Below, piece after piece: positions 1-64,000 of a stretch of 64,000 bases of DNA (positions are counted from its first letter, which is position 1; every line of letters starts with the position of its first letter). This DNA is from Sphaerochaeta pleomorpha str. Grapes (lineage in GTDB: Bacteria; Spirochaetota; Spirochaetia; Sphaerochaetales; Sphaerochaetaceae): the NCBI RefSeq assembly GCF_000236685.1, contig NC_016633.1:1612001-1676000 (forward strand). The letters are read 5' to 3'. Made by a program: the position numbers and the translations under genes. Below the pieces are notes generated by a model. It searched no databases and had not been told where the DNA came from. It was given only the letters and a program-made list of their open reading frames with translations.

Positions 1-665
1 TCGATGAAAAGACCCTGTTCACGATTGTAAAGAAGCGGGGTCTCCTCATGGCAAAGGCTGCCGGGGAAGCAGAGAAGAAACAGGGAAAACTGGGCATGGC
101 TGCAGTCATCGGACTGGGTTTTGCCGAAGTCGAGACCTTATTGAAAACAGAAAAGATTGAAGGTCTGTACTGCGCAAATGACAACGGCCCCAAGCAGGTC
201 GTAATTTCAGGCAGGGAAAGCATGATTGCCCAGGCAAAGGACCTTCTGATGGGCAACGGGGCAAGAAAGGTGATTCCCCTGAAGGTGTCTGGTCCCTTCC
301 ACACACCGTTCATGGATGATGCAACTGCAGAATTCTCCGAATTCCTTGCCTCCTGTACGTTCTTTGACCCCATCGAACCGGTGATTTCCTCGGTGAATGG
401 TGACTTTGTGCAATCGAAAAAAGAAGCCCTTTCACATATATCGAGGCAGCTTGCATCCCCTCTGAGATGGACAGCAACAATGCAAAGGGCTGTTGCCTTT
501 GCAGACAAACAAGAGTCGGTCTTAATTGGGGAGCTTGGCGGGAAAGATGTGCTTTCCGGTCTCTGGAGATCAAGTGGTTTACCCTATTCATGCAAATGTA
601 TAGGAACAGAAGCGGCAATTGAAACAATAGGTATACAAGAAAAGGAAGTACTATATGGAAAATGA
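1..665 (+). CDS. fabD: Malonyl-CoA:ACP transacylase, 5' truncated by the window edge
   Basis: Transfers malonyl from CoA to acyl carrier protein to supply type II fatty acid synthesis in the cytoplasm. The reading frame (codons from base 3) is open to the window edge, so the N-terminal part with the GHSLGE nucleophile motif lies outside; the ATG at 48 is internal, because the residues before it (LFTIVKKRGLLM) match the conserved family stretch just upstream. Visible family signatures are QVVISG and the PLKVSGPFHTPFM segment, whose His is the catalytic base. The stop overlaps the fabG start by 11 nt, indicating translational coupling. Identity is secure; only the start is missing. Confidence 0.95.
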   Translation, partial: DEKTLFTIVKKRGLLMAKAAGEAEKKQGKLGMAAVIGLGFAEVETLLKTEKIEGLYCANDNGPKQVVISGRESMIAQAKDLLMGNGARKVIPLKVSGPFHTPFMDDATAEFSEFLASCTFFDPIEPVISSVNGDFVQSKKEALSHISRQLASPLRWTATMQRAVAFADKQESVLIGELGGKDVLSGLWRSSGLPYSCKCIGTEAAIETIGIQEKEVLYGK

Positions 666-1404
666 AAGTAAAACACGCCATGCAGTGGTAACAGGAGGAT
701 CGAGGGGCATCGGTATGGCCATAGTTGAAGCATTGCTCAAAGATGGCTGTGATGTCTGGTATCTCTCCCGCAGCGAGGGGGAAACCCTGGCTGCACTCAC
801 TCCCCTTGCACAATCGCTGGGAAAATCCCTTTTCTGGGTTGCGTGCGACATGGCCGACCGACAGGGGGTGGAAACAGCGCTTGATACAGTTATCAAGGAA
901 GCGGTTACCATCGATGTCCTGGTAAACAATGCGGGCATTACCCGTGATGGGCTTCTCATGCGCATGAAAGACCAGGCATGGGACGATGTCATTGCAGTGA
1001 ACCTGACTGCAGCTTTCCTTACCTGCAGGAAAATAGGCAGGCTCATGGCTGGCCAGAGAAGTGGTTCGATTATCAATACCTCTTCGGTGGTAGGGATCAT
1101 GGGTAACGGGGGCCAGACAAACTATGCTGCCTCAAAAGCGGGTTTGATCGGGTTCTCCAAGAGCCTGGCAAGGGAACTTTCCCTCAGGAATATCAGGGTC
1201 AATGTCGTAGCCCCGGGGTTCATCGAGACTGCGATGACCGAGGTGCTTTCTGACAACCTCAAAGATACCCTCAAGACCCAAATTCCCCTTGGCCGCATCG
1301 GATCGGCAGGGGAAATCGCAGAAGCCGTAGCATTTTTGGCTTCAGATAGGGCTTCCTACATCACAGGTCAGGTTCTGGCTGTCGATGGTGGGATGGCAAT
1401 GTAA
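655..1404 (+). CDS. fabG: 3-oxoacyl-ACP reductase
   Basis: NADPH-dependent reduction of 3-oxoacyl-ACP, the first reductive step of each elongation cycle. A 249-residue short-chain dehydrogenase, the usual FabG length: nucleotide-binding TGGSRGIG at 13-20, NNAG at 91-94, and the catalytic Ser143/Ser144, Tyr157 and Lys161 arranged as S-x12-13-Y-x3-K. The C-terminal ITGQVLAVDGGMAM segment is typical. It starts inside the end of fabD and is followed by fabF within 20 nt, so it is part of one fab operon. SDR proteins can have other substrates, but the position between fabD and fabF makes FabG nearly certain. Confidence 0.96.
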   Translation: MENESKTRHAVVTGGSRGIGMAIVEALLKDGCDVWYLSRSEGETLAALTPLAQSLGKSLFWVACDMADRQGVETALDTVIKEAVTIDVLVNNAGITRDGLLMRMKDQAWDDVIAVNLTAAFLTCRKIGRLMAGQRSGSIINTSSVVGIMGNGGQTNYAASKAGLIGFSKSLARELSLRNIRVNVVAPGFIETAMTEVLSDNLKDTLKTQIPLGRIGSAGEIAEAVAFLASDRASYITGQVLAVDGGMAM

Positions 1405-1421
1405 AGATGGGAGACAATACA

Positions 1422-2693
1422 ATGGAACAGAAAACTAGAAGAGTCGTAGTAACCGGAATGGGGACTGTCAATCCTTTGGGAAAGCGTGTCGAGGAGTTCT
1501 GGGCAAATATACAAAAGGGCGTATGCGGGATTGGGCCTCTGACCAAGTTCGATACTACCGATTATCCGGCAAAGATAGCCGGTGAAGTAAGGGATTTCGA
1601 TCCCTCCGACCTTCTCGACCGTAAAGAGACCAGAAGTATGGCCGACTTTACCAAGTTCGCCGTCTATGCGGCGGTGCAGGCTATGGACCAGGCGGGCTTG
1701 CAACCGGGCGGGTATGATCCAGACCGTGCCGGGGTATACCTGGGTAACGGTATCGGGGGATTCGAAGTAGTTGAGGAAAACCTCTACAAGCTGTATGAAC
1801 GCGGTCCCCATGCCGTGGCCCCGCTTACGATTCCCAAGCTTATCTCCAATGAGGCAGCCGGGAATATTGCCATCCACTTCGGATTCCAAGGCCCCTGCAA
1901 AACTACGGTGACTGCCTGTGCCTCAGGTACCGATGCCATTGGCGATGCTTTCAATGCAATACGGTTTGGCCTTAGTGATGTGGCTATCAGCGGAGGCACG
2001 GAAGCCGCCATAACAAAGCTTTCGGTTGCCGGTTTCTGCCGTATCCAGGCACTTGCCACCAAATACAATGACACCCCTGAGAAAGCAAGCCGTCCGTTCG
2101 ACAAGGACCGCGATGGATTTGTAATCGGAGAAGGAGCCGGAATTTTGGTTTTGGAATCGTTGGAGCATGCGAAAAAACGTGGGGCTACCATCCTTGGCGA
2201 GATTGCCGGCTACGGCATGACGTGTGATGCCTACCATCTCACGGCCCCGAACCCCAATGGGGACGGAGCTGCAAAAGCTATGCGCAATGCATTACAGGTT
2301 GCAGGTAAAAACCTTGAGGATGTCGATTATATCAACGCCCATGGGACATCTACCTCAGCCAATGACTCAATGGAAACCAAAGCAATCAAGCAGGTCTTCG
2401 GTGACCATGCCTACAAACTGAAGGTTTCCTCAACGAAGTCAATGACTTCCCATCTGGTTGCCGCAGCAGGAGCTGTGGAGGCTATTGTATGCCTGCTTGC
2501 TATCAGGGACCAATATTTTCCCTGTACGATCAACCAGGAGACAGCGGATGAAGAATGCGACCTTGACTATGTACCAAACCAAGGTAAAAATGGACTAATA
2601 CGTTGTGCAATGAGCAACTCGCTCGGGTTTGGCGGGCACAACGGGGTTTTGGTCTTTACACGTTATGAAGAAGGAGAATCAGATGAGCGATGA
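1422..2693 (+). CDS. fabF: 3-oxoacyl-ACP synthase II
   Basis: Condenses malonyl-ACP with acyl-ACP (KAS II). From the ATG at 1422 it is 423 residues: Cys166 in TACASGTDA, His307 in NAHGTSTS and His344 in KSMTSH form the Cys-His-His triad. The last motif is normally KSMTGH; here Ser replaces Gly, a mild variant. An ATG at 1407 in the same frame is possible, but 1422 has GGGAG eight bases upstream and gives the usual N-terminus (RRVVVTGMG), so I prefer it. The 3' end overlaps fabZ by 11 nt. Confidence 0.95.
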   Translation: MEQKTRRVVVTGMGTVNPLGKRVEEFWANIQKGVCGIGPLTKFDTTDYPAKIAGEVRDFDPSDLLDRKETRSMADFTKFAVYAAVQAMDQAGLQPGGYDPDRAGVYLGNGIGGFEVVEENLYKLYERGPHAVAPLTIPKLISNEAAGNIAIHFGFQGPCKTTVTACASGTDAIGDAFNAIRFGLSDVAISGGTEAAITKLSVAGFCRIQALATKYNDTPEKASRPFDKDRDGFVIGEGAGILVLESLEHAKKRGATILGEIAGYGMTCDAYHLTAPNPNGDGAAKAMRNALQVAGKNLEDVDYINAHGTSTSANDSMETKAIKQVFGDHAYKLKVSSTKSMTSHLVAAAGAVEAIVCLLAIRDQYFPCTINQETADEECDLDYVPNQGKNGLIRCAMSNSLGFGGHNGVLVFTRYEEGESDER

Positions 2694-3126
2694 GTTTGAG
2701 CCTTTGGAGCAGTTAATACCCCATAGAAGCCCGTTTCTGTTTGTAGATGAATTGATAGAGTGTGACAATGACCATACAGTCGGCCAGCGTTTATTCACCG
2801 AGAAGGATTTCTTTTTCGAAGGACATTTTCCCGGGTACCCGGTGGTACCGGGAGTAATTCTGGTGGAGACAATGGCCCAATGTGGCGGAGCAGGATTGGT
2901 ACAGGCTGGTATTCTCCCCCATGGGGCATTCTTTGTACTGGGAACAGTAGATAAAGCAAAGTTTCGCAATTTGGTTCGCCCAGGCGATACTATTCGCATT
3001 GAGGTGCAGAATGTCAGGGTATCACTGAATATGGTCCGCCAAAGCGGTGTTATCACAGTCAATGGGCTCAAGGCTGCAGAAGCCTCCTGGATGTGTATCG
3101 TAGGTAAGGGAAAAGACTCAAACTAA
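2683..3126 (+). CDS. fabZ: 3-hydroxyacyl-ACP dehydratase
   Basis: Dehydrates 3-hydroxyacyl-ACP to trans-2-enoyl-ACP. A 147-residue hot-dog-fold protein: PHRSPFLFVD at 13-22, then GHFPGYPVVPGV with catalytic His48 and Glu62 in VETMAQ. The frame is open upstream into fabF, with ATGs at 2629 and 2665, but the start at 2683 has AAGGAG six bases upstream (2671-2676) and gives the normal family length. It lies between fabF and fabV. No FabA-type isomerase signature was noticed, so FabZ is preferred over FabA. Confidence 0.93.
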   Translation: MSDEFEPLEQLIPHRSPFLFVDELIECDNDHTVGQRLFTEKDFFFEGHFPGYPVVPGVILVETMAQCGGAGLVQAGILPHGAFFVLGTVDKAKFRNLVRPGDTIRIEVQNVRVSLNMVRQSGVITVNGLKAAEASWMCIVGKGKDSN

Positions 3127-3137
3127 GGAATAATACT

Positions 3138-4352
3138 GTGATAATTACTAAGAAAGTACTGCGAAATGTCTCTTTGACTGCACATCCACAAGGGTGTGCC
3201 CAGTATGTACAAGACCAGATTGATTGGGTGCAAGCACATGCTCATGCTTCCCTAGATTCCCGTTACCAAAAATGTGATGACCTGAAGCTTCCCCGGCGGA
3301 TTCTGGTTCTCGGGGGTTCAACGGGTTATGGGCTTTCCTCCCGGATTGTAGGGGCCTTTGGCTCCGGGTCCGATACTATCAACGTATCGTTCGAGCGTGA
3401 GCCGTCACAGACAAAGACGGCCACCCCGGGCTGGTACAATACGATGGCCTTCGAGAAAAGGGCAAAAGAAGCGGGGCTCAAGGCCGAATCAATTTTCGGC
3501 GATGCGTTTTCTGACGAGACCAAGCAGAAAACCGGGGCCTTGATCAAGTCTCTGTTTGGGCAGGTAGATCTGGTTATCTATAGCCTTGCCTCCCCCTTGC
3601 GTACCGATCCAAAGACAGGGACAACCTATCGCTCGGTACTCAAACCTCTGGGAAAACCTTTCTCGGCCCTTTCTGTGGACATGGATTGTGATGTCGTGAA
3701 GATGGCAACCATTGAGCCTGCAGAAGGCACCCAGGCTGAAGAGACAGTCCACGTAATGGGCGGAGAAGACTGGGCTCTCTGGATTGAATACCTGATGCAG
3801 GAAAACCTCCTAGCAGAAGGTGCGATGACCGTTTCCTATTCCTACATCGGCCCTAAGATTACCTACCCTGTCTACAGGGAAGGTACTATCGGGAAGGCAA
3901 AGGAAGATTTGGAAAAGACTGCTGCCGAACTGACAAAGAAGTTACAACAGATACAAGGCAAGGCTTATGTGTCTGTCAACAAGGCGTTGGTTACCCGTGC
4001 AAGTGCTGTCATCCCTGTCGTTCCCCTCTATATGGCAATTCTCTATCAGGTTATGAAAGAGAGAGACCTCCACGAACACTGTACCGAACAGATTTACCGG
4101 CTCTTTACCGAAAAGCTGTTCAGCGGGAAGCAGATCCCTACCGACGACGAAGGCCGTGTGCGGGTGGACGACTGGGAAATGCAGGATGATATCCAAGCCG
4201 AAGTCGAACGCAGATGGGCCCTCCAGAAAGAAGGCGAACCGCTCAAGGATGCAGACATTGAAGGGGTCAGGAAGGAATATGACCAGATCCATGGCTTTGG
4301 GTTCGATTCCATCGATTACGAGAAGGATGTAGATCCCAGGGATATCTACTAA
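3138..4352 (+). CDS. fabV: trans-2-enoyl-ACP/CoA reductase, FabV/TER type
   Basis: NADH-dependent enoyl reductase that completes the elongation cycle, in place of FabI or FabK. 404 residues, typical for the FabV/TER family known from Treponema denticola. It begins with GTG at 3138, with AAGGAA seven bases upstream. Cofactor site GGSTGYGL is at 59-66, and the active-site Y-x8-K of the family is Tyr246 and Lys255. IYSLASPLRTDP and the C-terminal HGFGFDSIDYE are also family-typical. Last gene of the fab operon, followed by a strong hairpin. Use of FabV is consistent with a spirochaete. Whether it prefers CoA or ACP substrates cannot be told from sequence; the fab context argues for ACP. Confidence 0.95.
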   Translation: MIITKKVLRNVSLTAHPQGCAQYVQDQIDWVQAHAHASLDSRYQKCDDLKLPRRILVLGGSTGYGLSSRIVGAFGSGSDTINVSFEREPSQTKTATPGWYNTMAFEKRAKEAGLKAESIFGDAFSDETKQKTGALIKSLFGQVDLVIYSLASPLRTDPKTGTTYRSVLKPLGKPFSALSVDMDCDVVKMATIEPAEGTQAEETVHVMGGEDWALWIEYLMQENLLAEGAMTVSYSYIGPKITYPVYREGTIGKAKEDLEKTAAELTKKLQQIQGKAYVSVNKALVTRASAVIPVVPLYMAILYQVMKERDLHEHCTEQIYRLFTEKLFSGKQIPTDDEGRVRVDDWEMQDDIQAEVERRWALQKEGEPLKDADIEGVRKEYDQIHGFGFDSIDYEKDVDPRDIY

Positions 4353-4381
4353 AAGAACAGGCTGATTTATCTGTAGATACC

Positions 4382-4428
4382 GAGCAGGCAAGGTCTTTGA
4401 AAACAAAGGCGTTGCCTGCTCTTCTCAT
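4382..4428 (+). terminator. Terminator of the fab operon
   Basis: Perfect 10-bp stem (GAGCAGGCAA at 4382-4391 with TTGCCTGCTC at 4412-4421) and an inner CTTTG/CAAAG stem around AAAA, followed by a short pyrimidine tract. It lies 29 nt after the fabV stop. The weak T-tract is the only reservation. Confidence 0.8.
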
Positions 4429-4517
4429 AAAAGCCCAAAACTCTTCAGCAATGTATAAGGGATACTTTGCCCTGAACAATTGATTCAGCCTAGAATGGGA
4501 CAATGTATCGTAACCTG

Positions 4518-4823
4518 TTATTTTCCTTTCAATTGCTCCTTGGTGATGGCAGAAAAGAATTCCTTGCCCCAGATATCCAAGACCGTGGGATTAGGAATAA
4601 AAGGGCTTACATCCTGTTTTACTGTTTGGAAATCAAGCAAGTCGAACCGGTCGAGAAGCTTTCTTTTTACTAGTTCCAGGGTTAAGGATTCTTCATTGAG
4701 CCAATGCCCTGACTGTCGCATTCTTTGTTCAAGATGGTAGAGATTTACAGGAATCCCTTCTGCCAGATACCAGACATAATTGTAGAAATCGCGTTCGATC
4801 AAGACAACCGGCCTCAAAACCAT
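4518..4823 (-). pseudogene. C-terminal remnant of an AbiEii/AbiGii-family nucleotidyltransferase toxin
   Basis: The 101 residues match the C-terminal third of the AbiEii toxin family: RDFYNYVWYLAEG corresponds to the usual GRD-W/F-YD-xVWY segment, followed by HLEQRMRQSGHW, DVSPFI and LDIWGKEFF. The N-terminal nucleotidyltransferase core with its GG-S/T-x-L motif and acidic residues is missing; the open frame upstream (to about 4905) does not resemble the family, and no AbiEi antitoxin partner is nearby. The likely reading is a truncated, non-functional relic of a type IV toxin-antitoxin pair. Family match is recalled from conserved motifs, not from a search. Confidence 0.65.
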
Positions 4824-5149
4824 AGTGGATCCAGCTCGTTCTCTGTAAAGTTCCAGAATCCCCAGGGCTTGGTTGCAAATCTCAAAGAAATACTTTCCCC
4901 AGGTTCACCATACTGGTACTTAAAGGTTTGTTGAATATCCCTTCGTGCAGCTTACTATCATAACCAAGCCGTACAAGTAGCATGCACTGGTTCCAATGTT
5001 TCCCATTCCAAGTCTGCCATCCCTTCTCGAACATAGGCTCTGCAAAGGAGGACATAGGGGCTTTGCAACATTTCCAACCAAAAAAACAGTTGCCAGATAC
5101 ATAGCTGTACTGAGGACCTATTGCTCCCTGTCAGATATGGAGAGGACAG
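4824..5149 (-). other. Degenerate region with broken coding fragments, origin unrecognised
   Basis: No intact gene. On the minus strand two stretches look protein-like but are separated by stops and frame shifts: one around 5145-4968 (contains SPYVLLCRAYVREG and EWETLEPVHATC) and one around 4955-4824 in another frame (contains KYQYGEPGESISLRF and KPWGFWNFTENELDP). They may be one decayed gene with frameshifts. I do not recognise the parent family. Together with the toxin remnant this marks a scar of past insertion or deletion between the fab operon and the cyclase gene. Confidence 0.4.
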
Positions 5150-5185
5150 AAAAAGGGCCTTTCCTGCTTGAGGATAGGCCCTTTT
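5150..5185 (-). terminator. Terminator downstream of the GAF-GGDEF gene
   Basis: Ten-bp perfect stem (AAAAGGGCCT at 5151-5160 with AGGCCCTTTT at 5176-5185). Read on the minus strand it ends in TTTTT, 17 nt beyond the stop of the cyclase gene. Confidence 0.8.
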
Positions 5186-5202
5186 CCTGTATACCGGTTC
5201 CC

Positions 5203-6552
5203 TTACATCGAAACCCGGTTTCTTCCCGAATTCTTAACAATATAGAGGGCACGGTCTGCAGCCTCAATCATTTCCTTCTCATACTCAGCATCAAGTTCAG
5301 GGAACGAGGCTCCCCCGATACTGACTGTTACGTGAATGCTCTGTTCGCCGTAGCTGACCCGTTTCTCCTCAATCATACGCCTGATGTTTTCTCCCACATC
5401 CTGGGCGTCGGAGCGGGAGGCACCAAGGAGAACGAGCATAAACTCATCACCCCCGAGGCGGACAATGATATCGCCTTCCCTCAGTTGGCCCCGGGCAGTC
5501 ATGGCTATGCTGCGCAAGACCCTGTCGCCAATTGAGTGGCCATAGGCATCATTGATCTGTTTGAAGTTATCGATGTCAATCATCATGAGACCAAGCGCGC
5601 CACCTTGCTTGACCGACCTGACAAATTCCTCATGGAGCCTGGACATTCCGAAGCGTCTGTTATAGACACCGGTGAGGGGGTCAACGGCAGCAAGTTTTTG
5701 TACCTGGTCATGGGCCATTGCATTATGCATTGCAAGGGCAAGACTCCTCCCAAACAAGTCAAGGTTCTCATACATTTCTTTTTCAAAGGGAACAGGAGAG
5801 GCCAAAACGATGACTCCCAGGCCAACCTGTTTATAGAGAACCGGTTCAACGATAATCTGTTGTGGATGGAATGAAGCAAGCACCCCATCAAGCATAATGT
5901 CTTTTGGGATGTCAATCAGGCTTCGCTTCAGAGTCCTGAGGGTATCGAGGACCAAGATATTCTCGCCAAGGGAATCGGCCTTTGTCAAACCGATTGAGCA
6001 ACGAACTTGCATTTCCCCGTCTTCTTCCACCAAAATAGCCCCTGCAGGAGCCTTAACCATCTCCATGAGGGAGACCAAGGCAGCACGTGAAAGCTCATCG
6101 GTTTCAAGATGGCTACTCAGCATCTGGGTGTAGGTTCGGATATTCACCTCTGTCTGCAAAGACTTGGCAAGGGTATCGACAAGGCTGTTGAAGGAACGGG
6201 AACTGTCACCTAAGGCGTCTTCACTGTCTACAGGGATATGGCACTTCATGGGGGTACAGTCAAAAGCATCATTCTTACCGGCAAGGTCTTTCAGATGTCC
6301 TTCGATTTCCATCATATGATTGGAAAGATCTTTAATCCGAGAACCTACAATACGTTTCGCCAACTGGATATTCACAGCCCCGACACAAAGACCTGCTATC
6401 ATACATACCAGAAAGAACCACCAACTCAATGCGATCGAAGAGGGGATCCCAAGCACCAACATAAAAAACGGGAAAATGATACCGACAAGCATTCCGAACC
6501 CCATCATCCAGATTGCCAGGTCGGAAAATACCTTTTTTGTCATTCTTATCAT
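5203..6552 (-). CDS. Membrane-anchored diguanylate cyclase with GAF-like domain
   Basis: Makes cyclic di-GMP from two GTP. 449 residues: two hydrophobic segments near 10-35 and 41-62 (membrane anchor with very little outside), a charged linker to about 135, a GAF-like sensor region of about 150-290, then a GGDEF domain to the end. The signature GGDEF is intact at 367-371, and the inhibitory I-site RxxD (REGD) lies exactly five residues upstream, so product inhibition is expected. Start ATG at 6552 has GAGG about 11 bases upstream; an ATG at 6543 is the alternative. It stands alone, flanked by its own terminator. The signal sensed by the GAF region is unknown. Confidence 0.9.
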   Translation of the reverse strand: MIRMTKKVFSDLAIWMMGFGMLVGIIFPFFMLVLGIPSSIALSWWFFLVCMIAGLCVGAVNIQLAKRIVGSRIKDLSNHMMEIEGHLKDLAGKNDAFDCTPMKCHIPVDSEDALGDSSRSFNSLVDTLAKSLQTEVNIRTYTQMLSSHLETDELSRAALVSLMEMVKAPAGAILVEEDGEMQVRCSIGLTKADSLGENILVLDTLRTLKRSLIDIPKDIMLDGVLASFHPQQIIVEPVLYKQVGLGVIVLASPVPFEKEMYENLDLFGRSLALAMHNAMAHDQVQKLAAVDPLTGVYNRRFGMSRLHEEFVRSVKQGGALGLMMIDIDNFKQINDAYGHSIGDRVLRSIAMTARGQLREGDIIVRLGGDEFMLVLLGASRSDAQDVGENIRRMIEEKRVSYGEQSIHVTVSIGGASFPELDAEYEKEMIEAADRALYIVKNSGRNRVSM

Positions 6553-6797
6553 TGTATTTACTGCCTCATGATGACCCTAAAAGAGAAACACAGTTCTGTC
6601 AAGAGGATTTTTGCAACCTACACTTTTTCTCACATGAGGTACAAAAACAGGACTTAGTATCATATTTTTCTAAGTAATTGCCTAGAATCAAGTAACCCTG
6701 CGTATAGTACACCTGACTCTTGGTTATTACAGCAGGCCCCTAGGGGGCCAGACCAACCATGTGAGAGAAACAGATTCCTGTGGTTCTTTCTTTGAAA

Positions 6798-6823
6798 CAG
6801 TGAGAATCCCTAGATTCCCACTG
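6798..6823 (-). terminator. Hairpin at the 3' end of the CHR operon
   Basis: CAGTGAGAATC (6798-6808) pairs with GATTCCCACTG (6813-6823) with one wobble and a 4-nt loop. It spans the stop codon of the second CHR gene. There is no clear T-tract, so it may act as an mRNA end stabiliser rather than as a terminator. Confidence 0.45.
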
Positions 6824-7379
6824 CCTTGGCAAGGATACCGACCACCGCGCCGATTGCCAGCAAAAGGATTGGTCCGACATGGATTCTTTTGCTGTCGAGT
6901 AGTATAAAAGCAATGACGAACACTACCAAGGCAAAAGGATCGAGGCTGCCAATCCCGGAGGTTATATGCCCTACTGAGAGCGCGAGCAAAACCAGCCCGG
7001 CACTAAAGATAGCCGCAACTACCACAGGCCTCATGCCGTCTAGGATATCTTTGAGCATTGTCTGCTTGCTATACTTCTCGTATAACCGGGCAAGAATTAC
7101 CATAATAATGCAGGAAGGGAGGATATTTCCCAAAGTTGCGACTATCACCCCAAGGACCCCTGCTACTTTCATACCGACAAAAGTTGCAGAGTTAATGGCT
7201 ATAGGACCTGGGGTCATCTCTGCAATGGTAACCAAATCGGCATATTCTGCCATAGTAAGCCAATGGTGAAGATCAACAGTCTGGGCCTGGATGAGGGGCA
7301 TGGCGGCATAGCCTCCCCCGATACTGAACAAACCGATTTGAAAGAAGCTGGCAAATAGCTGCAAGAGGGTAACTACCAT
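6810..7379 (-). CDS. CHR-family (chromate/sulfate) transporter, second half-size subunit
   Basis: Integral membrane protein of 189 residues, one of a pair of short-chain CHR proteins. Family signatures: FSIGGGYAAMPLI near the start and the MTPGPIAINSATFVG segment (about residues 52-68), followed by alternating hydrophobic helices. CHR proteins move chromate and, in several bacteria, probably sulfate or other oxyanions; short forms come as adjacent homologous pairs. Its start ATG overlaps the stop of the upstream CHR gene by one base (TAATG), so the two are translated together. Its position at the end of a sulfatase operon suggests sulfate as a physiological substrate (inference). Confidence 0.88.
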   Translation of the reverse strand: MVVTLLQLFASFFQIGLFSIGGGYAAMPLIQAQTVDLHHWLTMAEYADLVTIAEMTPGPIAINSATFVGMKVAGVLGVIVATLGNILPSCIIMVILARLYEKYSKQTMLKDILDGMRPVVVAAIFSAGLVLLALSVGHITSGIGSLDPFALVVFVIAFILLDSKRIHVGPILLLAIGAVVGILAKAVGI

Positions 7380-7978
7380 TATTTGACCTCCTTTCGCACG
7401 TTATAAAGGCTTACGAAGATAGAGAATAGCAGGCACACCACCATGACCAGCATAATATTCACTTTGAAAAAGTATAGGGCAGAGAACGAAGCTACCAGAA
7501 CGGCTACCGGCAAAAATTTCTTTTTTACAAGAAGCGGTTTGGCCAAAGACCAGGTAACCTGCAATACGATGGCGGCAACCACTGCACGCATGCCGTGAAA
7601 AGCTGCAGCTATCCAAAGGTTCGACTTAACCGCTTCATAGCCCAGGCTTACCAGCGAAAGAATAAGCATAGGGGGCATGATAGTCCCAAGCGTAGCAACC
7701 AAGGCTCCCGGTAGCTTTGCCAAGTGGTAACCTACCATCAAGGAACCATTGACTGCAATGGGACCGGGACACGACTGGGCAATGGTCACGAAATCCATCA
7801 TCTCTTCGTCATCTATCCATTTGAGTTGCTCGACCATTTTCTTTCTCATAAGGGATATGATGACAAATCCACCCCCAAAGGTAAAAGCACTGAGGACCAG
7901 CGTGGTCCAAAATAATTTTACATAAAAGCGCAGGTTTATCTCCGGTCTACCTTTCTTTGTTTTTAAATCATGTTGCAC
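7379..7978 (-). CDS. CHR-family (chromate/sulfate) transporter, first half-size subunit
   Basis: 199 residues, homologous partner of the next gene. Motifs FTFGGGFVIISLMRKK (about residues 37-52) and SCPGPIAVNGSLMVG are the first-half versions of the CHR signature; five to six hydrophobic segments follow. It starts 24 nt after the radical SAM maturase, on the same strand and without a terminator between, so it probably belongs to the tct-sulfatase transcript. Transport direction cannot be read from sequence. A function unrelated to the sulfatase, such as chromate resistance, remains possible. Confidence 0.88.
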   Translation of the reverse strand: MQHDLKTKKGRPEINLRFYVKLFWTTLVLSAFTFGGGFVIISLMRKKMVEQLKWIDDEEMMDFVTIAQSCPGPIAVNGSLMVGYHLAKLPGALVATLGTIMPPMLILSLVSLGYEAVKSNLWIAAAFHGMRAVVAAIVLQVTWSLAKPLLVKKKFLPVAVLVASFSALYFFKVNIMLVMVVCLLFSIFVSLYNVRKEVK

Positions 7979-8002
7979 TTGAAGATGGCTCCCTATCAGT
8001 AG

Positions 8003-9130
8003 TTACTTTGTATTAATTTGTTGCCGGACAGTTCTCGCGACCTGTTCCAGCCTATGTATTGCATAGGGGAAGAACTGTTGCATCGAAGTGCAATATCTAT
8101 AGGCCCCTTCATTACGGTACCGTTTACATCCTCCCCTGCAAAGCTTTTCCCACTGGCAGGTGCTACAAGCAAGGCTCTTGTTGGGAGAAGACTCAATGAA
8201 CTGAAGCTCTTTTCTCTTAGCATCGAGATCAGTGATTGAGGAGGAAAGGATATTGCCCAGACAATAATCATCTACACAGAAGAAATCACAAGGATAGATG
8301 CTTCCGTCGCTTTCCGCTACATATTGCACAGAGCAGATGCCCGTCATATCACAGCTTTCCGGTTGAAACCCTACAAGCATGGAGACAAGGTTGTCAAAAA
8401 ACCGTACCGACACTCCTTTTCCACCTGCAAGATTCTCATACCAGAGGTCGAAGAGTTGCATCAGAAACTTTGCATAGGAATCAGGAGAGAGGGAAAAAGA
8501 AGTTCCCCCCGGTTCTTCACCGAAAGGGTCCATGCAGGGAATATATTGCAAAAAAGGCAAACCATGTCCACTGAGATAATTCCACATAGGCCTGACGTTC
8601 TCTGCCATGGCAGGGGTCACCACTGAAAGGATGTTGAAGTCGACGCACTGTTCTTTTAAAAGGGAAATGGACTGTAGCACCTTTTGGGCAGTTCCCTCGC
8701 CTTTGGAATCCTTACGGTACAGATTGTGAAGTCGGGCATTGCCATCAAAGGAAACCCCGACAAGAAATCCGTTCTCCTTGAAGAATTCTGCCCAGGGGAG
8801 GTCTAGCGTGAGAGCATTCGTCTGGAAAGCATAGTTCACTATGCTGTGGGAGGTTTCATTCAACCGATTGACGGTTTCTACGAATCGCTTGAAAAAAGGA
8901 AGGCCGATCAACGAAGGTTCCCCACCCTGGAACATGAACGAACAACGCTCAGCCTCGCTCAGGCATTTTTCGATAAGCGATGCCATAACCTCATCGGACA
9001 TAAACCCATGGAAGGGAATGTCGCGTTTCAATGCCAGGTCCTGGTAAAAGCAATAGGAACAAGCCAAATTGCAGGCAGACGAAGAAGGCTTGATCATCAT
9101 GACTATCTGTTGCCTGGATTTTTTTACCAA
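8003..9130 (-). CDS. Radical SAM sulfatase-maturating enzyme (anSME)
   Basis: Oxidises the active-site Cys (or Ser) of sulfatases to formylglycine without oxygen. The radical SAM cluster motif CNLACSYC (Cys20, Cys24, Cys27 from the proposed start) follows the IKPSSSACN lead-in typical of anSMEs; FMFQGGEPSLIG and QTNALTLD are family-typical. The C-terminal Cys-rich SPASM region (CDMTGICSVQ, YPCDFFCVDDYCLGN, CSTCQWEKLCRGGC) binds two further clusters. I place the start at TTG 9130 because GGGAG lies eight bases upstream; a longer frame from TTG 9172 has no such site. Both sulfatases in the window are Cys-type, the substrate expected for this enzyme. Confidence 0.9.
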   Translation of the reverse strand: MVKKSRQQIVMMIKPSSSACNLACSYCFYQDLALKRDIPFHGFMSDEVMASLIEKCLSEAERCSFMFQGGEPSLIGLPFFKRFVETVNRLNETSHSIVNYAFQTNALTLDLPWAEFFKENGFLVGVSFDGNARLHNLYRKDSKGEGTAQKVLQSISLLKEQCVDFNILSVVTPAMAENVRPMWNYLSGHGLPFLQYIPCMDPFGEEPGGTSFSLSPDSYAKFLMQLFDLWYENLAGGKGVSVRFFDNLVSMLVGFQPESCDMTGICSVQYVAESDGSIYPCDFFCVDDYCLGNILSSSITDLDAKRKELQFIESSPNKSLACSTCQWEKLCRGGCKRYRNEGAYRYCTSMQQFFPYAIHRLEQVARTVRQQINTK

Positions 9131-9210
9131 CTGAATAACTCCCTCTCCTTCGGATATCCACAACCATAGCAAAAAAGAAATATTAGTACAAACGGGGGAG
9201 ACCGGAAAAA

Positions 9211-10320
9211 CTACCTAATATCCTTGATGGAAGTCCCCTCATAGATATTCGGCGGGAAGACGTAGGAATAATCGTGCTCCTTGTAATTAGGGTCATTCAC
9301 CATCTCAAGTATTTTCTTACCTACTTTCACTCCCATCTCAAACCCGGGATGGATGGAAGAAGTAATCCCTGTCTCTTCCCAATCGGTGTTGGAATAATCA
9401 AAACAAACCAGAGAATAGTCTCCCGGGATACTCTTGCCATTGAGTGCCATCATTTCCCTCACCATCTCCATAATCATGTAATTGCAACATACGATTGCAG
9501 TTGCCTTGGGAAGAGACTTGATAAAGCGCATGATACTCTTGGGAAAATTCTTTTTGTCATAAGTTTCATCAGAGATGCACCATTTTACGTATTTATCATC
9601 GAAAACAGCCCCATATTTGAGAAGGGACCGGACATAGCCCTTGTATTTCTCGATACCCTGATAGTTATCATACACAAAGATTCCCGCCACATATCGATGG
9701 CCACATTCGACAAGCTTGTGTATGAGGGTATCAGCACAGAGGGCATCATCGATGATAACCTTCGGGAATGGGGTATACATGTAATAGTTATTGAAAAATA
9801 TTACCCTGATATCTTTTTCGTAGATGGTCGAATAGCAATCGAGATTGGAATTGAGGATACTAGCTTTTACCCCGTCAACGATAAGACCGTCAAAGCCTGT
9901 ATAACATGACTCAAGGCATTTCCGTTCATTTGCAATCTTGTTATCGGTAATGAATATCTTCAGTTCCACTGAGTCAGTGTTGAGTATGTGTTTAATCCCC
10001 TGGACAATATTCGAGCTGGCATTGAAATCCTGCCCTTGGGCGATAAGCCCTATCTTGATTTTTTTATCCACACGGTAATAGTTGGCCGATAGGGCAATCG
10101 CCTTATGGAAAAACGTCCCGCTACCTTGAACCGAGTACAGATAGCCTTCCTCGGTCAGTTTTTTGATAGCGGTCCGCACCGTCTCCCTGCTGACGGAAAA
10201 TTTACTGCACAAGAAATTTTCCGAAGGAATTTTCGTGTTCATAGTGAATTTTTTCTGGTCAATGTATGTTCTGATATAGGAATACACCATAACATATTTC
10301 TTTTCTCCGCCGGGGGTCAC
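9211..10320 (-). CDS. GntR-type DNA-binding domain fused to a LacI-type sugar sensor (AraR-like regulator)
   Basis: 369 residues. Residues of about 8-75 form a GntR winged helix (IPSENFLCSKFSVSRETVRTAIKKLTEEGYL, continuing to VQGSGTFF). The remainder, from KKIKIGLIAQ, is a periplasmic-binding-protein-like effector domain as in LacI repressors. This domain order is that of AraR. It begins with GTG, 15 nt after the sulfatase stop, with AGGAG overlapping that stop; an internal ATG ten codons later is the alternative. It sits inside the tct-sulfatase operon and most likely represses it; AraR-like proteins bind TTGTA/TACAA palindromes, which are present upstream of tctC. The ligand is unknown, presumably the imported sulfated compound or a product. 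Confidence 0.85.
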   Translation of the reverse strand: MTPGGEKKYVMVYSYIRTYIDQKKFTMNTKIPSENFLCSKFSVSRETVRTAIKKLTEEGYLYSVQGSGTFFHKAIALSANYYRVDKKIKIGLIAQGQDFNASSNIVQGIKHILNTDSVELKIFITDNKIANERKCLESCYTGFDGLIVDGVKASILNSNLDCYSTIYEKDIRVIFFNNYYMYTPFPKVIIDDALCADTLIHKLVECGHRYVAGIFVYDNYQGIEKYKGYVRSLLKYGAVFDDKYVKWCISDETYDKKNFPKSIMRFIKSLPKATAIVCCNYMIMEMVREMMALNGKSIPGDYSLVCFDYSNTDWEETGITSSIHPGFEMGVKVGKKILEMVNDPNYKEHDYSYVFPPNIYEGTSIKDIR

Positions 10321-10335
10321 AGGCTCTCAATGCTC

Positions 10336-11691
10336 CTAGGATAGAATTCGGGGGTGCTTGTGTTCAACATTTGCTATCCATTGTAACAAATGCTCGCGCA
10401 ACTCTTTTTTCTGTTTTGTATAGGTACTCTCATCGACTAGGTTTATTATCTGGTAGGGGTCTTTCTTCAGGTCATAGAGAAAGTCATCCACATATTCATC
10501 ACTGTCGATGTATTTTCCACCATCCTTATGCGGGGCACAGACCGCGTAGGTGAAAAAAGGGGTCCTTATGCAACGGCCTACCCTGCTTTCGGAAATCTGG
10601 GCAAACACTTCGTTGACCCTAGTATCATCGGTTCCCTCAACCACGTCAAGGAGATTTTCCCCGAACATCGCAGAGCCTATATCTATGCCTGCGATTGAGA
10701 GGATCGTCTTGGGAAGACAGGCCGTACTGACAAGATCGTCTACAACCTTACCTCCATGATAAGCACCTCCGCGAATGACCAGAGGCACGTGCAAAGCCGA
10801 ATCATGACAAGTCCGTTTGTAATCGTCGAATCCTTCGAGATGGGAATCCCTGTTCCTTGTCCTGAAATGGGACCCATGGTCGGAAGAATAGATAATGACC
10901 GTATTCTCATAGATACCCTGCTTTTTGAGAACCTCGAGAATCCTCCCAAGATTGTAGTCAACCCGTTCACAGGCACCGAGATAGTCGGGATACTCATCCA
11001 GATAATCGCCCTCGAAGGGAGCAAGGTCACCAGGGACCTCGAAATTCTTGAACCGTTGCCTGGATCCCAAAGGTCCTTGATAGTGTTTGCTGTCATTCTG
11101 GTGATGCGGCTCAATATGGGAGACTGTCAAGAAGAAAGGTTTTTCGCTTTGTCGTTTCTGCAGAAAATCGAGGGCAAAGTCTGTAATGCAATCTGCGCGA
11201 TACCCCTCGAATTCCACCTTGTGCATATGCTCATCAAACACATAGCCGCCATAGCCATTAGAGGTGAATTCCAACACATCGGAAACCCTCCAGTACCCAT
11301 TGTAACCACCTCTCCGTTCCAGAGGGACGGCCGAATGCTGGTAGTCAATGGCCGGTTGCTCCTCCAAATTGCCCTGGGAGGCAAGGTGCCATTTCCCCAC
11401 ATAGGCATTTTCATACCCTGCCTCCTGCATATAATTGGCAACGGTCTTTACATCCAACGGCAAGGCAATATTGTTACGAAAGCATCCTGTCTCAGTTGGA
11501 TAAAGGCCAGTCTGGAACAAGGCCCGACAAGGCCCACAGACTGGTTGGGCCGTGAAAGCCTTGTCAAAACGGACCCCTTCCTCTGCAAGCTTATCTACAT
11601 TTGGGGTTATTGCCAGCTTTTGTCCATAACACCCACAGGTATCGGCACGCTGCTGGTCAGAAAAATAAAAAATAATATTAGGCTTGTTCAT
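10336..11691 (-). CDS. Cys-type sulfatase, cytoplasmic
   Basis: Hydrolyses a sulfate ester using a formylglycine made from Cys52 in the motif C-G-P-C-R (C52-x-P54-x-R56), followed by the TGLYPTETG sulfatase signature. 451 residues. The metal-site Asp is in FYFSDQQRAD near the N-terminus, and the second metal segment is SSDHGSHF. I chose the ATG at 11691 because GGAG lies six bases upstream and the protein then starts as sulfatases do (MNKPNIIFYFSDQQ). No signal peptide, so it acts inside the cell on an imported substrate. It overlaps the end of tctA by 14 nt and is followed by the regulator and then by the maturase. Substrate not deducible. Confidence 0.92.
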   Translation of the reverse strand: MNKPNIIFYFSDQQRADTCGCYGQKLAITPNVDKLAEEGVRFDKAFTAQPVCGPCRALFQTGLYPTETGCFRNNIALPLDVKTVANYMQEAGYENAYVGKWHLASQGNLEEQPAIDYQHSAVPLERRGGYNGYWRVSDVLEFTSNGYGGYVFDEHMHKVEFEGYRADCITDFALDFLQKRQSEKPFFLTVSHIEPHHQNDSKHYQGPLGSRQRFKNFEVPGDLAPFEGDYLDEYPDYLGACERVDYNLGRILEVLKKQGIYENTVIIYSSDHGSHFRTRNRDSHLEGFDDYKRTCHDSALHVPLVIRGGAYHGGKVVDDLVSTACLPKTILSIAGIDIGSAMFGENLLDVVEGTDDTRVNEVFAQISESRVGRCIRTPFFTYAVCAPHKDGGKYIDSDEYVDDFLYDLKKDPYQIINLVDESTYTKQKKELREHLLQWIANVEHKHPRILS

Positions 11692-13183
11692 GAATCGCTC
11701 CATTCTTTGTTTCTTTGATCTTTCCCCAGATGATGAGAATCAGGGCAAGGGCAATCAGGGTTAAAAATGCAATACTAATAGGAGACTGGGCAAAAATACC
11801 CCAGTTGCCATCGGACAAAAGCAAAGAGCGTCTGAAATTCTCCTCGGTAATTGCACCGAGGACCAAGCCAAGCAGGACGGGAATCGTCGAATAGTTCAAC
11901 TTGTTAAGGACATAGGCTATCACTGCGAAAACCAAGGTCACATAGACATCAAACATCGAGGCTTTGACGGAATAGGCTCCGGCAAAACAGAAAATAACGA
12001 TGATCGGGGTCAAAATCGAAATCGGTATCGAAATTATACGGGCAAACAACCTGGTAAGGAGTCTTCCCTGTAAAAACATGAAAATATTGACAAACACCAA
12101 CCCGATCATGATGGCATACATGATTGCCCCATGGTCGACAAACAACTTGGGTCCCGGGGTAAGCCCGTTGATCATCAAAGCCCCAAGCATGATGGCTACA
12201 GAGCCATCACCAGGAATCCCTAGAGTCAACAAAGGAATGAGGGTTGCACCGGTGACTGCATTGTTCGCAGTCTCTGCAGCCGCTATGCCCTCGATTGAAC
12301 CGTTGCCGAATTCCTCGGGATGCTTGCTCATCCTTTTTGCACGGTCATAACTGACAAAGGAAGCCATTGAGGCACCTGTTCCCGGAATGATCCCGATAAT
12401 TATGCCAATGAGTGCAGAAAGCAAGGCAGGAGGAGTCATCCGCTTATAATCTTTTAAAGTTATCTTGTTCTCCTCGCTCTTCATGCTCGACATCGAGGGG
12501 CTACGAACCTGGTTGCTCCGTTTGCTTTTTCCCAGCACCTCGCTCAAGGCAAACAGACCGATGAGACAAATAACCAGATCAAAACCGGAATACAGGTTGA
12601 TATTCTTGAAAATAAAGCGTGTATCACTGGTCATTGGATCAAGGCCAATCGTGGCAATGAACAGGCCGAAGGCCCCGGAAGTAATACCCGCGATAAGCGA
12701 TTTTCCCGAAACCCCGGCTATTATCGTCAACCCGAAGGCACATACGAGGAAGTATTCAGGCGTTCCCATCTTCTGCGCAAACTTGCTTACCTGGGGAGCA
12801 AAGAACAGCAGGACAATTGCGCTGAGAATTCCTCCGAAGGTGGATGCCTGCAAGGCAATATTCAAGGCCTTCTTGGCCTGGCCTTTCTGTGTTAGTGGAT
12901 ATCCATCGAGCATAGTCGCCGTTGCATGGGGGGTTCCCGGAGTTCTGATCAGGATGGCCGAGATTGAACCTCCATAACTTCCCGCACAATAAATGCCAAG
13001 AAGGAACATGAAGGACTGGATAGGATCCATCGTGTACGTAAAAGGAAGAAATAGCACAATACAAAGTATCACCGTGAGTCCAGGAATCGCCCCGAACACC
13101 ATCCCAAGCAGCAACCCGATATTCATCAGAACAAAGCTCGAGAGCTGGAACATCTGTTTGAAACCTTCAATAAATATGTCCAT
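11678..13183 (-). CDS. tctA: Tripartite tricarboxylate transporter large permease, TctA family
   Basis: 501-residue, very hydrophobic large subunit of a TTT importer, which couples uptake of small organic anions to an ion gradient with an extracytoplasmic binding protein. Family-typical segments are GAIPGLTVILCIVLFLPFTY near the N-terminus, SILIRTPGTPHATATMLDGYPL-like residues from about 75, and PGTGASMASFVSYDRAKR in the second half, the repeat signature of TctA. About 11-12 membrane segments. SD AGGAAG precedes the start. Lies between tctB and the sulfatase, overlapping the latter. The ligand is probably a sulfated organic acid (inference from the operon). Confidence 0.93.
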   Translation of the reverse strand: MDIFIEGFKQMFQLSSFVLMNIGLLLGMVFGAIPGLTVILCIVLFLPFTYTMDPIQSFMFLLGIYCAGSYGGSISAILIRTPGTPHATATMLDGYPLTQKGQAKKALNIALQASTFGGILSAIVLLFFAPQVSKFAQKMGTPEYFLVCAFGLTIIAGVSGKSLIAGITSGAFGLFIATIGLDPMTSDTRFIFKNINLYSGFDLVICLIGLFALSEVLGKSKRSNQVRSPSMSSMKSEENKITLKDYKRMTPPALLSALIGIIIGIIPGTGASMASFVSYDRAKRMSKHPEEFGNGSIEGIAAAETANNAVTGATLIPLLTLGIPGDGSVAIMLGALMINGLTPGPKLFVDHGAIMYAIMIGLVFVNIFMFLQGRLLTRLFARIISIPISILTPIIVIFCFAGAYSVKASMFDVYVTLVFAVIAYVLNKLNYSTIPVLLGLVLGAITEENFRRSLLLSDGNWGIFAQSPISIAFLTLIALALILIIWGKIKETKNGAIHEQA

Positions 13184-13194
13184 CTTAATACTTC

Positions 13195-13719
13195 CTAGGG
13201 CAACCGGACGTTCAGTACGAACCGGAAGATAATGCCAATCGCTATGGCAGAGGCAACGACGATAGTGTAATATTTCCAGTTTTTTACCCTGAAGTAATAG
13301 AGCATCAGAATGGAATAGATTACGGAACCAGCAATAAAACCGATTGTCTTCATCATTAAGGCATACAGCATGAGAAGGAACAACAGGATCAAAGCCTTGA
13401 GTTCGGTTAGCAACTCAAGCTCAAGTTTCTCGACGGGAATTTTCCTGATAAGCTTAACTCCATCTTTTATCAAAAGAACCGATGAACTGCCCAAAATAAG
13501 ATAGGTTAAAATAGAAGGAAAGGTTCTGGCATTGATCGACATATTTGGCTGGATTTTTATCTGGCCAGGCATCAAAGCCAGTACTACGACAGAGAAAACA
13601 ATAAAGACAATAGGTCCGACTATTGTAGGATAGAATCGAATTTTCCTGTCCTTGATACGTTCGGCAGTTGCATCGATTTTATGGTCCAACTTTTTTATAA
13701 ATTCGATTACGGTACTCAT
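13195..13719 (-). CDS. tctB: Tripartite tricarboxylate transporter small permease, TctB family
   Basis: 174-residue small membrane subunit of the TTT system, with four hydrophobic segments (about 35-55, 70-90, 100-125 and 145-170 from the chosen start). TctB proteins are poorly conserved; identification rests on size, topology and the place between tctC and tctA. The ATG at 13719 follows AAAGGTGG closely; an upstream TTG at 13737 in frame is less likely. The stop is 11 nt before tctA. Confidence 0.85.
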   Translation of the reverse strand: MSTVIEFIKKLDHKIDATAERIKDRKIRFYPTIVGPIVFIVFSVVVLALMPGQIKIQPNMSINARTFPSILTYLILGSSSVLLIKDGVKLIRKIPVEKLELELLTELKALILLFLLMLYALMMKTIGFIAGSVIYSILMLYYFRVKNWKYYTIVVASAIAIGIIFRFVLNVRLP

Positions 13720-13737
13720 ATTCCACCTTTTCAGCAA

Positions 13738-13760
13738 GATGGGGCTACAACAGCCCCATC
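13738..13760 (-). other. Intercistronic hairpin after tctC
   Basis: Perfect 9-bp stem GATGGGGCT/AGCCCCATC with a 5-nt loop, between the binding-protein gene and tctB. No T-tract. Such stems often protect the 5' mRNA segment and raise binding-protein levels relative to the permeases. Confidence 0.7.
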
Positions 13761-13777
13761 CCTTCTTTTCCCAATAC

Positions 13778-14743
13778 TTAGATATTTGCTTTTACAATCT
13801 TGGTGACGGAATCGATATGGGCATTGATCTGCTGGAGATCCATGGGGTCAATTTCAATCATGAGGGTCTTGTAGAAAGCAACAACCTCAGGTTTCTGTAA
13901 AATGGCCAGATAGGCATTGCGTACCTTGTCGATAACTTTCTGATCAGTACCTTTGCGGGCAAGGATAAAACATCTGTTGCGGAAATAGGCAGTGTAGCCG
14001 TATTCGCCGACGCCTTTCACGTTCTTGAATACTTCGTTGTTTACCCCCTGCTTGTCAAACACTACAACAGGACTCAGGATTCCAGCTTCAACACTGCCTT
14101 TGGCCTGGGACTGATGGGAAATGGCAAACGAGGTCTCACCCTTGGCAGCTGAATCGAGTGCAAGGTTTGCACCGTTATAACTGATAAGGTCGAGTTCCAG
14201 GCCAAGTTCCTTGAAAAGGGCTTTGGCCAGGAAAGCTTCAGAGCCTGCAATACCGTTTACAGCTACCTTTAGTCTCTTACCCTTGCCATAAGCCTTGAGG
14301 GAATCGAGATCAGTAATGCCAAGCTTGGCATCGGCAGTCATGACAAAGATGGAAGAATACAAGTTAATGATTGGGACATAGTCATCATAGGTGAACTGAA
14401 GGGCTTCCGATCCTGCTACGTTCGGAGCGATTGAAAAAGCACCTTCTGCACCAAAGATAAGCGTGGTGGAATTAGGTCCATTCTTGAGGTAATTGGTCAA
14501 AGCAACATTACCGCCTGCTCCCAGTTCATTGGTTGCAAGGATCGGTTTTCCCAGTTGCTCGACACCAAAAATAGATGTTTTTCTATTTACAATATCAGCA
14601 ACACCACCGACAGCCCAAGGACAAACTACGGTAATCGCATCCTGGGGCCAAGCATCAACATTTGAAGATTCCGCTTTTCCCTGGGAAAATGCAGAACCGA
14701 TTGCCAAAAGGGCAATAAGGAGAACAAGAATAATCTTCTTCAT
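13778..14743 (-). CDS. tctC: TctC-family substrate-binding protein
   Basis: Extracytoplasmic receptor of the TTT importer, 321 residues. Signal peptide of about 21 residues (MKKIILVLLIALLAIGSAFS) then QGKAESS, without a lipobox Cys. The mature part carries TctC landmarks: WPQDAITVVCPWAVGGVADIVNR, which matches the family's PxKPIxIIVPFxPGGxxDxxxR opening, and ATNELGAGGNVALT (the usual V-N-x-P-G-A-G-G segment). ATG 14743 has GGAGG seven bases upstream; the frame extends further 5' (to 14821) but without a site. First gene of the operon. Confidence 0.92.
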   Translation of the reverse strand: MKKIILVLLIALLAIGSAFSQGKAESSNVDAWPQDAITVVCPWAVGGVADIVNRKTSIFGVEQLGKPILATNELGAGGNVALTNYLKNGPNSTTLIFGAEGAFSIAPNVAGSEALQFTYDDYVPIINLYSSIFVMTADAKLGITDLDSLKAYGKGKRLKVAVNGIAGSEAFLAKALFKELGLELDLISYNGANLALDSAAKGETSFAISHQSQAKGSVEAGILSPVVVFDKQGVNNEVFKNVKGVGEYGYTAYFRNRCFILARKGTDQKVIDKVRNAYLAILQKPEVVAFYKTLMIEIDPMDLQQINAHIDSVTKIVKANI

Positions 14744-14778
14744 AAGAGAACCTCCGTTTTGTAATTCATGTTTTTCCC

Positions 14779-14806
14779 AGTATATGGCAGCATTCTCATT
14801 GTACAA
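14779..14806 (-). promoter_or_regulatory. Probable promoter of the tct-sulfatase operon
   Basis: On the minus strand TATACT (14784-14779) is a good -10; TTGTAC (14806-14801) is a partial -35 match at 16 nt spacing. The first palindrome covers the -35, which would suit repression. The site lies 35 nt upstream of the tctC start codon. Confidence 0.5.
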
Positions 14807-14871
14807 TACAATTTTTCTCATTTCACATACAAAGTTGTATGGCTATAGGGAAAAACAATACAACCTGTATT
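14798..14871. promoter_or_regulatory. Three evenly spaced palindromic operators upstream of tctC
   Basis: Site 1 ATTGTACAAT (14798-14807), site 2 ATACAAAGTTGTAT (14827-14840) and site 3 AATACAACCTGTATT (14857-14871). All share TACAA/TTGTA half-sites. The centres are 31 and 30.5 bp apart, about three helical turns, so bound proteins would face the same side of the DNA. The TTGTA/TACAA type of half-site is that of AraR, the family of the regulator encoded in this operon. Confidence 0.6.
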
Positions 14872-15223
14872 CTTACTAAGTATTGGTCCCAGTGAAAATA
14901 AACTGTGACAGGGTAAGACAAAGAAAACAATGATAGAAAAAACAGGAAAACGACAAGCACTTCCTTGCCTATTCACGCCTCTGTTCCCTTTGTTTTTTCC
15001 CACACAGGGAAAATTAGTACAACCATTATGCAAAATATTGAATAGCTGCCTTTATCTAAAGTGTTTTAGGTTAATCAAGAAATCAGGATCTCATCTTCGG
15101 TACATTTTGCGCACAGCTAATTTTTACCGTTCAAAGAAGAGAAATATTCCCTTTTCGCTTATCCTTGGGAAGCAGGACCGAAGCATACAGTACCCACGAT
15201 ACCAGATTGCCAGTCCCACCCTG
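14872..15223. other. Intergenic stretch without recognisable gene
   Basis: Lies between the stop of the LacI-family gene and the tctC regulatory region. No credible coding frame on either strand. One weak inverted repeat (TTCCCT/AGGGAA, about 14990-15010, with a T-rich loop) was seen; no convincing terminator for the LacI gene was found. Confidence 0.5.
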
Positions 15224-16243
15224 CTAAAGGCTTTCCCGTTTGATAAGTTCAGCAGTAAGGCTGATGTGTAGCTCATCCTTGTCCAAATTCTGGTGAGAGA
15301 GCATTTTGTCCAGCAGATGCTTCGCCGCTTCACCGATTTCGCCTCGATTTATATCAAGGGACGAGAGAGACGGTTGTACATAATTACACAAATCGGAGTT
15401 GTTGACTCCAATCACCGAACAGTCTGCAGGCAAGTCATAACCCCTCTGCTGTAAAATATGCATCGCAGGGATTGCTTCCGAATCGGTTCTTCCAAAAATC
15501 CCATCGATACGAAAGCCGCTATCCAGCAAGCACCCGATTGTTTCCTCAAGCTCAATTTTGTCATGGTACCCCTGAATGATACGATAGGAATCGATGCCTG
15601 CAACCTTCAGCTCATCAGTAAATCCATGGTAACGAAAATCTTCCTCGAGGATAAACTCATTGTTTTCCACGAAACGGCTATGCACATAAACAAGGTTTTT
15701 TCTTCCCTTTTCAAGCAAAGTCCGGGTACAAAGCCTCGCACCTTCGTACAGACCAGAATTTATAAGGGCAAACTCCCCATGGAGTTTGCTATAGTTACGC
15801 ATCTCCAACAAAACAACAGGAATGTCTGTATCAATGAGTTGCTGTATGTACTTCTGCCGGAAGGTACCTGAAGCGATGATGACCGCATCAAAGTACCTTT
15901 GGTAAATCTGGCTGACAAACTCATCGCTGTTCTGGCTTTCGCATAGGGAAATGAAACTTCCCTTCTCATATGCCCAAGAATCCATCTTCTTGATAATCTT
16001 GGCAAAGTGACTGCTCAATAGGTCATCAACAATAAAAAGGATATGGTTGCTTTGCTTGCCTTTCAGGGCACGTGCAAACGAATTTGGACGATAGCCCAAT
16101 TCCTTGATAGCAGCGAGCACCCGTTTCTTCTTTACGGTATCAACATAACGGTTATCGTTTATCACATAGGATACGATAGTGGGGGTTACCCCTGCCAGCT
16201 CGGCTACATCCTTTCTGGTAACCCGTTTGATATCGTCACTCAT
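15224..16243 (-). CDS. LacI-family transcriptional regulator (second sulfatase operon)
   Basis: 339 residues: N-terminal helix-turn-helix with the LacI signature (VTRKDVAELAGVTPTIVSYVIN, then LGYRPNSFARALK hinge) followed by a sugar-binding effector domain. It starts inside the end of the sulfatase gene (4-nt ATGA overlap), so it is the last gene of that operon and most likely its own repressor. A good operator candidate is the 18-bp palindrome at 20970-20987 in front of the first gene. Ligand not deducible; probably the sulfated or desulfated sugar. Confidence 0.92.
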   Translation of the reverse strand: MSDDIKRVTRKDVAELAGVTPTIVSYVINDNRYVDTVKKKRVLAAIKELGYRPNSFARALKGKQSNHILFIVDDLLSSHFAKIIKKMDSWAYEKGSFISLCESQNSDEFVSQIYQRYFDAVIIASGTFRQKYIQQLIDTDIPVVLLEMRNYSKLHGEFALINSGLYEGARLCTRTLLEKGRKNLVYVHSRFVENNEFILEEDFRYHGFTDELKVAGIDSYRIIQGYHDKIELEETIGCLLDSGFRIDGIFGRTDSEAIPAMHILQQRGYDLPADCSVIGVNNSDLCNYVQPSLSSLDINRGEIGEAAKHLLDKMLSHQNLDKDELHISLTAELIKRESL

Positions 16244-17778
16244 ATTGTTCCCACCACATTGCTTGCTTTCTTTTTTTGCCGGACATTTTCTGAAATCTCA
16301 CTACCTGTATCATAATCCAGTTGTTTGAGCTCACCGGGAGCGCTTGGACGCTGTCGCGTATATCCATCACATTCCCAATCAGGGGTGACTTCTTTCTTAT
16401 TCCAAGGCCTGCATTTCCATTGGTACCCACGATAGGGGTCACGGGTATCGTTCATCCATTGTAATATTTCTCGATGCAACTCATCTCTGACCTGTTTGTA
16501 CGATTCTTCATCGATGAGGTTCTTCATCTCGTATGGGTCCTGTTTTACATCATACAGTTCATCAGTATCATCAAGAAGGTGTATTGCCATTTTATAGTCA
16601 TCGGTAATGGCAGCCCTCATGAACTGTAAGCCTCCAAAACCATCGTGGTCGATCTCATACCGGTGAAATTCACTGAATACCGTCTGGTGCAGGGGTTTTC
16701 CAAAGGGATTCTCTATAATCGCCCGCATCGACACCCCGCTTAATACCGGTGGCTGGGGAATCTGAAAATAATCAAGAAACGTTGGAACCAGGTCGATATG
16801 GGTTGCTACATGCGCATAATTGGTACCCGCAGGGCTCAGCGCATAAGCTCCTCCCTTGATAATGAGGGGAATATGGGAAATCTCCTCGTAGACTGACGGA
16901 CCCTTAAGCGAGAGGGAATGGGCTCCAAGGGCTTCCCCATGGTCACTGGTAAAGACCACCATGGCGTCTGGCAGTTTCTCCTTCACGGCATCCAATACCC
17001 TGCCGATCTCATAGTCTGCAAAGCTGTTACAGCCTAAAAACAGCTGGGGTTTTATATGGAGACTGTCTTTGTCTTCCTGCAAATGAGTCCCAGCCCAAAG
17101 TCTCTGCAACAAGGGTTTACCTTCAAGGGTATCCCAATAGTTGGGACGCTTTGGAAACTCATAATCAGCATAGAGATCAGCAAACCGTTTAGGACAAAGG
17201 TAGGGCTGATGGGGTTCGTCATAGCTGACACAGAGGAACAGATCCTCACTGCTATGCTTATCGATATAATCGATAGCACGGTCAGAGACCCTATGGGCAA
17301 AAGTAAATTCCTCTTCAATTCCGGATCCTTCCAATGAGGCGTTTTCCTGTCTGCTTTTGTACCGGTCTTGTGCATCCAGTTCATTGAGATAGCAACGCAT
17401 ATCATACCAATAGTCGCTGTCATACCCCTGTGGGCAAATACCATTGCCAAAATAGTCCCCGCCATCGAGGTGCCACTTACCGATATAAGCACTAGAGATT
17501 CCCTCAGGTTTCAGGTATTCACCGATAGTTTTAACCCCACTTGCGAGGGGAACGGTATTGGTTATACCCCCATTGGAATGGGGATAGAGGCCAGTAAAGA
17601 TAGCACTCCTGGCCGGTTCACATACCGGTTGGGTGGAATAAACCTTGTCAAAACGAATTCCTTCCGACGCAAGCCGGTCTATGTTCGGTGTTTTCATATC
17701 GGGATACCCGTAACAACCGACCATATCCCAGCGGGTAGTATCGGTCATAATGAAAACAACTTGTCTTTTCGGTTTCAT
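16240..17778 (-). CDS. Cys-type sulfatase, cytoplasmic (second)
   Basis: 512-residue sulfatase with formylglycine precursor Cys53 in C-E-P-A-R (C53-x-P55-x-R57), followed by TGLYPHSNG. Metal ligand Asp in FIMTDTTRWD near the N-terminus and FTSDHGEALG later. No signal peptide (starts MKPKRQVVFIMTD), so it acts in the cytoplasm. AAGGAG lies nine bases upstream of the ATG. It follows the permease genes by 52 nt and overlaps the LacI gene. It needs formylglycine formation, and the only maturase in the window is that of the neighbouring operon, so that enzyme probably serves both. The C-terminal RDPYRGYQWKCRPW is typical of a subset of bacterial sulfatases; substrate unknown. Confidence 0.92.
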   Translation of the reverse strand: MKPKRQVVFIMTDTTRWDMVGCYGYPDMKTPNIDRLASEGIRFDKVYSTQPVCEPARSAIFTGLYPHSNGGITNTVPLASGVKTIGEYLKPEGISSAYIGKWHLDGGDYFGNGICPQGYDSDYWYDMRCYLNELDAQDRYKSRQENASLEGSGIEEEFTFAHRVSDRAIDYIDKHSSEDLFLCVSYDEPHQPYLCPKRFADLYADYEFPKRPNYWDTLEGKPLLQRLWAGTHLQEDKDSLHIKPQLFLGCNSFADYEIGRVLDAVKEKLPDAMVVFTSDHGEALGAHSLSLKGPSVYEEISHIPLIIKGGAYALSPAGTNYAHVATHIDLVPTFLDYFQIPQPPVLSGVSMRAIIENPFGKPLHQTVFSEFHRYEIDHDGFGGLQFMRAAITDDYKMAIHLLDDTDELYDVKQDPYEMKNLIDEESYKQVRDELHREILQWMNDTRDPYRGYQWKCRPWNKKEVTPDWECDGYTRQRPSAPGELKQLDYDTGSEISENVRQKKKASNVVGTI

Positions 17779-17830
17779 TGTTCAATGCTCCTTGGTTAAA
17801 AAACGGCAATGCAACTGCAACTAGAGAATC

Positions 17831-18664
17831 CTAGCCTTTGACAGCCCCTGCGACCAGACCTTTTACCATATACTTCTGGAAGAAAAAGAATACACAAACC
17901 ATAGGGAGTGTGCCAATAACTGAAATACAATTGATCAAAGACCAGTCATAAGAAAGTTCACCAAGGTAGCGCAGACTGATTCCCACCGAAAGGGTCCTGA
18001 GTGAATCGGACTGTATCAAAGTCGCAGCATGCAGGTAATCATCCCAGGTCATCAAAAAGGCATAGATACCAACTGCCAGGATTCCGGGTGCCACCAGTGG
18101 TGTAATGAGCTTGAGAAGAATGGTTGTTCTCGAAGCACCGTCAACCGTTGCTGCTTCCTCTATCTCACGGGGAATATTAGCAAAAAAACTGGAAAGCAAT
18201 AGGCTACAAAAGGGAATCTGGGCAGCTACTATTGCTAGGATAAGACCTGAACGAGTGTTGATAATCCCCATCTTGCTCATCATGGAATAGAGGGAAATCA
18301 TCCTGGAAATAATCGGAAACATCTGAGAGGAGAGCAGGATGGCTATGAAAATCTTATTCCATTTGGTTTTGAACCGGGAGATCGAATACCCTGAGAAAAT
18401 TGCTACGGCACAGGTAATCAGTGCGCAGGCAAAGGAGACCAGAAAGTTATTTCCATAATAGACGAAAAACTCATTGTTCTGGGTAAAAAGATTGATGAAT
18501 CCTGTCAGCACGAAATTTTTCGGGAAAAAAGACGGGGGATAGAGATAGGCCTCCATATTCGTCTTGAAAGCGGTCACTAGCATCCAGTAGATGGGGAATA
18601 ACAAGAAGAGGAGAATCAGGGCTAAAACGACACTTCGCAGAGTCTTTGACAATCTTGTTTGCAT
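17831..18664 (-). CDS. Sugar ABC transporter permease, MalG/CUT1 type
   Basis: Second membrane subunit of a carbohydrate ABC importer, 277 residues with six hydrophobic segments. The cytoplasmic EAA loop that docks the ATPase reads EEAATVDGASRTTILLKLITPLVAPG, at about residue 180. The C-terminus (MVKGLVAGAVKG) is the hallmark of MalG-type subunits. No ATPase gene is in the operon, so a shared ATPase encoded elsewhere is expected. Ten nt downstream of the partner permease; SD AGGAGA. Confidence 0.93.
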   Translation of the reverse strand: MQTRLSKTLRSVVLALILLFLLFPIYWMLVTAFKTNMEAYLYPPSFFPKNFVLTGFINLFTQNNEFFVYYGNNFLVSFACALITCAVAIFSGYSISRFKTKWNKIFIAILLSSQMFPIISRMISLYSMMSKMGIINTRSGLILAIVAAQIPFCSLLLSSFFANIPREIEEAATVDGASRTTILLKLITPLVAPGILAVGIYAFLMTWDDYLHAATLIQSDSLRTLSVGISLRYLGELSYDWSLINCISVIGTLPMVCVFFFFQKYMVKGLVAGAVKG

Positions 18665-18673
18665 ACGTTTCTC

Positions 18674-19579
18674 CTAAGCCATATCCTGGACACGGAAGAT
18701 TTTCTGGTAGAACCCTACTACAAAAATCATCAGCAACATCCAAATGGTGGTAACTGCGGCGCCGGACCCAAGATTCATGGATACGAAGGCCTCCCGATAA
18801 CTGAGAATAGCAAAATTGGTGGTCGACCCGTTCGGGCCACCTCCGGTCATGGTCCAGAACAAGGGAAATTGTTTAAAATTCTCGATGATTGACATCGATA
18901 CGGCAATTTTGATTACAGGGGAGAGGAACGGAAGAATAATAGAGAAAAAACGGCGTACCGGACCTGCTCCATCGATGGTTGCAGCCTCCAGCATATCAGA
19001 AGGGACATTTCTGAGCCCTGCGAGCAATAAAAGCGTCATCAGGGGAATCTGTTTCCAGAGTGCTGCGATGGCAATGCCACCCAAGGCGGTTTGAGGATTG
19101 TTCAGTACTGCAAAATCCTTGACAGTTCCTCCAGAAAAGAATGAAACAAGGAACTTAACCAACCCATACTGGGGCTGGAAGAGCCACATCCAGATCAGAC
19201 CGGAGATAACCGTCGGGACTACCCAAGGAGTCAACATGATGGAACTGGCAAGTCTGGAACCTTTAAAATCGGTATTGAGAACCAGAGCCAAAGCCATCCC
19301 GAGTATGAATTGAAAAAGGATGACTAGCAAGACAAACCAGAGCGTATGCCAAGTTGCAGAAGGTATTTGCCCCGTCTTGAAAAGCCGGATGTAATTATCA
19401 AAATTATTCCAGAGCCCAGGCTTTCCGCTAATAATGTTCTTGACACCATACTTGAGAAAACTCATATACAACGACTGAATGATAGGTACAATAATAAAAG
19501 CTATGGTAAGTATAGCCGCAGGTAGGGTCAAGACGAACGAATACCCGTTGTCCGAGAGTGTCTGTGTTCCTTTTTTCAT
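18674..19579 (-). CDS. Sugar ABC transporter permease, MalF/UgpA type
   Basis: First membrane subunit of the same importer, 301 residues with six membrane segments. EAA loop LEAATIDGAGPVRRFFSIILP lies near residue 210. The chosen ATG (19579) has AAGGA seven bases upstream; the longer frame from 19624 runs through the intercistronic spacer and is unlikely. Partner of the next permease and of the binding protein upstream. Confidence 0.93.
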   Translation of the reverse strand: MKKGTQTLSDNGYSFVLTLPAAILTIAFIIVPIIQSLYMSFLKYGVKNIISGKPGLWNNFDNYIRLFKTGQIPSATWHTLWFVLLVILFQFILGMALALVLNTDFKGSRLASSIMLTPWVVPTVISGLIWMWLFQPQYGLVKFLVSFFSGGTVKDFAVLNNPQTALGGIAIAALWKQIPLMTLLLLAGLRNVPSDMLEAATIDGAGPVRRFFSIILPFLSPVIKIAVSMSIIENFKQFPLFWTMTGGGPNGSTTNFAILSYREAFVSMNLGSGAAVTTIWMLLMIFVVGFYQKIFRVQDMA

Positions 19580-19605
19580 GCTATTTCCTTCAATCAAGTA
19601 AAGTA

Positions 19606-19633
19606 ATCCCAAGGTATATTGCAACCTTGGGAT
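19606..19633 (-). other. Intercistronic hairpin after the binding-protein gene
   Basis: Perfect 10-bp stem (ATCCCAAGGT with ACCTTGGGAT) and an 8-nt loop in the 64-nt gap between the binding-protein and permease genes. No T-tract. Confidence 0.7.
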
Positions 19634-19643
19634 CGGTATGGGG

Positions 19644-20927
19644 CTAGTTGCCTAACTTGGCCTGCATAACCTTTGTGAAATTGGCTATGGCTGAGTCGAC
19701 ATCCTGGTTGCCTACGGTTACAGCCTGGGCCAGGGAACAAAGTTCCAGGTTCAGATCGGTCAACTGGGGGATGAACGGCTGGGCCTTTACATTCTTGGCA
19801 GAGTCGGCAGCTCCCTTGAGAACGGGATTGTTCTGAACACCGGCCATTTTTGCCATACTGGCTTTTGCAGGATAGGCAGGGGTAGTGTTTGCAAGGTAAT
19901 CGCTCAGTACCTTTTCGGAAATGACATACTGTACGAACTTCGAGAGTGCCGCTTTCCTTGCTCCCCCATTATCTACGAGAATGAAGCAATGCGCCTGTAA
20001 AATAGACTGGCCCTTTCCCTGGCCACCGATAAGTGGGGCAGCAGAACTGGTGAAGTTGATGGCATCGGGATTAATGGACTTGATCCCGTTGAAACCCCAG
20101 CTCTGGTCGTAATACATGGCAAGCTGTCCAAGGGCAAAGAGGTTTCGCAGATCCTTGAGCTTGGCGTTCTGCGGGTTGTAACCCTTGTCGTCCAAGGTCT
20201 TGAGCATAGCGATTGCATCTCTGAAGCCTTGATTGTCGACACTGAGCTTCTTTGAGGCATCGAGAACGGTTCCGCCGAAGTTAAAAATCATACCAGTCAG
20301 CGAATCGCCGGATACGGGGACAGAAGCAGTGGTCTGGCCGAAAGCGTAGACTTTATTGCCATTTTTGTCTTTGAGCATGGAGAGCTTTTCTGCCATCTTG
20401 AGCATTTCGTCATAGGTCTTGGGTGGTGTATTCGGGTCAAGGCCTGCCTGCTCGAACAATGCCTTGTTGTAATACAGTACGTATGGTGAAATATATAAGG
20501 GGATTCCATACGCATTACCATTGATCTTGAAAGAATTTAGGACATCTGGATAAAAGTCATTGACGAAGGAGGCAGGAAGGATATCGGAAATGGGGGCTGC
20601 AAGGCCAGCATCTTCGAATCCAGGAATCCAGCCTATTTCGCCAAAGATTCCATCTACCTTGTCTCCACCACCGGCCATATTGATTACTTGATTCATGATC
20701 TCGCCATAAGGAGCGGAAACCCATTGAATCTCAACAGTGGGATTTTCAGCCTCAAAACCTTTTTTTATCCCGTCCCAGAAAGGGATATATCCTGATTCAA
20801 GCACTGCATAGTTTGCAATTTTCAAGACTGTCTTGCCACCCTCGGCAGATTTTTCTGCAGTGCCATTGGCGAACAAACCTGCGGTGCACAGTGCGAAAAC
20901 CACTGCAACAGATACCAATTTTTTCAT
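19644..20927 (-). CDS. Sugar ABC transporter substrate-binding protein, family 1
   Basis: 427 residues. Signal peptide (MKKLVSVAVVFALCTAGLFA) then NGTAEKS; no lipobox Cys. Mature protein has the family 1 pattern of malto-oligosaccharide/glycerol-3-phosphate binding proteins, e.g. FEAENPTVEIQWVSAPYGE, IPLYISPYVLYYNKALFEQAGLDPN and PKTYDEMLKMAEKL. The ATG at 20927 has AAGGAG six bases upstream; six extra codons upstream (20945) are not needed. First gene of the operon with two permeases, a sulfatase and a LacI regulator; the ligand is therefore probably a sulfated sugar or glycoside. Confidence 0.93.
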   Translation of the reverse strand: MKKLVSVAVVFALCTAGLFANGTAEKSAEGGKTVLKIANYAVLESGYIPFWDGIKKGFEAENPTVEIQWVSAPYGEIMNQVINMAGGGDKVDGIFGEIGWIPGFEDAGLAAPISDILPASFVNDFYPDVLNSFKINGNAYGIPLYISPYVLYYNKALFEQAGLDPNTPPKTYDEMLKMAEKLSMLKDKNGNKVYAFGQTTASVPVSGDSLTGMIFNFGGTVLDASKKLSVDNQGFRDAIAMLKTLDDKGYNPQNAKLKDLRNLFALGQLAMYYDQSWGFNGIKSINPDAINFTSSAAPLIGGQGKGQSILQAHCFILVDNGGARKAALSKFVQYVISEKVLSDYLANTTPAYPAKASMAKMAGVQNNPVLKGAADSAKNVKAQPFIPQLTDLNLELCSLAQAVTVGNQDVDSAIANFTKVMQAKLGN

Positions 20928-20969
20928 GCTATTCTCCTTTTGCAATTTCGATACAACCTTTATTTAAGA

Positions 20970-20987
20970 TATACACTGCTGTGTATA
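20970..20987. promoter_or_regulatory. Palindromic operator in front of the second sulfatase operon
   Basis: TATACAC-TGCT-GTGTATA, perfect 7-bp arms. It covers the transcript start region about 10-27 bp after the -10, the position of a repressor site. The likely binder is the LacI protein at 15224-16243. Confidence 0.6.
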
Positions 20988-20996
20988 CTCGCATTA

Positions 20997-21024
20997 AGTA
21001 TAGGTCACTACAGATGGATGTCAA
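20997..21024 (-). promoter_or_regulatory. Sigma-70 type promoter of the second sulfatase operon
   Basis: Minus strand TTGACA (21024-21019), 16-nt spacer, TATACT (21002-20997). The -35 is consensus and the -10 has one mismatch. 70 nt upstream of the binding-protein start codon. Confidence 0.7.
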
Positions 21025-21090
21025 GCAATTTTTCTTATTGCCCTACTGACTAACTACAACTTTATAAAATATGGAAGGTGGCCTAAGTTT

Positions 21091-21969
21091 CTACCCAAAG
21101 GAGAGCAATTCCCCGTTGAGTTCCTTGCTGTGAAGAGTCTTGATATATTGCGAGGGGGTGCAGTTCCTGAACTTTCGGTAAACCCGGGAGAAATAGAGCT
21201 GGTCGGGAAATCCGACAAGCAGGGAAGCCTCATTGATCTGAAGCAAAGGGTTTTTGTTCAGAAGGCTTTCGAAGCGCTGAATCTTCCTCACCGTGGCCAG
21301 TTGTTTGAATGAGACGCCGAACTTCTGTTTGATGGCATGAGACACTGCCGATTCACTTCGGTCGACGGCTCTGGCAACGACAGTAAGGTTGCTTGGTTCC
21401 TGCATATGCTCATCCAGATATTGGATGACTTTTTCCACTAGTTGCGGTTGCCAGAGTTTGACATAGGAAGAGGATGAGACAAAGTTGATGAGCATGGTAA
21501 AAAGATGCAGCATCCTTGAAAGCGTCTCCTCCTCGAAATATGGTCGGGCCATGTAGGCAGAAATAAAATCCTTTTCCTCAAGGCCTGAGCTGGTCCACTC
21601 ACCAAGCAACTGGGCAGGGGCATGCTCAAGGGTCCTAAACTGGCCGAGCATGGCATATCCGATTGTCATCCCGTCACGTTCAATCGGCATGACAGCCTCA
21701 TTGAGTCCCCCATGGCAGCGATACACTGTAAGTTTTCCCAACCGCTTGCAACGCTCGCACATCAACTTATCCTGGGCAAGGCATCTGGGACGATAATGCA
21801 ATCCTTTCTGTAAGAGTGTGCAATAGTCACTGGACTTCAAGAAAGCCCCGACCAACCATTCCTCGACCAAGGGGGAATACAGGGTAATCTTGACCCCAAA
21901 GCAATACGAAAAACTGTCTATGAGCTGTTTGACCTCTGGGTCAAAGAATATCTGTTGGGTTTCCTGCAT
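21091..21969 (-). CDS. AraC-family regulator with PocR sensory domain
   Basis: 292 residues. The N-terminal half is a PocR-type ligand domain: a Cys-rich segment CLAQDKLMCERCKRLGKLTVYRCHGGLNEAVMPI-like region (about 64-97), with the YRCHGGL motif that is characteristic. The C-terminal ~100 residues form an AraC double helix-turn-helix (NLTVVARAVDRSESAVSHAIKQ, then INEASLLVGFPDQLYFSRVYRKF and TPSQY). It is transcribed away from the kinase-ABC operon that starts at 22075, so it is a good candidate activator of that operon. Ligand unknown. Confidence 0.9.
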   Translation of the reverse strand: MQETQQIFFDPEVKQLIDSFSYCFGVKITLYSPLVEEWLVGAFLKSSDYCTLLQKGLHYRPRCLAQDKLMCERCKRLGKLTVYRCHGGLNEAVMPIERDGMTIGYAMLGQFRTLEHAPAQLLGEWTSSGLEEKDFISAYMARPYFEEETLSRMLHLFTMLINFVSSSSYVKLWQPQLVEKVIQYLDEHMQEPSNLTVVARAVDRSESAVSHAIKQKFGVSFKQLATVRKIQRFESLLNKNPLLQINEASLLVGFPDQLYFSRVYRKFRNCTPSQYIKTLHSKELNGELLSFG

Positions 21970-22074
21970 AGAATTAGTATTGCATAAATTGCAGATTTGT
22001 CCATATCGATTCCTTTTTTTAACCTATACACCCACCCGCTTCCATCATACGCTTAAGTCACGAAAGGAATCTGC

Positions 22075-23184
22075 ATGCAAGCAAACGAAAGAGTACTGGA
22101 AATCATTGGACAATTTGCTATCGATGGAGTTATCCTCAATCTCAAGAGCAACACCGAAGGGCATATCAATAGTACCTTTATCTCGACATTTAAAAATGGA
22201 GATAAACTGGAAAAATATACCCATCAGATGGTGAATGGTGTAGTATTCCCGCACCCAGAACAAGTAATGGAAAATATTCAGGCTATTACCAGCCATATAA
22301 GAAACAAACTGGAAGAACAAAAAGCCGACCAAATAGATAAGCGCTGTCTCCAGCTCATCCCTACCAAGTCAGGTGCTTTCTTTACAAAAGACCGTGAGGG
22401 AAGGCTATGGCGAACCTATCGCTATATCGATGGGGTTCGGACCTTCAGTGTTCTGTCTGATGCGGTTGATGCATATCTACTCGGTGGTGCCATTGGTACT
22501 TTTGCTCTCCAGCTTTCTGATTTTGATGGCGGAAAACTCCATGTCACTATTCCCGATTTCCATGATATGGGAGTGCGTTACAAACAACTCGATACAGCTA
22601 TTGAAGAGAACAAAGCAGGCAGAATGCATTCGGTTTCCAAAGAGATTGCCTTCCTCATGGAAAACAGGGAACGCGGCATGGTTCTCATCGATGCGCTGAA
22701 AAACGGGGAACTTCCCCTGAGGGTGACCCACAATGATACCAAAATGAACAATGTCCTGTTCAGCGAACAGAACGGCGAGGCTTTGTGTGTCATCGATCTC
22801 GATACGGTTATGAGTGGTACCTGTCTGTTCGATACCGGCGACATGATCAGGACCGGAGCCTGCACGGCAAAGGAAGATGAAACGGACCTGGCAAAAGTTC
22901 GCTTCAATATCACGCTGTTCCAGTCTATGGTCCAAGGTTATTTCGAGAAAGCAGAGAAGTTTCTCACTCCAAAGGAAACAAGTCTCATTGCAGAGTCGGG
23001 CAGGAACATTACCCAGATTATGGCAGTAAGGTTTTTGACCGACTATCTCAACGGCGACATCTATTATCACATTGACAGGCCAAGTCACAACCTTGAGCGC
23101 GCCCGCACCCAGATTGCGCTCATGCAGGACATGGACAGACAATGGGGTGCCATTACTACATTCATCAAAGACCTGACCGTATAG
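22075..23184 (+). CDS. Phosphotransferase (APH fold), N-acetylhexosamine 1-kinase-like
   Basis: 369 residues. The catalytic loop THNDTKMNNVLF (H-x-D-x4-N, about 222-232) and the metal motif VIDLDTVM mark an aminoglycoside-phosphotransferase-fold small-molecule kinase. Overall length and the phrase HNDTK-x-x-N-V-L-F ... CVIDLDTVM are those of the group that includes bifidobacterial NahK, which phosphorylates GlcNAc/GalNAc at C1. The neighbours (ABC sugar importer, DUF5107 protein, AGE epimerase, NanA-like lyase) support an amino-sugar substrate. SD AAAGGA is six bases upstream. Choline kinase or another sugar kinase of this fold is the alternative. Substrate assignment moderate. Confidence 0.78.
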   Translation: MQANERVLEIIGQFAIDGVILNLKSNTEGHINSTFISTFKNGDKLEKYTHQMVNGVVFPHPEQVMENIQAITSHIRNKLEEQKADQIDKRCLQLIPTKSGAFFTKDREGRLWRTYRYIDGVRTFSVLSDAVDAYLLGGAIGTFALQLSDFDGGKLHVTIPDFHDMGVRYKQLDTAIEENKAGRMHSVSKEIAFLMENRERGMVLIDALKNGELPLRVTHNDTKMNNVLFSEQNGEALCVIDLDTVMSGTCLFDTGDMIRTGACTAKEDETDLAKVRFNITLFQSMVQGYFEKAEKFLTPKETSLIAESGRNITQIMAVRFLTDYLNGDIYYHIDRPSHNLERARTQIALMQDMDRQWGAITTFIKDLTV

Positions 23185-23210
23185 CCAGGGATATTTCTAG
23201 GAGGTTACGA

Positions 23211-24497
23211 ATGCGAAAAACAGTGAAAATTGCTCTGACTGCGTTGTTGCTCATGTCCTTCTGTGCCGGAAACATTTTTGCCGGAGGCGCCAAAGAGGAG
23301 ACGTCGACACAGGAACAAAAGAAAATTGTATATTGGTCGATGTGGAACCAGACAGAGCCACAGGGCATGGTAATTGAAGAGGCTATCAAAGATTTCGAGG
23401 TAAAGAACCCTGGGGTAAAAGTCGAGATCAACTGGTGTGGAAGGGAAATCCGGAAAACGTTGCAACCAGCCCTTGATAATGGACAGGCAATCGACCTCTG
23501 GGACGAGGATACCGAACGTGTCGTGAAAACCTGGGGAGATTATGCAATTTCCTTGGACGATTATGTAACCAAGGCATGGCCGGGAACCGACGGCAAGCCG
23601 TATGAGGATGCAGTCATGAAATCTTTGCTTACCCAGGCTCGCGCCTATAGCAAAGACGGCAAGACTTTGATGGCAGTAACCTACCAGCCATTTGTATTTG
23701 CGTTCATGTACAATAAGGACCATTTTGCAAAGGCAGGAATCACAACAGCCCCCCAAACCTGGGCAGAATTCACCGAGGCTTGTGCAAAACTGAAAAAAGC
23801 AGGTTTTGTACCGCTCACCACCGATGATGCCTATGTCGACACCCTTATGGGATACTACCTTGCACGTGCAAAGGGCTACCAGTGGGTACAGGCTTTGGTC
23901 ACAGATAAAACTGGTGCCATGTGGGATGACCCTGTAGTATTGCAGATGGCAAAGGCATTCGAGGATTTAGCCAAGAAAGGCTATTTCTCAGAGACCGTTG
24001 GCGCCAATAAATGGCCTTCAGGTCAGCAGGATATTGCAAACGGTACCGTTTCGATGTATCTCAACGGAACCTGGCTTGTCAATGAAATCATGGGCACTAC
24101 CGGTCCTGACTTCCCTTGGGGAACCTTCAGTTTCCCTACAGTTCCAAATGGAACCGACAATATTACCTGCGCAAACTATGGCGGCCAGGCTTTCCAGATC
24201 AGCAAGAACAGCAAGTATCCTGATGTTGTCTTTGCCCTTATCACCCATCTGACTACAGGCGAATGGGACAAACAGCTTGCCCAGCAGTCATATGGAGTGC
24301 CTGTAGGGGGAACCACCGATTGGCCTGTGCAACTTTCTGAAGCCAAAGATTTGTTCACCAACCTCACAACATGCTATCCTTGGGCAGCAGGTATTGAGAC
24401 CGAGACAAACAAGACTCCTCTTATTATCGAAGCTTTCACCAAGCTGATCAGTGGCCAATACACTGCCGAACAGTTTGTCACAGCAGTAAAAAAATAA
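23211..24497 (+). CDS. Sugar ABC transporter substrate-binding protein, family 1
   Basis: 428 residues from the ATG at 23211, which has AGGAGG six bases upstream (the frame continues upstream into the kinase gene but is not coding there). Signal peptide MRKTVKIALTALLLMSFCAGNIFA then GGAKEET, with no cysteine at the cleavage site. Mature protein: FEVKNPGVKVEINW, QPFVFAFMYNKDHFAKAGI, and TVSMYLNGTWLVNEI near residue 280, all family 1 hallmarks. Followed by a strong hairpin and two permeases; lies directly after the kinase gene (26 nt). Confidence 0.93.
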   Translation: MRKTVKIALTALLLMSFCAGNIFAGGAKEETSTQEQKKIVYWSMWNQTEPQGMVIEEAIKDFEVKNPGVKVEINWCGREIRKTLQPALDNGQAIDLWDEDTERVVKTWGDYAISLDDYVTKAWPGTDGKPYEDAVMKSLLTQARAYSKDGKTLMAVTYQPFVFAFMYNKDHFAKAGITTAPQTWAEFTEACAKLKKAGFVPLTTDDAYVDTLMGYYLARAKGYQWVQALVTDKTGAMWDDPVVLQMAKAFEDLAKKGYFSETVGANKWPSGQQDIANGTVSMYLNGTWLVNEIMGTTGPDFPWGTFSFPTVPNGTDNITCANYGGQAFQISKNSKYPDVVFALITHLTTGEWDKQLAQQSYGVPVGGTTDWPVQLSEAKDLFTNLTTCYPWAAGIETETNKTPLIIEAFTKLISGQYTAEQFVTAVKK

Positions 24498-24511
24498 GTT
24501 TCCCCTTGAAA

Positions 24512-24547
24512 CAGGAGCCCTGTTTTCAGGGCTCCTGCCTATTTTTT
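24512..24547 (+). terminator. Strong hairpin with T-tract between binding-protein and permease genes
   Basis: Perfect 11-bp stem CAGGAGCCCTG/CAGGGCTCCTG, loop TTTT, then CCTATTTTTT. It has all the features of an intrinsic terminator yet lies inside an operon; partial termination would leave the binding protein in excess over the membrane subunits. Confidence 0.85.
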
Positions 24548-24566
24548 GTAGAAAAGGAAATCGAAG

Positions 24567-25472
24567 ATGAAACGAAGCAAAACCATGCTTGCGGTCTTCT
24601 TGGCCCCTGCGATCCTCTCTTACCTAATCGTGTTTCTCTATCCTACCCTCAGGACGGTATTCATGAGCCTCTTTGACGTAGGCAATATAACCGATGCCAT
24701 AGCGAAATGGCAATTTGTAGGGATAGAGAACTATAAGACACTCTTTGGGGAAAGCCTGTTCAAGGCATCTTTGAGGAACATCGGGGGAATCTGGCTTTAT
24801 GGTGGTATCGGGGTGTTCCTGATAGCTATTTTCTTTTCTGTAACCCTTACGTCCGGAGTAAAACATAAGTCTTTCTACAGGGCAGTGATTTATCTTCCGA
24901 ACGTCATTTCCGCAGTAGCCATGGGCACGATGTGGATCCACTATGTATTCAATGCCCGCTATGGTCTTTTCAAGACATTTTTCGCATTCTTGCATATGAA
25001 TAAACTGGCAGCTTTCCAATGGACAGCCCCTGATAATATTTTCGCAGCCCTTACCTTGGCCTATAGCTTTGGGATGGTCGGGTATTTCGTCTTGATTTTC
25101 ATGGCTGGCATAGAGAAGATTCCTGCCGACTATTATGAGGCGGCTACCATCGAAGGGGCAAACACCTGGAAAAAATTCTCCAATATTACCTATCCCTTGC
25201 TCAAGGATGTACTCAGGACGAACATCGTGCTCTGGACCATCAGCATCGTAGGATTCTTCGTATGGTCACAGGTTTTCAGCCCCTTGACCCCTGACATGGG
25301 AACAGTTACTCCGATGGTTTACATGTACCAGAGTGTTTTCGGGGCAAATACGGTGGTAACAAGCCGCAATGTCGGCGCAGGTGCTGCTGTTGGCGTAATT
25401 TTGGCCGCTATGGTTATCATCTCGTTTATCTGTACGAATGTCATTTTCAAGAATGATGACCTTGAGTACTAG
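24567..25472 (+). CDS. Sugar ABC transporter permease, MalF/UgpA type
   Basis: 301 residues, six hydrophobic segments. EAA loop YYEAATIEGANTWKKFSNITYPLLK near residue 190. SD AAGGAA seven bases upstream. Ten nt before the partner permease. The importer lacks a local ATPase, as do the other CUT1 systems of the window. Confidence 0.93.
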   Translation: MKRSKTMLAVFLAPAILSYLIVFLYPTLRTVFMSLFDVGNITDAIAKWQFVGIENYKTLFGESLFKASLRNIGGIWLYGGIGVFLIAIFFSVTLTSGVKHKSFYRAVIYLPNVISAVAMGTMWIHYVFNARYGLFKTFFAFLHMNKLAAFQWTAPDNIFAALTLAYSFGMVGYFVLIFMAGIEKIPADYYEAATIEGANTWKKFSNITYPLLKDVLRTNIVLWTISIVGFFVWSQVFSPLTPDMGTVTPMVYMYQSVFGANTVVTSRNVGAGAAVGVILAAMVIISFICTNVIFKNDDLEY

Positions 25473-25481
25473 GAGGAAAAC

Positions 25482-26315
25482 ATGAAAAACGCAAACAAGC
25501 ACTTTACGAAAGTCGGCATGGTACTCATTATCCTTTGGTGTATTTTTACGTTTGTTTTGGTAGGTTGGATTGTCGCAGCATCACTGTCCACCACTAAAGG
25601 GATCTTTTCCAATAAGATCTTCTCTAGCGGTTTTCACCCCCAGAACTATCTTACTGCCTTGGTAAAGCACAAGGTTGGAAGATATTTCATCAACTCCATC
25701 ATCTATACCGGGTTTTCCATCGTAGGGATCATTCTGGTTGCAGCCCCAGCGGCGTATGTGCTGGCTAGATTCCGGTTCAAAGCAAACATGCCTTTGCAAA
25801 ACATGTTCATGACGGCCTTGGGAATCCCAGCCATCATGATCATCCTCCCCTTGTTTGGCATGTTCACAAAGCTGCAGTTAACCAATTCAAGGACCTCTTT
25901 GGTTGTCCTGTATATCTGCCTCAACGTGCCATTCACAATCTTCTTTCTAATCAGTTTCTTCAAGAATATCTCAACATCATTTGAAGAAGCAGCTGCAATC
26001 GATGGATGTGGTCCTATGCGTACGTTCTGGTCAATCATTTTTCCCTTGGCCCAGAGCGGAATCATTACGGTAAGCATCTTCAATTTCATTACCGTATGGA
26101 ACGAATACTTCATTGCCTTGATCTTTGCAAACAAAACCGAACTCAGACCGGTAGCGGTCGGACTCTATTCCATGGTTCAGTCGATGCGCTATATCGGGGA
26201 CTGGGCAGGAATGTTCGCAGCAGTTGTCATAGTTTTCCTGCCTACCTTTATTATTTACCTTTTCCTCTCGGAAAAAATTATAGCCGGGGTTACCGGAGGA
26301 GCAATCAAAGGATGA
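25482..26315 (+). CDS. Sugar ABC transporter permease, MalG type
   Basis: 277 residues, six membrane segments. EAA loop FEEAAAIDGCGPMRTFWSIIFP near residue 167 and C-terminus IIAGVTGGAIKG. SD AGGAGG. Its stop overlaps the start of the DUF5107 gene (ATGA). Confidence 0.93.
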   Translation: MKNANKHFTKVGMVLIILWCIFTFVLVGWIVAASLSTTKGIFSNKIFSSGFHPQNYLTALVKHKVGRYFINSIIYTGFSIVGIILVAAPAAYVLARFRFKANMPLQNMFMTALGIPAIMIILPLFGMFTKLQLTNSRTSLVVLYICLNVPFTIFFLISFFKNISTSFEEAAAIDGCGPMRTFWSIIFPLAQSGIITVSIFNFITVWNEYFIALIFANKTELRPVAVGLYSMVQSMRYIGDWAGMFAAVVIVFLPTFIIYLFLSEKIIAGVTGGAIKG

Positions 26316-28285
26316 TCACCAAGGGTTTCTATACAGTCAAGGCGGCACTCAACAAGGGAGAAAACCCTTTGCCCCATTTCAGGGATAAGAATCACGACCT
26401 CACCGTTATCACCAGAGCCCCCTTTCCCAAAGAGTATGCCAAGAATCTTGGTCAGAATTGCGGGAAACGAGTTCTGCCCTATTATATCCAGGACCGTTAC
26501 GACAGAACCCTAACGATAACAGATATCCCCTCTATCCTACTGGAAAACCAATACCTGAAGGCAACGGTTCTTCCCACCTTGGGTGGACGATTGATCAGCT
26601 TGTATGACAAAACAGAACAAAAGGAACTGTTGTTCAACACCTCTACCATACAGACGGCAAACCTTGCCAATCGTGATGCTTGGTTTGCCGGTGGAATTGA
26701 GTGGAACTTTGGACAGTATGGGCATGCTTTTTCGAGTAACAGTCCTGTCTACTGTGCAAAGCAGGTAGATGCAGAAGGCAATGAGTTCTTGCGTCTCTAT
26801 GAATTTGAACGATGCATAGGTGTCTATTGGAAGATAGATTTGCACCTTAAGGACAGGTTTCTCTACGCCCACATGGCTGTCCACAACCTATCCACAAGCG
26901 ACACCTCTCTCTATTACTGGACTAACGTAGCATTGAAACAAACAAAAAAGACCCGCGTCTTTGCAAGCGAGGGAGAAGTCATCTATATCGACCCCTTCGT
27001 ACCCAAAGGGATGAAAGGCTATGGTTTCGGAGAACTTCCTTATCTGGAAATCCTTTCGGACACTGATGTATCCTACCCTGCAAACTTCCCCTACTCCAAT
27101 GAATATTTCTTCACCTGTGACCATAGCCAGGTTCCCTGGGAGGCAACCATCCAAGAAGATGGTTCTTCCTTCTTCGATGCCTCCACTGCAAACCTTGCAT
27201 TCAGGAAGATGTTCTGCTGGGGTAATGGCTGGGGAGGCAAACACTGGCAGGAATATCTTTCCCCCGAGGGTGGAGAATATTTCGAGGCCCAGGCGGGATT
27301 GGCTCCCAGCCAGCTCCATGGCTTGACCTTGCCAAAACAAACTACCTATACATGGACCCAGTGTTTCGGTTCACTCGGCAACAAAGCCAAGATCGAACAG
27401 GTCAAGGCTATCGAATCGTGGAAAGAAGCCAGGGATACTATCCAGACAGTCCTTACATCCCTAGTAGACAGAAACAAACTCAAGCAGTATGAGAGCATCT
27501 TTGAAAAGGAAAGCGAAAAAGCTACAGGAGAGTTGCTCTGTATCGGAAGCGGTTGGGGGTACCTCGAAAACCTCAGGGCACAAACACCTTTGCCCAAAGG
27601 CATGCGCTTCATCCCTGAAGCCGACCTACAGGTCTGGGAGAATTTCATCCATACAGGGATCTTAGAAACCAAGGCAAAACCAAGCCTTCCCTTTTCCTGT
27701 CCTCCCCTCACGTGGTATCCATTGCTCAAAGACAGCCCTTCTGCAGCATATTATGCAGGAATCCTTGCCCTTGAACTGGAACAAGAGGATGAAGCCGAGA
27801 AATATTGGAAAAACAAATCGGATGGATTTTCCTTAAGAAACCTTGCTATTCTCGAGGTAAGGAGAGGGAATAGTAAAGAGGCATTGCAACTGTACCGCTT
27901 AGCCAGTAAAAGCAAGGAATACAACCTAGACCGTGCAATAGCCGAAGAATTCATCAGACTGCTGGTCAAAGAGCAGTTTTTCCAAGAAGCAAAGCTGGCA
28001 TACGAACAGCTTCCAGAAGCATGGAAAACAGAAAGCGACTCCCTTGCAATCGACCAGGCGTGGATTGCTTGTCATGAACAGGATGCACAAACGCTGGGGG
28101 AAATCCTTTTGCGTCCCTGGCATGCAGTAAGGGAAGGTGAGACACCGTTCAAAGAACTCTGGTTTGAATGGAAAGCGATTCTTTACAGCAAAGAGCATAA
28201 CCAGATTCTTGACGACTCGATCAGGGAGAAAATCATGAACGAGCTGACACTTCCGCAAAAGTTCGACTTCAATATGGTGATGTAA
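26312..28285 (+). CDS. DUF5107 domain protein with C-terminal TPR-like repeats
   Basis: 657 residues. Residues of about 50-330 have the DUF5107 pattern, which resembles the aldose-epimerase (mutarotase) beta-sandwich: LENQYLKATVLPTLGGRLISLYDK, then WFAGGIEWNFGQYGHAF, LYYWTNVAL and CWGNGWGGKHWQEYL. The last ~150 residues are helical repeats (AGILALELEQEDEAEKYW, AILEVRRGNSKEALQLYRLA) like TPRs. True start is the ATG at 26312 overlapping the permease stop; the frame is open upstream but there it is a shadow of the permease. No signal peptide, so cytoplasmic. Biochemical role of the family is not established; the context suggests handling of the imported sugar. Confidence 0.8.
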   Translation: MITKGFYTVKAALNKGENPLPHFRDKNHDLTVITRAPFPKEYAKNLGQNCGKRVLPYYIQDRYDRTLTITDIPSILLENQYLKATVLPTLGGRLISLYDKTEQKELLFNTSTIQTANLANRDAWFAGGIEWNFGQYGHAFSSNSPVYCAKQVDAEGNEFLRLYEFERCIGVYWKIDLHLKDRFLYAHMAVHNLSTSDTSLYYWTNVALKQTKKTRVFASEGEVIYIDPFVPKGMKGYGFGELPYLEILSDTDVSYPANFPYSNEYFFTCDHSQVPWEATIQEDGSSFFDASTANLAFRKMFCWGNGWGGKHWQEYLSPEGGEYFEAQAGLAPSQLHGLTLPKQTTYTWTQCFGSLGNKAKIEQVKAIESWKEARDTIQTVLTSLVDRNKLKQYESIFEKESEKATGELLCIGSGWGYLENLRAQTPLPKGMRFIPEADLQVWENFIHTGILETKAKPSLPFSCPPLTWYPLLKDSPSAAYYAGILALELEQEDEAEKYWKNKSDGFSLRNLAILEVRRGNSKEALQLYRLASKSKEYNLDRAIAEEFIRLLVKEQFFQEAKLAYEQLPEAWKTESDSLAIDQAWIACHEQDAQTLGEILLRPWHAVREGETPFKELWFEWKAILYSKEHNQILDDSIREKIMNELTLPQKFDFNMVM

Positions 28286-28364
28286 ATACGTTATCCCTTG
28301 CTATTTGTGCTTCACCCTAGGAAAGCCCTTTCCCCTCTTTACCTCTTCTTGTACTGTTTTTACA

Positions 28365-28399
28365 AAAATTCCTCCCTTGACTGCCAAGGAAGGAATTTT
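28365..28399. terminator. Bidirectional terminator between convergent operons
   Basis: 15-bp stem with one mismatch (AAAATTCCTCCCTTG at 28365-28379, CAAGGAAGGAATTTT at 28385-28399), 5-nt loop, with A/T tracts on both sides. It separates the DUF5107 gene (plus) from the AGE epimerase gene (minus). Confidence 0.85.
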
Positions 28400-28431
28400 C
28401 TGTTGTACATGCTTAGTTTACCTCTTTTTCA

Positions 28432-29637
28432 TCACACCTTCTGCTGCAACTTTCCCAATTCTTCCAGTAACTGGGAACAGACCATATACATGCGGGGAAT
28501 ATGGAATGGGCCTTTGTACATATTACCCTTCAGGGGGGTGGAAAGCGTACCGTCGCGGTGGAAATAGCCGTACCATTCACCCAGTTCCTCATCAAGGAAG
28601 TGGTTCTTCTCATATGCATCGACTATTTTGAAATGCTCAAGGTAGGTTTCTTCCCCTGTGAGGGAATAGGCCATCAGATTTGCAATGGACGCTTCGCACT
28701 GGGGCCACCAGAATTTCATGTCATGCCAGTACTCGCTTCCACTTTTTCCCAAGGCATCTCGGAAGTAGATTATCCCGCCATACTCTTTGTCCCAGCCGAT
28801 ATCCCACATCCAATCGAGCATCGTAGTGCCAAGCTCTATAAGTTTTGGATCATTGTCCCTGTACTTTGCCTCACGCATGATAAACCAGGAACCCTCGATG
28901 GCATGCCCAGGGTTAAGCATCCTTCCTTCTATATGATCCAGTTGCAGCGTCCCGTCAGGGGCACACTGCTCAACTACCAGTTTCCTTTCAGGGCGCACAA
29001 AATACGTGGTTATTTCTTTGAGCAATCCATCGATGAATTTTGTAAGATCTTCTTTGTGCTCAGGGCAGGCCTCACGCAGTTCCTGTGCAGTGTTGAGCAG
29101 GATCATAGGGACGCCGAAACCCTTCGATGGTGCATTTTCCTGGTTGAATTTGGGTATGAGCAAGCCAGGGGTTTCCAGTGACTTCAGCACCTTCTGGAAC
29201 AAAGCATAGGCTTTATCTGCATAGTCTTTCTTGCCAAAGGCCCTGCTATATGCGGCAAACCCGATAATGGCGAAGGTCTCGCTGAAAATATAGCGAGAGC
29301 GCTTAATTACCGGCTTTCCATCCTTGGTCACCCTGAAATACATTCTTCCGTCTTGCGGATCGAAGCAATGGTCTTCGATGAAGGCAACAAGGGAATCACA
29401 GACCTCTTTAAAGGCTTCTCTCTTTTCGATTGTCAGATAGGTGGAGGCAAATACCCACAGGGCACGGCCTTGAAACCATACGGATTTATCACTCTCGAGG
29501 ATGGAACCATCCCGGTCGAGCCCAGTATACATGCCACCATGAATCGGGTCGAATCCATGTTCCATCCAAAAAGGAAGCACGTTATCGACAAGCATGTCCT
29601 TGTATTCTTTCGCTAATGAATTAAACGTTTTATCCAT
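28432..29637 (-). CDS. AGE-family epimerase (N-acylglucosamine 2-epimerase superfamily)
   Basis: 401 residues, the normal length of the (alpha/alpha)6-barrel AGE family. Conserved features: VWFQGRALWVFA, IKRSRYIFSETFAIIGFA, GRMLNPGHAIEGSWFIM with the catalytic-site His, WPQCEA, and WYGYFHRDGTLSTPLKGNMYKGPFHIPRM with the second His near the end. The ATG 29637 is preceded by AGGAGG; a TTG one codon earlier is unlikely. Members interconvert GlcNAc/ManNAc, or mannose/glucose units of free sugars or cellobiose. Beside a NanA-like lyase and a hexosamine-kinase-like gene, GlcNAc/ManNAc 2-epimerase is the best guess. Same strand as gntR and the lyase. Confidence 0.88.
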   Translation of the reverse strand: MDKTFNSLAKEYKDMLVDNVLPFWMEHGFDPIHGGMYTGLDRDGSILESDKSVWFQGRALWVFASTYLTIEKREAFKEVCDSLVAFIEDHCFDPQDGRMYFRVTKDGKPVIKRSRYIFSETFAIIGFAAYSRAFGKKDYADKAYALFQKVLKSLETPGLLIPKFNQENAPSKGFGVPMILLNTAQELREACPEHKEDLTKFIDGLLKEITTYFVRPERKLVVEQCAPDGTLQLDHIEGRMLNPGHAIEGSWFIMREAKYRDNDPKLIELGTTMLDWMWDIGWDKEYGGIIYFRDALGKSGSEYWHDMKFWWPQCEASIANLMAYSLTGEETYLEHFKIVDAYEKNHFLDEELGEWYGYFHRDGTLSTPLKGNMYKGPFHIPRMYMVCSQLLEELGKLQQKV

Positions 29638-29652
29638 CAAACAACCTCCTCA

Positions 29653-29670
29653 AAGGGCGTTTTCGCCCTT
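29653..29670 (-). other. Intercistronic hairpin between gntR and the epimerase gene
   Basis: Perfect 7-bp stem AAGGGCG/CGCCCTT with a TTTT loop just upstream of the epimerase ribosome-binding site. No T-tract; it may tune processing or translation. Confidence 0.55.
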
Positions 29671-29702
29671 GGTAAGTATACACGTTCCCTCTTGTTTACT
29701 CT

Positions 29703-30440
29703 CTAGCAAACATCCATCCCAGGAACAGCTAGCCCGCTTGTTTTGAATTCTTGTATCAACATCACCTTGGTTGTCCATAAATGCTCCCTGACAGCTTTTG
29801 CTGCTCGATCAGGATCATCCTGGGATAGCTGGGCAAGCAACTCATGATGGTTTTTCAAAATTCGTTCTTTGCCAGGAGTCGAGTAGATATGATACATGCT
29901 ATAGAACGTCCCCAACCTGATCATCCGGGAAAATTCGTTGATGAGCATCTTGCTTTCAGATAATTTTACCAGGCTTTCATGGAAATCATATTCCAGATTC
30001 CAGTTCCCCTGTCCATTCACGAAAGTAGAATCGAGCATGGCAGCTTTGACCAATAAGGTTTCGTAATTATCCCTGATGGGTTTTCCGCAATAAATTCTTG
30101 CAGCCTGGCATTCCAAAGCCTCACGGACAATCAGATGCTCATAGATTTCCCGAAGCCCGAAAGGAGCCACGATAGTACCCTTACGGGGGATGGTGACAAA
30201 ATATCCTTCCAGCTCCAATTGGATTACGGCTTCAAGGACAGGCGCCACGCTAACCCCCAACTGTTTTGCAATATCCCGACGGTTAAGAACCGTACCGGGT
30301 GGCAATTCCTTGTTGATCAGCATTGCCAACAGAATTGAATACACTTCATTTGCAAGGGATTTTTTTTTCTTGCTATGATGTAGTGTTGACTCTGCAAGGC
30401 CATCACGAAGGTTCTCTACAGCTTTCTCATGAGAAATCAA
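29703..30440 (-). CDS. GntR-family (FCD) transcriptional regulator
   Basis: 245 residues: winged helix (LPPGTVLNRRDIAKQLGVSVAPVLEAVIQLELEGYF, continuing to IPRKGTIV) and a helical FCD effector domain with the acid/His metal-ligand pattern (VREALECQAARIY, DYDFHESLVKLS-type segment, HHELLAQLSQDDPDRAAKAVREHL). The start is TTG at 30440: AAGGAG lies eight bases upstream and no ATG fits. It lies between the lyase and the epimerase, so it is the likely regulator of the lyase-transporter operon, comparable to NanR, which is also GntR/FCD. A palindrome in the promoter region at 37208-37217 is a possible target. Confidence 0.88.
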   Translation of the reverse strand: MISHEKAVENLRDGLAESTLHHSKKKKSLANEVYSILLAMLINKELPPGTVLNRRDIAKQLGVSVAPVLEAVIQLELEGYFVTIPRKGTIVAPFGLREIYEHLIVREALECQAARIYCGKPIRDNYETLLVKAAMLDSTFVNGQGNWNLEYDFHESLVKLSESKMLINEFSRMIRLGTFYSMYHIYSTPGKERILKNHHELLAQLSQDDPDRAAKAVREHLWTTKVMLIQEFKTSGLAVPGMDVC

Positions 30441-30520
30441 AATAATAGCTCCTTGTTGCGGGTATCCATAGAACTGGATTATTCACAGTAGCTTCCAAGC
30501 CTACTCCTGTCAATATATAA

Positions 30521-30547
30521 GGAGGCTAAGGCTTACGCCCAGCCTCC
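30521..30547 (-). terminator. Hairpin after the NanA-like lyase gene
   Basis: GGAGGCT/AGCCTCC outer stem (7 bp) with inner GGC pairs, then TTATAT on the minus strand. Weak T-tract, so termination is probably partial before gntR. Confidence 0.6.
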
Positions 30548-30556
30548 CAAAACTCC

Positions 30557-31483
30557 CTAGAGATTTTCGAGAACCTCAACACCGGTAATATGATATCTGT
30601 CCCTGATTTCCTTCAAACCTCTTCTCAGATCTTCTTCTGCTTCAGCTGTGAGCGGAGCAAAAGGTTTTCTGGCAAATCCTGCATCATGGCCAATCCAAGA
30701 AAGCATTTTCTTCATGCTGGCAAAGAATGAATGTTCAAGGACAAAGAAAATGATTGCATCGGCACTGATCTGCAAAGACCTGGCTTTCTTGATATCATTT
30801 TCCCTTTCGGCTTGTACAATCTGAATGAAAAGTTCAGGAATTACATTGTAAAAGGAACCGATGATTCCATCTGACCCGAAAGCAAGCCCCGACATTGCCA
30901 TTTCGTCACACCCAGAATAGACCATGAAATCTTTTCCTATTTCTTCCTTGATCCGTAGTATCTCATAATGGGAGGTTGCCGTGTACTTGATACCTTTCAC
31001 ATTCTCGATCTTTGCCAGACGTTTGATCGTATTGAAATCGACCAGTCCGGCAAGGGCGATATTGTAGACAATCATAGGAAGCGGTACGCTCTCGCTTATA
31101 TCCTGGTAATAGCTCACAATCTCATCACTGGAAAACTTGAAGTAAAATGGGGGAACAGATGAAATTGCATCTGCACCCATTTTATATGCATGCCGAGCCA
31201 AATCAATCGACTTATCGGTGCCGATATCCCCTACATGGACAATGACGGGGATTTTATGTGCTACCTCGTCAATGACAACTTCAACGACTTTCTTGCGTTC
31301 ATCCGAAGACATTAGGAAGGTTTCCCCCGTGCTTCCGGTCAAATACAAGCCATCGATATTCTTTGACAAGAGAAATCTGGTAAGGTCACGCTGCCTTTTT
31401 TCATCAAATGCCCCACTCTCGTCAAAACATGTCATCATTGCTGGAATAACGCCCTTAATCCCCTGTAAATTTATACTACTCAT
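30557..31483 (-). CDS. DapA/NanA-family aldolase, probable N-acetylneuraminate lyase
   Basis: 308-residue TIM barrel of the dihydrodipicolinate synthase/sialic acid lyase family. Seen: GVIPAMMTCFDESGAFD, the carboxylate-binding GSTGE loop near residue 50, catalytic Tyr in PMIVYNI, and the Schiff-base Lys in KGIKYTATSHYEI. The Y-N-I and KYT forms fit the lyase branch better than biosynthetic DapA. Together with the AGE epimerase, a FCD GntR regulator and a dipeptide-type importer (SatABCD of Haemophilus ducreyi carries sialic acid and is of this type), cleavage of Neu5Ac to ManNAc and pyruvate is the best hypothesis. Another 2-keto-3-deoxy acid aldolase role is possible. Five nt after the ATPase gene. 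Confidence 0.82.
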   Translation of the reverse strand: MSSINLQGIKGVIPAMMTCFDESGAFDEKRQRDLTRFLLSKNIDGLYLTGSTGETFLMSSDERKKVVEVVIDEVAHKIPVIVHVGDIGTDKSIDLARHAYKMGADAISSVPPFYFKFSSDEIVSYYQDISESVPLPMIVYNIALAGLVDFNTIKRLAKIENVKGIKYTATSHYEILRIKEEIGKDFMVYSGCDEMAMSGLAFGSDGIIGSFYNVIPELFIQIVQAERENDIKKARSLQISADAIIFFVLEHSFFASMKKMLSWIGHDAGFARKPFAPLTAEAEEDLRRGLKEIRDRYHITGVEVLENL

Positions 31484-31487
31484 ATCA

Positions 31488-32513
31488 CTATTCCCCCTGC
31501 TCTATGTAATGGTTTTCTTCCATAAGGTGGCAGGATACAAAATGTATCTCTCCATCTATCTCATACGGCTTTAACTGTGGTGCCTCCGTCTTGCACCGTT
31601 CGTGACAATGCTTGCACCTAGGATGAAACGGACATCCAGAGGGAGGATTGACCGGGCTAGGGACATCTCCTTCCAACACAATACGCTTCCGTTTCGTATC
31701 AAGATCAACAACAGGAATCGCAGAGAACAAAGCTTGGGTATAAGGATGCATCGTATTTGCATACAGCCTCTTGGTAGAAGCCAGTTCTACAATCTTCCCA
31801 AGATACATCACTGCTATCCGGTCGCTGATGTACTCAACGACGCTCAAATCGTGCGTAATGAAAACATAGGTTAGGTTGCGTTCCTTTTTGAGGTCCAATA
31901 GCAAATTCAAAACCTGTGCCCTGATCGAAACATCCAGTGCGCTTACTGCTTCATCGCAGATGACCAGTTCGGGATTCACGCTTAAAGCTCTGGCAATACC
32001 GATACGTTGACGCTGGCCACCGGAAAACTCATGGGGATATCTGTCCATATATTCTGGACGCATATTAACTGCCTCAAGCAAATCTCCGATAATTTTTCGC
32101 TGCTCTTCACGTTTTCGAACACCAAACCTATTCAAAGGATCCTTGAGTGAGGTAAAAATCGTAAACGACGGGTTAAGTGAAGAATACGGATCCTGAAAGA
32201 CTATCTGCATCTTTTTCCTATATTCAGACATCTGTTTCTCATTAAGCTTGAGAATATCTGTTTGCTCTGTGCCATTTTGGAAACAAACCTCACCTTCTTT
32301 GGCATGAACCAGCTTCAATAATGTTTTCCCCAGTGTAGATTTCCCACACCCAGATTCTCCCACCAACCCAAGGGTTTCTCCCTTATAAATATCGAGGGTA
32401 ACCCCATCAACGGCTTTTACATGCCCGACAACACGTTTAAAAACCCCTTTTTTGACAGGAAACCAAGTCTTTACATCACGGACACTCAATAAGACTTCTT
32501 TTTCTTCAGGCAT
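31488..32513 (-). CDS. Dipeptide-type ABC transporter ATPase, DppF/OppF-like
   Basis: 341-residue ATPase. Walker A GESGCGKST, signature FSGGQRQRIGIARAL, Walker B LVICDEAVSALD, and the C-terminal oligopeptide-transporter extension (PSPVNPPSGCPFHPRC, with a Cys cluster that in this family can hold an Fe-S cluster). SD GAGGAGG. Overlaps the partner ATPase gene by 8 nt. Pairs with the next ATPase to drive the permeases encoded upstream. Confidence 0.94.
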   Translation of the reverse strand: MPEEKEVLLSVRDVKTWFPVKKGVFKRVVGHVKAVDGVTLDIYKGETLGLVGESGCGKSTLGKTLLKLVHAKEGEVCFQNGTEQTDILKLNEKQMSEYRKKMQIVFQDPYSSLNPSFTIFTSLKDPLNRFGVRKREEQRKIIGDLLEAVNMRPEYMDRYPHEFSGGQRQRIGIARALSVNPELVICDEAVSALDVSIRAQVLNLLLDLKKERNLTYVFITHDLSVVEYISDRIAVMYLGKIVELASTKRLYANTMHPYTQALFSAIPVVDLDTKRKRIVLEGDVPSPVNPPSGCPFHPRCKHCHERCKTEAPQLKPYEIDGEIHFVSCHLMEENHYIEQGE

Positions 32514-33519
32514 GGTTTACCTCCTCCTCGTATTTCCAGCAACGAACCGAATGGGATTCGGAGATTTTCGTCTCGTTTGGCATACAGGAATCACATACAC
32601 CTCGCTTAAAGAAATCACATCGGGGAGCAAACTGACACCCTGGCGGCCTGTCATAGGGATCAGGGGTAACCCCCCTGATCGGTTGCAGATCCTGGTCCCG
32701 GCCCCGGCCAAGGACAGGGATTGAACGTAGGAGCGCAACCGTGTACGGATGACTGGGCCGTTTGAAAACATCTTCAAGGGTCCCTTGTTCGACAACGTTA
32801 CCCATATACATGACCACAACATCATCGGCAAGTTCAGAGACAACCCCCATATCGTGGGTTATCAACATGATTGCTGTATTTCGCTCGGTCTTGAGCTTCA
32901 TGATGAGATCAAAAACCTGGGCTTGGATGGTCACATCAAGGGCTGTTGTCGGTTCATCGGCAATGAGTACCTTTGGATTGCAGGACATGGCCATGGCAAT
33001 CATGGAACGCTGCCTCATTCCTCCCGAGAATTGGTGGGGATATTCCCCTGCCCGTTGCTCGGGAAGAGGAATTCCCATATCGCGAAGCAAGTCGACTGAC
33101 CGCTGCTTTCTCTGTTTCCGATTGAGCTTTGTATGATACAGAAGATTCTCACCGATCTGGTACCCAATGGTATAGACAGGATTGAGGCTTGTCATAGGAT
33201 CTTGGAATACCATGGCAAAATCAGAACCACGCAATGAGCGCATGACTTTGCCATTCCGTTTCTGCTGATCAATTCTAATTTCTTTTCCATTATTAAAATA
33301 GGAAATTTCACTTCCCTTCTCAATTCTTGATAATTCAGGAAGCAACTGCATAATCGAGGAAGCAGTCACACTTTTCCCACACCCAGACTCGCCTACTACA
33401 CAGAGGGTCTTTCCCCTTTTGATATCGAAGGAAACGCCGTTTACGGCCTTGTTGCATCGTCCATTCTGATAGAAAAAGGTCTGGAGGTTTTTCACCCGTA
33501 CCAATACGTCATCTTCCAT
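32506..33519 (-). CDS. Dipeptide-type ABC transporter ATPase, DppD/OppD-like
   Basis: 337 residues from the ATG 33519, which has AGGAGG five bases upstream; the open frame further upstream overlaps the permease gene and is not coding. Walker A GESGCGKSV, signature FSGGMRQRSMIAMAM, Walker B VLIADEPTTALD, then the C-terminal PDPYDRPPGCQFAPRC extension typical of OppD/DppD. The ATPase couples to DppB/C-like permeases. Confidence 0.94.
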   Translation of the reverse strand: MEDDVLVRVKNLQTFFYQNGRCNKAVNGVSFDIKRGKTLCVVGESGCGKSVTASSIMQLLPELSRIEKGSEISYFNNGKEIRIDQQKRNGKVMRSLRGSDFAMVFQDPMTSLNPVYTIGYQIGENLLYHTKLNRKQRKQRSVDLLRDMGIPLPEQRAGEYPHQFSGGMRQRSMIAMAMSCNPKVLIADEPTTALDVTIQAQVFDLIMKLKTERNTAIMLITHDMGVVSELADDVVVMYMGNVVEQGTLEDVFKRPSHPYTVALLRSIPVLGRGRDQDLQPIRGVTPDPYDRPPGCQFAPRCDFFKRGVCDSCMPNETKISESHSVRCWKYEEEVNHA

Positions 33520-33529
33520 TGTTTCCTCC

Positions 33530-34459
33530 TCAACCTTGTTGCGAGGGATCCGAGGCATCCCTGAGCCCATCGCCGATGAAGTTGATACCCAACACAAACA
33601 GCGAGATAACGACACCTACAGGAAGCCAGAGCCACCAATAGGACTGGAGAACCGTCAAGTCATTTGCAGCATTGAGGATATTCCCCCAGGTTGCGATTTG
33701 AAGGGGAACTCCAAGGCCAAGAAAACTCAAGGCAGCCTCCTGCAAGATGAACATGGCAGTAGTTAGGGTGATATTGACCATAATAGGACCTAGGGCATTG
33801 GGCAACATATGCTTGTAACAGATGATAAGAGGGTGTATCCCAAACGCTTTCAAAGCCTGGATGTACTCTTCTTCCCTGATGGAAAGCATCTTTGCACGGG
33901 TCATGCGGTAGAGACTTCCCCAACCGGTAACGATGAAGATAAAAATCAGGTTGCGTATGCTCTGCCCTACTATCGACACCAATAGTAAAACCAGGATTAT
34001 CTGGGGGAACGACATGAAAATCTCAGAAATTCTCATAAAAACTTTGTCGATCAACCCACCTCTATAGCCGCCATAGGCTCCAAGCAAAACACCGATGAAA
34101 GCTGCTCCCAGCGCACTTCCAAAACCCACAAGGATGGAAATACGTCCTCCAAATAAAACACGGGAAAACACATCCCTTCCCAGTTTATCGGTACCAAACA
34201 GGTGTTCGAAAGAGGGATGCTGCAAAACTGCTTTCAAATTAATGGATAAGGGATCGAAACGGGTCAGCAAAGGTGCAAATATCGAGCAGAATACGATAAC
34301 CAGAAAGATTGCAAGGCCCACGACCGAAAGCCGGTTATGGAGTAGTTTCTGCATCCCACGACTTCCTTTCCTTATCCGGTAGGTCTGGTTTTCCTCGGCA
34401 TGCCGAATTCTATCCATCGTCCTGTCAAGTTTTCTCTGGTGATTAAATACAACGTACAT
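33530..34459 (-). CDS. Dipeptide-type ABC transporter permease, DppC-like
   Basis: 309 residues. An N-terminal charged stretch precedes the first membrane helix (LSVVGLAIFLVIVFCSIFAPLL), as usual for DppC/OppC. FGTDKLGRDVFSRVLFGGRIS is the family signature; the ATPase-docking loop is YIQALKAFGIHPLIICYKHMLPN. The ATG 34459 with AGGAGA four bases upstream is the real start; a 56-codon extension in frame is spurious. Eight nt from the DppB-like gene. Confidence 0.93.
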   Translation of the reverse strand: MYVVFNHQRKLDRTMDRIRHAEENQTYRIRKGSRGMQKLLHNRLSVVGLAIFLVIVFCSIFAPLLTRFDPLSINLKAVLQHPSFEHLFGTDKLGRDVFSRVLFGGRISILVGFGSALGAAFIGVLLGAYGGYRGGLIDKVFMRISEIFMSFPQIILVLLLVSIVGQSIRNLIFIFIVTGWGSLYRMTRAKMLSIREEEYIQALKAFGIHPLIICYKHMLPNALGPIMVNITLTTAMFILQEAALSFLGLGVPLQIATWGNILNAANDLTVLQSYWWLWLPVGVVISLFVLGINFIGDGLRDASDPSQQG

Positions 34460-34467
34460 ATTCTCTC

Positions 34468-35427
34468 CTAATCCAACTGGACCCTGGGGTCCAACGCTGC
34501 AGTGAGCAGATCTATGATGAAACTGGCAATAAGCACCGCAAAAACAGAAAATAGGGCAATCATCATTACCAACGGATAATTCTGGCTTCTCACTGCACCT
34601 AAGAATTCGTTGCCAACCCCTGGCCATTGGAAAATCTGTTCAATGACCACAGATCCCCCGATGAGCATGGGAAGACGGAACCCGATCAGTACGACAACAG
34701 GAGTCAAGGCAACGCGAAAACCATGGACAAGGTTTATTCTCCACTCAGGCAAGCCTTTGCTACGGGCCGTCTTGATATAGTCTTTGTTAATAGTATCAAG
34801 CATACTGCTACGCGTATAACGCATTACCCCAGCAGTCATGGTTACCCCCAATACGAGCGCAGGTAACAATAGATTCTTCATATGGTCCCAGTAAACGGTA
34901 TATTCAGGCCGCAATCTGCCACCAATAGGCAACCAACCCAGGTCGATGGCAAACACAAGAAGGGCTACCAGTCCCAGAAAGAATTCAGGGATAGAGACAC
35001 CCACCATACCGGCGACGGTAAAAACCCGGTCGATAGGCCGGTCTTTGCGAACAGCGCTGACCAGTCCAAGGATGGTCCCAAGCAAAGTTGAGATACACAA
35101 AGCTGCCAAAGATAATTCCAGGGTAGCAGGAATCCTGTTCAGTACTATGTCCTTGATCGGAACGCCGCTAGTCAGGCTATACCCAAAATCACCATGCAAG
35201 ACTCCTCCGATCCAGTGGAAGTAACGAATGATGAACGGATCATTCAGCCCCAAGGAGTCACGAAGGGCTGAAAGCTGAGCCTGGGAGATATTTGCCATGG
35301 CTTCAGGACCGGCCATAAAGGAGACCGCATCCCCAGGGGTCAGTTCCATGCCTAGGAAAATAAGAAACGTCATAATAAGAAGCATCGGGATAAGGGTAAG
35401 GAATCTACGAATTGTATAGGAAAACAT
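34468..35427 (-). CDS. Dipeptide-type ABC transporter permease, DppB-like
   Basis: 319 residues, about six hydrophobic segments. N-terminus MFSYTIRRFLTLIPMLLIM and the DSLGLNDPFIIRYFHWIGGVLHGDFGYS segment are family-typical; docking loop YIKTARSKGLPEWRINLVHGFR. The ATG 35427 has AAGGA close upstream; an extension to 35505 in frame is not needed. Confidence 0.93.
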   Translation of the reverse strand: MFSYTIRRFLTLIPMLLIMTFLIFLGMELTPGDAVSFMAGPEAMANISQAQLSALRDSLGLNDPFIIRYFHWIGGVLHGDFGYSLTSGVPIKDIVLNRIPATLELSLAALCISTLLGTILGLVSAVRKDRPIDRVFTVAGMVGVSIPEFFLGLVALLVFAIDLGWLPIGGRLRPEYTVYWDHMKNLLLPALVLGVTMTAGVMRYTRSSMLDTINKDYIKTARSKGLPEWRINLVHGFRVALTPVVVLIGFRLPMLIGGSVVIEQIFQWPGVGNEFLGAVRSQNYPLVMMIALFSVFAVLIASFIIDLLTAALDPRVQLD

Positions 35428-35465
35428 GGTTCCTTTGCCTCCTTGGGTAATCAGAAAGGGAAGAT

Positions 35466-35494
35466 TGTCCGGGAGGGAAAACCCATCCCGGACA
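35466..35494 (-). other. Intercistronic hairpin after the permuted binding-protein gene
   Basis: TGTCCGGGA (35466-35474) pairs with TCCCGGACA (35486-35494), with an inner GGG/CCC; outer ATTG/CAAT-like bases extend it. No T-tract. It occupies the gap between the binding-protein and DppB-like genes. Confidence 0.7.
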
Positions 35495-35519
35495 GACAAT
35501 ACCAATTAGTATGCAGTGA

Positions 35520-37184
35520 TCACGGTTTAGGGAACTTGTTTACGAAGAACAGACGGGTGTAACGGATATCAACAGGAGTCACCTTTACATTAGGCATCTG
35601 CTCAAGGGCAAGGACATCCTGGACGCTCTTGGTATAGGCATAATCCAATTGTCCGGCTGCTGCATTCTTTACGAGGTTAGGATCACTCTCTCCGCTAGGA
35701 TACATCTGAATCTCATCAATCTTTGCCTTGCCTTTATAATACTTAGCAAAAGGCACAAAGGTTGCGTAGTTATTCATCTGGATTTCCTTGACCATGTACG
35801 GACCGGAACCAACAGGATTCTGCCAGAAGGAAGCTTGCTGGAACTGCAATGGATCGACATTTGCAAAATACTTTTTAGGAAGCGGCGGGAACTGGGTGAA
35901 ACAAAGGAGTGCATTGGGGTCTGCAACACTATAGGTAAAGGTTACGTTGCGGCCATCGGTGGTAATTCCCGTTATCTCAGTTGCGCTGCCATTAACGAAA
36001 GCATCGTACCCTTGCAGGTGTTTGAGCATGGAAGAGAATACTGCATTGAGGGCAGGAACCTTTGAAGCAAACTCATACGTCCATTTGACATCAGAAGCAG
36101 TAATCGGTTCACCGTCATGCCAGAAAATATCATCGCGCAATACAAAAGTGATGGTTTTTCCGTCCGGGCTCACAGTGTAACTTTCAGCAAGCTCACCCTT
36201 AGAAGGGGTCAAACTGGTATCGGCAACCACAAGATGATCGAATAAGACTTTCTGGCTCATGTATAGACCAGGATTGAGAAATGGTGTCTCAACAAATTGG
36301 ACAGGGCCGCCATTGGTCTTTAATACCTTTTTGCCGTTTGCATCTGCGGGGACAGTCCAGTTGATAATATTCCAGTCATAGTTGAACTGCTCATTGCCAT
36401 AACCGGCACCTGCACGGTCGAGTCGAGTGCTCTGGGCTACAAATACCTGCTGGTAATACAAGGGGATTGCAGGAAGGTTATCATTCTCATACTTCTGTAC
36501 CGCCTTGAAAGCCGCCTTCTGGGAAGCAACATCAACAACATGGGTCGCATCTATCAATTTGTCATAGGTTGGGTCTGAAGGGGTATGGGAATTGCTTCCG
36601 CCACCGGTAATAAACCGATCGTAATATTCGTTCATTGACAGGGCACCGATTGCAGCATAGGCAAGATCCCATTTAACTGCCGATGGTCCATTTACGGGGT
36701 CTGTTGGGGGAACCCAGAGCTGGGAACCAAGGTCGCCTTCCAGTTTCCTGAATGTCATCTTGATGCCAACATCACCGAGGTACGCCTGAACCGCAGTCAT
36801 GAGGTCGACCGTCATCTGATCCCCATAATAGTAGACTACATCGAGAGTCTGATTTGAGTCCCATCCAGCTTCCTTGAGCAATTGTTTGGCTTTGGTGGGG
36901 TTATAGGCATAGTCGTTCAACCCTGCTACCTTCCAATCTCCATTGGGGGTCAAGCTGTTTGCTACGACTGCCTTGCCATCCATCAGGCTATCGACAATTG
37001 CTTTCATGTCGATCGCATAGGCAATTGCCTGTCTAACACGTACATCAGCCAGGGGAACTCCCCCCTTGGGTGTGGCAACCATATCGGTTTCGGTTGTCGT
37101 TACCGGTGTTTCTTTTGCCCCGCCTGCAAACACGCAGGAGAGCGATACTAGTATCACGAGCACAGTCACTAAGAATTTCTTCAT
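35520..37184 (-). CDS. Family 5 (DppA-type) substrate-binding protein with circularly permuted domain order
   Basis: 554 residues. Signal peptide MKKFLVTVLVILVSLSCVFA then GGAKETP; no lipobox. The order of the mature protein is reversed relative to DppA/OppA. Residues of about 40-278 are what normally forms the C-terminal half: PLADVRVRQAIAYAID (44-59), AYNPTKAKQLLKEAG (93-107), PAIPLYYQQ (238-246). Residues of about 283-554 are what is normally N-terminal: LAESYTVSPDGKTITF (332-347), FWHDGEPITASDVKW (354-368), NPVGSGPYMVKE (456-467). The protein ends at RLFFVNKFPKP, the exact point that in relatives continues into PLADVRVRQ. One frame, no stop, normal ribosome site: an intact circular permutation rather than a broken gene. 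Likely ligand: sialic acid or a peptide. Confidence 0.9.
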   Translation of the reverse strand: MKKFLVTVLVILVSLSCVFAGGAKETPVTTTETDMVATPKGGVPLADVRVRQAIAYAIDMKAIVDSLMDGKAVVANSLTPNGDWKVAGLNDYAYNPTKAKQLLKEAGWDSNQTLDVVYYYGDQMTVDLMTAVQAYLGDVGIKMTFRKLEGDLGSQLWVPPTDPVNGPSAVKWDLAYAAIGALSMNEYYDRFITGGGSNSHTPSDPTYDKLIDATHVVDVASQKAAFKAVQKYENDNLPAIPLYYQQVFVAQSTRLDRAGAGYGNEQFNYDWNIINWTVPADANGKKVLKTNGGPVQFVETPFLNPGLYMSQKVLFDHLVVADTSLTPSKGELAESYTVSPDGKTITFVLRDDIFWHDGEPITASDVKWTYEFASKVPALNAVFSSMLKHLQGYDAFVNGSATEITGITTDGRNVTFTYSVADPNALLCFTQFPPLPKKYFANVDPLQFQQASFWQNPVGSGPYMVKEIQMNNYATFVPFAKYYKGKAKIDEIQMYPSGESDPNLVKNAAAGQLDYAYTKSVQDVLALEQMPNVKVTPVDIRYTRLFFVNKFPKP

Positions 37185-37207
37185 ATAGGCCTCCCTTAAA
37201 TATCTTG

Positions 37208-37245
37208 TGATATATCAAGACTAACATACTTAAGCTCCTTGTCAA
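37208..37245 (-). promoter_or_regulatory. Probable promoter and operator of the permuted-SBP/lyase operon
   Basis: Minus strand TTGACA (37245-37240) is a consensus -35; a weak -10 TAGTCT (37223-37218) follows at 16 nt. Directly after it lies the perfect 10-bp palindrome TGATATATCA (37208-37217) over the transcript start. The GntR protein of the operon is the likely binder (inference). Confidence 0.45.
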
Positions 37246-37529
37246 GAAGAAAATTCTACTGAAAATAAAATACACTGGGGAGTAAAATTTCTGCGATTAT
37301 AGTACAATTATATTGCTTAGAGAGACAAAACAAATAAAACCACGCTTGCTCTCCCCCACTTCCTGTGTATGTCACCAAAACCATGAAAATTACTGGTGGA
37401 ACCAGCATCACAGAAAAGAGGAAAGAAAGGACGAATAAATACATTGAAACAACTGAGAACATTTCCTTAGTCTCAAGGATTCATCCCATTTTTGTTGACT
37501 CTTAGCCTTTTGTTCTGGATGATAATCCT
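37246..37529. other. Intergenic stretch between divergent genes, no gene recognised
   Basis: AT-rich spacer between the binding-protein promoter and the AAC(3)-family gene. No convincing coding frame. It must contain the plus-strand promoter of the AAC(3)-family gene, but I could not pick a good hexamer pair. Confidence 0.4.
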
Positions 37530-38267
37530 ATGTACACCAAAGAGAATTTGCTTGAAAACTTGCGACAGCTGGGCATCAACCCAAAAGGGACCATTCTGGT
37601 CCATGCCTCCTATAAGAGCATCGGGGAAGTGGAAAACGGCGCTGATACCGTCATCGAAGCCCTTATCGACTATATGCATGAAGGACTATTGGTATTCCCT
37701 TCCCATACCTGGGCAACCGTAGACGCAAACAACCCAGTCTATTCGGTAAACGAATCTCCTGCCTGCATCGGTATCATCCCGGAATTGGCAAGAAAGAAGC
37801 CAGGTGGTTTCCGCTCCGGCCATCCCACCCATTCGGTAGTGGCCTTTGGCAAGGATGCAAAAACCTTTGTCCAGGACGATGAACACTTCGACACCCCGTG
37901 TGCCCGAGCCTCTGCCTGGGGAAAACTGCTCGACCGCGATGCCACAATCCTGTTAGTGGGGGTTGGCTTGAACCGCGACACCTTTATCCATGGAATTGAA
38001 GAATGGCTCGACCTGCCCGAACGGCTGACCAAAGAAAAAGAAATGCTTACCAGCATACTCGCTGATGGAACAGCAGTAACGGTCCCTTCAAGAAGGCATA
38101 TCGGGCACCCCTCGGAAAACTTCCCGAAAGTACAGGATTACCTTTTTGAAAAGCATATTCTCCATAACGGAACTTTTGGTGATGCAAAGGTACTCTACCA
38201 CAGCACGCAAGAACTGTATGATGCTCTGGAGCCACTACTTGAGAAGAACCCAGCCCTATTTTCCTAG
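37530..38267 (+). CDS. AAC(3)-family N-acetyltransferase
   Basis: 245 residues of the aminoglycoside 3-N-acetyltransferase superfamily, which transfers acetyl from acetyl-CoA to an amino group. Conserved: ILVHASYKSIGEVENGADTVIEAL (start of the CoA site), LVFPSHTW, FRSGHPTHSVVAFGKDA, and ILLVGVGLNRDTFIHGIEE. Chromosomal members (YokD-like, FrbF-like) are often not resistance enzymes, and the neighbouring sugar genes suggest an amino sugar or other metabolite as acceptor. The 3' end overlaps the convergent kinase gene by 12 nt. A real role in resistance cannot be excluded. Confidence 0.85.
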   Translation: MYTKENLLENLRQLGINPKGTILVHASYKSIGEVENGADTVIEALIDYMHEGLLVFPSHTWATVDANNPVYSVNESPACIGIIPELARKKPGGFRSGHPTHSVVAFGKDAKTFVQDDEHFDTPCARASAWGKLLDRDATILLVGVGLNRDTFIHGIEEWLDLPERLTKEKEMLTSILADGTAVTVPSRRHIGHPSENFPKVQDYLFEKHILHNGTFGDAKVLYHSTQELYDALEPLLEKNPALFS

Positions 38268-39683
38268 GGTTGCTGCAGGTAGATATTCCTGAATACCAAC
38301 AGAATCCCCGATTATCTTTCGAATATCCTGTATCGTAAGATGAGGATTATCATGCATTACCTGCACCGCTATGGTTCCTAGGGAAGTTGCTTCATAGGGA
38401 CCGGCAAGCACCCTTTTGCCTGAGATATCCGCAGTCATTTGATTTAGATGAGCATTTCTCGACCCTCCGCCAATGATATGAATTGTAGGATATTCCTTTC
38501 CGGTAATCACTTGCAGGTCCTCGATACCCTTCGCATAACTGACCGCAAGAGCCATATAAGCAGAGGCAACGACATCGCCTATCCCCTCCAATCCGGTCAA
38601 GTCCCGGATTGCCCCGATCATCGAGAGAGGATTATAGAGTGAGGTATCATTGGGATCGAAGGACTTACAGGTCTTCGCCTCAAGACAGGGCATGGCAAGT
38701 GCGACAATCTCATCCCAGCTATACGTTCGGTTTTCTGTAAACTCCAACTCACGCTTGATATTCTGCAGGATATGCATCCCGCAGGAATTCTTCAGCAAGG
38801 TTATTGAACCATGAAGGCCTCCTTCATTCGAAAACCCCTGTTTCTCCACAATCGAATTTATTATTGGTTCATGTAATTCCGTACCAATCAAAGACCAGGT
38901 ACCAGAACTGATATAAGCAAAATCCTTTTCACCCGTCGGTACCGATACTATTGCAGAGGCGGTGTCATGGGAAGGAACCGAAATCGAGGGGAAAGCCGGA
39001 ATCCCCAGTTTCGAGGCAAGCTCACTTCTGAGCATTCCCCGAATCTGGCCGTGTCCGACCAAAGGAGGGAACCAGTTCTTGCAAATGCCGGTCTTGGAAA
39101 AGACAGAATCACAATAGGTGCGCTTTCTCATATCAAGCAATTGGGTGGTACTCGCAATGGAAACCTCACTGTTCCTTTCCCCCGTAAAAAGATAATTTAG
39201 CAAATCAGGGATAGTCAGCAAGGATTTTACAGCCAAAGGATATTCCGGCAATTTTTCCCTGATCCCTAGGATCTGATACAGTGAGTTCATCGGATGATTC
39301 TGTATTCCGGTATACCCAAACATCGCATGTAAATCGCTATCACTCAGGGTATTCAAGCCCACTGTCCCTAAAAGGTTGCGGTAGCATAACGGATTTCCAA
39401 GCAATTCTCCCGACCTTCCCAGAAGTCCAAAATCGATTCCCCAGGTAGAAATTCCAAAGGAAGAGATACTTGAAACCTCCGAACAGGTTTTTTTCATTGC
39501 TAATTGCATTGTATGGAAAATGGATAAGATATCCCAATAGTCGTAGGCATATCCTTGCAAAGCCTGGTTAGGAGTCTGCTGAACCACCTCTGTCTTTATG
39601 TGGGAACCATCAAACGTCCCAAGAACCGTCCGTATGGAAGAATTACCACAGTCGAAACCAATATAATTGCTTGTTCCCTTCAC
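38256..39683 (-). CDS. rhaB: Rhamnulokinase-like FGGY carbohydrate kinase
   Basis: 475 residues. ATP-dependent phosphorylation of a ketose, best match L-rhamnulose. RhaB-specific landmarks: FGISTWGIDFGLLG, YLFTGERNSEVSIASTTQLLDM, VPSHDTASAIVSVP with the catalytic Asp, YISSGTWSLIGTE, FSNEGGLHGSITLLKN, FDPNDTSLYNP, IIGGGSRNAHLNQMTAD and GPYEATSLGTIAVQ. These align along the whole length with E. coli RhaB as I recall it. The first phosphate loop is GFDCGNSSIRTV instead of the usual DLGASSGR, a variation in the N-terminal loop. Last gene of the operon; its ATG overlaps the permease stop by 4 nt. Confidence 0.87.
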   Translation of the reverse strand: MKGTSNYIGFDCGNSSIRTVLGTFDGSHIKTEVVQQTPNQALQGYAYDYWDILSIFHTMQLAMKKTCSEVSSISSFGISTWGIDFGLLGRSGELLGNPLCYRNLLGTVGLNTLSDSDLHAMFGYTGIQNHPMNSLYQILGIREKLPEYPLAVKSLLTIPDLLNYLFTGERNSEVSIASTTQLLDMRKRTYCDSVFSKTGICKNWFPPLVGHGQIRGMLRSELASKLGIPAFPSISVPSHDTASAIVSVPTGEKDFAYISSGTWSLIGTELHEPIINSIVEKQGFSNEGGLHGSITLLKNSCGMHILQNIKRELEFTENRTYSWDEIVALAMPCLEAKTCKSFDPNDTSLYNPLSMIGAIRDLTGLEGIGDVVASAYMALAVSYAKGIEDLQVITGKEYPTIHIIGGGSRNAHLNQMTADISGKRVLAGPYEATSLGTIAVQVMHDNPHLTIQDIRKIIGDSVGIQEYLPAATLGK

Positions 39684-40645
39684 TTTACGTACCCTCTTTT
39701 CCTGTGATCGATCAGGTAATTGATTACCATGACCAAAATCATGACGAAACCCCAGATGGCGGTAGTGAGAAAGGAATTGACACGCAGCAGGTTGAAACCA
39801 CTAGATAACATCTGCAAGGTAATTAGGGATAAAACAACACCCAGAACCCTTCCAAAGCCACCGGCACTACTCACACCTCCAAGGACACAGGCAAGAATCG
39901 AGACAAGGAGATAGGAATTGCCATATCCTGACTTTGCTGAATTGAAACGGCTTATCATAACCAAAGCAGCTACCCCGGAATATATCCCAGAAACCAGATA
40001 GGCTTTCATAAGTACCTTGGCATTATCTATTCCAGAAAACCGTGTCACAGCATCGTTGGAACCAATCATATATAGGCAGAATCCTGTTTTTGTCTTGTTG
40101 AGAAACATGGACAGAAGCATGGCCATGAGGGCAAATATCAGAAGAGGGAAAGGTATCCCAAAAACCGTCCCATTCCCTAGAAAAAGTACAGAATCAGGAA
40201 AACCGGAAATCACATAGCCTTTAGTCACCACGATGGCAATGCCATTGAGCAAGGTCATAGTCCCGAGCGTCGCCAAGATGGGGGTAATCCCAATATAGGC
40301 AATCAAAAAACCATTGAACAACCCCACCAAGGCAGCTACAGCAAGGCCTGCAAAAATTGCAGAAAACAATACTAGCGAGGGAGTTGATCCCTCAAAGTTT
40401 TTCAATATAAGGGCAGTGGTTATGCCTGTCATATTTGCACTTGCTATTATCGAGAGATTAATACCCCCTGTAATCAAGACAACCATCATCGAAAAGGCAA
40501 GGATTCCCAGCTCGGGAAGCTGAAAAGCCATCCCCTGAAGGTTTCCCAAAGAAAAAAACGATCCACCTGTAAAGACACCCATGACAACCAAAACAGCGAC
40601 CATAATCATACTCAATACTGTCAATTCATCTTTTTTGATTTTCAT
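39680..40645 (-). CDS. Sugar ABC transporter permease, RbsC/RhaQ type (second)
   Basis: 321 residues of the CUT2 permease family, with about eight to ten hydrophobic segments. VLITGGINLSIIASANMTG corresponds to the family's L(V)xGGIDLSVG motif; LVGLFNGFLIAYIGITPILATLGTM is the next hallmark. Start overlaps the stop of the companion permease by one base. Two different CUT2 permeases plus a double ATPase match the RhaSTPQ layout of rhizobial rhamnose importers. Confidence 0.92.
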   Translation of the reverse strand: MKIKKDELTVLSMIMVAVLVVMGVFTGGSFFSLGNLQGMAFQLPELGILAFSMMVVLITGGINLSIIASANMTGITTALILKNFEGSTPSLVLFSAIFAGLAVAALVGLFNGFLIAYIGITPILATLGTMTLLNGIAIVVTKGYVISGFPDSVLFLGNGTVFGIPFPLLIFALMAMLLSMFLNKTKTGFCLYMIGSNDAVTRFSGIDNAKVLMKAYLVSGIYSGVAALVMISRFNSAKSGYGNSYLLVSILACVLGGVSSAGGFGRVLGVVLSLITLQMLSSGFNLLRVNSFLTTAIWGFVMILVMVINYLIDHRKRGYVK

Positions 40646-41691
40646 TATCGGGCCCCCTGACTCATTACGTAGGTTGAATCTACCAAGGCAGAATCTTCCT
40701 CCCTGATATCTATATGTGCCCCAGATTTCTTATTTTTCTGCCTGTAGGAGCTAAAACCAACGCTCACGATAATGACAATCCCGACAAATACATCATACCA
40801 TACTGCCGATACCTTCATGAGGGTCATCCCATTCTGCACAATCGCCAAAAGCATGACCCCAAAGAAGGTACCAAGCACGGACCCCCTTCCACCAGAAAGG
40901 CTGGCACCACCAAGAACGACAGCTGCGATAACACTCAATTCCTTTCCTACTATTGAATTTGGCGCTACGGTTTGTACAAGCAAAGCCTGCACAATACCCG
41001 CTATTGCAGCCATCACACCCATGAAGGCATATACAAATACCTGAACCCAGCGTACATTTATCCCAATCCTTCCAGCAGAGATAAGATCCCCTCCAACAGC
41101 ATATACACTCCTTCCCAATCGAGTATATTTCAGAAGCAAGGCGGTCGCAGCCATGAGCAGGAACCAGATAACCGTGATGACAGAAATCCCATAGGGCGTA
41201 TTAGTGGGCGAGACTAGGGTAAGCATCCGAACCTCTGCAAATGAACGAAAAAAATCAGGCAGAGCATAGATCCATCGCCCTCTGGTCACGACAATCAACA
41301 AACCATAGTAGACATTCATCGTCGCAATGGTGGCAATGATCGGAGGAATGGAAAACACATGTATCAGAAAACCATTGATACTACCGAGCAATATACCGAT
41401 AGCAATGGCCAGTAAAAAAGCACTGAGCATCGATCCACCAAGTTTGATACAGATACTTACACTCACATATTCTGCAATAGTAGCTATTGCAGCAAACGAC
41501 ATGTCGATTCCCCCGGAAATTAGAACCAGTAAGACGCCTATAGCCATTATACCCAAAAAGGCATTGCTCTTGAGAAGATCAAACAGGTTTTCCAGTGAGA
41601 AGAAATTGGGATTTACAAGGGAAATGACAATCGAAAATACAACAATGATCATCAGCACATAGGCTTCATGGCATTTCAAGAATTTTTTCAT
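40645..41691 (-). CDS. Sugar ABC transporter permease, RbsC/RhaP type (first)
   Basis: 348-residue CUT2 permease. VLISGGIDMSFAAIATIAEYVS is the family motif, then GSINGFLIHVFSIPPIIATIATM. A hydrophilic C-terminal tail of about 30 residues. Lies 12 nt downstream of the ATPase gene. Confidence 0.92.
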   Translation of the reverse strand: MKKFLKCHEAYVLMIIVVFSIVISLVNPNFFSLENLFDLLKSNAFLGIMAIGVLLVLISGGIDMSFAAIATIAEYVSVSICIKLGGSMLSAFLLAIAIGILLGSINGFLIHVFSIPPIIATIATMNVYYGLLIVVTRGRWIYALPDFFRSFAEVRMLTLVSPTNTPYGISVITVIWFLLMAATALLLKYTRLGRSVYAVGGDLISAGRIGINVRWVQVFVYAFMGVMAAIAGIVQALLVQTVAPNSIVGKELSVIAAVVLGGASLSGGRGSVLGTFFGVMLLAIVQNGMTLMKVSAVWYDVFVGIVIIVSVGFSSYRQKNKKSGAHIDIREEDSALVDSTYVMSQGAR

Positions 41692-41703
41692 TTACACACC
41701 CCG

Positions 41704-43206
41704 CTACACTACTCGTGAAGCAATGAAAGACTGAATATCGTCCTCGGTCGTACTGGCCGAATCGAATTCCTTTATGATACGGCCCCGGTTCATAACCAGA
41801 ACACGATTACAGTTATACAAGACCTCCGGTATCTCATCAGAGATGATGATAATACCCAATCCCTTCACAGCCAGCGATTTGATAACCGAATGGATGCTTG
41901 CTTTAGCGGCAATATCGATACCTACTGTAGGATTGTCCAAGATAAAGATCCTCGGATCGGTAGCTATCCATTTTGCAATTACCACTCGTTGCTGATTCCC
42001 TCCCGAAAGGGTTTTTACAGAAGAATCCTCAGAAGGAATCTTGATATGCAACTCATTTACCCAATGGTTAATGGTCTCCCTCATTTTTTGGGGAGCAAGC
42101 AGGTGCAGAGAATCCATCATCCGGTCAAGAACAGTAATGACAATATTCTTCCCGATGGACTGGTCCAGGATTACCCCCTCAGCCAACCTGTTTTCAGGAA
42201 CATAGGCAATATGCTGCGCAAGGGCTTTCTGGACTGAATCAATAGTTACCATTTTCCCATCTATGAGAATTTCGCCCTCCTCGAACGGGTTCAAACCAAA
42301 CAAAGACAAAGCAAGTTCAGTCCTTCCAGAGCCCAACAGCCCCGTGATGCCTACGATTTCACCCCGATAGAGCCGAAAATCAATATCCTTGAAGCTATTC
42401 CTGCGAGAAACCTTTTTCATCTCCAAAAGAGGAATCTGAGACCTATCTGGTTTTATATGATAGGGACAATAGGAAATATTTTCTCCTGTCATGTAGAATT
42501 CTATCTTTTTATCGTCCAGTTCACTAGAACTGAAACAACCTATCATCTTTCCATCCCTAATCACCGAAACTCGTTCGGCTACTTCCATGATTTCATTGAG
42601 TTTATGACTGATGAACAGTGTTGCAATACCTTTGCTTTTCAAGTCCACAACCACATTGAGCAACGCTTCTATTTCTTTCGTAGTAAGGGCCGTGGTGGGT
42701 TCATCCATTATCAGAAGGTGTATATCCCTTGTCAGTGCCCGACAGATGGCAACCAGTTGCTGATCAGCCATTGATAGTTCGGAAACCAAGCAATCCAAGG
42801 GAAGGGCTATCCCTATCTTACCCATTGCAGTCAAGGCTGTCTCGTGGCATTGTTTCCATGATACGGTTTTCTTCTTTCCTGAGAATAGTCCACTCAGCGA
42901 AATATTTTCCTGTACAGTCAGATTGGGAAACAGGGAAAGGTCCTGATAAATAACTTCAATCCCATGTTTTTTTGCCTCCGCAGATGTTAGGCGAGAAACT
43001 TTTTTCCCATAGATTTCGATCTCTGAGGAAGGACTAGGCTTAATCACCCCTGATATAATCTTCACCAATGTGGATTTGCCCGACCCGTTGGTCCCAACGA
43101 GACAGTGGATTTCTCCTTCTCTGATGGTAAAGTCCACGTTGTCCAGTGCCCTTACCCCAGCATACTGTTTACTGATATGATGCATTGATAAAAACAGATT
43201 TTCCAT
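41704..43206 (-). CDS. Sugar ABC transporter ATPase with two nucleotide-binding domains, RbsA/RhaT type
   Basis: 500 residues from the ATG 43206 (GAGG just upstream; the longer frame adds 15 spurious codons). First half is canonical: Walker A GTNGSGKST, signature LSMADQQ, Walker B LLIMDEPTTAL. Second half: GLLGSGRTE as degenerate Walker A, common in this family, signature LSGGNQQRVVIAKW, and Walker B IFILDNPTVGID, where Asn replaces the catalytic Glu. The second site is therefore probably non-hydrolytic. Powers the two permeases encoded downstream. Confidence 0.93.
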   Translation of the reverse strand: MENLFLSMHHISKQYAGVRALDNVDFTIREGEIHCLVGTNGSGKSTLVKIISGVIKPSPSSEIEIYGKKVSRLTSAEAKKHGIEVIYQDLSLFPNLTVQENISLSGLFSGKKKTVSWKQCHETALTAMGKIGIALPLDCLVSELSMADQQLVAICRALTRDIHLLIMDEPTTALTTKEIEALLNVVVDLKSKGIATLFISHKLNEIMEVAERVSVIRDGKMIGCFSSSELDDKKIEFYMTGENISYCPYHIKPDRSQIPLLEMKKVSRRNSFKDIDFRLYRGEIVGITGLLGSGRTELALSLFGLNPFEEGEILIDGKMVTIDSVQKALAQHIAYVPENRLAEGVILDQSIGKNIVITVLDRMMDSLHLLAPQKMRETINHWVNELHIKIPSEDSSVKTLSGGNQQRVVIAKWIATDPRIFILDNPTVGIDIAAKASIHSVIKSLAVKGLGIIIISDEIPEVLYNCNRVLVMNRGRIIKEFDSASTTEDDIQSFIASRVV

Positions 43207-43256
43207 ACAACCTCGCAAGAATGCAGACGTAGTGCTTAAAGTCAGTACCAAATAAA

Positions 43257-43291
43257 AGCCTCCGCATGGTTGTGTTCCCCTTGTGGAGGCT
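43257..43291 (-). other. Intercistronic hairpin after the rhamnose-type binding-protein gene
   Basis: AGCCTCCGCA (43257-43266) pairs with TGTGGAGGCT (43282-43291) with one wobble. On the minus strand it is followed by TTTTATTT, so it may terminate partly between the binding-protein and ATPase genes. Confidence 0.65.
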
Positions 43292-43308
43292 CATTGCTTA
43301 TGATTCAA

Positions 43309-44310
43309 TCAAAAACCAAAACTATCGACATTTTCCTTGGTGATATCGACCATTGCATCGACTTTGATCACGTCACCGATAAGCGTAACAGCCCCTACTC
43401 CAGGTATTTCCTTCAGGTCCTTGAGCAATCCGCCATCAAGCAGATATTTAGCAACCCAGTTCATGGCAAAGCCTGCATCCTTTGGATCCCAGAGGATACC
43501 CTTGGTCAAAGAACCTTCCTTCAGATACGGTGCGGCATGGCCAGGAATTACGGTACCTACAACGGTAACCTTTCCTGCCAACCCTTTTTCTTTCAGAGCC
43601 TGTGCTGCTCCCGGAGGTCCAAGACTTCCAAATCCGACGATACCATCAAGATCTGGATAGGTCTTGAGCAATTCTAATGTCTTCTGTTTTGAAAGTTCCT
43701 GGTCTTCACCGCAGGGTATCCTTGAAGTCACTAACAGGAGATCAGGATATTTTTCTTTAGCATACTTGAGTCCTTCATCTACCCACAGGTTATGCAAGGG
43801 AACGGTCAAACCACCAACGAACACTGCATATTTGCCAGAAGTCCCCATTCCCTCAACCAGCATATCCCAGGTATGCTTTGCAAAGGCGACATTGTCTATC
43901 AATTCAATATCAACGTCCTTGCCTTTTTGGTCCGGTGATTCATGGGTTATAATCAGGATCCCTTGTTCACGGGCTTTCTTGAACACCGGCTCCAAGGCTG
44001 TGGCATCATTGGGAGTAATACAGATTGCATCCACCTTTTTGCTGATCAAATCTTCAACCATCTTTACCTGTTGGGCAGGATCAGCGTCGGCGGGTCCTAT
44101 CTGATATGCGTTGACCCCCAATTCCTTTCCTGCTGCGACAACCCCTTCCTCAAGCCTGTTGAACCAAGGTATGCCGGTGATTTTCACAACAGTAGCAATC
44201 TCATACATATCGCTGCTTGTGGCTTTCTGGCCTTGGGCAAACAATGGCGGGATTGCAAACAGAACAATCATGAGGAACACCAAAGGTCCATTTCTCATTC
44301 CTTTTCGCAT
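43309..44310 (-). CDS. Sugar-binding protein, RbsB/RhaS/LsrB type
   Basis: 333 residues. Signal peptide to about residue 25 (LIVLFAIPPLFA-like) then QGQKATS, no lipobox. Mature protein begins IATVVKITGIPWFNRLEEGVVAAGKELGVNA, the layout of RhaS and AI-2-type receptors, with DAICITPNDATALEPVFKKAREQGILIITHESP as ligand-pocket region and GVDGIVGFG-like LDGIVGFGSLGPPGAAQAL. The operon (RhaB-like kinase, class II aldolase) points to L-rhamnose or a related deoxy sugar. SD AAGGAG six bases upstream. Confidence 0.88.
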   Translation of the reverse strand: MRKGMRNGPLVFLMIVLFAIPPLFAQGQKATSSDMYEIATVVKITGIPWFNRLEEGVVAAGKELGVNAYQIGPADADPAQQVKMVEDLISKKVDAICITPNDATALEPVFKKAREQGILIITHESPDQKGKDVDIELIDNVAFAKHTWDMLVEGMGTSGKYAVFVGGLTVPLHNLWVDEGLKYAKEKYPDLLLVTSRIPCGEDQELSKQKTLELLKTYPDLDGIVGFGSLGPPGAAQALKEKGLAGKVTVVGTVIPGHAAPYLKEGSLTKGILWDPKDAGFAMNWVAKYLLDGGLLKDLKEIPGVGAVTLIGDVIKVDAMVDITKENVDSFGF

Positions 44311-44382
44311 TAGTCTCTCCTTTTATTTGTATCAAAATCCGCATTACCTGCGAATCATAGAACAACAAATCCCAGTCGCACG

Positions 44383-45045
44383 CTATTTTCCCTGTCCATA
44401 ATAGTTGCGGGCAAAGAACTGCATTGCATCCATGTCAGAATCGGAAATAACCTCTGGAGTCCCGAGGATTTTAGCCAATATATAAATATGCGCTGATTTT
44501 TCGACTACGTGACAGATTTTCAAGGCACCCTCGATATCAGAACCAACACATACGGTTCCATGGTTGGGAATCATGACTGCATTCCTATCTCCCAACCCTT
44601 CCACTACATTCACAGCAAGCTCAGGAGTCCCTGGCAGTGAATATTTGCAATTGGTAACCTTGTCCCCGACAATCTGAACAAAGTCCTCACTTATTCCGGG
44701 GATATCCTGACGGGTAACAGAGAAAGCACTGGAATAGATCGGGTGGGTATGGATTATCGCATTCACGTCTTTGCGGGCATTCATAATGGCAATATGAAAA
44801 TGGAATTCGATAGAAGGCTTGCGATGTCCCTCGACAATTTCCATCTTGCTATTCATCACTACAACATCATCTGCAGTAATTTCGTGGTAAGGCATACCAC
44901 TGGGCTTAATGTATATGAGGTCGGTTTCTGGGTCACGTACGCTGACATTACCCCAAGTCCCGACGGTCAACCCAAGAGATACCATTTTGTTTCCCGTATC
45001 GACGATACGTTGTTTGTATTCTTGCTTTATTCCTTTGGTTTCCAT
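44383..45045 (-). CDS. Class II aldolase, fuculose/rhamnulose-1-phosphate type
   Basis: 220 residues, zinc-dependent cleavage of a ketose 1-phosphate to dihydroxyacetone phosphate and lactaldehyde. Seen: LGLTVGTWGNVSVRD and IKPSGMPYHEITADDVVVM (phosphate site), catalytic Glu in PSIEFHFHIAI, zinc ligands in IHTHPIYSSAFS and PNHGTVCVG. Length is that of FucA-type enzymes, shorter than E. coli RhaD. The ATG 45045 has AAGGAG five bases upstream. First gene of the kinase-importer operon. Which ketose phosphate is cleaved is not settled by sequence. Confidence 0.88.
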   Translation of the reverse strand: METKGIKQEYKQRIVDTGNKMVSLGLTVGTWGNVSVRDPETDLIYIKPSGMPYHEITADDVVVMNSKMEIVEGHRKPSIEFHFHIAIMNARKDVNAIIHTHPIYSSAFSVTRQDIPGISEDFVQIVGDKVTNCKYSLPGTPELAVNVVEGLGDRNAVMIPNHGTVCVGSDIEGALKICHVVEKSAHIYILAKILGTPEVISDSDMDAMQFFARNYYGQGK

Positions 45046-45101
45046 TTTGTCTCCTTGCATAGCTTCATTATTAGTGTTATTTATTTTACTTTCTTGTGAA
45101 T

Positions 45102-45128
45102 ATTATATCACTTTCTAACATATGTCAA
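45102..45128 (-). promoter_or_regulatory. Promoter of the rhamnose-type operon
   Basis: Minus strand TTGACA (45128-45123) and TATAAT (45107-45102), both consensus, but with a short 15-nt spacer; TAATAT two bases further gives 17 nt. 57 nt upstream of the aldolase start. Confidence 0.65.
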
Positions 45129-45314
45129 TTTTTTTTGTAATTTGTTAATTTTATATATTTAAATATTTTATATACTTTTCTATATAAAATTTTCTATTAT
45201 TTTGCCAAAATTTAATATATAAAATTGTGAATTAACAATATATCTGTTATATTTTTAACAATTTAGCTTCCTTTTTTTTACACTATTAGGTATAGTTAGA
45301 TAACAGAGGAAACC
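45129..45314. promoter_or_regulatory. AT-rich divergent control region with repeated TTAACAAT elements
   Basis: The most AT-rich block of the window, no gene. It holds TTAACAAT at 45232-45239 and 45255-45262, and TTTGTTAA on the opposite orientation at 45141-45148. The first copy is part of a 16-bp near-perfect palindrome, ATTGTGAATTAACAAT (45224-45239, one mismatched pair). These are good candidate sites for the DeoR-family protein encoded next to it; the second copy overlaps a weak -35 (TTAACA) for the deoR gene itself. Confidence 0.5.
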
Positions 45315-46085
45315 ATGACAAAGAATGCTAGGTTGGAAAAAGTGAGGGAATACCTCAAACAGAACAAATCTGCCACCATACAGGAGCTGGCAACTATGCT
45401 CGATGTCTCCCACATGACCATCCGTCGAGACCTTGCGATGCTCGCACAGGATGATAAGTTGAAACTGATTCATGGAGGTGTAATCTTTCATGAGGAAGAA
45501 GAACACAAGGACAAATATACCATCAGTCTTGCAAGAATCCACATGCAGGAGGAAAAGAAAAGAATTGCCTTGAAAGCTGTCTCTTTGATTGAGAAAGGGG
45601 ATATCATCATCATCGATGCTGGATCTACAGGGGAACTCATCGCTTCCTACCTACCAGAAAACATCCCCCTGACCGTCATCTGCTTTGCTCTGAACATTGC
45701 TACCATTGTTGCAAGCAAGCCAAATTGTTCACTGATTGTGACCGGCGGGTTCTTTCATCATAGTTCGTTGGTTCTGGAAAGCACCGAAGGATTGAACCTT
45801 CTCAAACAGAACAGGGCTAACAAAACCTTCATCACCGCGAGCGGGGTGAGTGTAAATCTCGGGGTAACCTGTTCCAATTTCTTTGAACGGACAACAAAAC
45901 AAGCTTCTTTAAAAGCCGCCAATACTAAAATACTGGTTGCGGATTCCTCAAAATTCGATTTAATCAAATCAGGCCATTTCGCCGACCTCAGTGATTTCGA
46001 CATCGTAATCACCGACAATAAGGTTAGCGAAAAAATTGTCAGCCAAATACAGGCCTTGGAAAACCTGAAACTCTACTGCGTTTAA
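45315..46085 (+). CDS. DeoR-family transcriptional regulator of the rhamnose-type operon
   Basis: 256 residues. N-terminal helix-turn-helix with the DeoR signature (TIQELATMLDVSHMTIRRDLAML, then IHGGV) and a C-terminal DeoRC sugar-phosphate sensor domain (IIIDAGSTGELIASYLP, GVTCSNFFERTTKQA, ILVADSSKFD). Transcribed away from the aldolase-importer-kinase operon, the same arrangement as RhaR in rhizobial rhamnose loci. Effector is probably a phosphorylated ketose. SD GAGGA four bases upstream. Its stop codon overlaps that of the convergent LacI gene. Confidence 0.92.
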   Translation: MTKNARLEKVREYLKQNKSATIQELATMLDVSHMTIRRDLAMLAQDDKLKLIHGGVIFHEEEEHKDKYTISLARIHMQEEKKRIALKAVSLIEKGDIIIIDAGSTGELIASYLPENIPLTVICFALNIATIVASKPNCSLIVTGGFFHHSSLVLESTEGLNLLKQNRANKTFITASGVSVNLGVTCSNFFERTTKQASLKAANTKILVADSSKFDLIKSGHFADLSDFDIVITDNKVSEKIVSQIQALENLKLYCV

Positions 46086-47125
46086 CGGGCTCCAGGCTCT
46101 TTACAAGAAAGCAAACCGGTAGCGTTCTCAGAAGTCTGAGAGACAATGAGCGTAAGGGGTGTGTAGCGGTCAAGCGACTCCCTGTCCTTGCCATCCAGCA
46201 TTGCGGAAAGATATTCCACAGCCAAGGCACCCAAGGAAAAACGTTCATTGGTCCAGCGGGTCCAATTGGAAAAAGTCCCCTGCCAATCATCTTCAAGCAC
46301 CGCCGTTGCAAGGTCTCTTCCCAATACAAGCCCATGCTCCTTACAAAGTGATTCAAACGGGTGCAACAAGGAAAGCCGATCGAAGATAGCGACCTTTGCC
46401 TTGGCAATGGTTTCCATTTCCGTTTTCGTTATCAGGTGATTTTCATCGGCCTCGACAACCACAACCCCAAGCCCCTGTTTTTGAGCAACCTCGATAAGAT
46501 AGTTGCGCTTGTCGCGCCTTGGTTCCCGTTCTACCGCTTTGGCCTCAACATAGACCAACATACCCTCTTTGCAACAGGGAAGCAGATGGGCAACCATTTC
46601 GGCAATCACTTTCTTATAATCGAAGGTAACCCAATGGGTAGAGGCCCCACTCACTTCCCTTCTTCCCACAAAAACCAATGGGTAGTTGTTCTGTACAAGC
46701 CTCACAATATCCTGGTCATCGCGGTTTACCCCGATCATGACAGCACCATCGGCAAGGGCAATACGGGAGGAAGGGTTTCCCACCGTGGGCCGGTTGTTGA
46801 GAATCAGAAGGTCATATCCATTCTTTTCTGCCGTTTCCTGGATACCCAGGAAAAACCGGTAGAACTCATTCTGGGCATCAACAGGGAAAATCTGCTCATA
46901 GGTAAAAACAGCAATAAGTGAATTTCGCCCATTCTTCAGCTTTCTTGCTGCCATATTGGGCACATAGCCCAAACGGGAAGCACATTCAAGAATCTTTGCC
47001 TTGGTAAGTTTCCCCACTCTTATACTTTTCCCGTCCTTTCCGTTCAGGACTGCCGATACCGATGCATAGGAAACATTAGCCTCTTTCGCAACATCTTGCA
47101 GTGTTACCCGTTTATACTCACTCAT
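46082..47125 (-). CDS. LacI-family regulator of the FAD-oxidoreductase/ABC operon
   Basis: 347 residues: HTH with VTLQDVAKEANVSYASVSAVLNGK and hinge LGYVPNMAARKLKNGR, then a periplasmic-binding-like effector domain. It overlaps the end of the oxidoreductase gene by 4 nt (ATGA), so it is the last gene of a five-gene operon and probably represses it. The 12-bp palindrome at 51688-51699 over the -10 of that operon is a plausible operator. Confidence 0.92.
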   Translation of the reverse strand: MSEYKRVTLQDVAKEANVSYASVSAVLNGKDGKSIRVGKLTKAKILECASRLGYVPNMAARKLKNGRNSLIAVFTYEQIFPVDAQNEFYRFFLGIQETAEKNGYDLLILNNRPTVGNPSSRIALADGAVMIGVNRDDQDIVRLVQNNYPLVFVGRREVSGASTHWVTFDYKKVIAEMVAHLLPCCKEGMLVYVEAKAVEREPRRDKRNYLIEVAQKQGLGVVVVEADENHLITKTEMETIAKAKVAIFDRLSLLHPFESLCKEHGLVLGRDLATAVLEDDWQGTFSNWTRWTNERFSLGALAVEYLSAMLDGKDRESLDRYTPLTLIVSQTSENATGLLSCKEPGAR

Positions 47126-48474
47126 CCTAAGAATGCCCCTTCTTGCAATAGCTTTTCATGCAAAGCAACGATATCCAAATATCGCACATCCTTCCCGCTT
47201 TGCAAAGCCAAGGCTACAGCAGTTCCCGCAGCATGCCCAATGGCACCGCAGGACGGACTCAACCGAAGACTGGAATGGGCCTCGAATTCACTACTGATAT
47301 TTCTCCCGGCTGCTATAATATTGGGAATCGTATCGTTGAGTAGACACCTGAGAGGAATCGTATAGAACGCCCCATAGGGGAAAAACCTCGAATCGGTAGC
47401 AGCACCGTCCGGCGAATGAATATCCAGCGGATACCCATTTGCAGAGATTGCATCCTCGAATATTCGTTGCGCAAACATATCCTCGATGGACATGCGGTAC
47501 AGGCCCTTCAGTCTCCTGGAACTGCGAATTCCAATCCTTGGTCCTGTGGAAATCATTCTGGCCTGGGAAAACCCGGGCAGGTTCTTTTTCATGAAAGCAT
47601 ACAGTTCCCAAACCTGACGCCTGCCCTCTATCTCCGCTTCCGAAAGTGAAAATGGGTCAACAGGGTTCTTGCCGTTAATTCTCGTCATATTGACGATAAC
47701 CTCATTGGATGCATTGGTTTCAAAACACAGGACAATATCACGGTCGAAAGAAAGCTCTCCCGTGTTACATCCTTGTCGCATTATGTCTTCAAATCCGGAA
47801 AAGGAAAGACGCGAAGCCGTTTTCTCAAGCCCAGGTTTCTTAGACAAAAGGGGAAATAGCTCCACCTTACTCGCCATCAATTCCCTGATCACCTGTAAGT
47901 CGACATCGACCAGCTTGAAATTGGTAGTCATGGGCTGGTCGCGGCCGTCAGTTGCCCGCCCCTGTTCAAAGGGGACCCCCGCCATGGCAATCAAATCGGC
48001 ATCGCCGGTGGCATCGATAAAATAACGGGCAGAAACGGTAAACAACGTACCACAGGAAAGACAGGTTACCGAAGCGAGCAGTCCATTCTCAACTGAAACG
48101 GAAGCAACAGAAGTGTGGAATAAAACAGTAACCCCCGCTTGTTGGACCATCAAGTCCAATTCCCGTTTCATACCTTCGCTATCGAACGGGGTTACCGTAT
48201 AGGTATACCCGGTCGAGTCAGGGATATGACCAACCGAAAGGCCTTTGGCCACCAGTCGCTGGATGAGTTCATCACAAAGGCCTCGGATTACCTGTGTTTC
48301 CCCTGCATGGAAGGTCATCATAGGACCGGTTCCACTGGCAGTCATGCTACCCCCGAGATAGCCTTCTTCCTCGATGAGCAATACAGAGGCCCTGTTACGA
48401 GCAGCACTTACGGCTGCAAGGGAACCGGCGATACCGCCCCCTACTACGATTATGTCAAAATTATTTGTATGCAT
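47122..48474 (-). CDS. FAD-dependent oxidoreductase, FAD_oxidored-type
   Basis: 450 residues. N-terminal Rossmann dinucleotide-binding motif VVGGGIAGSLAAVSAAR (about 11-27), then GYLGGSMTASGTGPMM typical for the FAD_oxidored family; ARYFIDATGDADLIAMAGVPFEQG is the second FAD segment, and IIAAGRNISSEFEAHSSLRLSPSCGAIGHAAGTA closes the FAD site at the C-terminus. No signal peptide in the preferred form from ATG 48474 (AAGGAG 11 bases upstream; ATG 48510 is the alternative). Several relatives occur in carbohydrate operons with unknown substrates. It is encoded between permeases and a LacI regulator, suggesting oxidation of the imported sugar or sugar acid. Confidence 0.85.
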   Translation of the reverse strand: MHTNNFDIIVVGGGIAGSLAAVSAARNRASVLLIEEEGYLGGSMTASGTGPMMTFHAGETQVIRGLCDELIQRLVAKGLSVGHIPDSTGYTYTVTPFDSEGMKRELDLMVQQAGVTVLFHTSVASVSVENGLLASVTCLSCGTLFTVSARYFIDATGDADLIAMAGVPFEQGRATDGRDQPMTTNFKLVDVDLQVIRELMASKVELFPLLSKKPGLEKTASRLSFSGFEDIMRQGCNTGELSFDRDIVLCFETNASNEVIVNMTRINGKNPVDPFSLSEAEIEGRRQVWELYAFMKKNLPGFSQARMISTGPRIGIRSSRRLKGLYRMSIEDMFAQRIFEDAISANGYPLDIHSPDGAATDSRFFPYGAFYTIPLRCLLNDTIPNIIAAGRNISSEFEAHSSLRLSPSCGAIGHAAGTAVALALQSGKDVRYLDIVALHEKLLQEGAFLG

Positions 48475-48580
48475 TGCAAGGTACACTCCTTCGAATGCCA
48501 GAATCTTCATTCATCCTGGCAAGGTTTTATCAGGGAGAGACTTCTACCTTCACACGGTAACACTCGCCCTAAGGTTTTAA

Positions 48581-49414
48581 CTACTTCAGTCCTGAATTGA
48601 CCATAGCATTGGAGATCTTCTTCTGGAAAACCAAATAGACCACCATGACAGGCATAATAGACAGGGTCGTGGCTGCAAGTTGCAAATGCCACTGGGGAAG
48701 CCCATAGGTGTCATTGAAATTAGTCAACGACAGGGGCAAGGTGAAATTCTGCAGGCTATTGATAAATACCAACGGCTCCAGATAGGAGTTCCAGACTCCT
48801 ATGAAAGCAAGGATTGCCACCGAGCTCAATACGGGAAGGGCAATAGGAAACATGATCTTTATAAAAATCTTGAAAGGGTTCAACCCGTCAATCCTTGCCG
48901 CTTCCTCGAGCTCAATGGGAACCGTCACGTAGAACTGCCTCAGCATGAAGGCCGAGAAAGCACCTTGGCTCCCGAAGATCGGAAGCAGCATCAAAGGGAA
49001 AAGGGTATCGAGAGCTCCCCAGCCTTTCATCTGGAAGAACAAGGGAATAATGGTGACCTCGATAGGCATCATAAGGGCGGTAAGCAACAATACAAACGCA
49101 AGGTTGCGACCGGGAAATCTCATCCTGGCAAACGCATAGCCAGACATTGCAGAGATAAACACATTCCCCAAAGTACCGACAAGGGCAACAAGCAACGTGT
49201 TTGCATAATGGCGGGCAAAGGGTTGTACGATAAAGATTTCCGTGTAATTGGCAAAAGCCCACGATTTAGGCAGAAACGAAGGGTCACCGAATATTTCTGC
49301 ACTGGTGTTGAGCGAATTGACCAGCATCCACCAGAAAGGATAGACAAATAACAGGGTCAATATAGCCAGCAATAGGGCATACGGAAGGTTTCTGGTAATA
49401 GTATTATGCTTCAT
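48581..49414 (-). CDS. Sugar ABC transporter permease, MalG type
   Basis: 277 residues, six hydrophobic segments; EAA loop LEEAARIDGLNPFKIFIKIMFPIALP near residue 172. The C-terminus (KKISNAMVNSGLK) departs a little from the G-A-V-K-G ending. Overlaps the upstream permease by 11 nt. The 106-nt gap to the oxidoreductase gene contains a weak 6-bp inverted repeat (TGCCAG/CTGGCA) only. Confidence 0.92.
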   Translation of the reverse strand: MKHNTITRNLPYALLLAILTLLFVYPFWWMLVNSLNTSAEIFGDPSFLPKSWAFANYTEIFIVQPFARHYANTLLVALVGTLGNVFISAMSGYAFARMRFPGRNLAFVLLLTALMMPIEVTIIPLFFQMKGWGALDTLFPLMLLPIFGSQGAFSAFMLRQFYVTVPIELEEAARIDGLNPFKIFIKIMFPIALPVLSSVAILAFIGVWNSYLEPLVFINSLQNFTLPLSLTNFNDTYGLPQWHLQLAATTLSIMPVMVVYLVFQKKISNAMVNSGLK

Positions 49415-50315
49415 AGTAGGAAATCCTCTTACGCATAACCCATTGCAATGCGGTCAAAAGCAGAACGACAAGAAAGAGCACAACAGCAATTGCCGAGGCA
49501 TAACCCGTGTCGAACATCTTGAAAGCCTGATGGTAGATGTAATAGACCAAAACCATGGTCGACCCTTCGGGTCCACCGTCGGTCATGAGCTTGATCGTAT
49601 CGAATACACGCATAGAACCGATAACTGTCACAATGGTAACCATCATGACCGTGGGCATAAGCAAGGGAAGCTTGATCTTGTGAAACAATTTCCAGCCTTT
49701 GGCCCCGTCGATTCTCGCAGCCTCGATGACATCCTCGGGCATATTCATCACAGCACCCATAAAAATGAGTACGTTCATGCCCAGGTTCTTCATTACCCTG
49801 GTTACGATGACACTGGTCATTGCCCACCCTTTTTCGAAGAGCCAGTTCGGACCGGCAATTCCTATCTGGTCGAGCAACCAGTTGAGCGGGCCTGCAGTAC
49901 CGCCTTGCAGCAGGTATTTCCAGACAATTGCCCATGCAACGCCTGAGGTAACGACAGGGAGGAATATGATGCCCCGTACAAACAGGGCCCCGTTCTTCCC
50001 CTTGCCCAGATAAAGGGCAAGCAACAGGGAAAAAATGAGGTTCAAGGGAACTACGCCGGCACTGAAGACCAGGGTGTTTACCATCGATTTGGTAAACAAG
50101 GGATCCTTAAAGAGCCTGGTGAAGTTCTCAAACCCGATAAAGGTACTGGTACCGAACAAGAGGTTCTTGTCCTGCATGCCATATGCAAATACCGAGAACA
50201 ACGGGAGCAGGACAAATATGATAAATCCGGCCATCTGCGGGGTGACAAAGGCCCACCCTACCAACGCTTCCCTTTGGTGCATCGAGCGCAAGGAATCTAC
50301 TTTCTGATGCTTCAT
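49404..50315 (-). CDS. Sugar ABC transporter permease, MalF/UgpA type
   Basis: 303 residues, six membrane segments; EAA loop IEAARIDGAKGWKLFHKIKLPLLMP near residue 200. SD AGGA six bases upstream. Lies 30 nt after the binding-protein gene, without the hairpin seen in the other operons. Confidence 0.92.
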   Translation of the reverse strand: MKHQKVDSLRSMHQREALVGWAFVTPQMAGFIIFVLLPLFSVFAYGMQDKNLLFGTSTFIGFENFTRLFKDPLFTKSMVNTLVFSAGVVPLNLIFSLLLALYLGKGKNGALFVRGIIFLPVVTSGVAWAIVWKYLLQGGTAGPLNWLLDQIGIAGPNWLFEKGWAMTSVIVTRVMKNLGMNVLIFMGAVMNMPEDVIEAARIDGAKGWKLFHKIKLPLLMPTVMMVTIVTVIGSMRVFDTIKLMTDGGPEGSTMVLVYYIYHQAFKMFDTGYASAIAVVLFLVVLLLTALQWVMRKRISYYEA

Positions 50316-50345
50316 ATCTGTTCCTACTCCTTATGTAGCTAAAAA

Positions 50346-51644
50346 CTATTTGATGTACTTGGCGTAGACGACAGCTACTTCATCCATGATAGCCTGAACA
50401 TTGGCATCACTGTTCCAAAGCTTGTCAAAACTCATTTTCGATTCGACTTCGATCTGTGGGTATTTGACATGGGAAGGAAGGACACGGCCGGTCTTGATTG
50501 AATCTGCAACGGCAGTCTTCATCTGCATTGGGGTAACCTTGGCATTGGAACTGAGGAAAGCCTCACTATCAAGTACAGACTTTCTTGCTGGCGGCCAGAT
50601 CCCGGACATTGCAGTAACGCTTGCCTTGTTGGTCATATAGGCAACCAATTCGCTTGCAAGTTTCGCATTCTTGCTTCTGGCACTTGCACCGATGGCGGCT
50701 TGGCCGATAACCGGGGCGTTGCCATTGGGACCTGAAGGCATCGGGGCAAGACCCCATGCGAACGAAGCATCATTCAGTTTCGAAACACGGGAGATCTGGC
50801 CAACTGTCATGGCAGCATTACCGGCATAGAAATCACTCTGGTTCCCTGGAGGTACTACTGACTGGTCTACATAGACCATATCGTGGAAGAACTGGACAGC
50901 CTTGACGGTTTGCGGTGCATTGACCATGATTTTTCCGTCTTCGGTCCAGAAATCGCCACCGAAAGAACGAACGATAGGACTGAGGTTGTGGAGGATACGG
51001 GCATCATAGCCCTGTCCATCGACAGTCTGGAAGGCCCAGACCCCGGTGTTGTCCTTGATCTGCTTTGAGGCGGCCCTGAAAGCATCCCAAGTCCAATTGC
51101 CTTCTGCGATCAACTGGTCAGGATTCTTTGCCCCGGCTTTTGCAAACAAGTCGGCGTTATAGAGCATAAAGAAAGGTGAAGTCGAGAACGGAATGGCATA
51201 GACGTTTCCGCCCTTGGTCCAGAGGGCCATGGCATCGGAGGAAAGGTCAGATGGATCATAGGGTGTCATGGCATCGTTAAGTTTGGCAAGCAAACCAGAC
51301 TGGATATACGCAGGGGCAGCGGTTTCCAATATCCAGAACACATCGGGACCATCACTGCCCTGCAATTCGAGGGGAAGCTTGGTGTTGTATTCTGCAAACG
51401 GAATTGATTCGAAGTTGGCATTGATCTCAATGCCTTTTTCCTTGGCGAAACCCTGTACGAAGGAACCAAGCAGAGCAATCTGGTCGGCGTTGCTTGTCCA
51501 AGTCGCGATGGTCATCGAGACAGGTCCGGTTGCAACACTTGTACTTTCCTTTGCACCTTGGGCAAAAGAAAGTGAACTCACCGTTGCCAAGACCATCAAA
51601 AGAATCAGGGCACGTTTCATACCTAGGGTAGCTTTTTGTTTCAT
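50346..51644 (-). CDS. Sugar ABC transporter substrate-binding protein, family 1
   Basis: 432 residues. Signal peptide MKQKATLGMKRALILLMVLATVSSLSFA-like (about 29 residues) then QGAKEST, no lipobox. Mature pattern: GSDGPDVFWILETAAPAYIQSGLLAKL, YAIPFSTSPFFMLYNADLFAKAGAKNPD, GNAAMTVGQISRVSKL. SD AAGGAGG four bases upstream of the ATG. First gene of the importer-oxidoreductase-LacI operon; ligand unknown. Confidence 0.92.
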   Translation of the reverse strand: MKQKATLGMKRALILLMVLATVSSLSFAQGAKESTSVATGPVSMTIATWTSNADQIALLGSFVQGFAKEKGIEINANFESIPFAEYNTKLPLELQGSDGPDVFWILETAAPAYIQSGLLAKLNDAMTPYDPSDLSSDAMALWTKGGNVYAIPFSTSPFFMLYNADLFAKAGAKNPDQLIAEGNWTWDAFRAASKQIKDNTGVWAFQTVDGQGYDARILHNLSPIVRSFGGDFWTEDGKIMVNAPQTVKAVQFFHDMVYVDQSVVPPGNQSDFYAGNAAMTVGQISRVSKLNDASFAWGLAPMPSGPNGNAPVIGQAAIGASARSKNAKLASELVAYMTNKASVTAMSGIWPPARKSVLDSEAFLSSNAKVTPMQMKTAVADSIKTGRVLPSHVKYPQIEVESKMSFDKLWNSDANVQAIMDEVAVVYAKYIK

Positions 51645-51687
51645 ATGTCCTCCTTAAAGACTGATTAATCATTTAATCATCAGACAT

Positions 51688-51716
51688 ATCGTACACGATG
51701 GAGAGAAAGGCGTCAA
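51688..51716 (-). promoter_or_regulatory. Promoter of the FAD-oxidoreductase operon with overlapping palindrome
   Basis: Minus strand TTGACG (51716-51711), 17-nt spacer, TACGAT (51693-51688). The -10 is the second arm of a palindrome, ATCGT-GT-ACGAT (51688-51699), a likely LacI-family operator. A further perfect palindrome, TGATTAATCA, lies at 51662-51671 in the leader. Confidence 0.6.
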
Positions 51717-51744
51717 TAAAAAAATTGGGGTGTCTACACTGAAG

Positions 51745-51774
51745 AAAAAGGCCCGCAAGGAATCACATCCTTGC
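51745..51774 (-). terminator. Terminator of the PAS-GGDEF gene
   Basis: Perfect 7-bp stem GCAAGGA/TCCTTGC with a 6-nt loop, followed on the minus strand by GGGCC and TTTTTC. 47 nt beyond the stop of the cyclase gene. Confidence 0.7.
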
Positions 51775-51820
51775 CAGGACCTTGTTTTCAAAAGGGAACG
51801 ATATATTTTGGCTGTTGCCA

Positions 51821-52717
51821 TCAGCCAATACTTGTCCGGTTCCTTCCCTTGGCTTTACTCTCATACATGAGATCATCGGCCCGCTTTACTACAGAATCAA
51901 GGTCGGAAGGTTCAACGACAACGGTAGCTCCCAGGGAAATGGAAACATACAGGCTTTCACCTTCAACATCGAGGGTAGAATTCTCTACGAGCATCCGCAT
52001 TTTCTCACTAAGGTCCCACAATTGCTTTTCATCGACCCCGCTGAATATGGCGATAAACTCTTCGCCTCCCCAACGCCCGATCAGATCTGTAGATCTGAGG
52101 CTTCCCCCGATAGTCTTGGAAACCATTTTCAAGACAGCATCCCCTATCTCATGTCCATATGTGTCATTGAAAACCTTGAACCTGTCGATATCCATGAAGA
52201 CTATGCCAAAAGGAATGCCAAGCTTGTCCAGTTCCTGCATTTTCGAATTAAGAAATATTTCGGTATAACGGCGATTCGCGAGATTGGTAAGTTGATCCTT
52301 CATTGCCAGCACCTTGAGATTTTCAAGATTGTTCTCCAACTCTTCCCTTTCTGAGTTGTCATTGAACAATTCAACCGCGCCTACAATGGTATCACCTTCA
52401 CACATCGGAATGGTTTTGACCTTCACAGACACCCTATGGCCGTTTTTGTGGTGCAGATACACCAAAGCCTCCCTGTCTTGCCCGTCGATTAGAGTCTGGT
52501 GGAGAGGACATCCCTGGAGGCAGAGATGGATACCTTGTTGATTTACATGCTTGAGGATGTTCTCATAACAGAATTTTCCCAGGACTTCTGTTTCCAGGTA
52601 TCCCGTAATCCTTTCAGCCCCTTTGTTCCAGAATGTTATTTTTCTTTCGGTGTCAACGAAATACACCCCTTCATGGATATTGCCCAAAATTACAGAATAG
52701 AGTTCCTCACCCCTCAT
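51821..52717 (-). CDS. PAS-domain diguanylate cyclase
   Basis: 298 residues from the ATG 52717, which follows GGAGGGGG by four bases. N-terminal PAS domain (VILGNIHEGVYFVDTERKITFWNKGAERITGY) with a PAC-like tail to about 120, then a GGDEF domain beginning DQLTNLANRRYTEIFL. Active site is GGEEF, with an intact I-site RSTD five residues before it, so c-di-GMP synthesis with feedback inhibition is expected. No membrane segment: cytoplasmic. The PAS segment contains CYENILKHVNQQGIHLCLQGCPLHQT, several Cys/His, a pattern that in some relatives is compatible with metal or redox sensing (speculative). Confidence 0.92.
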   Translation of the reverse strand: MRGEELYSVILGNIHEGVYFVDTERKITFWNKGAERITGYLETEVLGKFCYENILKHVNQQGIHLCLQGCPLHQTLIDGQDREALVYLHHKNGHRVSVKVKTIPMCEGDTIVGAVELFNDNSEREELENNLENLKVLAMKDQLTNLANRRYTEIFLNSKMQELDKLGIPFGIVFMDIDRFKVFNDTYGHEIGDAVLKMVSKTIGGSLRSTDLIGRWGGEEFIAIFSGVDEKQLWDLSEKMRMLVENSTLDVEGESLYVSISLGATVVVEPSDLDSVVKRADDLMYESKAKGRNRTSIG

Positions 52718-52806
52718 GTTTCCCCCTCCAGATATCTCACTACTTTCCCTTGAAAACCATGGTACTGTCAAGAAAAATGCAAGAGGAGGTTTTTAAAACT
52801 GGAAAC

Positions 52807-53379
52807 TTATACGTTGCTCATTCTGAACAAAAGAGAAGCTTGCAAGAAGCGTCTGATCTCCTTTCGCCGCAAGAAAGGTTCAAGACTTTCAAAGAAAAAC
52901 ATATGTAGGGCCTCCCACATAAAAACCCAGCCCCCGATCAACAACCCTTCGAGGAACAAGGCAGGCAGCACCCCTGACTGCCGCTGCGCTTTATCGATGA
53001 CATAGACGAGCAACAACAGGATGGCTATCAAGAACAAGGAGGAGCCAAACAGCAGCGTCCGTTTCAGTTTTTTTGCCTCTGCGCGTTCCTGGGATTTAAA
53101 ATAGTTCTTGAAACTTTCGATGATAAGCGTCTCTTTTTCGGTATCTATCGACCCGTCCTTGATGCAGAACATAATGTCTAAAGATCTTCTCAAGGGAATA
53201 TCGGAAGAGCAGATGTCAAGAAATTTGGCCAAATCAGGGTGCATATCCCTTTTTTTGAAGGCTGCATTGTCCCATTCATGGAAAAATTCCAGGTAATAAT
53301 CCAAAGCAATATCGATTATTACGTGATTGGTTAATGGGTTTACCCTGTACAGACTCTCATACCCTAGTTTCTTTTTCAT
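52807..53379 (-). CDS. Unrecognised membrane protein
   Basis: 190 residues with no family I recognise. Residues 1-100 are soluble and charged, with an acidic-helical look (LAKFLDICSSDIPLRRSLDIMFCIKDGSIDTEKE); two hydrophobic helices follow (about 107-125, LLFGSSLFLIAILLLLVYVI, and 137-158, LPALFLEGLLIGGWVFMWEAL), then a basic C-terminal tail. Good ribosome site GAGGAG four bases upstream. 30 nt downstream of the DUF3089 gene, so probably co-transcribed with it and with the acetolactate decarboxylase gene. Confidence 0.7.
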   Translation of the reverse strand: MKKKLGYESLYRVNPLTNHVIIDIALDYYLEFFHEWDNAAFKKRDMHPDLAKFLDICSSDIPLRRSLDIMFCIKDGSIDTEKETLIIESFKNYFKSQERAEAKKLKRTLLFGSSLFLIAILLLLVYVIDKAQRQSGVLPALFLEGLLIGGWVFMWEALHMFFFESLEPFLRRKEIRRFLQASLLFRMSNV

Positions 53380-53409
53380 CCCACTCCTCGTACATTTTTG
53401 AGCATAGGG

Positions 53410-54411
53410 TTATCTCTGAAGAAACAATTTGGCCCTATTCTCGGCATTCTTTTGTATATTGAAATAATACAACGAATAGTCAAAGGAATGATAGACTCCT
53501 TTCGGGAACAATGCAGAAGAGGCTAGCGTGGGAAGTGCCTGGCTGACAGTCGTGCAGACAACCACTCCTCTCTGCTTCGATACCTGGGCATCGGCAAAAG
53601 AAGGTAAGGTCACGGGTTTCCCATCCTTACCCAACATCAGGGACCCCTGGTTTTCATCAGCAGGGGCGTGCTGCTCACCCCGTGTCCAGGTAATCGGGTT
53701 GATAGCCAATGCACCTGGCAGCACAACTGGATTGGGTCCTTCGATACTCGGTCCCTCAGTGTTGTAGGAGATGATGACTCCAAGGTCATCACTTCCCTGG
53801 GCAAAGGTAAGATGGGGATTCTCCTGCAGGAAATCTTCGGTAACAGAACACCCGATACAATAGGCGGCAACCATCCGGGCAGCGACTTCAGGATGGTCCT
53901 TCATATAGGAGGAAAGCAGCAAGAGCAGAACATCAGACCCTTGGGAATGGCCTGCAAGGATAAAGGGTTTTCCTTTGCTGTAGTGTTGGATGTAATAATC
54001 GAAGGCAGCAACAGCGTCGGTAACAGGGACAGTTTCCAAAGCCGAATGGCGTTCTTCCGGGGGAAGGGCCAGCACGTACGCAGCATCGAGCTGTCGGTAG
54101 TAGGGAGCATAGATATTCCCGACTGACTCAAAGGCTGAAGCCTGAAGCAAAAATGCCATCTTTGCCCCGCTGTGCATCATCTCATTGTCGATACTGGGAA
54201 ATATTGGCTCATCCTGATGAGCCTTGGCCCATACGGTGGGATAGAGATAAAAAACATCTACCTCCTTTTTCCCGTCTGTAGGCAGGGAAAGCCAGTTGTC
54301 AGGATTCGCATAGGCTGAAGGCGGCAGAGCCTTTGTCGTACTGCATCCCCAAAACAGCAAAGGCAAACAGAAAAGAAGCATTGCCAGAGGACTAATACGT
54401 TGCTTGTTCAT
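53410..54411 (-). CDS. DUF3089 alpha/beta-hydrolase-like lipoprotein
   Basis: 333 residues. N-terminal lipoprotein signal with lipobox LFWGC (Cys about 23), so it is anchored on the outer face of the cytoplasmic membrane or in the outer membrane. VDVFYLYPTVWAKAHQDEP and AHPxYRQLDAAYVLA-like YYRQLDAAYVLAL are DUF3089 signatures; the nucleophile elbow is GHSQGSD at about 173-179, and a DDLGVIISYNTEGPS segment follows. Probably an esterase or lipase; the substrate is unknown. One base separates its start from the acetolactate decarboxylase stop. Confidence 0.85.
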   Translation of the reverse strand: MNKQRISPLAMLLFCLPLLFWGCSTTKALPPSAYANPDNWLSLPTDGKKEVDVFYLYPTVWAKAHQDEPIFPSIDNEMMHSGAKMAFLLQASAFESVGNIYAPYYRQLDAAYVLALPPEERHSALETVPVTDAVAAFDYYIQHYSKGKPFILAGHSQGSDVLLLLLSSYMKDHPEVAARMVAAYCIGCSVTEDFLQENPHLTFAQGSDDLGVIISYNTEGPSIEGPNPVVLPGALAINPITWTRGEQHAPADENQGSLMLGKDGKPVTLPSFADAQVSKQRGVVVCTTVSQALPTLASSALFPKGVYHSFDYSLYYFNIQKNAENRAKLFLQR

Positions 54412-54412
54412 T

Positions 54413-55240
54413 TCATTTCTTACCCTCTACTTTCGAGGTCTCCCTGCTCAGGTCATTGGCAATATCCATCTGGGCAAATGAATTGTTTTCCGGTAAGACC
54501 AGATTGAATTCCCTTATGGTGTCAATCTGCACGTTTCCTTGCGAGAGGTTGGCATCGAGCAGATGCCCGCCCTTTGCCATATCTGCGGAAAGGAAATGGA
54601 GGTGCCATTTCGGTAGGTTTATTCCTTCGACATAGTCAGGGCAACGGAAGGCAACGATAGTTCCCTCGAGGTTTTCATAGATGAATTCTTTCTGGGTTGC
54701 GGCGATTTCAGAGAGTCGTTTGTATGGTTTTTCCTGGGCCGGAACGCTTCTGACATGGGCAAGGGAAAAAGTACCGCCTATCCTGGCAACGTAAAAGCAA
54801 TTGAAGTCATTGCCATTCTGGGCAATCATCCCATCTAACAGCTTCTTCAGTGCGTCAAGGTCGCCTACATTTTTGACCTGCAGAACTGGCATATCGGCAT
54901 CGAAGGTAGTGACTACGGCAAAGGGCACAGTCACATCTGGGTCCACGACAAATACTTCACCTGTTGCCTTGGCTTTGTACACCACGGTATCGAGCATAAT
55001 CATTTCCCCATCAAGGGTATCGAATGTCCCGATGCCGATATCGCCTTTTTGTTGCAGTGTCGAGACAGGAATGAAGCCATCGTATTCGCCGAGCATCAAG
55101 GCATTGAGCAAGGATACCTGATAGAGCGTATCGTCTTGTTGTATTGTTGTTTTAGGAACCGACTGGCATCCGGTGCCAAGCACGATTATAAGCAATAGAA
55201 CAGCCATACTGGCTGCAATCTTTCTGGATAATGGTTTCAT
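54413..55240 (-). CDS. budA: Alpha-acetolactate decarboxylase with a lipoprotein signal peptide
   Basis: 275 residues from the ATG 55240 (GGGGAG eight bases upstream; a longer frame to 55426 is not supported). Converts 2-acetolactate to acetoin. Family features: NALMLGEYDGFIPVSTLQQKGDIGIGTFDTLDGEMIMLD, and the zinc site WHLHFLSADMAKGGHLLD with three His. Unusual: a lipobox LGTGC near residue 25, predicting export and membrane anchoring, whereas most BudA are cytoplasmic (exported forms are known, e.g. in Brevibacillus). Co-transcribed with the DUF3089 lipoprotein gene. Confidence 0.87.
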   Translation of the reverse strand: MKPLSRKIAASMAVLLLIIVLGTGCQSVPKTTIQQDDTLYQVSLLNALMLGEYDGFIPVSTLQQKGDIGIGTFDTLDGEMIMLDTVVYKAKATGEVFVVDPDVTVPFAVVTTFDADMPVLQVKNVGDLDALKKLLDGMIAQNGNDFNCFYVARIGGTFSLAHVRSVPAQEKPYKRLSEIAATQKEFIYENLEGTIVAFRCPDYVEGINLPKWHLHFLSADMAKGGHLLDANLSQGNVQIDTIREFNLVLPENNSFAQMDIANDLSRETSKVEGKK

Positions 55241-55395
55241 AGTACAATCTCCCCTTCTTTCACAAAATTGTACGGTAGCAAGCGTTCGAACACAAGGAGA
55301 ATAAGGTCCCTGGCAAAAGAATGGATTTCTTATGTAAGTAGGCGAAACCTGTTTTTGGGTGGAAACTTCCAAAAAACAACTATGAGGAGAAGCAC

Positions 55396-55914
55396 ATGGA
55401 AGGAACGGAAACAAAACAGGAGACAAAAGCTGGAGAAAAAAAAGAGACCAGCAAAATTACAAAACCAAAAGCCGCAATGCTCATCATGGCAGCGGCAGCA
55501 ATGGTCTGCATCATGGCTTTCAGCTGCTATGGGTGTAGTTACCAGCCGATCAACCCACCTGATGCGCAAGAGGCCCAAGATAGTTTCAAGAAGCTCTATG
55601 CAACTTCCTGGCAGCTCGATACAGCTGGGATAACGACAAACCTGGAGGAATTCAATGATATGGAACTTTCTGCCATTGCCTTCGGGAACAGCAAAAATGA
55701 GGATGGTTTTGTTTCTACGATCCTGGAGTTTGCCGATATCCCTCCCTTGACTGCCCAACTGGGTTTCAAAGAAGACTATGGGTTTTATCTGAGAACCAAC
55801 GGAGAGGATATTCCAGTGAAAGTAACCTATGCCCAGAGTAAGGACGGCAAGACTGAGACAGTTACCCTCATGGGGGAACAAAGCAACATATACTGCTACT
55901 ACTTGAAAAAATAG
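55396..55914 (+). CDS. Unrecognised single-span membrane protein with exported domain
   Basis: 172 residues. A Lys/Glu-rich cytoplasmic tail of about 26 residues, one membrane helix (AAMLIMAAAAMVCIMAFSC), then an exported domain of about 120 residues (SFKKLYATSWQLDTAGITTNLEEFNDMELSAIAFG). CYGC just after the helix could be a lipobox-like element, but the long N-terminal tail argues for a simple anchor. SD GAGGAG six bases upstream. Divergent from the acetolactate decarboxylase gene. No family recognised. Confidence 0.7.
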   Translation: MEGTETKQETKAGEKKETSKITKPKAAMLIMAAAAMVCIMAFSCYGCSYQPINPPDAQEAQDSFKKLYATSWQLDTAGITTNLEEFNDMELSAIAFGNSKNEDGFVSTILEFADIPPLTAQLGFKEDYGFYLRTNGEDIPVKVTYAQSKDGKTETVTLMGEQSNIYCYYLKK

Positions 55915-56010
55915 GGATCTATAGCGATATTGGTACTATGCAAGCAAGAGAAAGAGTCCTTGACCCTTCTCGGATTATTCTTCTATTGTTTGTAACAAGG
56001 ATATCAGCCT

Positions 56011-56298
56011 ATGAAAAAACAACAAGAATTCAGCTTCCTCACGGAAGAAAAAACCATAGTCACCACCCCGTTTTTATTGGACCTGCTCGACTCTGCCCTC
56101 ATTGAGAACATCCAAGCAGGCAATATACAGGCGGCGTACAGTGTAATGGACCTCAGTATCAATATCGCAGAAACCCTCGAAAAGAGGAGTTACAGTACCG
56201 ATGAAGGGAAACAGATCCTTTCCTCGGTCCGTAAAGCCATGGAAAGCGGTAATGTCGCAACGGCAAAGCAACACATGATTGAATTTGCCCTGAAATAA
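56011..56298 (+). CDS. Small hypothetical protein
   Basis: 95 residues, no membrane segment, mainly helical (FLLDLLDSALIENIQAGNIQAAYSVMDLSINIAETLEKR). AAGGA nine bases upstream of the ATG, and an excellent terminator follows 21 nt after the stop, which supports it as a real gene. No family recognised. Confidence 0.65.
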   Translation: MKKQQEFSFLTEEKTIVTTPFLLDLLDSALIENIQAGNIQAAYSVMDLSINIAETLEKRSYSTDEGKQILSSVRKAMESGNVATAKQHMIEFALK

Positions 56299-56319
56299 AC
56301 AAACGGATGCACAATCAAG

Positions 56320-56353
56320 CGGTAAGGAAGAACAACCTTACCGACTTTTTTTT
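56320..56353 (+). terminator. Intrinsic terminator of the 95-residue gene
   Basis: Perfect 8-bp stem CGGTAAGG/CCTTACCG, 8-nt loop, then eight T (56346-56353). Confidence 0.93.
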
Positions 56354-56372
56354 GGAAAAAACTTCAGTCTCG

Positions 56373-57485
56373 TTACTCCAGATGCCTCTTGGCAAATTGT
56401 AAATAGCGTTCCCAGTCATATGCATCCATGTCGTGGTACCCGGTCTTCAAGTGATACCCGATTCGTCCTCCAAGCAAAGGATGCTCAGGCCTTGGCATGC
56501 TTTCTTCCTCGATTCCCATAGTCCCGAACAAGCGATAGGCTTCGCTTGCCGCAACGCAGGAGGCGAATTCGCTCTGTGGGTCAGCCCAAGCATCATTTGT
56601 CTTGGAGGAAACATAGACAAGGCGCGGAGCCAGCAGGGCCAGCAACATATGCTGGTCTACCGGTAGTTTCCCTTCGTTATCCGCATAGTGCCTATAGTTC
56701 TTGCAGAACCAATAGGGAAACCTTTCGGTAATATCCTTGATATGCTCCCCGCCCTTTCCCCTTGAAAGTGCTGCCCCAGTACATCCGGAACAACTGCTGA
56801 CAGCCAAGGCGAAGCGCGTGTCCTGGGCTGCGCACCATAAGGCAGCCTTACCACCGCGTGAATGCCCGACCACCCCTATCTTCTCGGGATCAAGCAACGG
56901 ATCGGCCAGTAGATAATCAAGTATCCTACTCAAAGCCCAAGCCCATGCACCGAGGGCTCCCCAAAGGTTGGAAGGCCTTTCTTTTTTATATTCGGGAAAC
57001 AGTTTATGGAGTCCCAAAGAAAATCCTTCGTCATAATCGGGGGCAATGTCACTGGTAAGAACCACAGCTGCAGCAAATCCTTGGCTTACGATTGTCTCTG
57101 CCGGCCAGAAAGAACTGAGAAAGGATCGGGAAGGATCTGCATCGGCTATACCCCGGTTGCAGAGGGTCAACATTGTAGGAACGGGATGCTTTTTCCCAAG
57201 AGGGATGAACAGGACAAAGGCAAAGCTATGGGACAGGCCATTGCGGCTTACCGTAACCTCAATACTCTTGCGTAGAGCATTGCCTGACATGATGGAGCTT
57301 CCTTCCTGTTGGTCGGCCACCCTGTAGGAAACCTGTAATGATTGCTCATCAGGTACATTGCCATAGACTGCATCACGGAACAAAGAAAGCAGTTCTCTTC
57401 TTCTTTTGCTTTCCCACTCTTCTTTGGTTATACCCTGGGAAAACAAAGGGGGAAGAAGTCTGTCTGAAAGTGTTATAGTATCCAT
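56373..57485 (-). CDS. CE15-like esterase (glucuronoyl/acetylxylan esterase family)
   Basis: 370-residue alpha/beta hydrolase. Nucleophile Ser in VVGHSRGGKAALWCAAQD, matching the GxSRxGK motif of CE15 glucuronoyl esterases, followed by FALAVSSCSGCTGAAL; NLWGALGAWAWALSRILDYL precedes it as in the family; the catalytic His is in GYHLKTGYHDMD near the C-terminus. No signal peptide, so it would act on imported oligosaccharides. It stands alone, divergent from the GH31 operon, and could remove 4-O-methylglucuronate esters or acetyl groups from xylo-oligosaccharides (inference). Other esterase functions are possible. Confidence 0.78.
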   Translation of the reverse strand: MDTITLSDRLLPPLFSQGITKEEWESKRRRELLSLFRDAVYGNVPDEQSLQVSYRVADQQEGSSIMSGNALRKSIEVTVSRNGLSHSFAFVLFIPLGKKHPVPTMLTLCNRGIADADPSRSFLSSFWPAETIVSQGFAAAVVLTSDIAPDYDEGFSLGLHKLFPEYKKERPSNLWGALGAWAWALSRILDYLLADPLLDPEKIGVVGHSRGGKAALWCAAQDTRFALAVSSCSGCTGAALSRGKGGEHIKDITERFPYWFCKNYRHYADNEGKLPVDQHMLLALLAPRLVYVSSKTNDAWADPQSEFASCVAASEAYRLFGTMGIEEESMPRPEHPLLGGRIGYHLKTGYHDMDAYDWERYLQFAKRHLE

Positions 57486-57591
57486 TTCATGTTTCTCTTT
57501 TGTCCCTTATGGTACCACAGGTTCAAATCTTGTCTAGCAAAATACCTAAAAATCAGACAGTAAGGAGTTCAACTATTATCTGATTATATGC

Positions 57592-57641
57592 TTGACAGAA
57601 AAGAGAAAGGGTTTATAGTACTTATTAGCAAATCGTTTTGC
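57592..57641 (+). promoter_or_regulatory. Promoter and LacI-type operator of the GH31 operon
   Basis: TTGACA (57592-57597), 16-nt spacer, TATAGT (57614-57619), then GCAAATCGTTTTGC (57628-57641), a 14-bp palindrome with one mismatched pair and the central CG usual for LacI-family operators, lying right on the expected transcript start. The LacI gene at the end of the operon (63162) is the likely repressor. Confidence 0.72.
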
Positions 57642-57687
57642 GTTAAATTTGCAATGTCTTGTTTTATGATCCTAAAGGAGGATTCTT

Positions 57688-58944
57688 ATGAAAAAGATTT
57701 CTTTGCTATTGTGTGCCCTGATTCTCGCTTCTACCCAGCTTTTTGCAGCAGGAGCCCAGGAGACAGCGGCGAAAAAAGACGTCACCCTTTCGGTGATGTG
57801 GTTCAACGATGCCAATGAGTCGGAAGTGTTCATGAACACCATTGCCGACTACCTTGCTGCAAACCCGAATGTAAAGGTTGACCTGCAGGTAGTTGCCTAC
57901 AGTGATTATGACCAGAAGCTTAAAATGATGATCAGCGGAGGCAATCCCCCGGACGTCGCCCGTATCACCACCAATACACTTTCTGTCGTCGTAGACAGTC
58001 TCGAACCCATCGATGGATATGTTTCTGACATCGAGGCTGTAAAGAATAGTTACCTGCCTTCCATGGTTGCCTTTGCCCTCAATAAAGACGGAAAACTTGC
58101 AGCCTACCCCACTGAGGCAACGGCAAACGGCATGCTGGTCAACAAGACAGCCTTTGACAATGCAGGAATCGATGTCGATGCGGTTAGCAAAACCTGGGAC
58201 TGGGCCGAATGGGAGACCATCGCCAAGAAAGTCGTAGCAGCCAATCCCAAGATGAACTATGGCCTTGCCCTTGACTTCTCCGCCCATCGCTTCTCCACGT
58301 TGCTGTATCAGCAGAACGGCCATTTCCTCAATGCCGACCAAACTGCCATGGATTTCAATAATCCCGGTACTATCGACGCACTTAATCTGGTCAAACACCT
58401 GCAGGACACTAATCTTGTTCCCAAGAGCGTCTGGCTTGGCTCGGAAAATCCTGCTGAACTCTTCCAGGCTGGGTTGGTAGCCTGTCATATCGGAGGAAGC
58501 TGGAACATCAACACATACAATAAGAATGTCAAGGATTTTGAGTGGAAAGTCGTTCCGATGCCCAAGGGCAAAATCAATTCATCTGTTCCCGGCGGTAAGT
58601 TCGTCGCATCCTTTAAAGGAAGCGCCAACAAGGTCGAAGCACAGAAGCTCATGGCAGCATTTGCAGACAAAGAACATACTGCAAAATATTGTCGTGACAC
58701 CTTCAACCTCTCTTCCCGTGTCGACACCCAGATTACCTATCCTTCCAACAGTGCTGATTTCGAAACGTTCCTCGCAGAGTTGAAAACCACCCCTGCTTTC
58801 ACTGCAAACGAATGGAAAAACACAAGCTTCAGCAAGGCGAATTCCTATATCAAGGAACAGATCGCCCAAGTGTTGCTTGGCAACCTAACCCCTGAGCAGG
58901 CTGCAGAAAATGTAAATGCAAAGGGCAATACCTACTTCAAATAA
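57688..58944 (+). CDS. Sugar ABC transporter substrate-binding protein, family 1
   Basis: 418 residues. Signal peptide MKKISLLLCALILASTQLFA then AGAQETA, no lipobox. Mature protein: YLAANPNVKVDLQVVAYSDYDQKLKMMISGGNPPDVARI is typical of family 1, as are AYPTEATANGMLVNKTAFDNAGID and FQAGLVACHIGGSW. SD AAAGGAGG. Followed by a stem-loop, two permeases and a GH31 glycosidase, so an alpha-linked oligosaccharide ligand (for example an isoprimeverose-type xyloside) is likely. Confidence 0.93.
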   Translation: MKKISLLLCALILASTQLFAAGAQETAAKKDVTLSVMWFNDANESEVFMNTIADYLAANPNVKVDLQVVAYSDYDQKLKMMISGGNPPDVARITTNTLSVVVDSLEPIDGYVSDIEAVKNSYLPSMVAFALNKDGKLAAYPTEATANGMLVNKTAFDNAGIDVDAVSKTWDWAEWETIAKKVVAANPKMNYGLALDFSAHRFSTLLYQQNGHFLNADQTAMDFNNPGTIDALNLVKHLQDTNLVPKSVWLGSENPAELFQAGLVACHIGGSWNINTYNKNVKDFEWKVVPMPKGKINSSVPGGKFVASFKGSANKVEAQKLMAAFADKEHTAKYCRDTFNLSSRVDTQITYPSNSADFETFLAELKTTPAFTANEWKNTSFSKANSYIKEQIAQVLLGNLTPEQAAENVNAKGNTYFK

Positions 58945-58952
58945 CCTCCCAT

Positions 58953-58987
58953 ATTGCCTTCCCTTTCTTTTATAAAGGGAGGGCAAT
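58953..58987 (+). other. Intercistronic hairpin after the binding-protein gene
   Basis: 14-bp stem with one mismatch (ATTGCCTTCCCTTT with AAAGGGAGGGCAAT), 7-nt loop, eight bases after the stop codon. No T-tract. Confidence 0.75.
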
Positions 58988-59035
58988 TCTCCCTTTCATT
59001 CCCTGCAGATACCCTTTTGCAGTAGCGGAATACCT

Positions 59036-59926
59036 ATGAAAAAACACGTAAACGGAAATTTCCACCAAACTTTGACCCCGTTGCTTTTCCTGCTTCCCAA
59101 TATGCTTATCTTTGTAGTTTTCATCATCATCCCGGCTGTTCAGGGATTGAGGATGTCCTTCACCGAATGGGGTGTATTTACCGAGCCTACCTTTATCGGA
59201 TTTGCAAACTTCAAGGAGCTTACCCACGACGAGGTTTTCTGGACAACCTTTTTCAACACGCTGACATTCTCGGTTTTTGTCGTTGCCTTGCTTATCGTCT
59301 ATTCCATGGTTTTGGCCCTGTTACTCAACAGGAATGCCCACAAAGGGGAAAAGGTATTCCGCTCTTTGTTTTACATTCCTTCGCTTTTGAGCATGATCAC
59401 CGTTGGTATCGCATGGCGCTTTATCCTTGGGGATGAGATGGGCATTATCAACTACCTGCTCAAAGCCTTCGGACAGCAGAGCATCCACTGGCTGACAGAC
59501 AGTACCCTTTCCATGGCAAGTGTCATACTCGTTTCAGTCTGGGCTGGGGCAGGCTATTACATGGTCATTCTCATTGCCGGTCTGCAATCTATTCCCACCG
59601 AGCTCTATGAGGCTGCAAAGATAGATGGCTCGTCTGCTCCAAAGACGTTCTGGTACATTACCCTGCCTATGCTCAAGAGTACACTTCTGGTTGTCTTGGT
59701 TTTGGCAACTATCAGTTCTTTCAAAGCCTATGAACTTATCTTTGTTATGACCAAGGGGGGACCGGGGTATGCCACAAAACTCATTGTGCAACAGGTTTAC
59801 CAGGTCGCTTTTATGGAAGACCGCATGGGCTATGCAAGTGCTATGAGCATTGTCCTGATGTTACTAATCAGCATTTTTACCGTGTTGCAGTTCAGCATCA
59901 GCGGAAAGGAGCAGGACTATGAATAG
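59036..59926 (+). CDS. Sugar ABC transporter permease, MalF/UgpA type
   Basis: 296 residues, six membrane segments; EAA loop YEAAKIDGSSAPKTFWYITLPMLK near residue 196. Ribosome site is poor (GCGGAA), so its translation may be low compared with the binding protein. Overlaps the next permease by 8 nt. Confidence 0.93.
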   Translation: MKKHVNGNFHQTLTPLLFLLPNMLIFVVFIIIPAVQGLRMSFTEWGVFTEPTFIGFANFKELTHDEVFWTTFFNTLTFSVFVVALLIVYSMVLALLLNRNAHKGEKVFRSLFYIPSLLSMITVGIAWRFILGDEMGIINYLLKAFGQQSIHWLTDSTLSMASVILVSVWAGAGYYMVILIAGLQSIPTELYEAAKIDGSSAPKTFWYITLPMLKSTLLVVLVLATISSFKAYELIFVMTKGGPGYATKLIVQQVYQVAFMEDRMGYASAMSIVLMLLISIFTVLQFSISGKEQDYE

Positions 59927-60743
59927 AAACAAAGGTTCAAACATCCTCTGGTATGGGTTGCTGGTCCTGATGGCTTGCGGTACGTTGTTTCCGGTCATTT
60001 GGGTTGCCTCCTCTTCATTCAAACCACAAAATGAACTATTTACTGTGCCTTTGACACTGATACCCGAGACCTGGACACTGGAAAACTATAGCGAGGCTTT
60101 CAGGCAGGGGAACTTTTTGGTCTATTTTACCAATACCGTCTTTGTCTCAGTGGTCTCCACCATTATCACGGTTTTAATCAATGTGATGGCAGGCTATGCC
60201 CTGGCGAAATATATATTCCCAGGCCGCAGCCTCATTTTCACCGTTATGATTTCAACGCTCATGATTCCGCTTCAAGTCATCATGATCCCAATTTTTCTCC
60301 AGCTCAAACGGCTAGGGATGCTCAACAGCCTGTGGGGCATTATAATTCCCCCGGCAGCGACCCCTACAGGGGTGTTCCTTGCCCGCCAGTACCTGGTGAC
60401 ACTCCCTGATTCCCTCATTGAGGCAGCCCGTATAGACGGAGCGAAGGAATGGTATATTTTTCAGAAAATCATCCTTCCTATGAGCAAACCGGTTATTGCC
60501 ACCATTGCCATTTTCTCCTTCATGTGGAGATGGAATGACTATCTCTGGCCGTTGGTGGTCATAACCGATAACCGCAAACAGACTATCCAGCAGGCCTTGG
60601 CAAATTTTGTCGGTCAGCTCCAGATTAATTGGTCGAGCCTTCTGGCCATGACTACCATTGCTATCATTCCGGTCATCATTGTGTTCCTGGCCTTCCAGAG
60701 GTTCTTCTTCTCAGGTATTACGGCGGGATCGGTAAAAGGTTAA
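59919..60743 (+). CDS. Sugar ABC transporter permease, MalG type
   Basis: 274 residues, six membrane segments; EAA loop IEAARIDGAKEWYIFQKIILPMSKP near residue 167; C-terminus FFSGITAGSVKG. SD AAAGGAG within the preceding gene. Three nt before the GH31 gene. Confidence 0.93.
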   Translation: MNRNKGSNILWYGLLVLMACGTLFPVIWVASSSFKPQNELFTVPLTLIPETWTLENYSEAFRQGNFLVYFTNTVFVSVVSTIITVLINVMAGYALAKYIFPGRSLIFTVMISTLMIPLQVIMIPIFLQLKRLGMLNSLWGIIIPPAATPTGVFLARQYLVTLPDSLIEAARIDGAKEWYIFQKIILPMSKPVIATIAIFSFMWRWNDYLWPLVVITDNRKQTIQQALANFVGQLQINWSSLLAMTTIAIIPVIIVFLAFQRFFFSGITAGSVKG

Positions 60744-60746
60744 CCT

Positions 60747-63110
60747 ATGAAACATATCATTTACTCACTTACTTCTTGCACCCTGGATAAAGATCATACC
60801 GTATTGGCGACTGGCTCAGGCGGTATGCTCAGCATTCGGTTCTATTCCAGCGAAATCGTGAAGGTTTCCTATCTGTTTGAAGGCATTTCTATCGACCCTA
60901 CGCTTGCCTGCTCAAGTGCTTACATGACAGAACCCTCACAAAGCCTAGTGTTTCACGAAAATCTCTTTTTGGAAGAAGAACCTACACTCTTTCGTATAAC
61001 CTGTGAAGAGACTACGGTAGAAATTGAGAAATCACACGCTTTGGTCAGTATTTACCATAAAGGGGTGCTCCAACATGGGGGAAGACTTGGCAATGCCGAT
61101 ACGGTCGTACCCTCCTACCAGGTGCGGTGTTTTACCAAGGGAGGGGAAACGGGTTCGTTTTCCCGGTTCAATTTTCCCCTTTCCGGGGACGATGAGTTCT
61201 ATGGCCTCGGAGACAAAAGCGGGTTTCCCAACCGTCGGGGCCGTCGATTTGCAATGTTCAACCGTGACTCTTTGGGCTATGATGCCTCCAATTCCGACCC
61301 CCTGTACAAGTCGATACCTTTTTTCCTGAAGGTAAATACCAAAGAGCAGGTTCTCTGCGGGTTGCTGTTCGACCAGACTCTGGTGAGAAATATTGACCTA
61401 GGTATGGAAAGTCCCTATTACTTCTCTGTAGAAAGCGATGGCGGTCCGTATTCCTTTGTTACTTTCCTCGGCCAGGGCTACCAGAGGGTTTTGTTCAATT
61501 ACTACTGCATGACAGGATTTCCTTCCCTGCCTCCCCTGTTCAGTTTTGGGTTTTTCGGTTCCTCGATGAACTATGCAGAACCTGATGATGCCCAGCAGAG
61601 AATCCTGGACTATTTTGCCACGATCGAGAAACATCATATTCCCTGCGAAGGGATGTATGTGTCTTCAGGCTATTTGAAATCACCGCAAGGGAAGCGCTAT
61701 GCCTTTTTATGGAACCGTAAGAAGTTTCCCGACTACCGCCAGTTTCTTACTTCTCTCTCAAAGAGGGGTTACAACCTGTGCATGAATATTAAACCGGGCA
61801 TTCTCACTACCCACCCCTGGTATGGCCAATTGGAAGAAAAGGGCTATTTCATCCAAGACAGTAACGGACAAGCGTATCGCGAGTTTTTCTGGGGTGGAGA
61901 GGCTTCGTTCATAGACTTCAACAACCCTGAAGCAAAAGAATGGTGGAAGTCGCAGTTGAAAGAACAATATCTCGACCATGGTTGTACGGGCATCTGGAAT
62001 GACAACAACGAGCTCGAACTTGAGGATATGGAGCTCGATGCCTATAAGAGCAAGGCTGTCTATGCGGTGAGGATGGCTGAGGCTTCCTTTGAGGTATTCA
62101 AGGAAAAACATCCCGATAAAAGGCCTTGGGTCTATTCGCGAAGCGGTAGTTGCGGAATCCAACGATTTGCCCGTACGTGGTCGGGAGACAATGTAAGCGA
62201 CTGGAAAACACTGAAGTACAACCAGTATATGGGAATCGGGTTCGGTCTTTCAGGCCTTCCCTATTTCGGCCATGACCTGGGAGGGTTTTTCGGCTCTTTC
62301 CCTGAGGAAGAGTTGCTGGTGCGTTCCTGCCAGTCTGCAGTGTTCCAGGGGCGGTTTGTCATCCATTCTTGGAGGGAGGATGGCAATCCGACTGAACCTT
62401 GGTCTTATGCTACCGCCCTGGACCCGATCCGTTCCCTTATCGAGGAGCATTACCGGTTCATGCCCTACATCTACAGCTGCGCCTTTGAGGCAGCCTTGGA
62501 GGGTAAGCCTTTGGAACGGTCGTTGCACTTGGAGTTCCCCCAGGATGAGGCTATCAAGGGGAATGAGGTCAACTCGATGTTTGGGCCTTCTATCCTGAAA
62601 GTTTTGGTTACAGACAAAGGCAAAGAAACTGCAACAATATACCTACCGAAGGGAGTTGCCTGGTTCAATGCCGAAAGCGGGAAACGAACTGAAGGCGGTG
62701 TGGAGCTTACGATTCCGTATCCTTGTGATGGCAAGGTCAGATGGTTTGCACAAGAAGGATCTGCCATTGCTACGTCTCCTTTTCTCAAGCATCTGGACAA
62801 GGGTCTGTTCGACGTTGTAGAGTTCCTTATTTTCCCGATGACTAAAAAGGGAATAACAAGGACAACTACATACAGGGAAGATGATGGGCAGACAAGTCTG
62901 GATCTAGGGGCCTTCAATGAATGGGATTGTACGGTAGGGGATTCTTCCTTGGTTATGACCAAAAAGAAATCGGGGATAAGCGGTACGGGAAGGATTTTTC
63001 GATTTGTTGTGCCGGAAGGCTACACCATTGAAAACAAAAACTTTGCCCCAGAGAGAGTTATGACTTCGGAATCAGTAACGATTCATTTTTTCAGAACAAT
63101 CGAGAGGTGA
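60747..63110 (+). CDS. GH31-family glycosidase (alpha-glucosidase or alpha-xylosidase)
   Basis: 787 residues, no signal peptide, so cytoplasmic. N-terminal beta-sandwich (to about 255), catalytic barrel, C-terminal beta domains. Nucleophile Asp419 in GIWNDNNELE, the GH31 W-x-D-x-N-E motif; general acid Asp481 in TWSGDN; GLSGLPYFGHDLGGF and FVIHSWREDGNPTEPWSY continue the active site. In the operon with a sugar importer and LacI regulator, and next to a CE15-like esterase, alpha-xylosidase on xyloglucan- or xylan-derived oligosaccharides is possible; alpha-glucosidase is the plain alternative. Motifs alone do not settle specificity. Confidence 0.9.
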   Translation: MKHIIYSLTSCTLDKDHTVLATGSGGMLSIRFYSSEIVKVSYLFEGISIDPTLACSSAYMTEPSQSLVFHENLFLEEEPTLFRITCEETTVEIEKSHALVSIYHKGVLQHGGRLGNADTVVPSYQVRCFTKGGETGSFSRFNFPLSGDDEFYGLGDKSGFPNRRGRRFAMFNRDSLGYDASNSDPLYKSIPFFLKVNTKEQVLCGLLFDQTLVRNIDLGMESPYYFSVESDGGPYSFVTFLGQGYQRVLFNYYCMTGFPSLPPLFSFGFFGSSMNYAEPDDAQQRILDYFATIEKHHIPCEGMYVSSGYLKSPQGKRYAFLWNRKKFPDYRQFLTSLSKRGYNLCMNIKPGILTTHPWYGQLEEKGYFIQDSNGQAYREFFWGGEASFIDFNNPEAKEWWKSQLKEQYLDHGCTGIWNDNNELELEDMELDAYKSKAVYAVRMAEASFEVFKEKHPDKRPWVYSRSGSCGIQRFARTWSGDNVSDWKTLKYNQYMGIGFGLSGLPYFGHDLGGFFGSFPEEELLVRSCQSAVFQGRFVIHSWREDGNPTEPWSYATALDPIRSLIEEHYRFMPYIYSCAFEAALEGKPLERSLHLEFPQDEAIKGNEVNSMFGPSILKVLVTDKGKETATIYLPKGVAWFNAESGKRTEGGVELTIPYPCDGKVRWFAQEGSAIATSPFLKHLDKGLFDVVEFLIFPMTKKGITRTTTYREDDGQTSLDLGAFNEWDCTVGDSSLVMTKKKSGISGTGRIFRFVVPEGYTIENKNFAPERVMTSESVTIHFFRTIER

Positions 63111-63161
63111 CAAAGCCCTGTATAGGCTTTACACTAAATTTACCAAATCAAGGAGGGGGAG

Positions 63162-64000
63162 ATGAGTTCACCTGTCACCATCATGGATGTCGCGAAACGG
63201 GCAAAGGTCTCCCCTGCTACGGTTACCCATACACTCAATGGGAAGCGTCCTGTCGGAGAAGAGACCAAAGCAAAAGTGCTCAAGGCAATTGATTCCTTGG
63301 GATATGTGCCTTCCTGGAACGCCTCAAGGATGAAACAAGGGAAATCGGGAATAATCGGCTGCCTTGCAGCCGATATCACCGAAACATTCGTCAACCAGAT
63401 TGTCCGTGGCATTGAGCATGGACTGAGCGGTGGTGAATATTCCCTGTTCTTTGTCTCGGGCATTGAGTTTGGACATGACTTGAAGCGAGCATATGAGTTC
63501 CTCAAGAGCCACAAGGTCGATGGGATCCTGTTCTGTCATCACATTCCCCTCTGGCAGGATTTTTCCATCGATACGAAGAATGCTGACATTCCGATAGTAT
63601 CGGTAAACATGGACACCCCGAATATGATTTCAGTGATTCCCGATAACTGCAACGGTGGTTATCAGGCTGCAGATCATCTATTTGGCTGCGGTATGCGCCA
63701 CCCTGCCATGATTTGCGGACCTGAGGACAGGCTATCGGTCAAAGACCGTTTGTCTGGGTTCAAGAACCGGGTACGGGAACAGGGGTTGCCGTTCGATGAG
63801 ACTGCCTTATATTTCGGTCCCTATGACTACGACCATGGTTTTACGGCAGCAAAGGACCTGATGGACTCGCATCCCCTCACCGATGGCATTTTCTGCGCAA
63901 ATGATTACATTGCCGCAGGGGTTATTGCCAGGTTACAACAAATGAATATTGAAGTTCCCAGGCAAGTGCGGGTTTTGGGGTTTGACAACCGTGACTTCTC
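63162..64000 (+). CDS. LacI-family regulator, 3' truncated by the window edge
   Basis: The frame opens at the ATG 63162 (AGGAGG just upstream) and runs without stop to the end of the window, 279 codons. HTH reads VTIMDVAKRAKVSPATVTHTLNGKRPV, hinge LGYVPSWNASRMKQGKSG, then the effector domain (IIGCLAADITETFVNQIVRGIEHGL, VDGILFCHHIP, DNCNGGYQAADHLF, DGIFCANDYIAAGV, VRVLGFDN). Last visible gene of the GH31 operon, 51 nt after it, and the probable repressor acting at the operator at 57628-57641. Confidence 0.92.
   Translation, partial: MSSPVTIMDVAKRAKVSPATVTHTLNGKRPVGEETKAKVLKAIDSLGYVPSWNASRMKQGKSGIIGCLAADITETFVNQIVRGIEHGLSGGEYSLFFVSGIEFGHDLKRAYEFLKSHKVDGILFCHHIPLWQDFSIDTKNADIPIVSVNMDTPNMISVIPDNCNGGYQAADHLFGCGMRHPAMICGPEDRLSVKDRLSGFKNRVREQGLPFDETALYFGPYDYDHGFTAAKDLMDSHPLTDGIFCANDYIAAGVIARLQQMNIEVPRQVRVLGFDNRDF

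Follow-up and report, generated by a model that had tools for sequence, protein, structure and literature searches.

A naturally occurring circular permutation in a family 5 solute-binding protein of an ABC importer operon from Sphaerochaeta pleomorpha

We analysed a stretch of 64,000 nucleotides from the genome of Sphaerochaeta pleomorpha str. Grapes (hereafter the window) and found that a gene on its minus strand (35520..37184) encodes a circularly permuted family 5 solute-binding protein (SBP5). The gene is a single frame of 554 amino acids without an internal stop. Its best explanation, which we hold to be very likely, is a functional, naturally permuted SBP5 of an ABC importer, with sialic acid or a close nonulosonate as the likeliest ligand.

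All parts of the protein are encoded on the minus strand. The chain starts with a signal peptide of about 22 residues (MKKFLVTVLVILVSLSCVFA^GGAKE, cleavage site included; 37119..37184), assigned by eye from a typical MKK followed by a hydrophobic stretch; positions 1-27 of our SBP5 HMM (see below) match residues 1-27 weakly. It is followed by the native C-terminal half (residues 44-278; 36351..37055), delimited by profile matches, PDB-sequence matches and the structure model. A linker of approximately residues 279-288 (36321..36350), placed by alignment A1 and a pairwise alignment with an unpermuted orthologue, connects the two native termini. The linker had been predicted near residues 278-295, which is correct within a few positions. 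The native N-terminal half comes last (residues 289-554; 35523..36320; profile matches, pairwise alignment and model) and ends in NKFPKP, the native loop that precedes PLxDVRVRQ.

The swapped order was seen in the profile matches. The match to PF00496 (SBP_bac_5), 232.6 bits against a cut-off of 32.4, is split in two: profile positions 208-327 come first (approximately 36732-37067 of the window) and positions 4-208 second (approximately 35538-36197). The match covers both halves and exceeds the curated cut-off, but the native order is violated, and the protein is therefore a permuted variant and not an ordinary member of PF00496. An independent HMM, made from 35 ordinary SBP5 proteins, gave 122 bits for residues 35-255, which match hmm 279-497, and 177 bits for residues 312-550, which match hmm 61-284. 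When the protein was put into native order in silico, the same HMM found a single domain of 312 bits. The PDB sequences of DppA, NikA and CtaP also matched in swapped order. Thus, as the original prediction had proposed, the native second half follows the signal peptide and the native first half closes the chain, and each half, matched separately to DppA/OppA-type proteins, finds the expected part. The protein shares with DppA, OppA and NikA the conserved blocks of both halves, a putative signal peptide and an operon with DppBCDF-type permeases and ATPases. It differs from them in its swapped halves, in termini that lie past the first lobe crossover and in native ends that are joined by a linker.

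In a single clostridial order, 12 of 226 genomes have an unpermuted orthologue, with 51-64% identity in each half and an operon of the same type (SBP-B-C-D-F-NanA lyase). Aligned in native order with one of them (L080:8320-9990), the window protein is identical at 286 of 505 positions (57%), and the main feature of the alignment is a gap of five residues at the cut. The C-terminal RLFFVNKFPKP aligns to RLLYVNKFNKKDGTK in the unpermuted orthologue, where SPLSDVRVRQ comes next; ..YVNKF[NKKDGTK]SPLSDVRVRQ.. in the orthologue thus stands against ..FVNKFPKP at the C-terminus and ..PLADVRVRQ near the N-terminus of the permuted chain. The new termini are therefore near neighbours in the unpermuted orthologue, with about five loop residues absent, so that the predicted direct junction of RLFFVNKFPKP with PLADVRVRQ in relatives proved nearly right. 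In some permuted proteins a putative remnant of this loop stands ahead of the PLAD motif (GKTSPMAD in L038, GKVSPLAD in L039). The native C-terminus (..NWTLK) and the native mature N-terminus are joined via approximately ten residues. Swapped segments, joined native termini and new termini that are adjacent in the parent together meet the criteria for a circular permutation. Apart from its native order, the clostridial protein of L080 differs in having a lipobox-like signal (SLIGC) and genes for NanE and a ROK kinase downstream.

A fusion in swapped order of halves from two different binding proteins could likewise leave the PF00496 match in two separate stretches. However, the two halves are 53% and 60% identical to the same unpermuted relatives (L078 and L080), and the alignment in native order is almost gapless. 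Given these concordant identities, we rejected such a chimera as very improbable.

Furthermore, we searched related genomes and genome contigs for homologues with the same order of halves, as had been suggested, and found 22 genes, two of them nearly identical. In all of them the cut lies at, or a few positions from, hmm 284|285, and their products are full-length and collinear with the window protein at 45-84% identity. The hosts are relatives of Sphaerochaeta and further spirochaetes, Treponema lecithinolyticum being one; the other genes come from Clostridia (Christensenellaceae), Alphaproteobacteria (Rhodobacteraceae and Afifellaceae) and an Oceanospirillaceae MAG (Gammaproteobacteria). Misassembly of two copies had been named as a possible refutation. 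No evidence was found for such an artefact, be it of assembly or of sequencing and produced by tandem copies: the window sits in one contig of 3.59 Mb, the genome has no second copy near the identity of the window protein, and independent assemblies of isolates and MAGs from several phyla share this order and cut. Since 22 genes share the order, chance and misassembly are excluded for the family, and for the window gene itself we put an artefact at next to nothing. The case for a natural permutation of a DppA/OppA-type protein thus rests on the order of the halves, the models of the pieces (below), the 22 genes and the unpermuted orthologues.

The dN/dS values between close permuted pairs are low (0.03 for L082/L083 and 0.19 for L042/L044), which indicates that the permuted protein is under purifying selection for function. 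It also speaks against a decaying, non-functional relic, as do the intact frames of the homologues, the conserved operon and the more than 100 invariant positions of alignment A1. We saw no evidence in favour of decay and rejected a pseudogene as hardly conceivable.

The occurrence of the permuted protein is patchy. Four of 393 spirochaete genomes have it, and so do four of the 391 genomes that belong to the same order as G441; among 391 genomes from the class that includes G437, the protein is limited to G437 itself (permuted) and G1082 (unpermuted). This suggests horizontal transfer or frequent loss. A plasmid search with the window protein gave no match at E 1e-40.

An AlphaFold2 model of the whole chain, built with 11 homologues, was of moderate quality (mean pLDDT 74, pTM 0.69). 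Residues 256-545 of the model align with positions 1-273 of the chains of OppA/DppA/NikA-type proteins and of SatA, with Z of about 19-22. Foldseek and VIA matched only one half of the whole model, as expected from order-dependent aligners, and the N-terminal piece was therefore folded and searched separately. Folded alone, residues 40-288 reached a pLDDT of 59; positions 2-209 of this model align to DppA 272-479 (Z 14.7), and the piece matches the corresponding part of many other SBP5 chains too. In the models, then, both pieces carry the parent SBP5 fold, with the reservation that the whole-chain model is moderate and that the pieces were aligned separately. The second lobe of DppA spans approximately residues 261-478. 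Going by this layout, the cut lies just past the first lobe crossover, so one hinge crossing would end at the free C-terminus; we infer that only the other remains covalently continuous.

Downstream of the SBP gene, and likewise on the minus strand, lie genes for permease B of the DppB/OppB family (34468..35427; the ORF possibly starts at 35505), permease C of the DppC/OppC family (33530..34450; start uncertain, ORF to 34627) and the ATPases of the DppD/OppD (32506..33558; start uncertain, ORF to 33615) and DppF/OppF families (31488..32513). They are followed by a lyase of the N-acetylneuraminate lyase (NanA)/DHDPS family (30557..31483; PF00701, 248.8 bits; NF003164, 265 bits, narrowly missing the cut-off of 281), a GntR/FCD transcriptional regulator (29703..30440) and an N-acylglucosamine 2-epimerase (AGE) family protein (28432..29640; PF07221, 154 bits; NF052547, 331 bits, under the cut-off of 600). 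The operon order in the window is thus SBP-B-C-D-F-NanA-type lyase-GntR-AGE. Across loci, permuted and unpermuted alike, B-C-D-F follow the SBP gene, and a NanA-family lyase lies within or adjoins nearly every locus with enough flank.

NanA, NanE, a ROK kinase, an AGE-type epimerase and a NanR-like regulator make up the usual sialic acid pathway. In our loci, AGE is present in the window, L068 and L070, all three of them spirochaete loci; in L080 there is a ROK kinase together with an epimerase of the NanE type, which at 297.9 bits clears its cut-off of 189. L042 has a NanR-like regulator as well as a NanA that passes one of its NCBIfam cut-offs. An ABC importer for sialic acid, SatABCD, has been described, and its SBP resembles peptide-binding proteins most closely (PMC10017367). 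SatABCD (ST3), with SatA of Haemophilus ducreyi (PDB 5Z99, 5YYB), resembles the window system in its family 5 type SBP, its ABC importer and its sialic acid type gene context, and structure searches with the C-terminal piece of the window protein also matched SatA (5z99, Z 19.4). In contrast to the window protein, SatA has the native order, and its sequence match (5yyb) is weak, at about 1e-7 for the window protein and 1e-11 for the unpermuted orthologue, with other SBPs scoring higher. On the strength of the NanA-type lyase, AGE, NanE and sugar kinase context and the SatABCD precedent, we propose that the system imports sialic acid or a closely related compound. We regard this as probable; it is inferred from gene context, without binding or transport data.

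The substrate may, however, vary between loci. In G029, the stretch after the permuted-SBP operon (L063:14587-18605) holds a divergent NanA-family lyase (NF003164, 182 bits) together with glycyl radical enzyme-like and activase-like genes, recognised by eye, which hint at a different substrate there. In Rhodobacteraceae-type genomes, sulfatase genes flank the permuted-SBP operons (L045:2653-4071 and 11456-13476, confirmed with Pfam; L081:5295-6716 and 15104-16531, by eye), and sulfated sugars may therefore be involved in loci of this type. Lyases of the NanA/DHDPS superfamily act on several keto acids, and both NanA and AGE of the window stay below their NCBIfam equivalog cut-offs. Moreover, neighbouring clusters in the window deal with other sugars, and SatA is not the PDB sequence closest to the permuted protein. 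The permuted receptor could thus be real while its ligand is another 2-keto-3-deoxy sugar acid, a sulfated sugar or a peptide. The AGE-type epimerases, the regulator and lyase of L042 and the NanE and kinase of L080 speak against such a ligand, which we see as somewhat unlikely but to be kept in mind.

With sialic acid or a close nonulosonate as the preferred ligand, the system might work as follows. The chain is opened in a long surface loop just after the first lobe-to-lobe crossover (..YVNKF.K | SPL.DVRVRQ), and about ten residues join the native termini, both of which are located in one lobe. The signal peptide ahead of the native second half is inferred to direct export, after which the protein should fold into an ordinary two-lobed receptor. 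A ligand presumably bound in the cleft would be delivered to the adjacent permeases B and C, with transport putatively driven by the ATPases D and F. Inside the pathway suggested by the gene context, it would be split by the NanA-type lyase and processed by the AGE-type epimerase.

Several other genes were observed in and around these loci. A protein of 535-568 amino acids without any Pfam or NCBIfam match adjoins the NanA gene in L042 (2490-4196) and L044 (742-2349). Downstream of both permuted and unpermuted operons, an FAD-dependent oxidoreductase recurs near the NanA-type lyase; two cases rest on a match to FAD_binding_2 (L041, L046) and two were recognised by eye (L040, L080). On the plus strand of the window, positions 37530-38267 hold a divergent gene for a protein of the aminoglycoside 3-N-acetyltransferase family (PF02522); it scores far under the NCBIfam cut-offs for resistance genes and probably does not confer resistance. 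Elsewhere in the window (8003-9172, 10336-11703 and 16240-17778), near carbohydrate transporters, lie genes for two sulfatases, recognised with Pfam, and for a radical SAM protein that by eye resembles a sulfatase maturase.

Tandem duplication followed by trimming is the textbook route to a circular permutation. The original prediction, that the outer halves of a duplicated gene were lost and the signal peptide was kept or regained, fits the anatomy of the protein, but it is inferred, and no intermediate of this route was seen. In the rooted SBP tree, the 12 unpermuted proteins are nested inside the permuted ones, which would mean a reversal or a repeated origin: either the permutation predates the whole subfamily and the Clostridia went back to the native order, or the same cut has arisen repeatedly. 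Constraining the SBP tree to a single permuted clade costs 7.95 log-likelihood units, but the AU test does not reject this clade (p 0.054). On the other hand, the outgroups are very distant and carry a long-branch warning, and a tree of the concatenated operon proteins B-C-D-F did not reject a single permuted clade (AU test, p 0.29). The direction is therefore left open. We consider a reversal or repeated origin unlikely on present evidence, and the choice between a single origin and a later reversal remains unresolved. We looked for a closer native-order outgroup among plasmids and across the order that includes G437, but nothing came nearer than L061 (36% over the native N-terminal half). 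The loop VNKFNKKDGTKSPL of the unpermuted proteins was considered as a scar of reversion and dropped, since a long loop occupies this place in the distant native-order L061 too.

A second SBP5, L022 (L107:2456-4105, in G051), is also circularly permuted: hmm 368-501 comes ahead of hmm 31-358, which puts the cut at hmm 358|368. By its HMM order it had been a candidate member of the window's permuted set; it was removed, since it fell among the tree outgroups and its cut differs. The same order is shared by proteins of G1538 (L111) and G1539 (L110) at 82-83% identity, and a full-length collinear match of 75% was found in G340 (L112), so that this type is present in four spirochaete genomes. Like the window gene, L022 lies in G051 upstream of DppB-, DppC- and DppD-like genes; unlike it, it has another cut site, and its product is only about 27% identical to the window protein. 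The L022-type permutation is apparently independent of that in the window family, and at least two independent permutations of the SBP5 fold have apparently occurred among the spirochaete genomes examined. The original prediction had named neither this second type nor the broad occurrence of the first, nor a sialic acid type ligand.

Open-access full texts yielded only engineered sensors and unrelated work, and no account of a natural permutation in family 5. A natural permutation thus appears to be undescribed for family 5 binding proteins, and the earlier statement that no natural case is known holds as far as the open-access literature goes, which is not proof. Profile-based annotation shows the permuted SBPs as two fragments of one family, which masks the permutation.

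Permutation in binding-protein biosensors is normally engineered, and the permuted forms described here are natural templates for such sensors. Permuted and unpermuted orthologues that serve matching transporters in several phyla form a natural experiment, which bears on whether a Venus-flytrap receptor needs two continuous hinge strands, on how docking to the permeases copes with new termini and on how permutations become fixed. With at least two cuts, and with clostridial orthologues that may be a return to the native order, permutation of SBP5 could be both recurrent and reversible, an idea that we put forward only as a speculation and currently doubt. If true, it would mean that an ABC receptor can drop one covalent hinge crossing and regain the same one while transport is kept.
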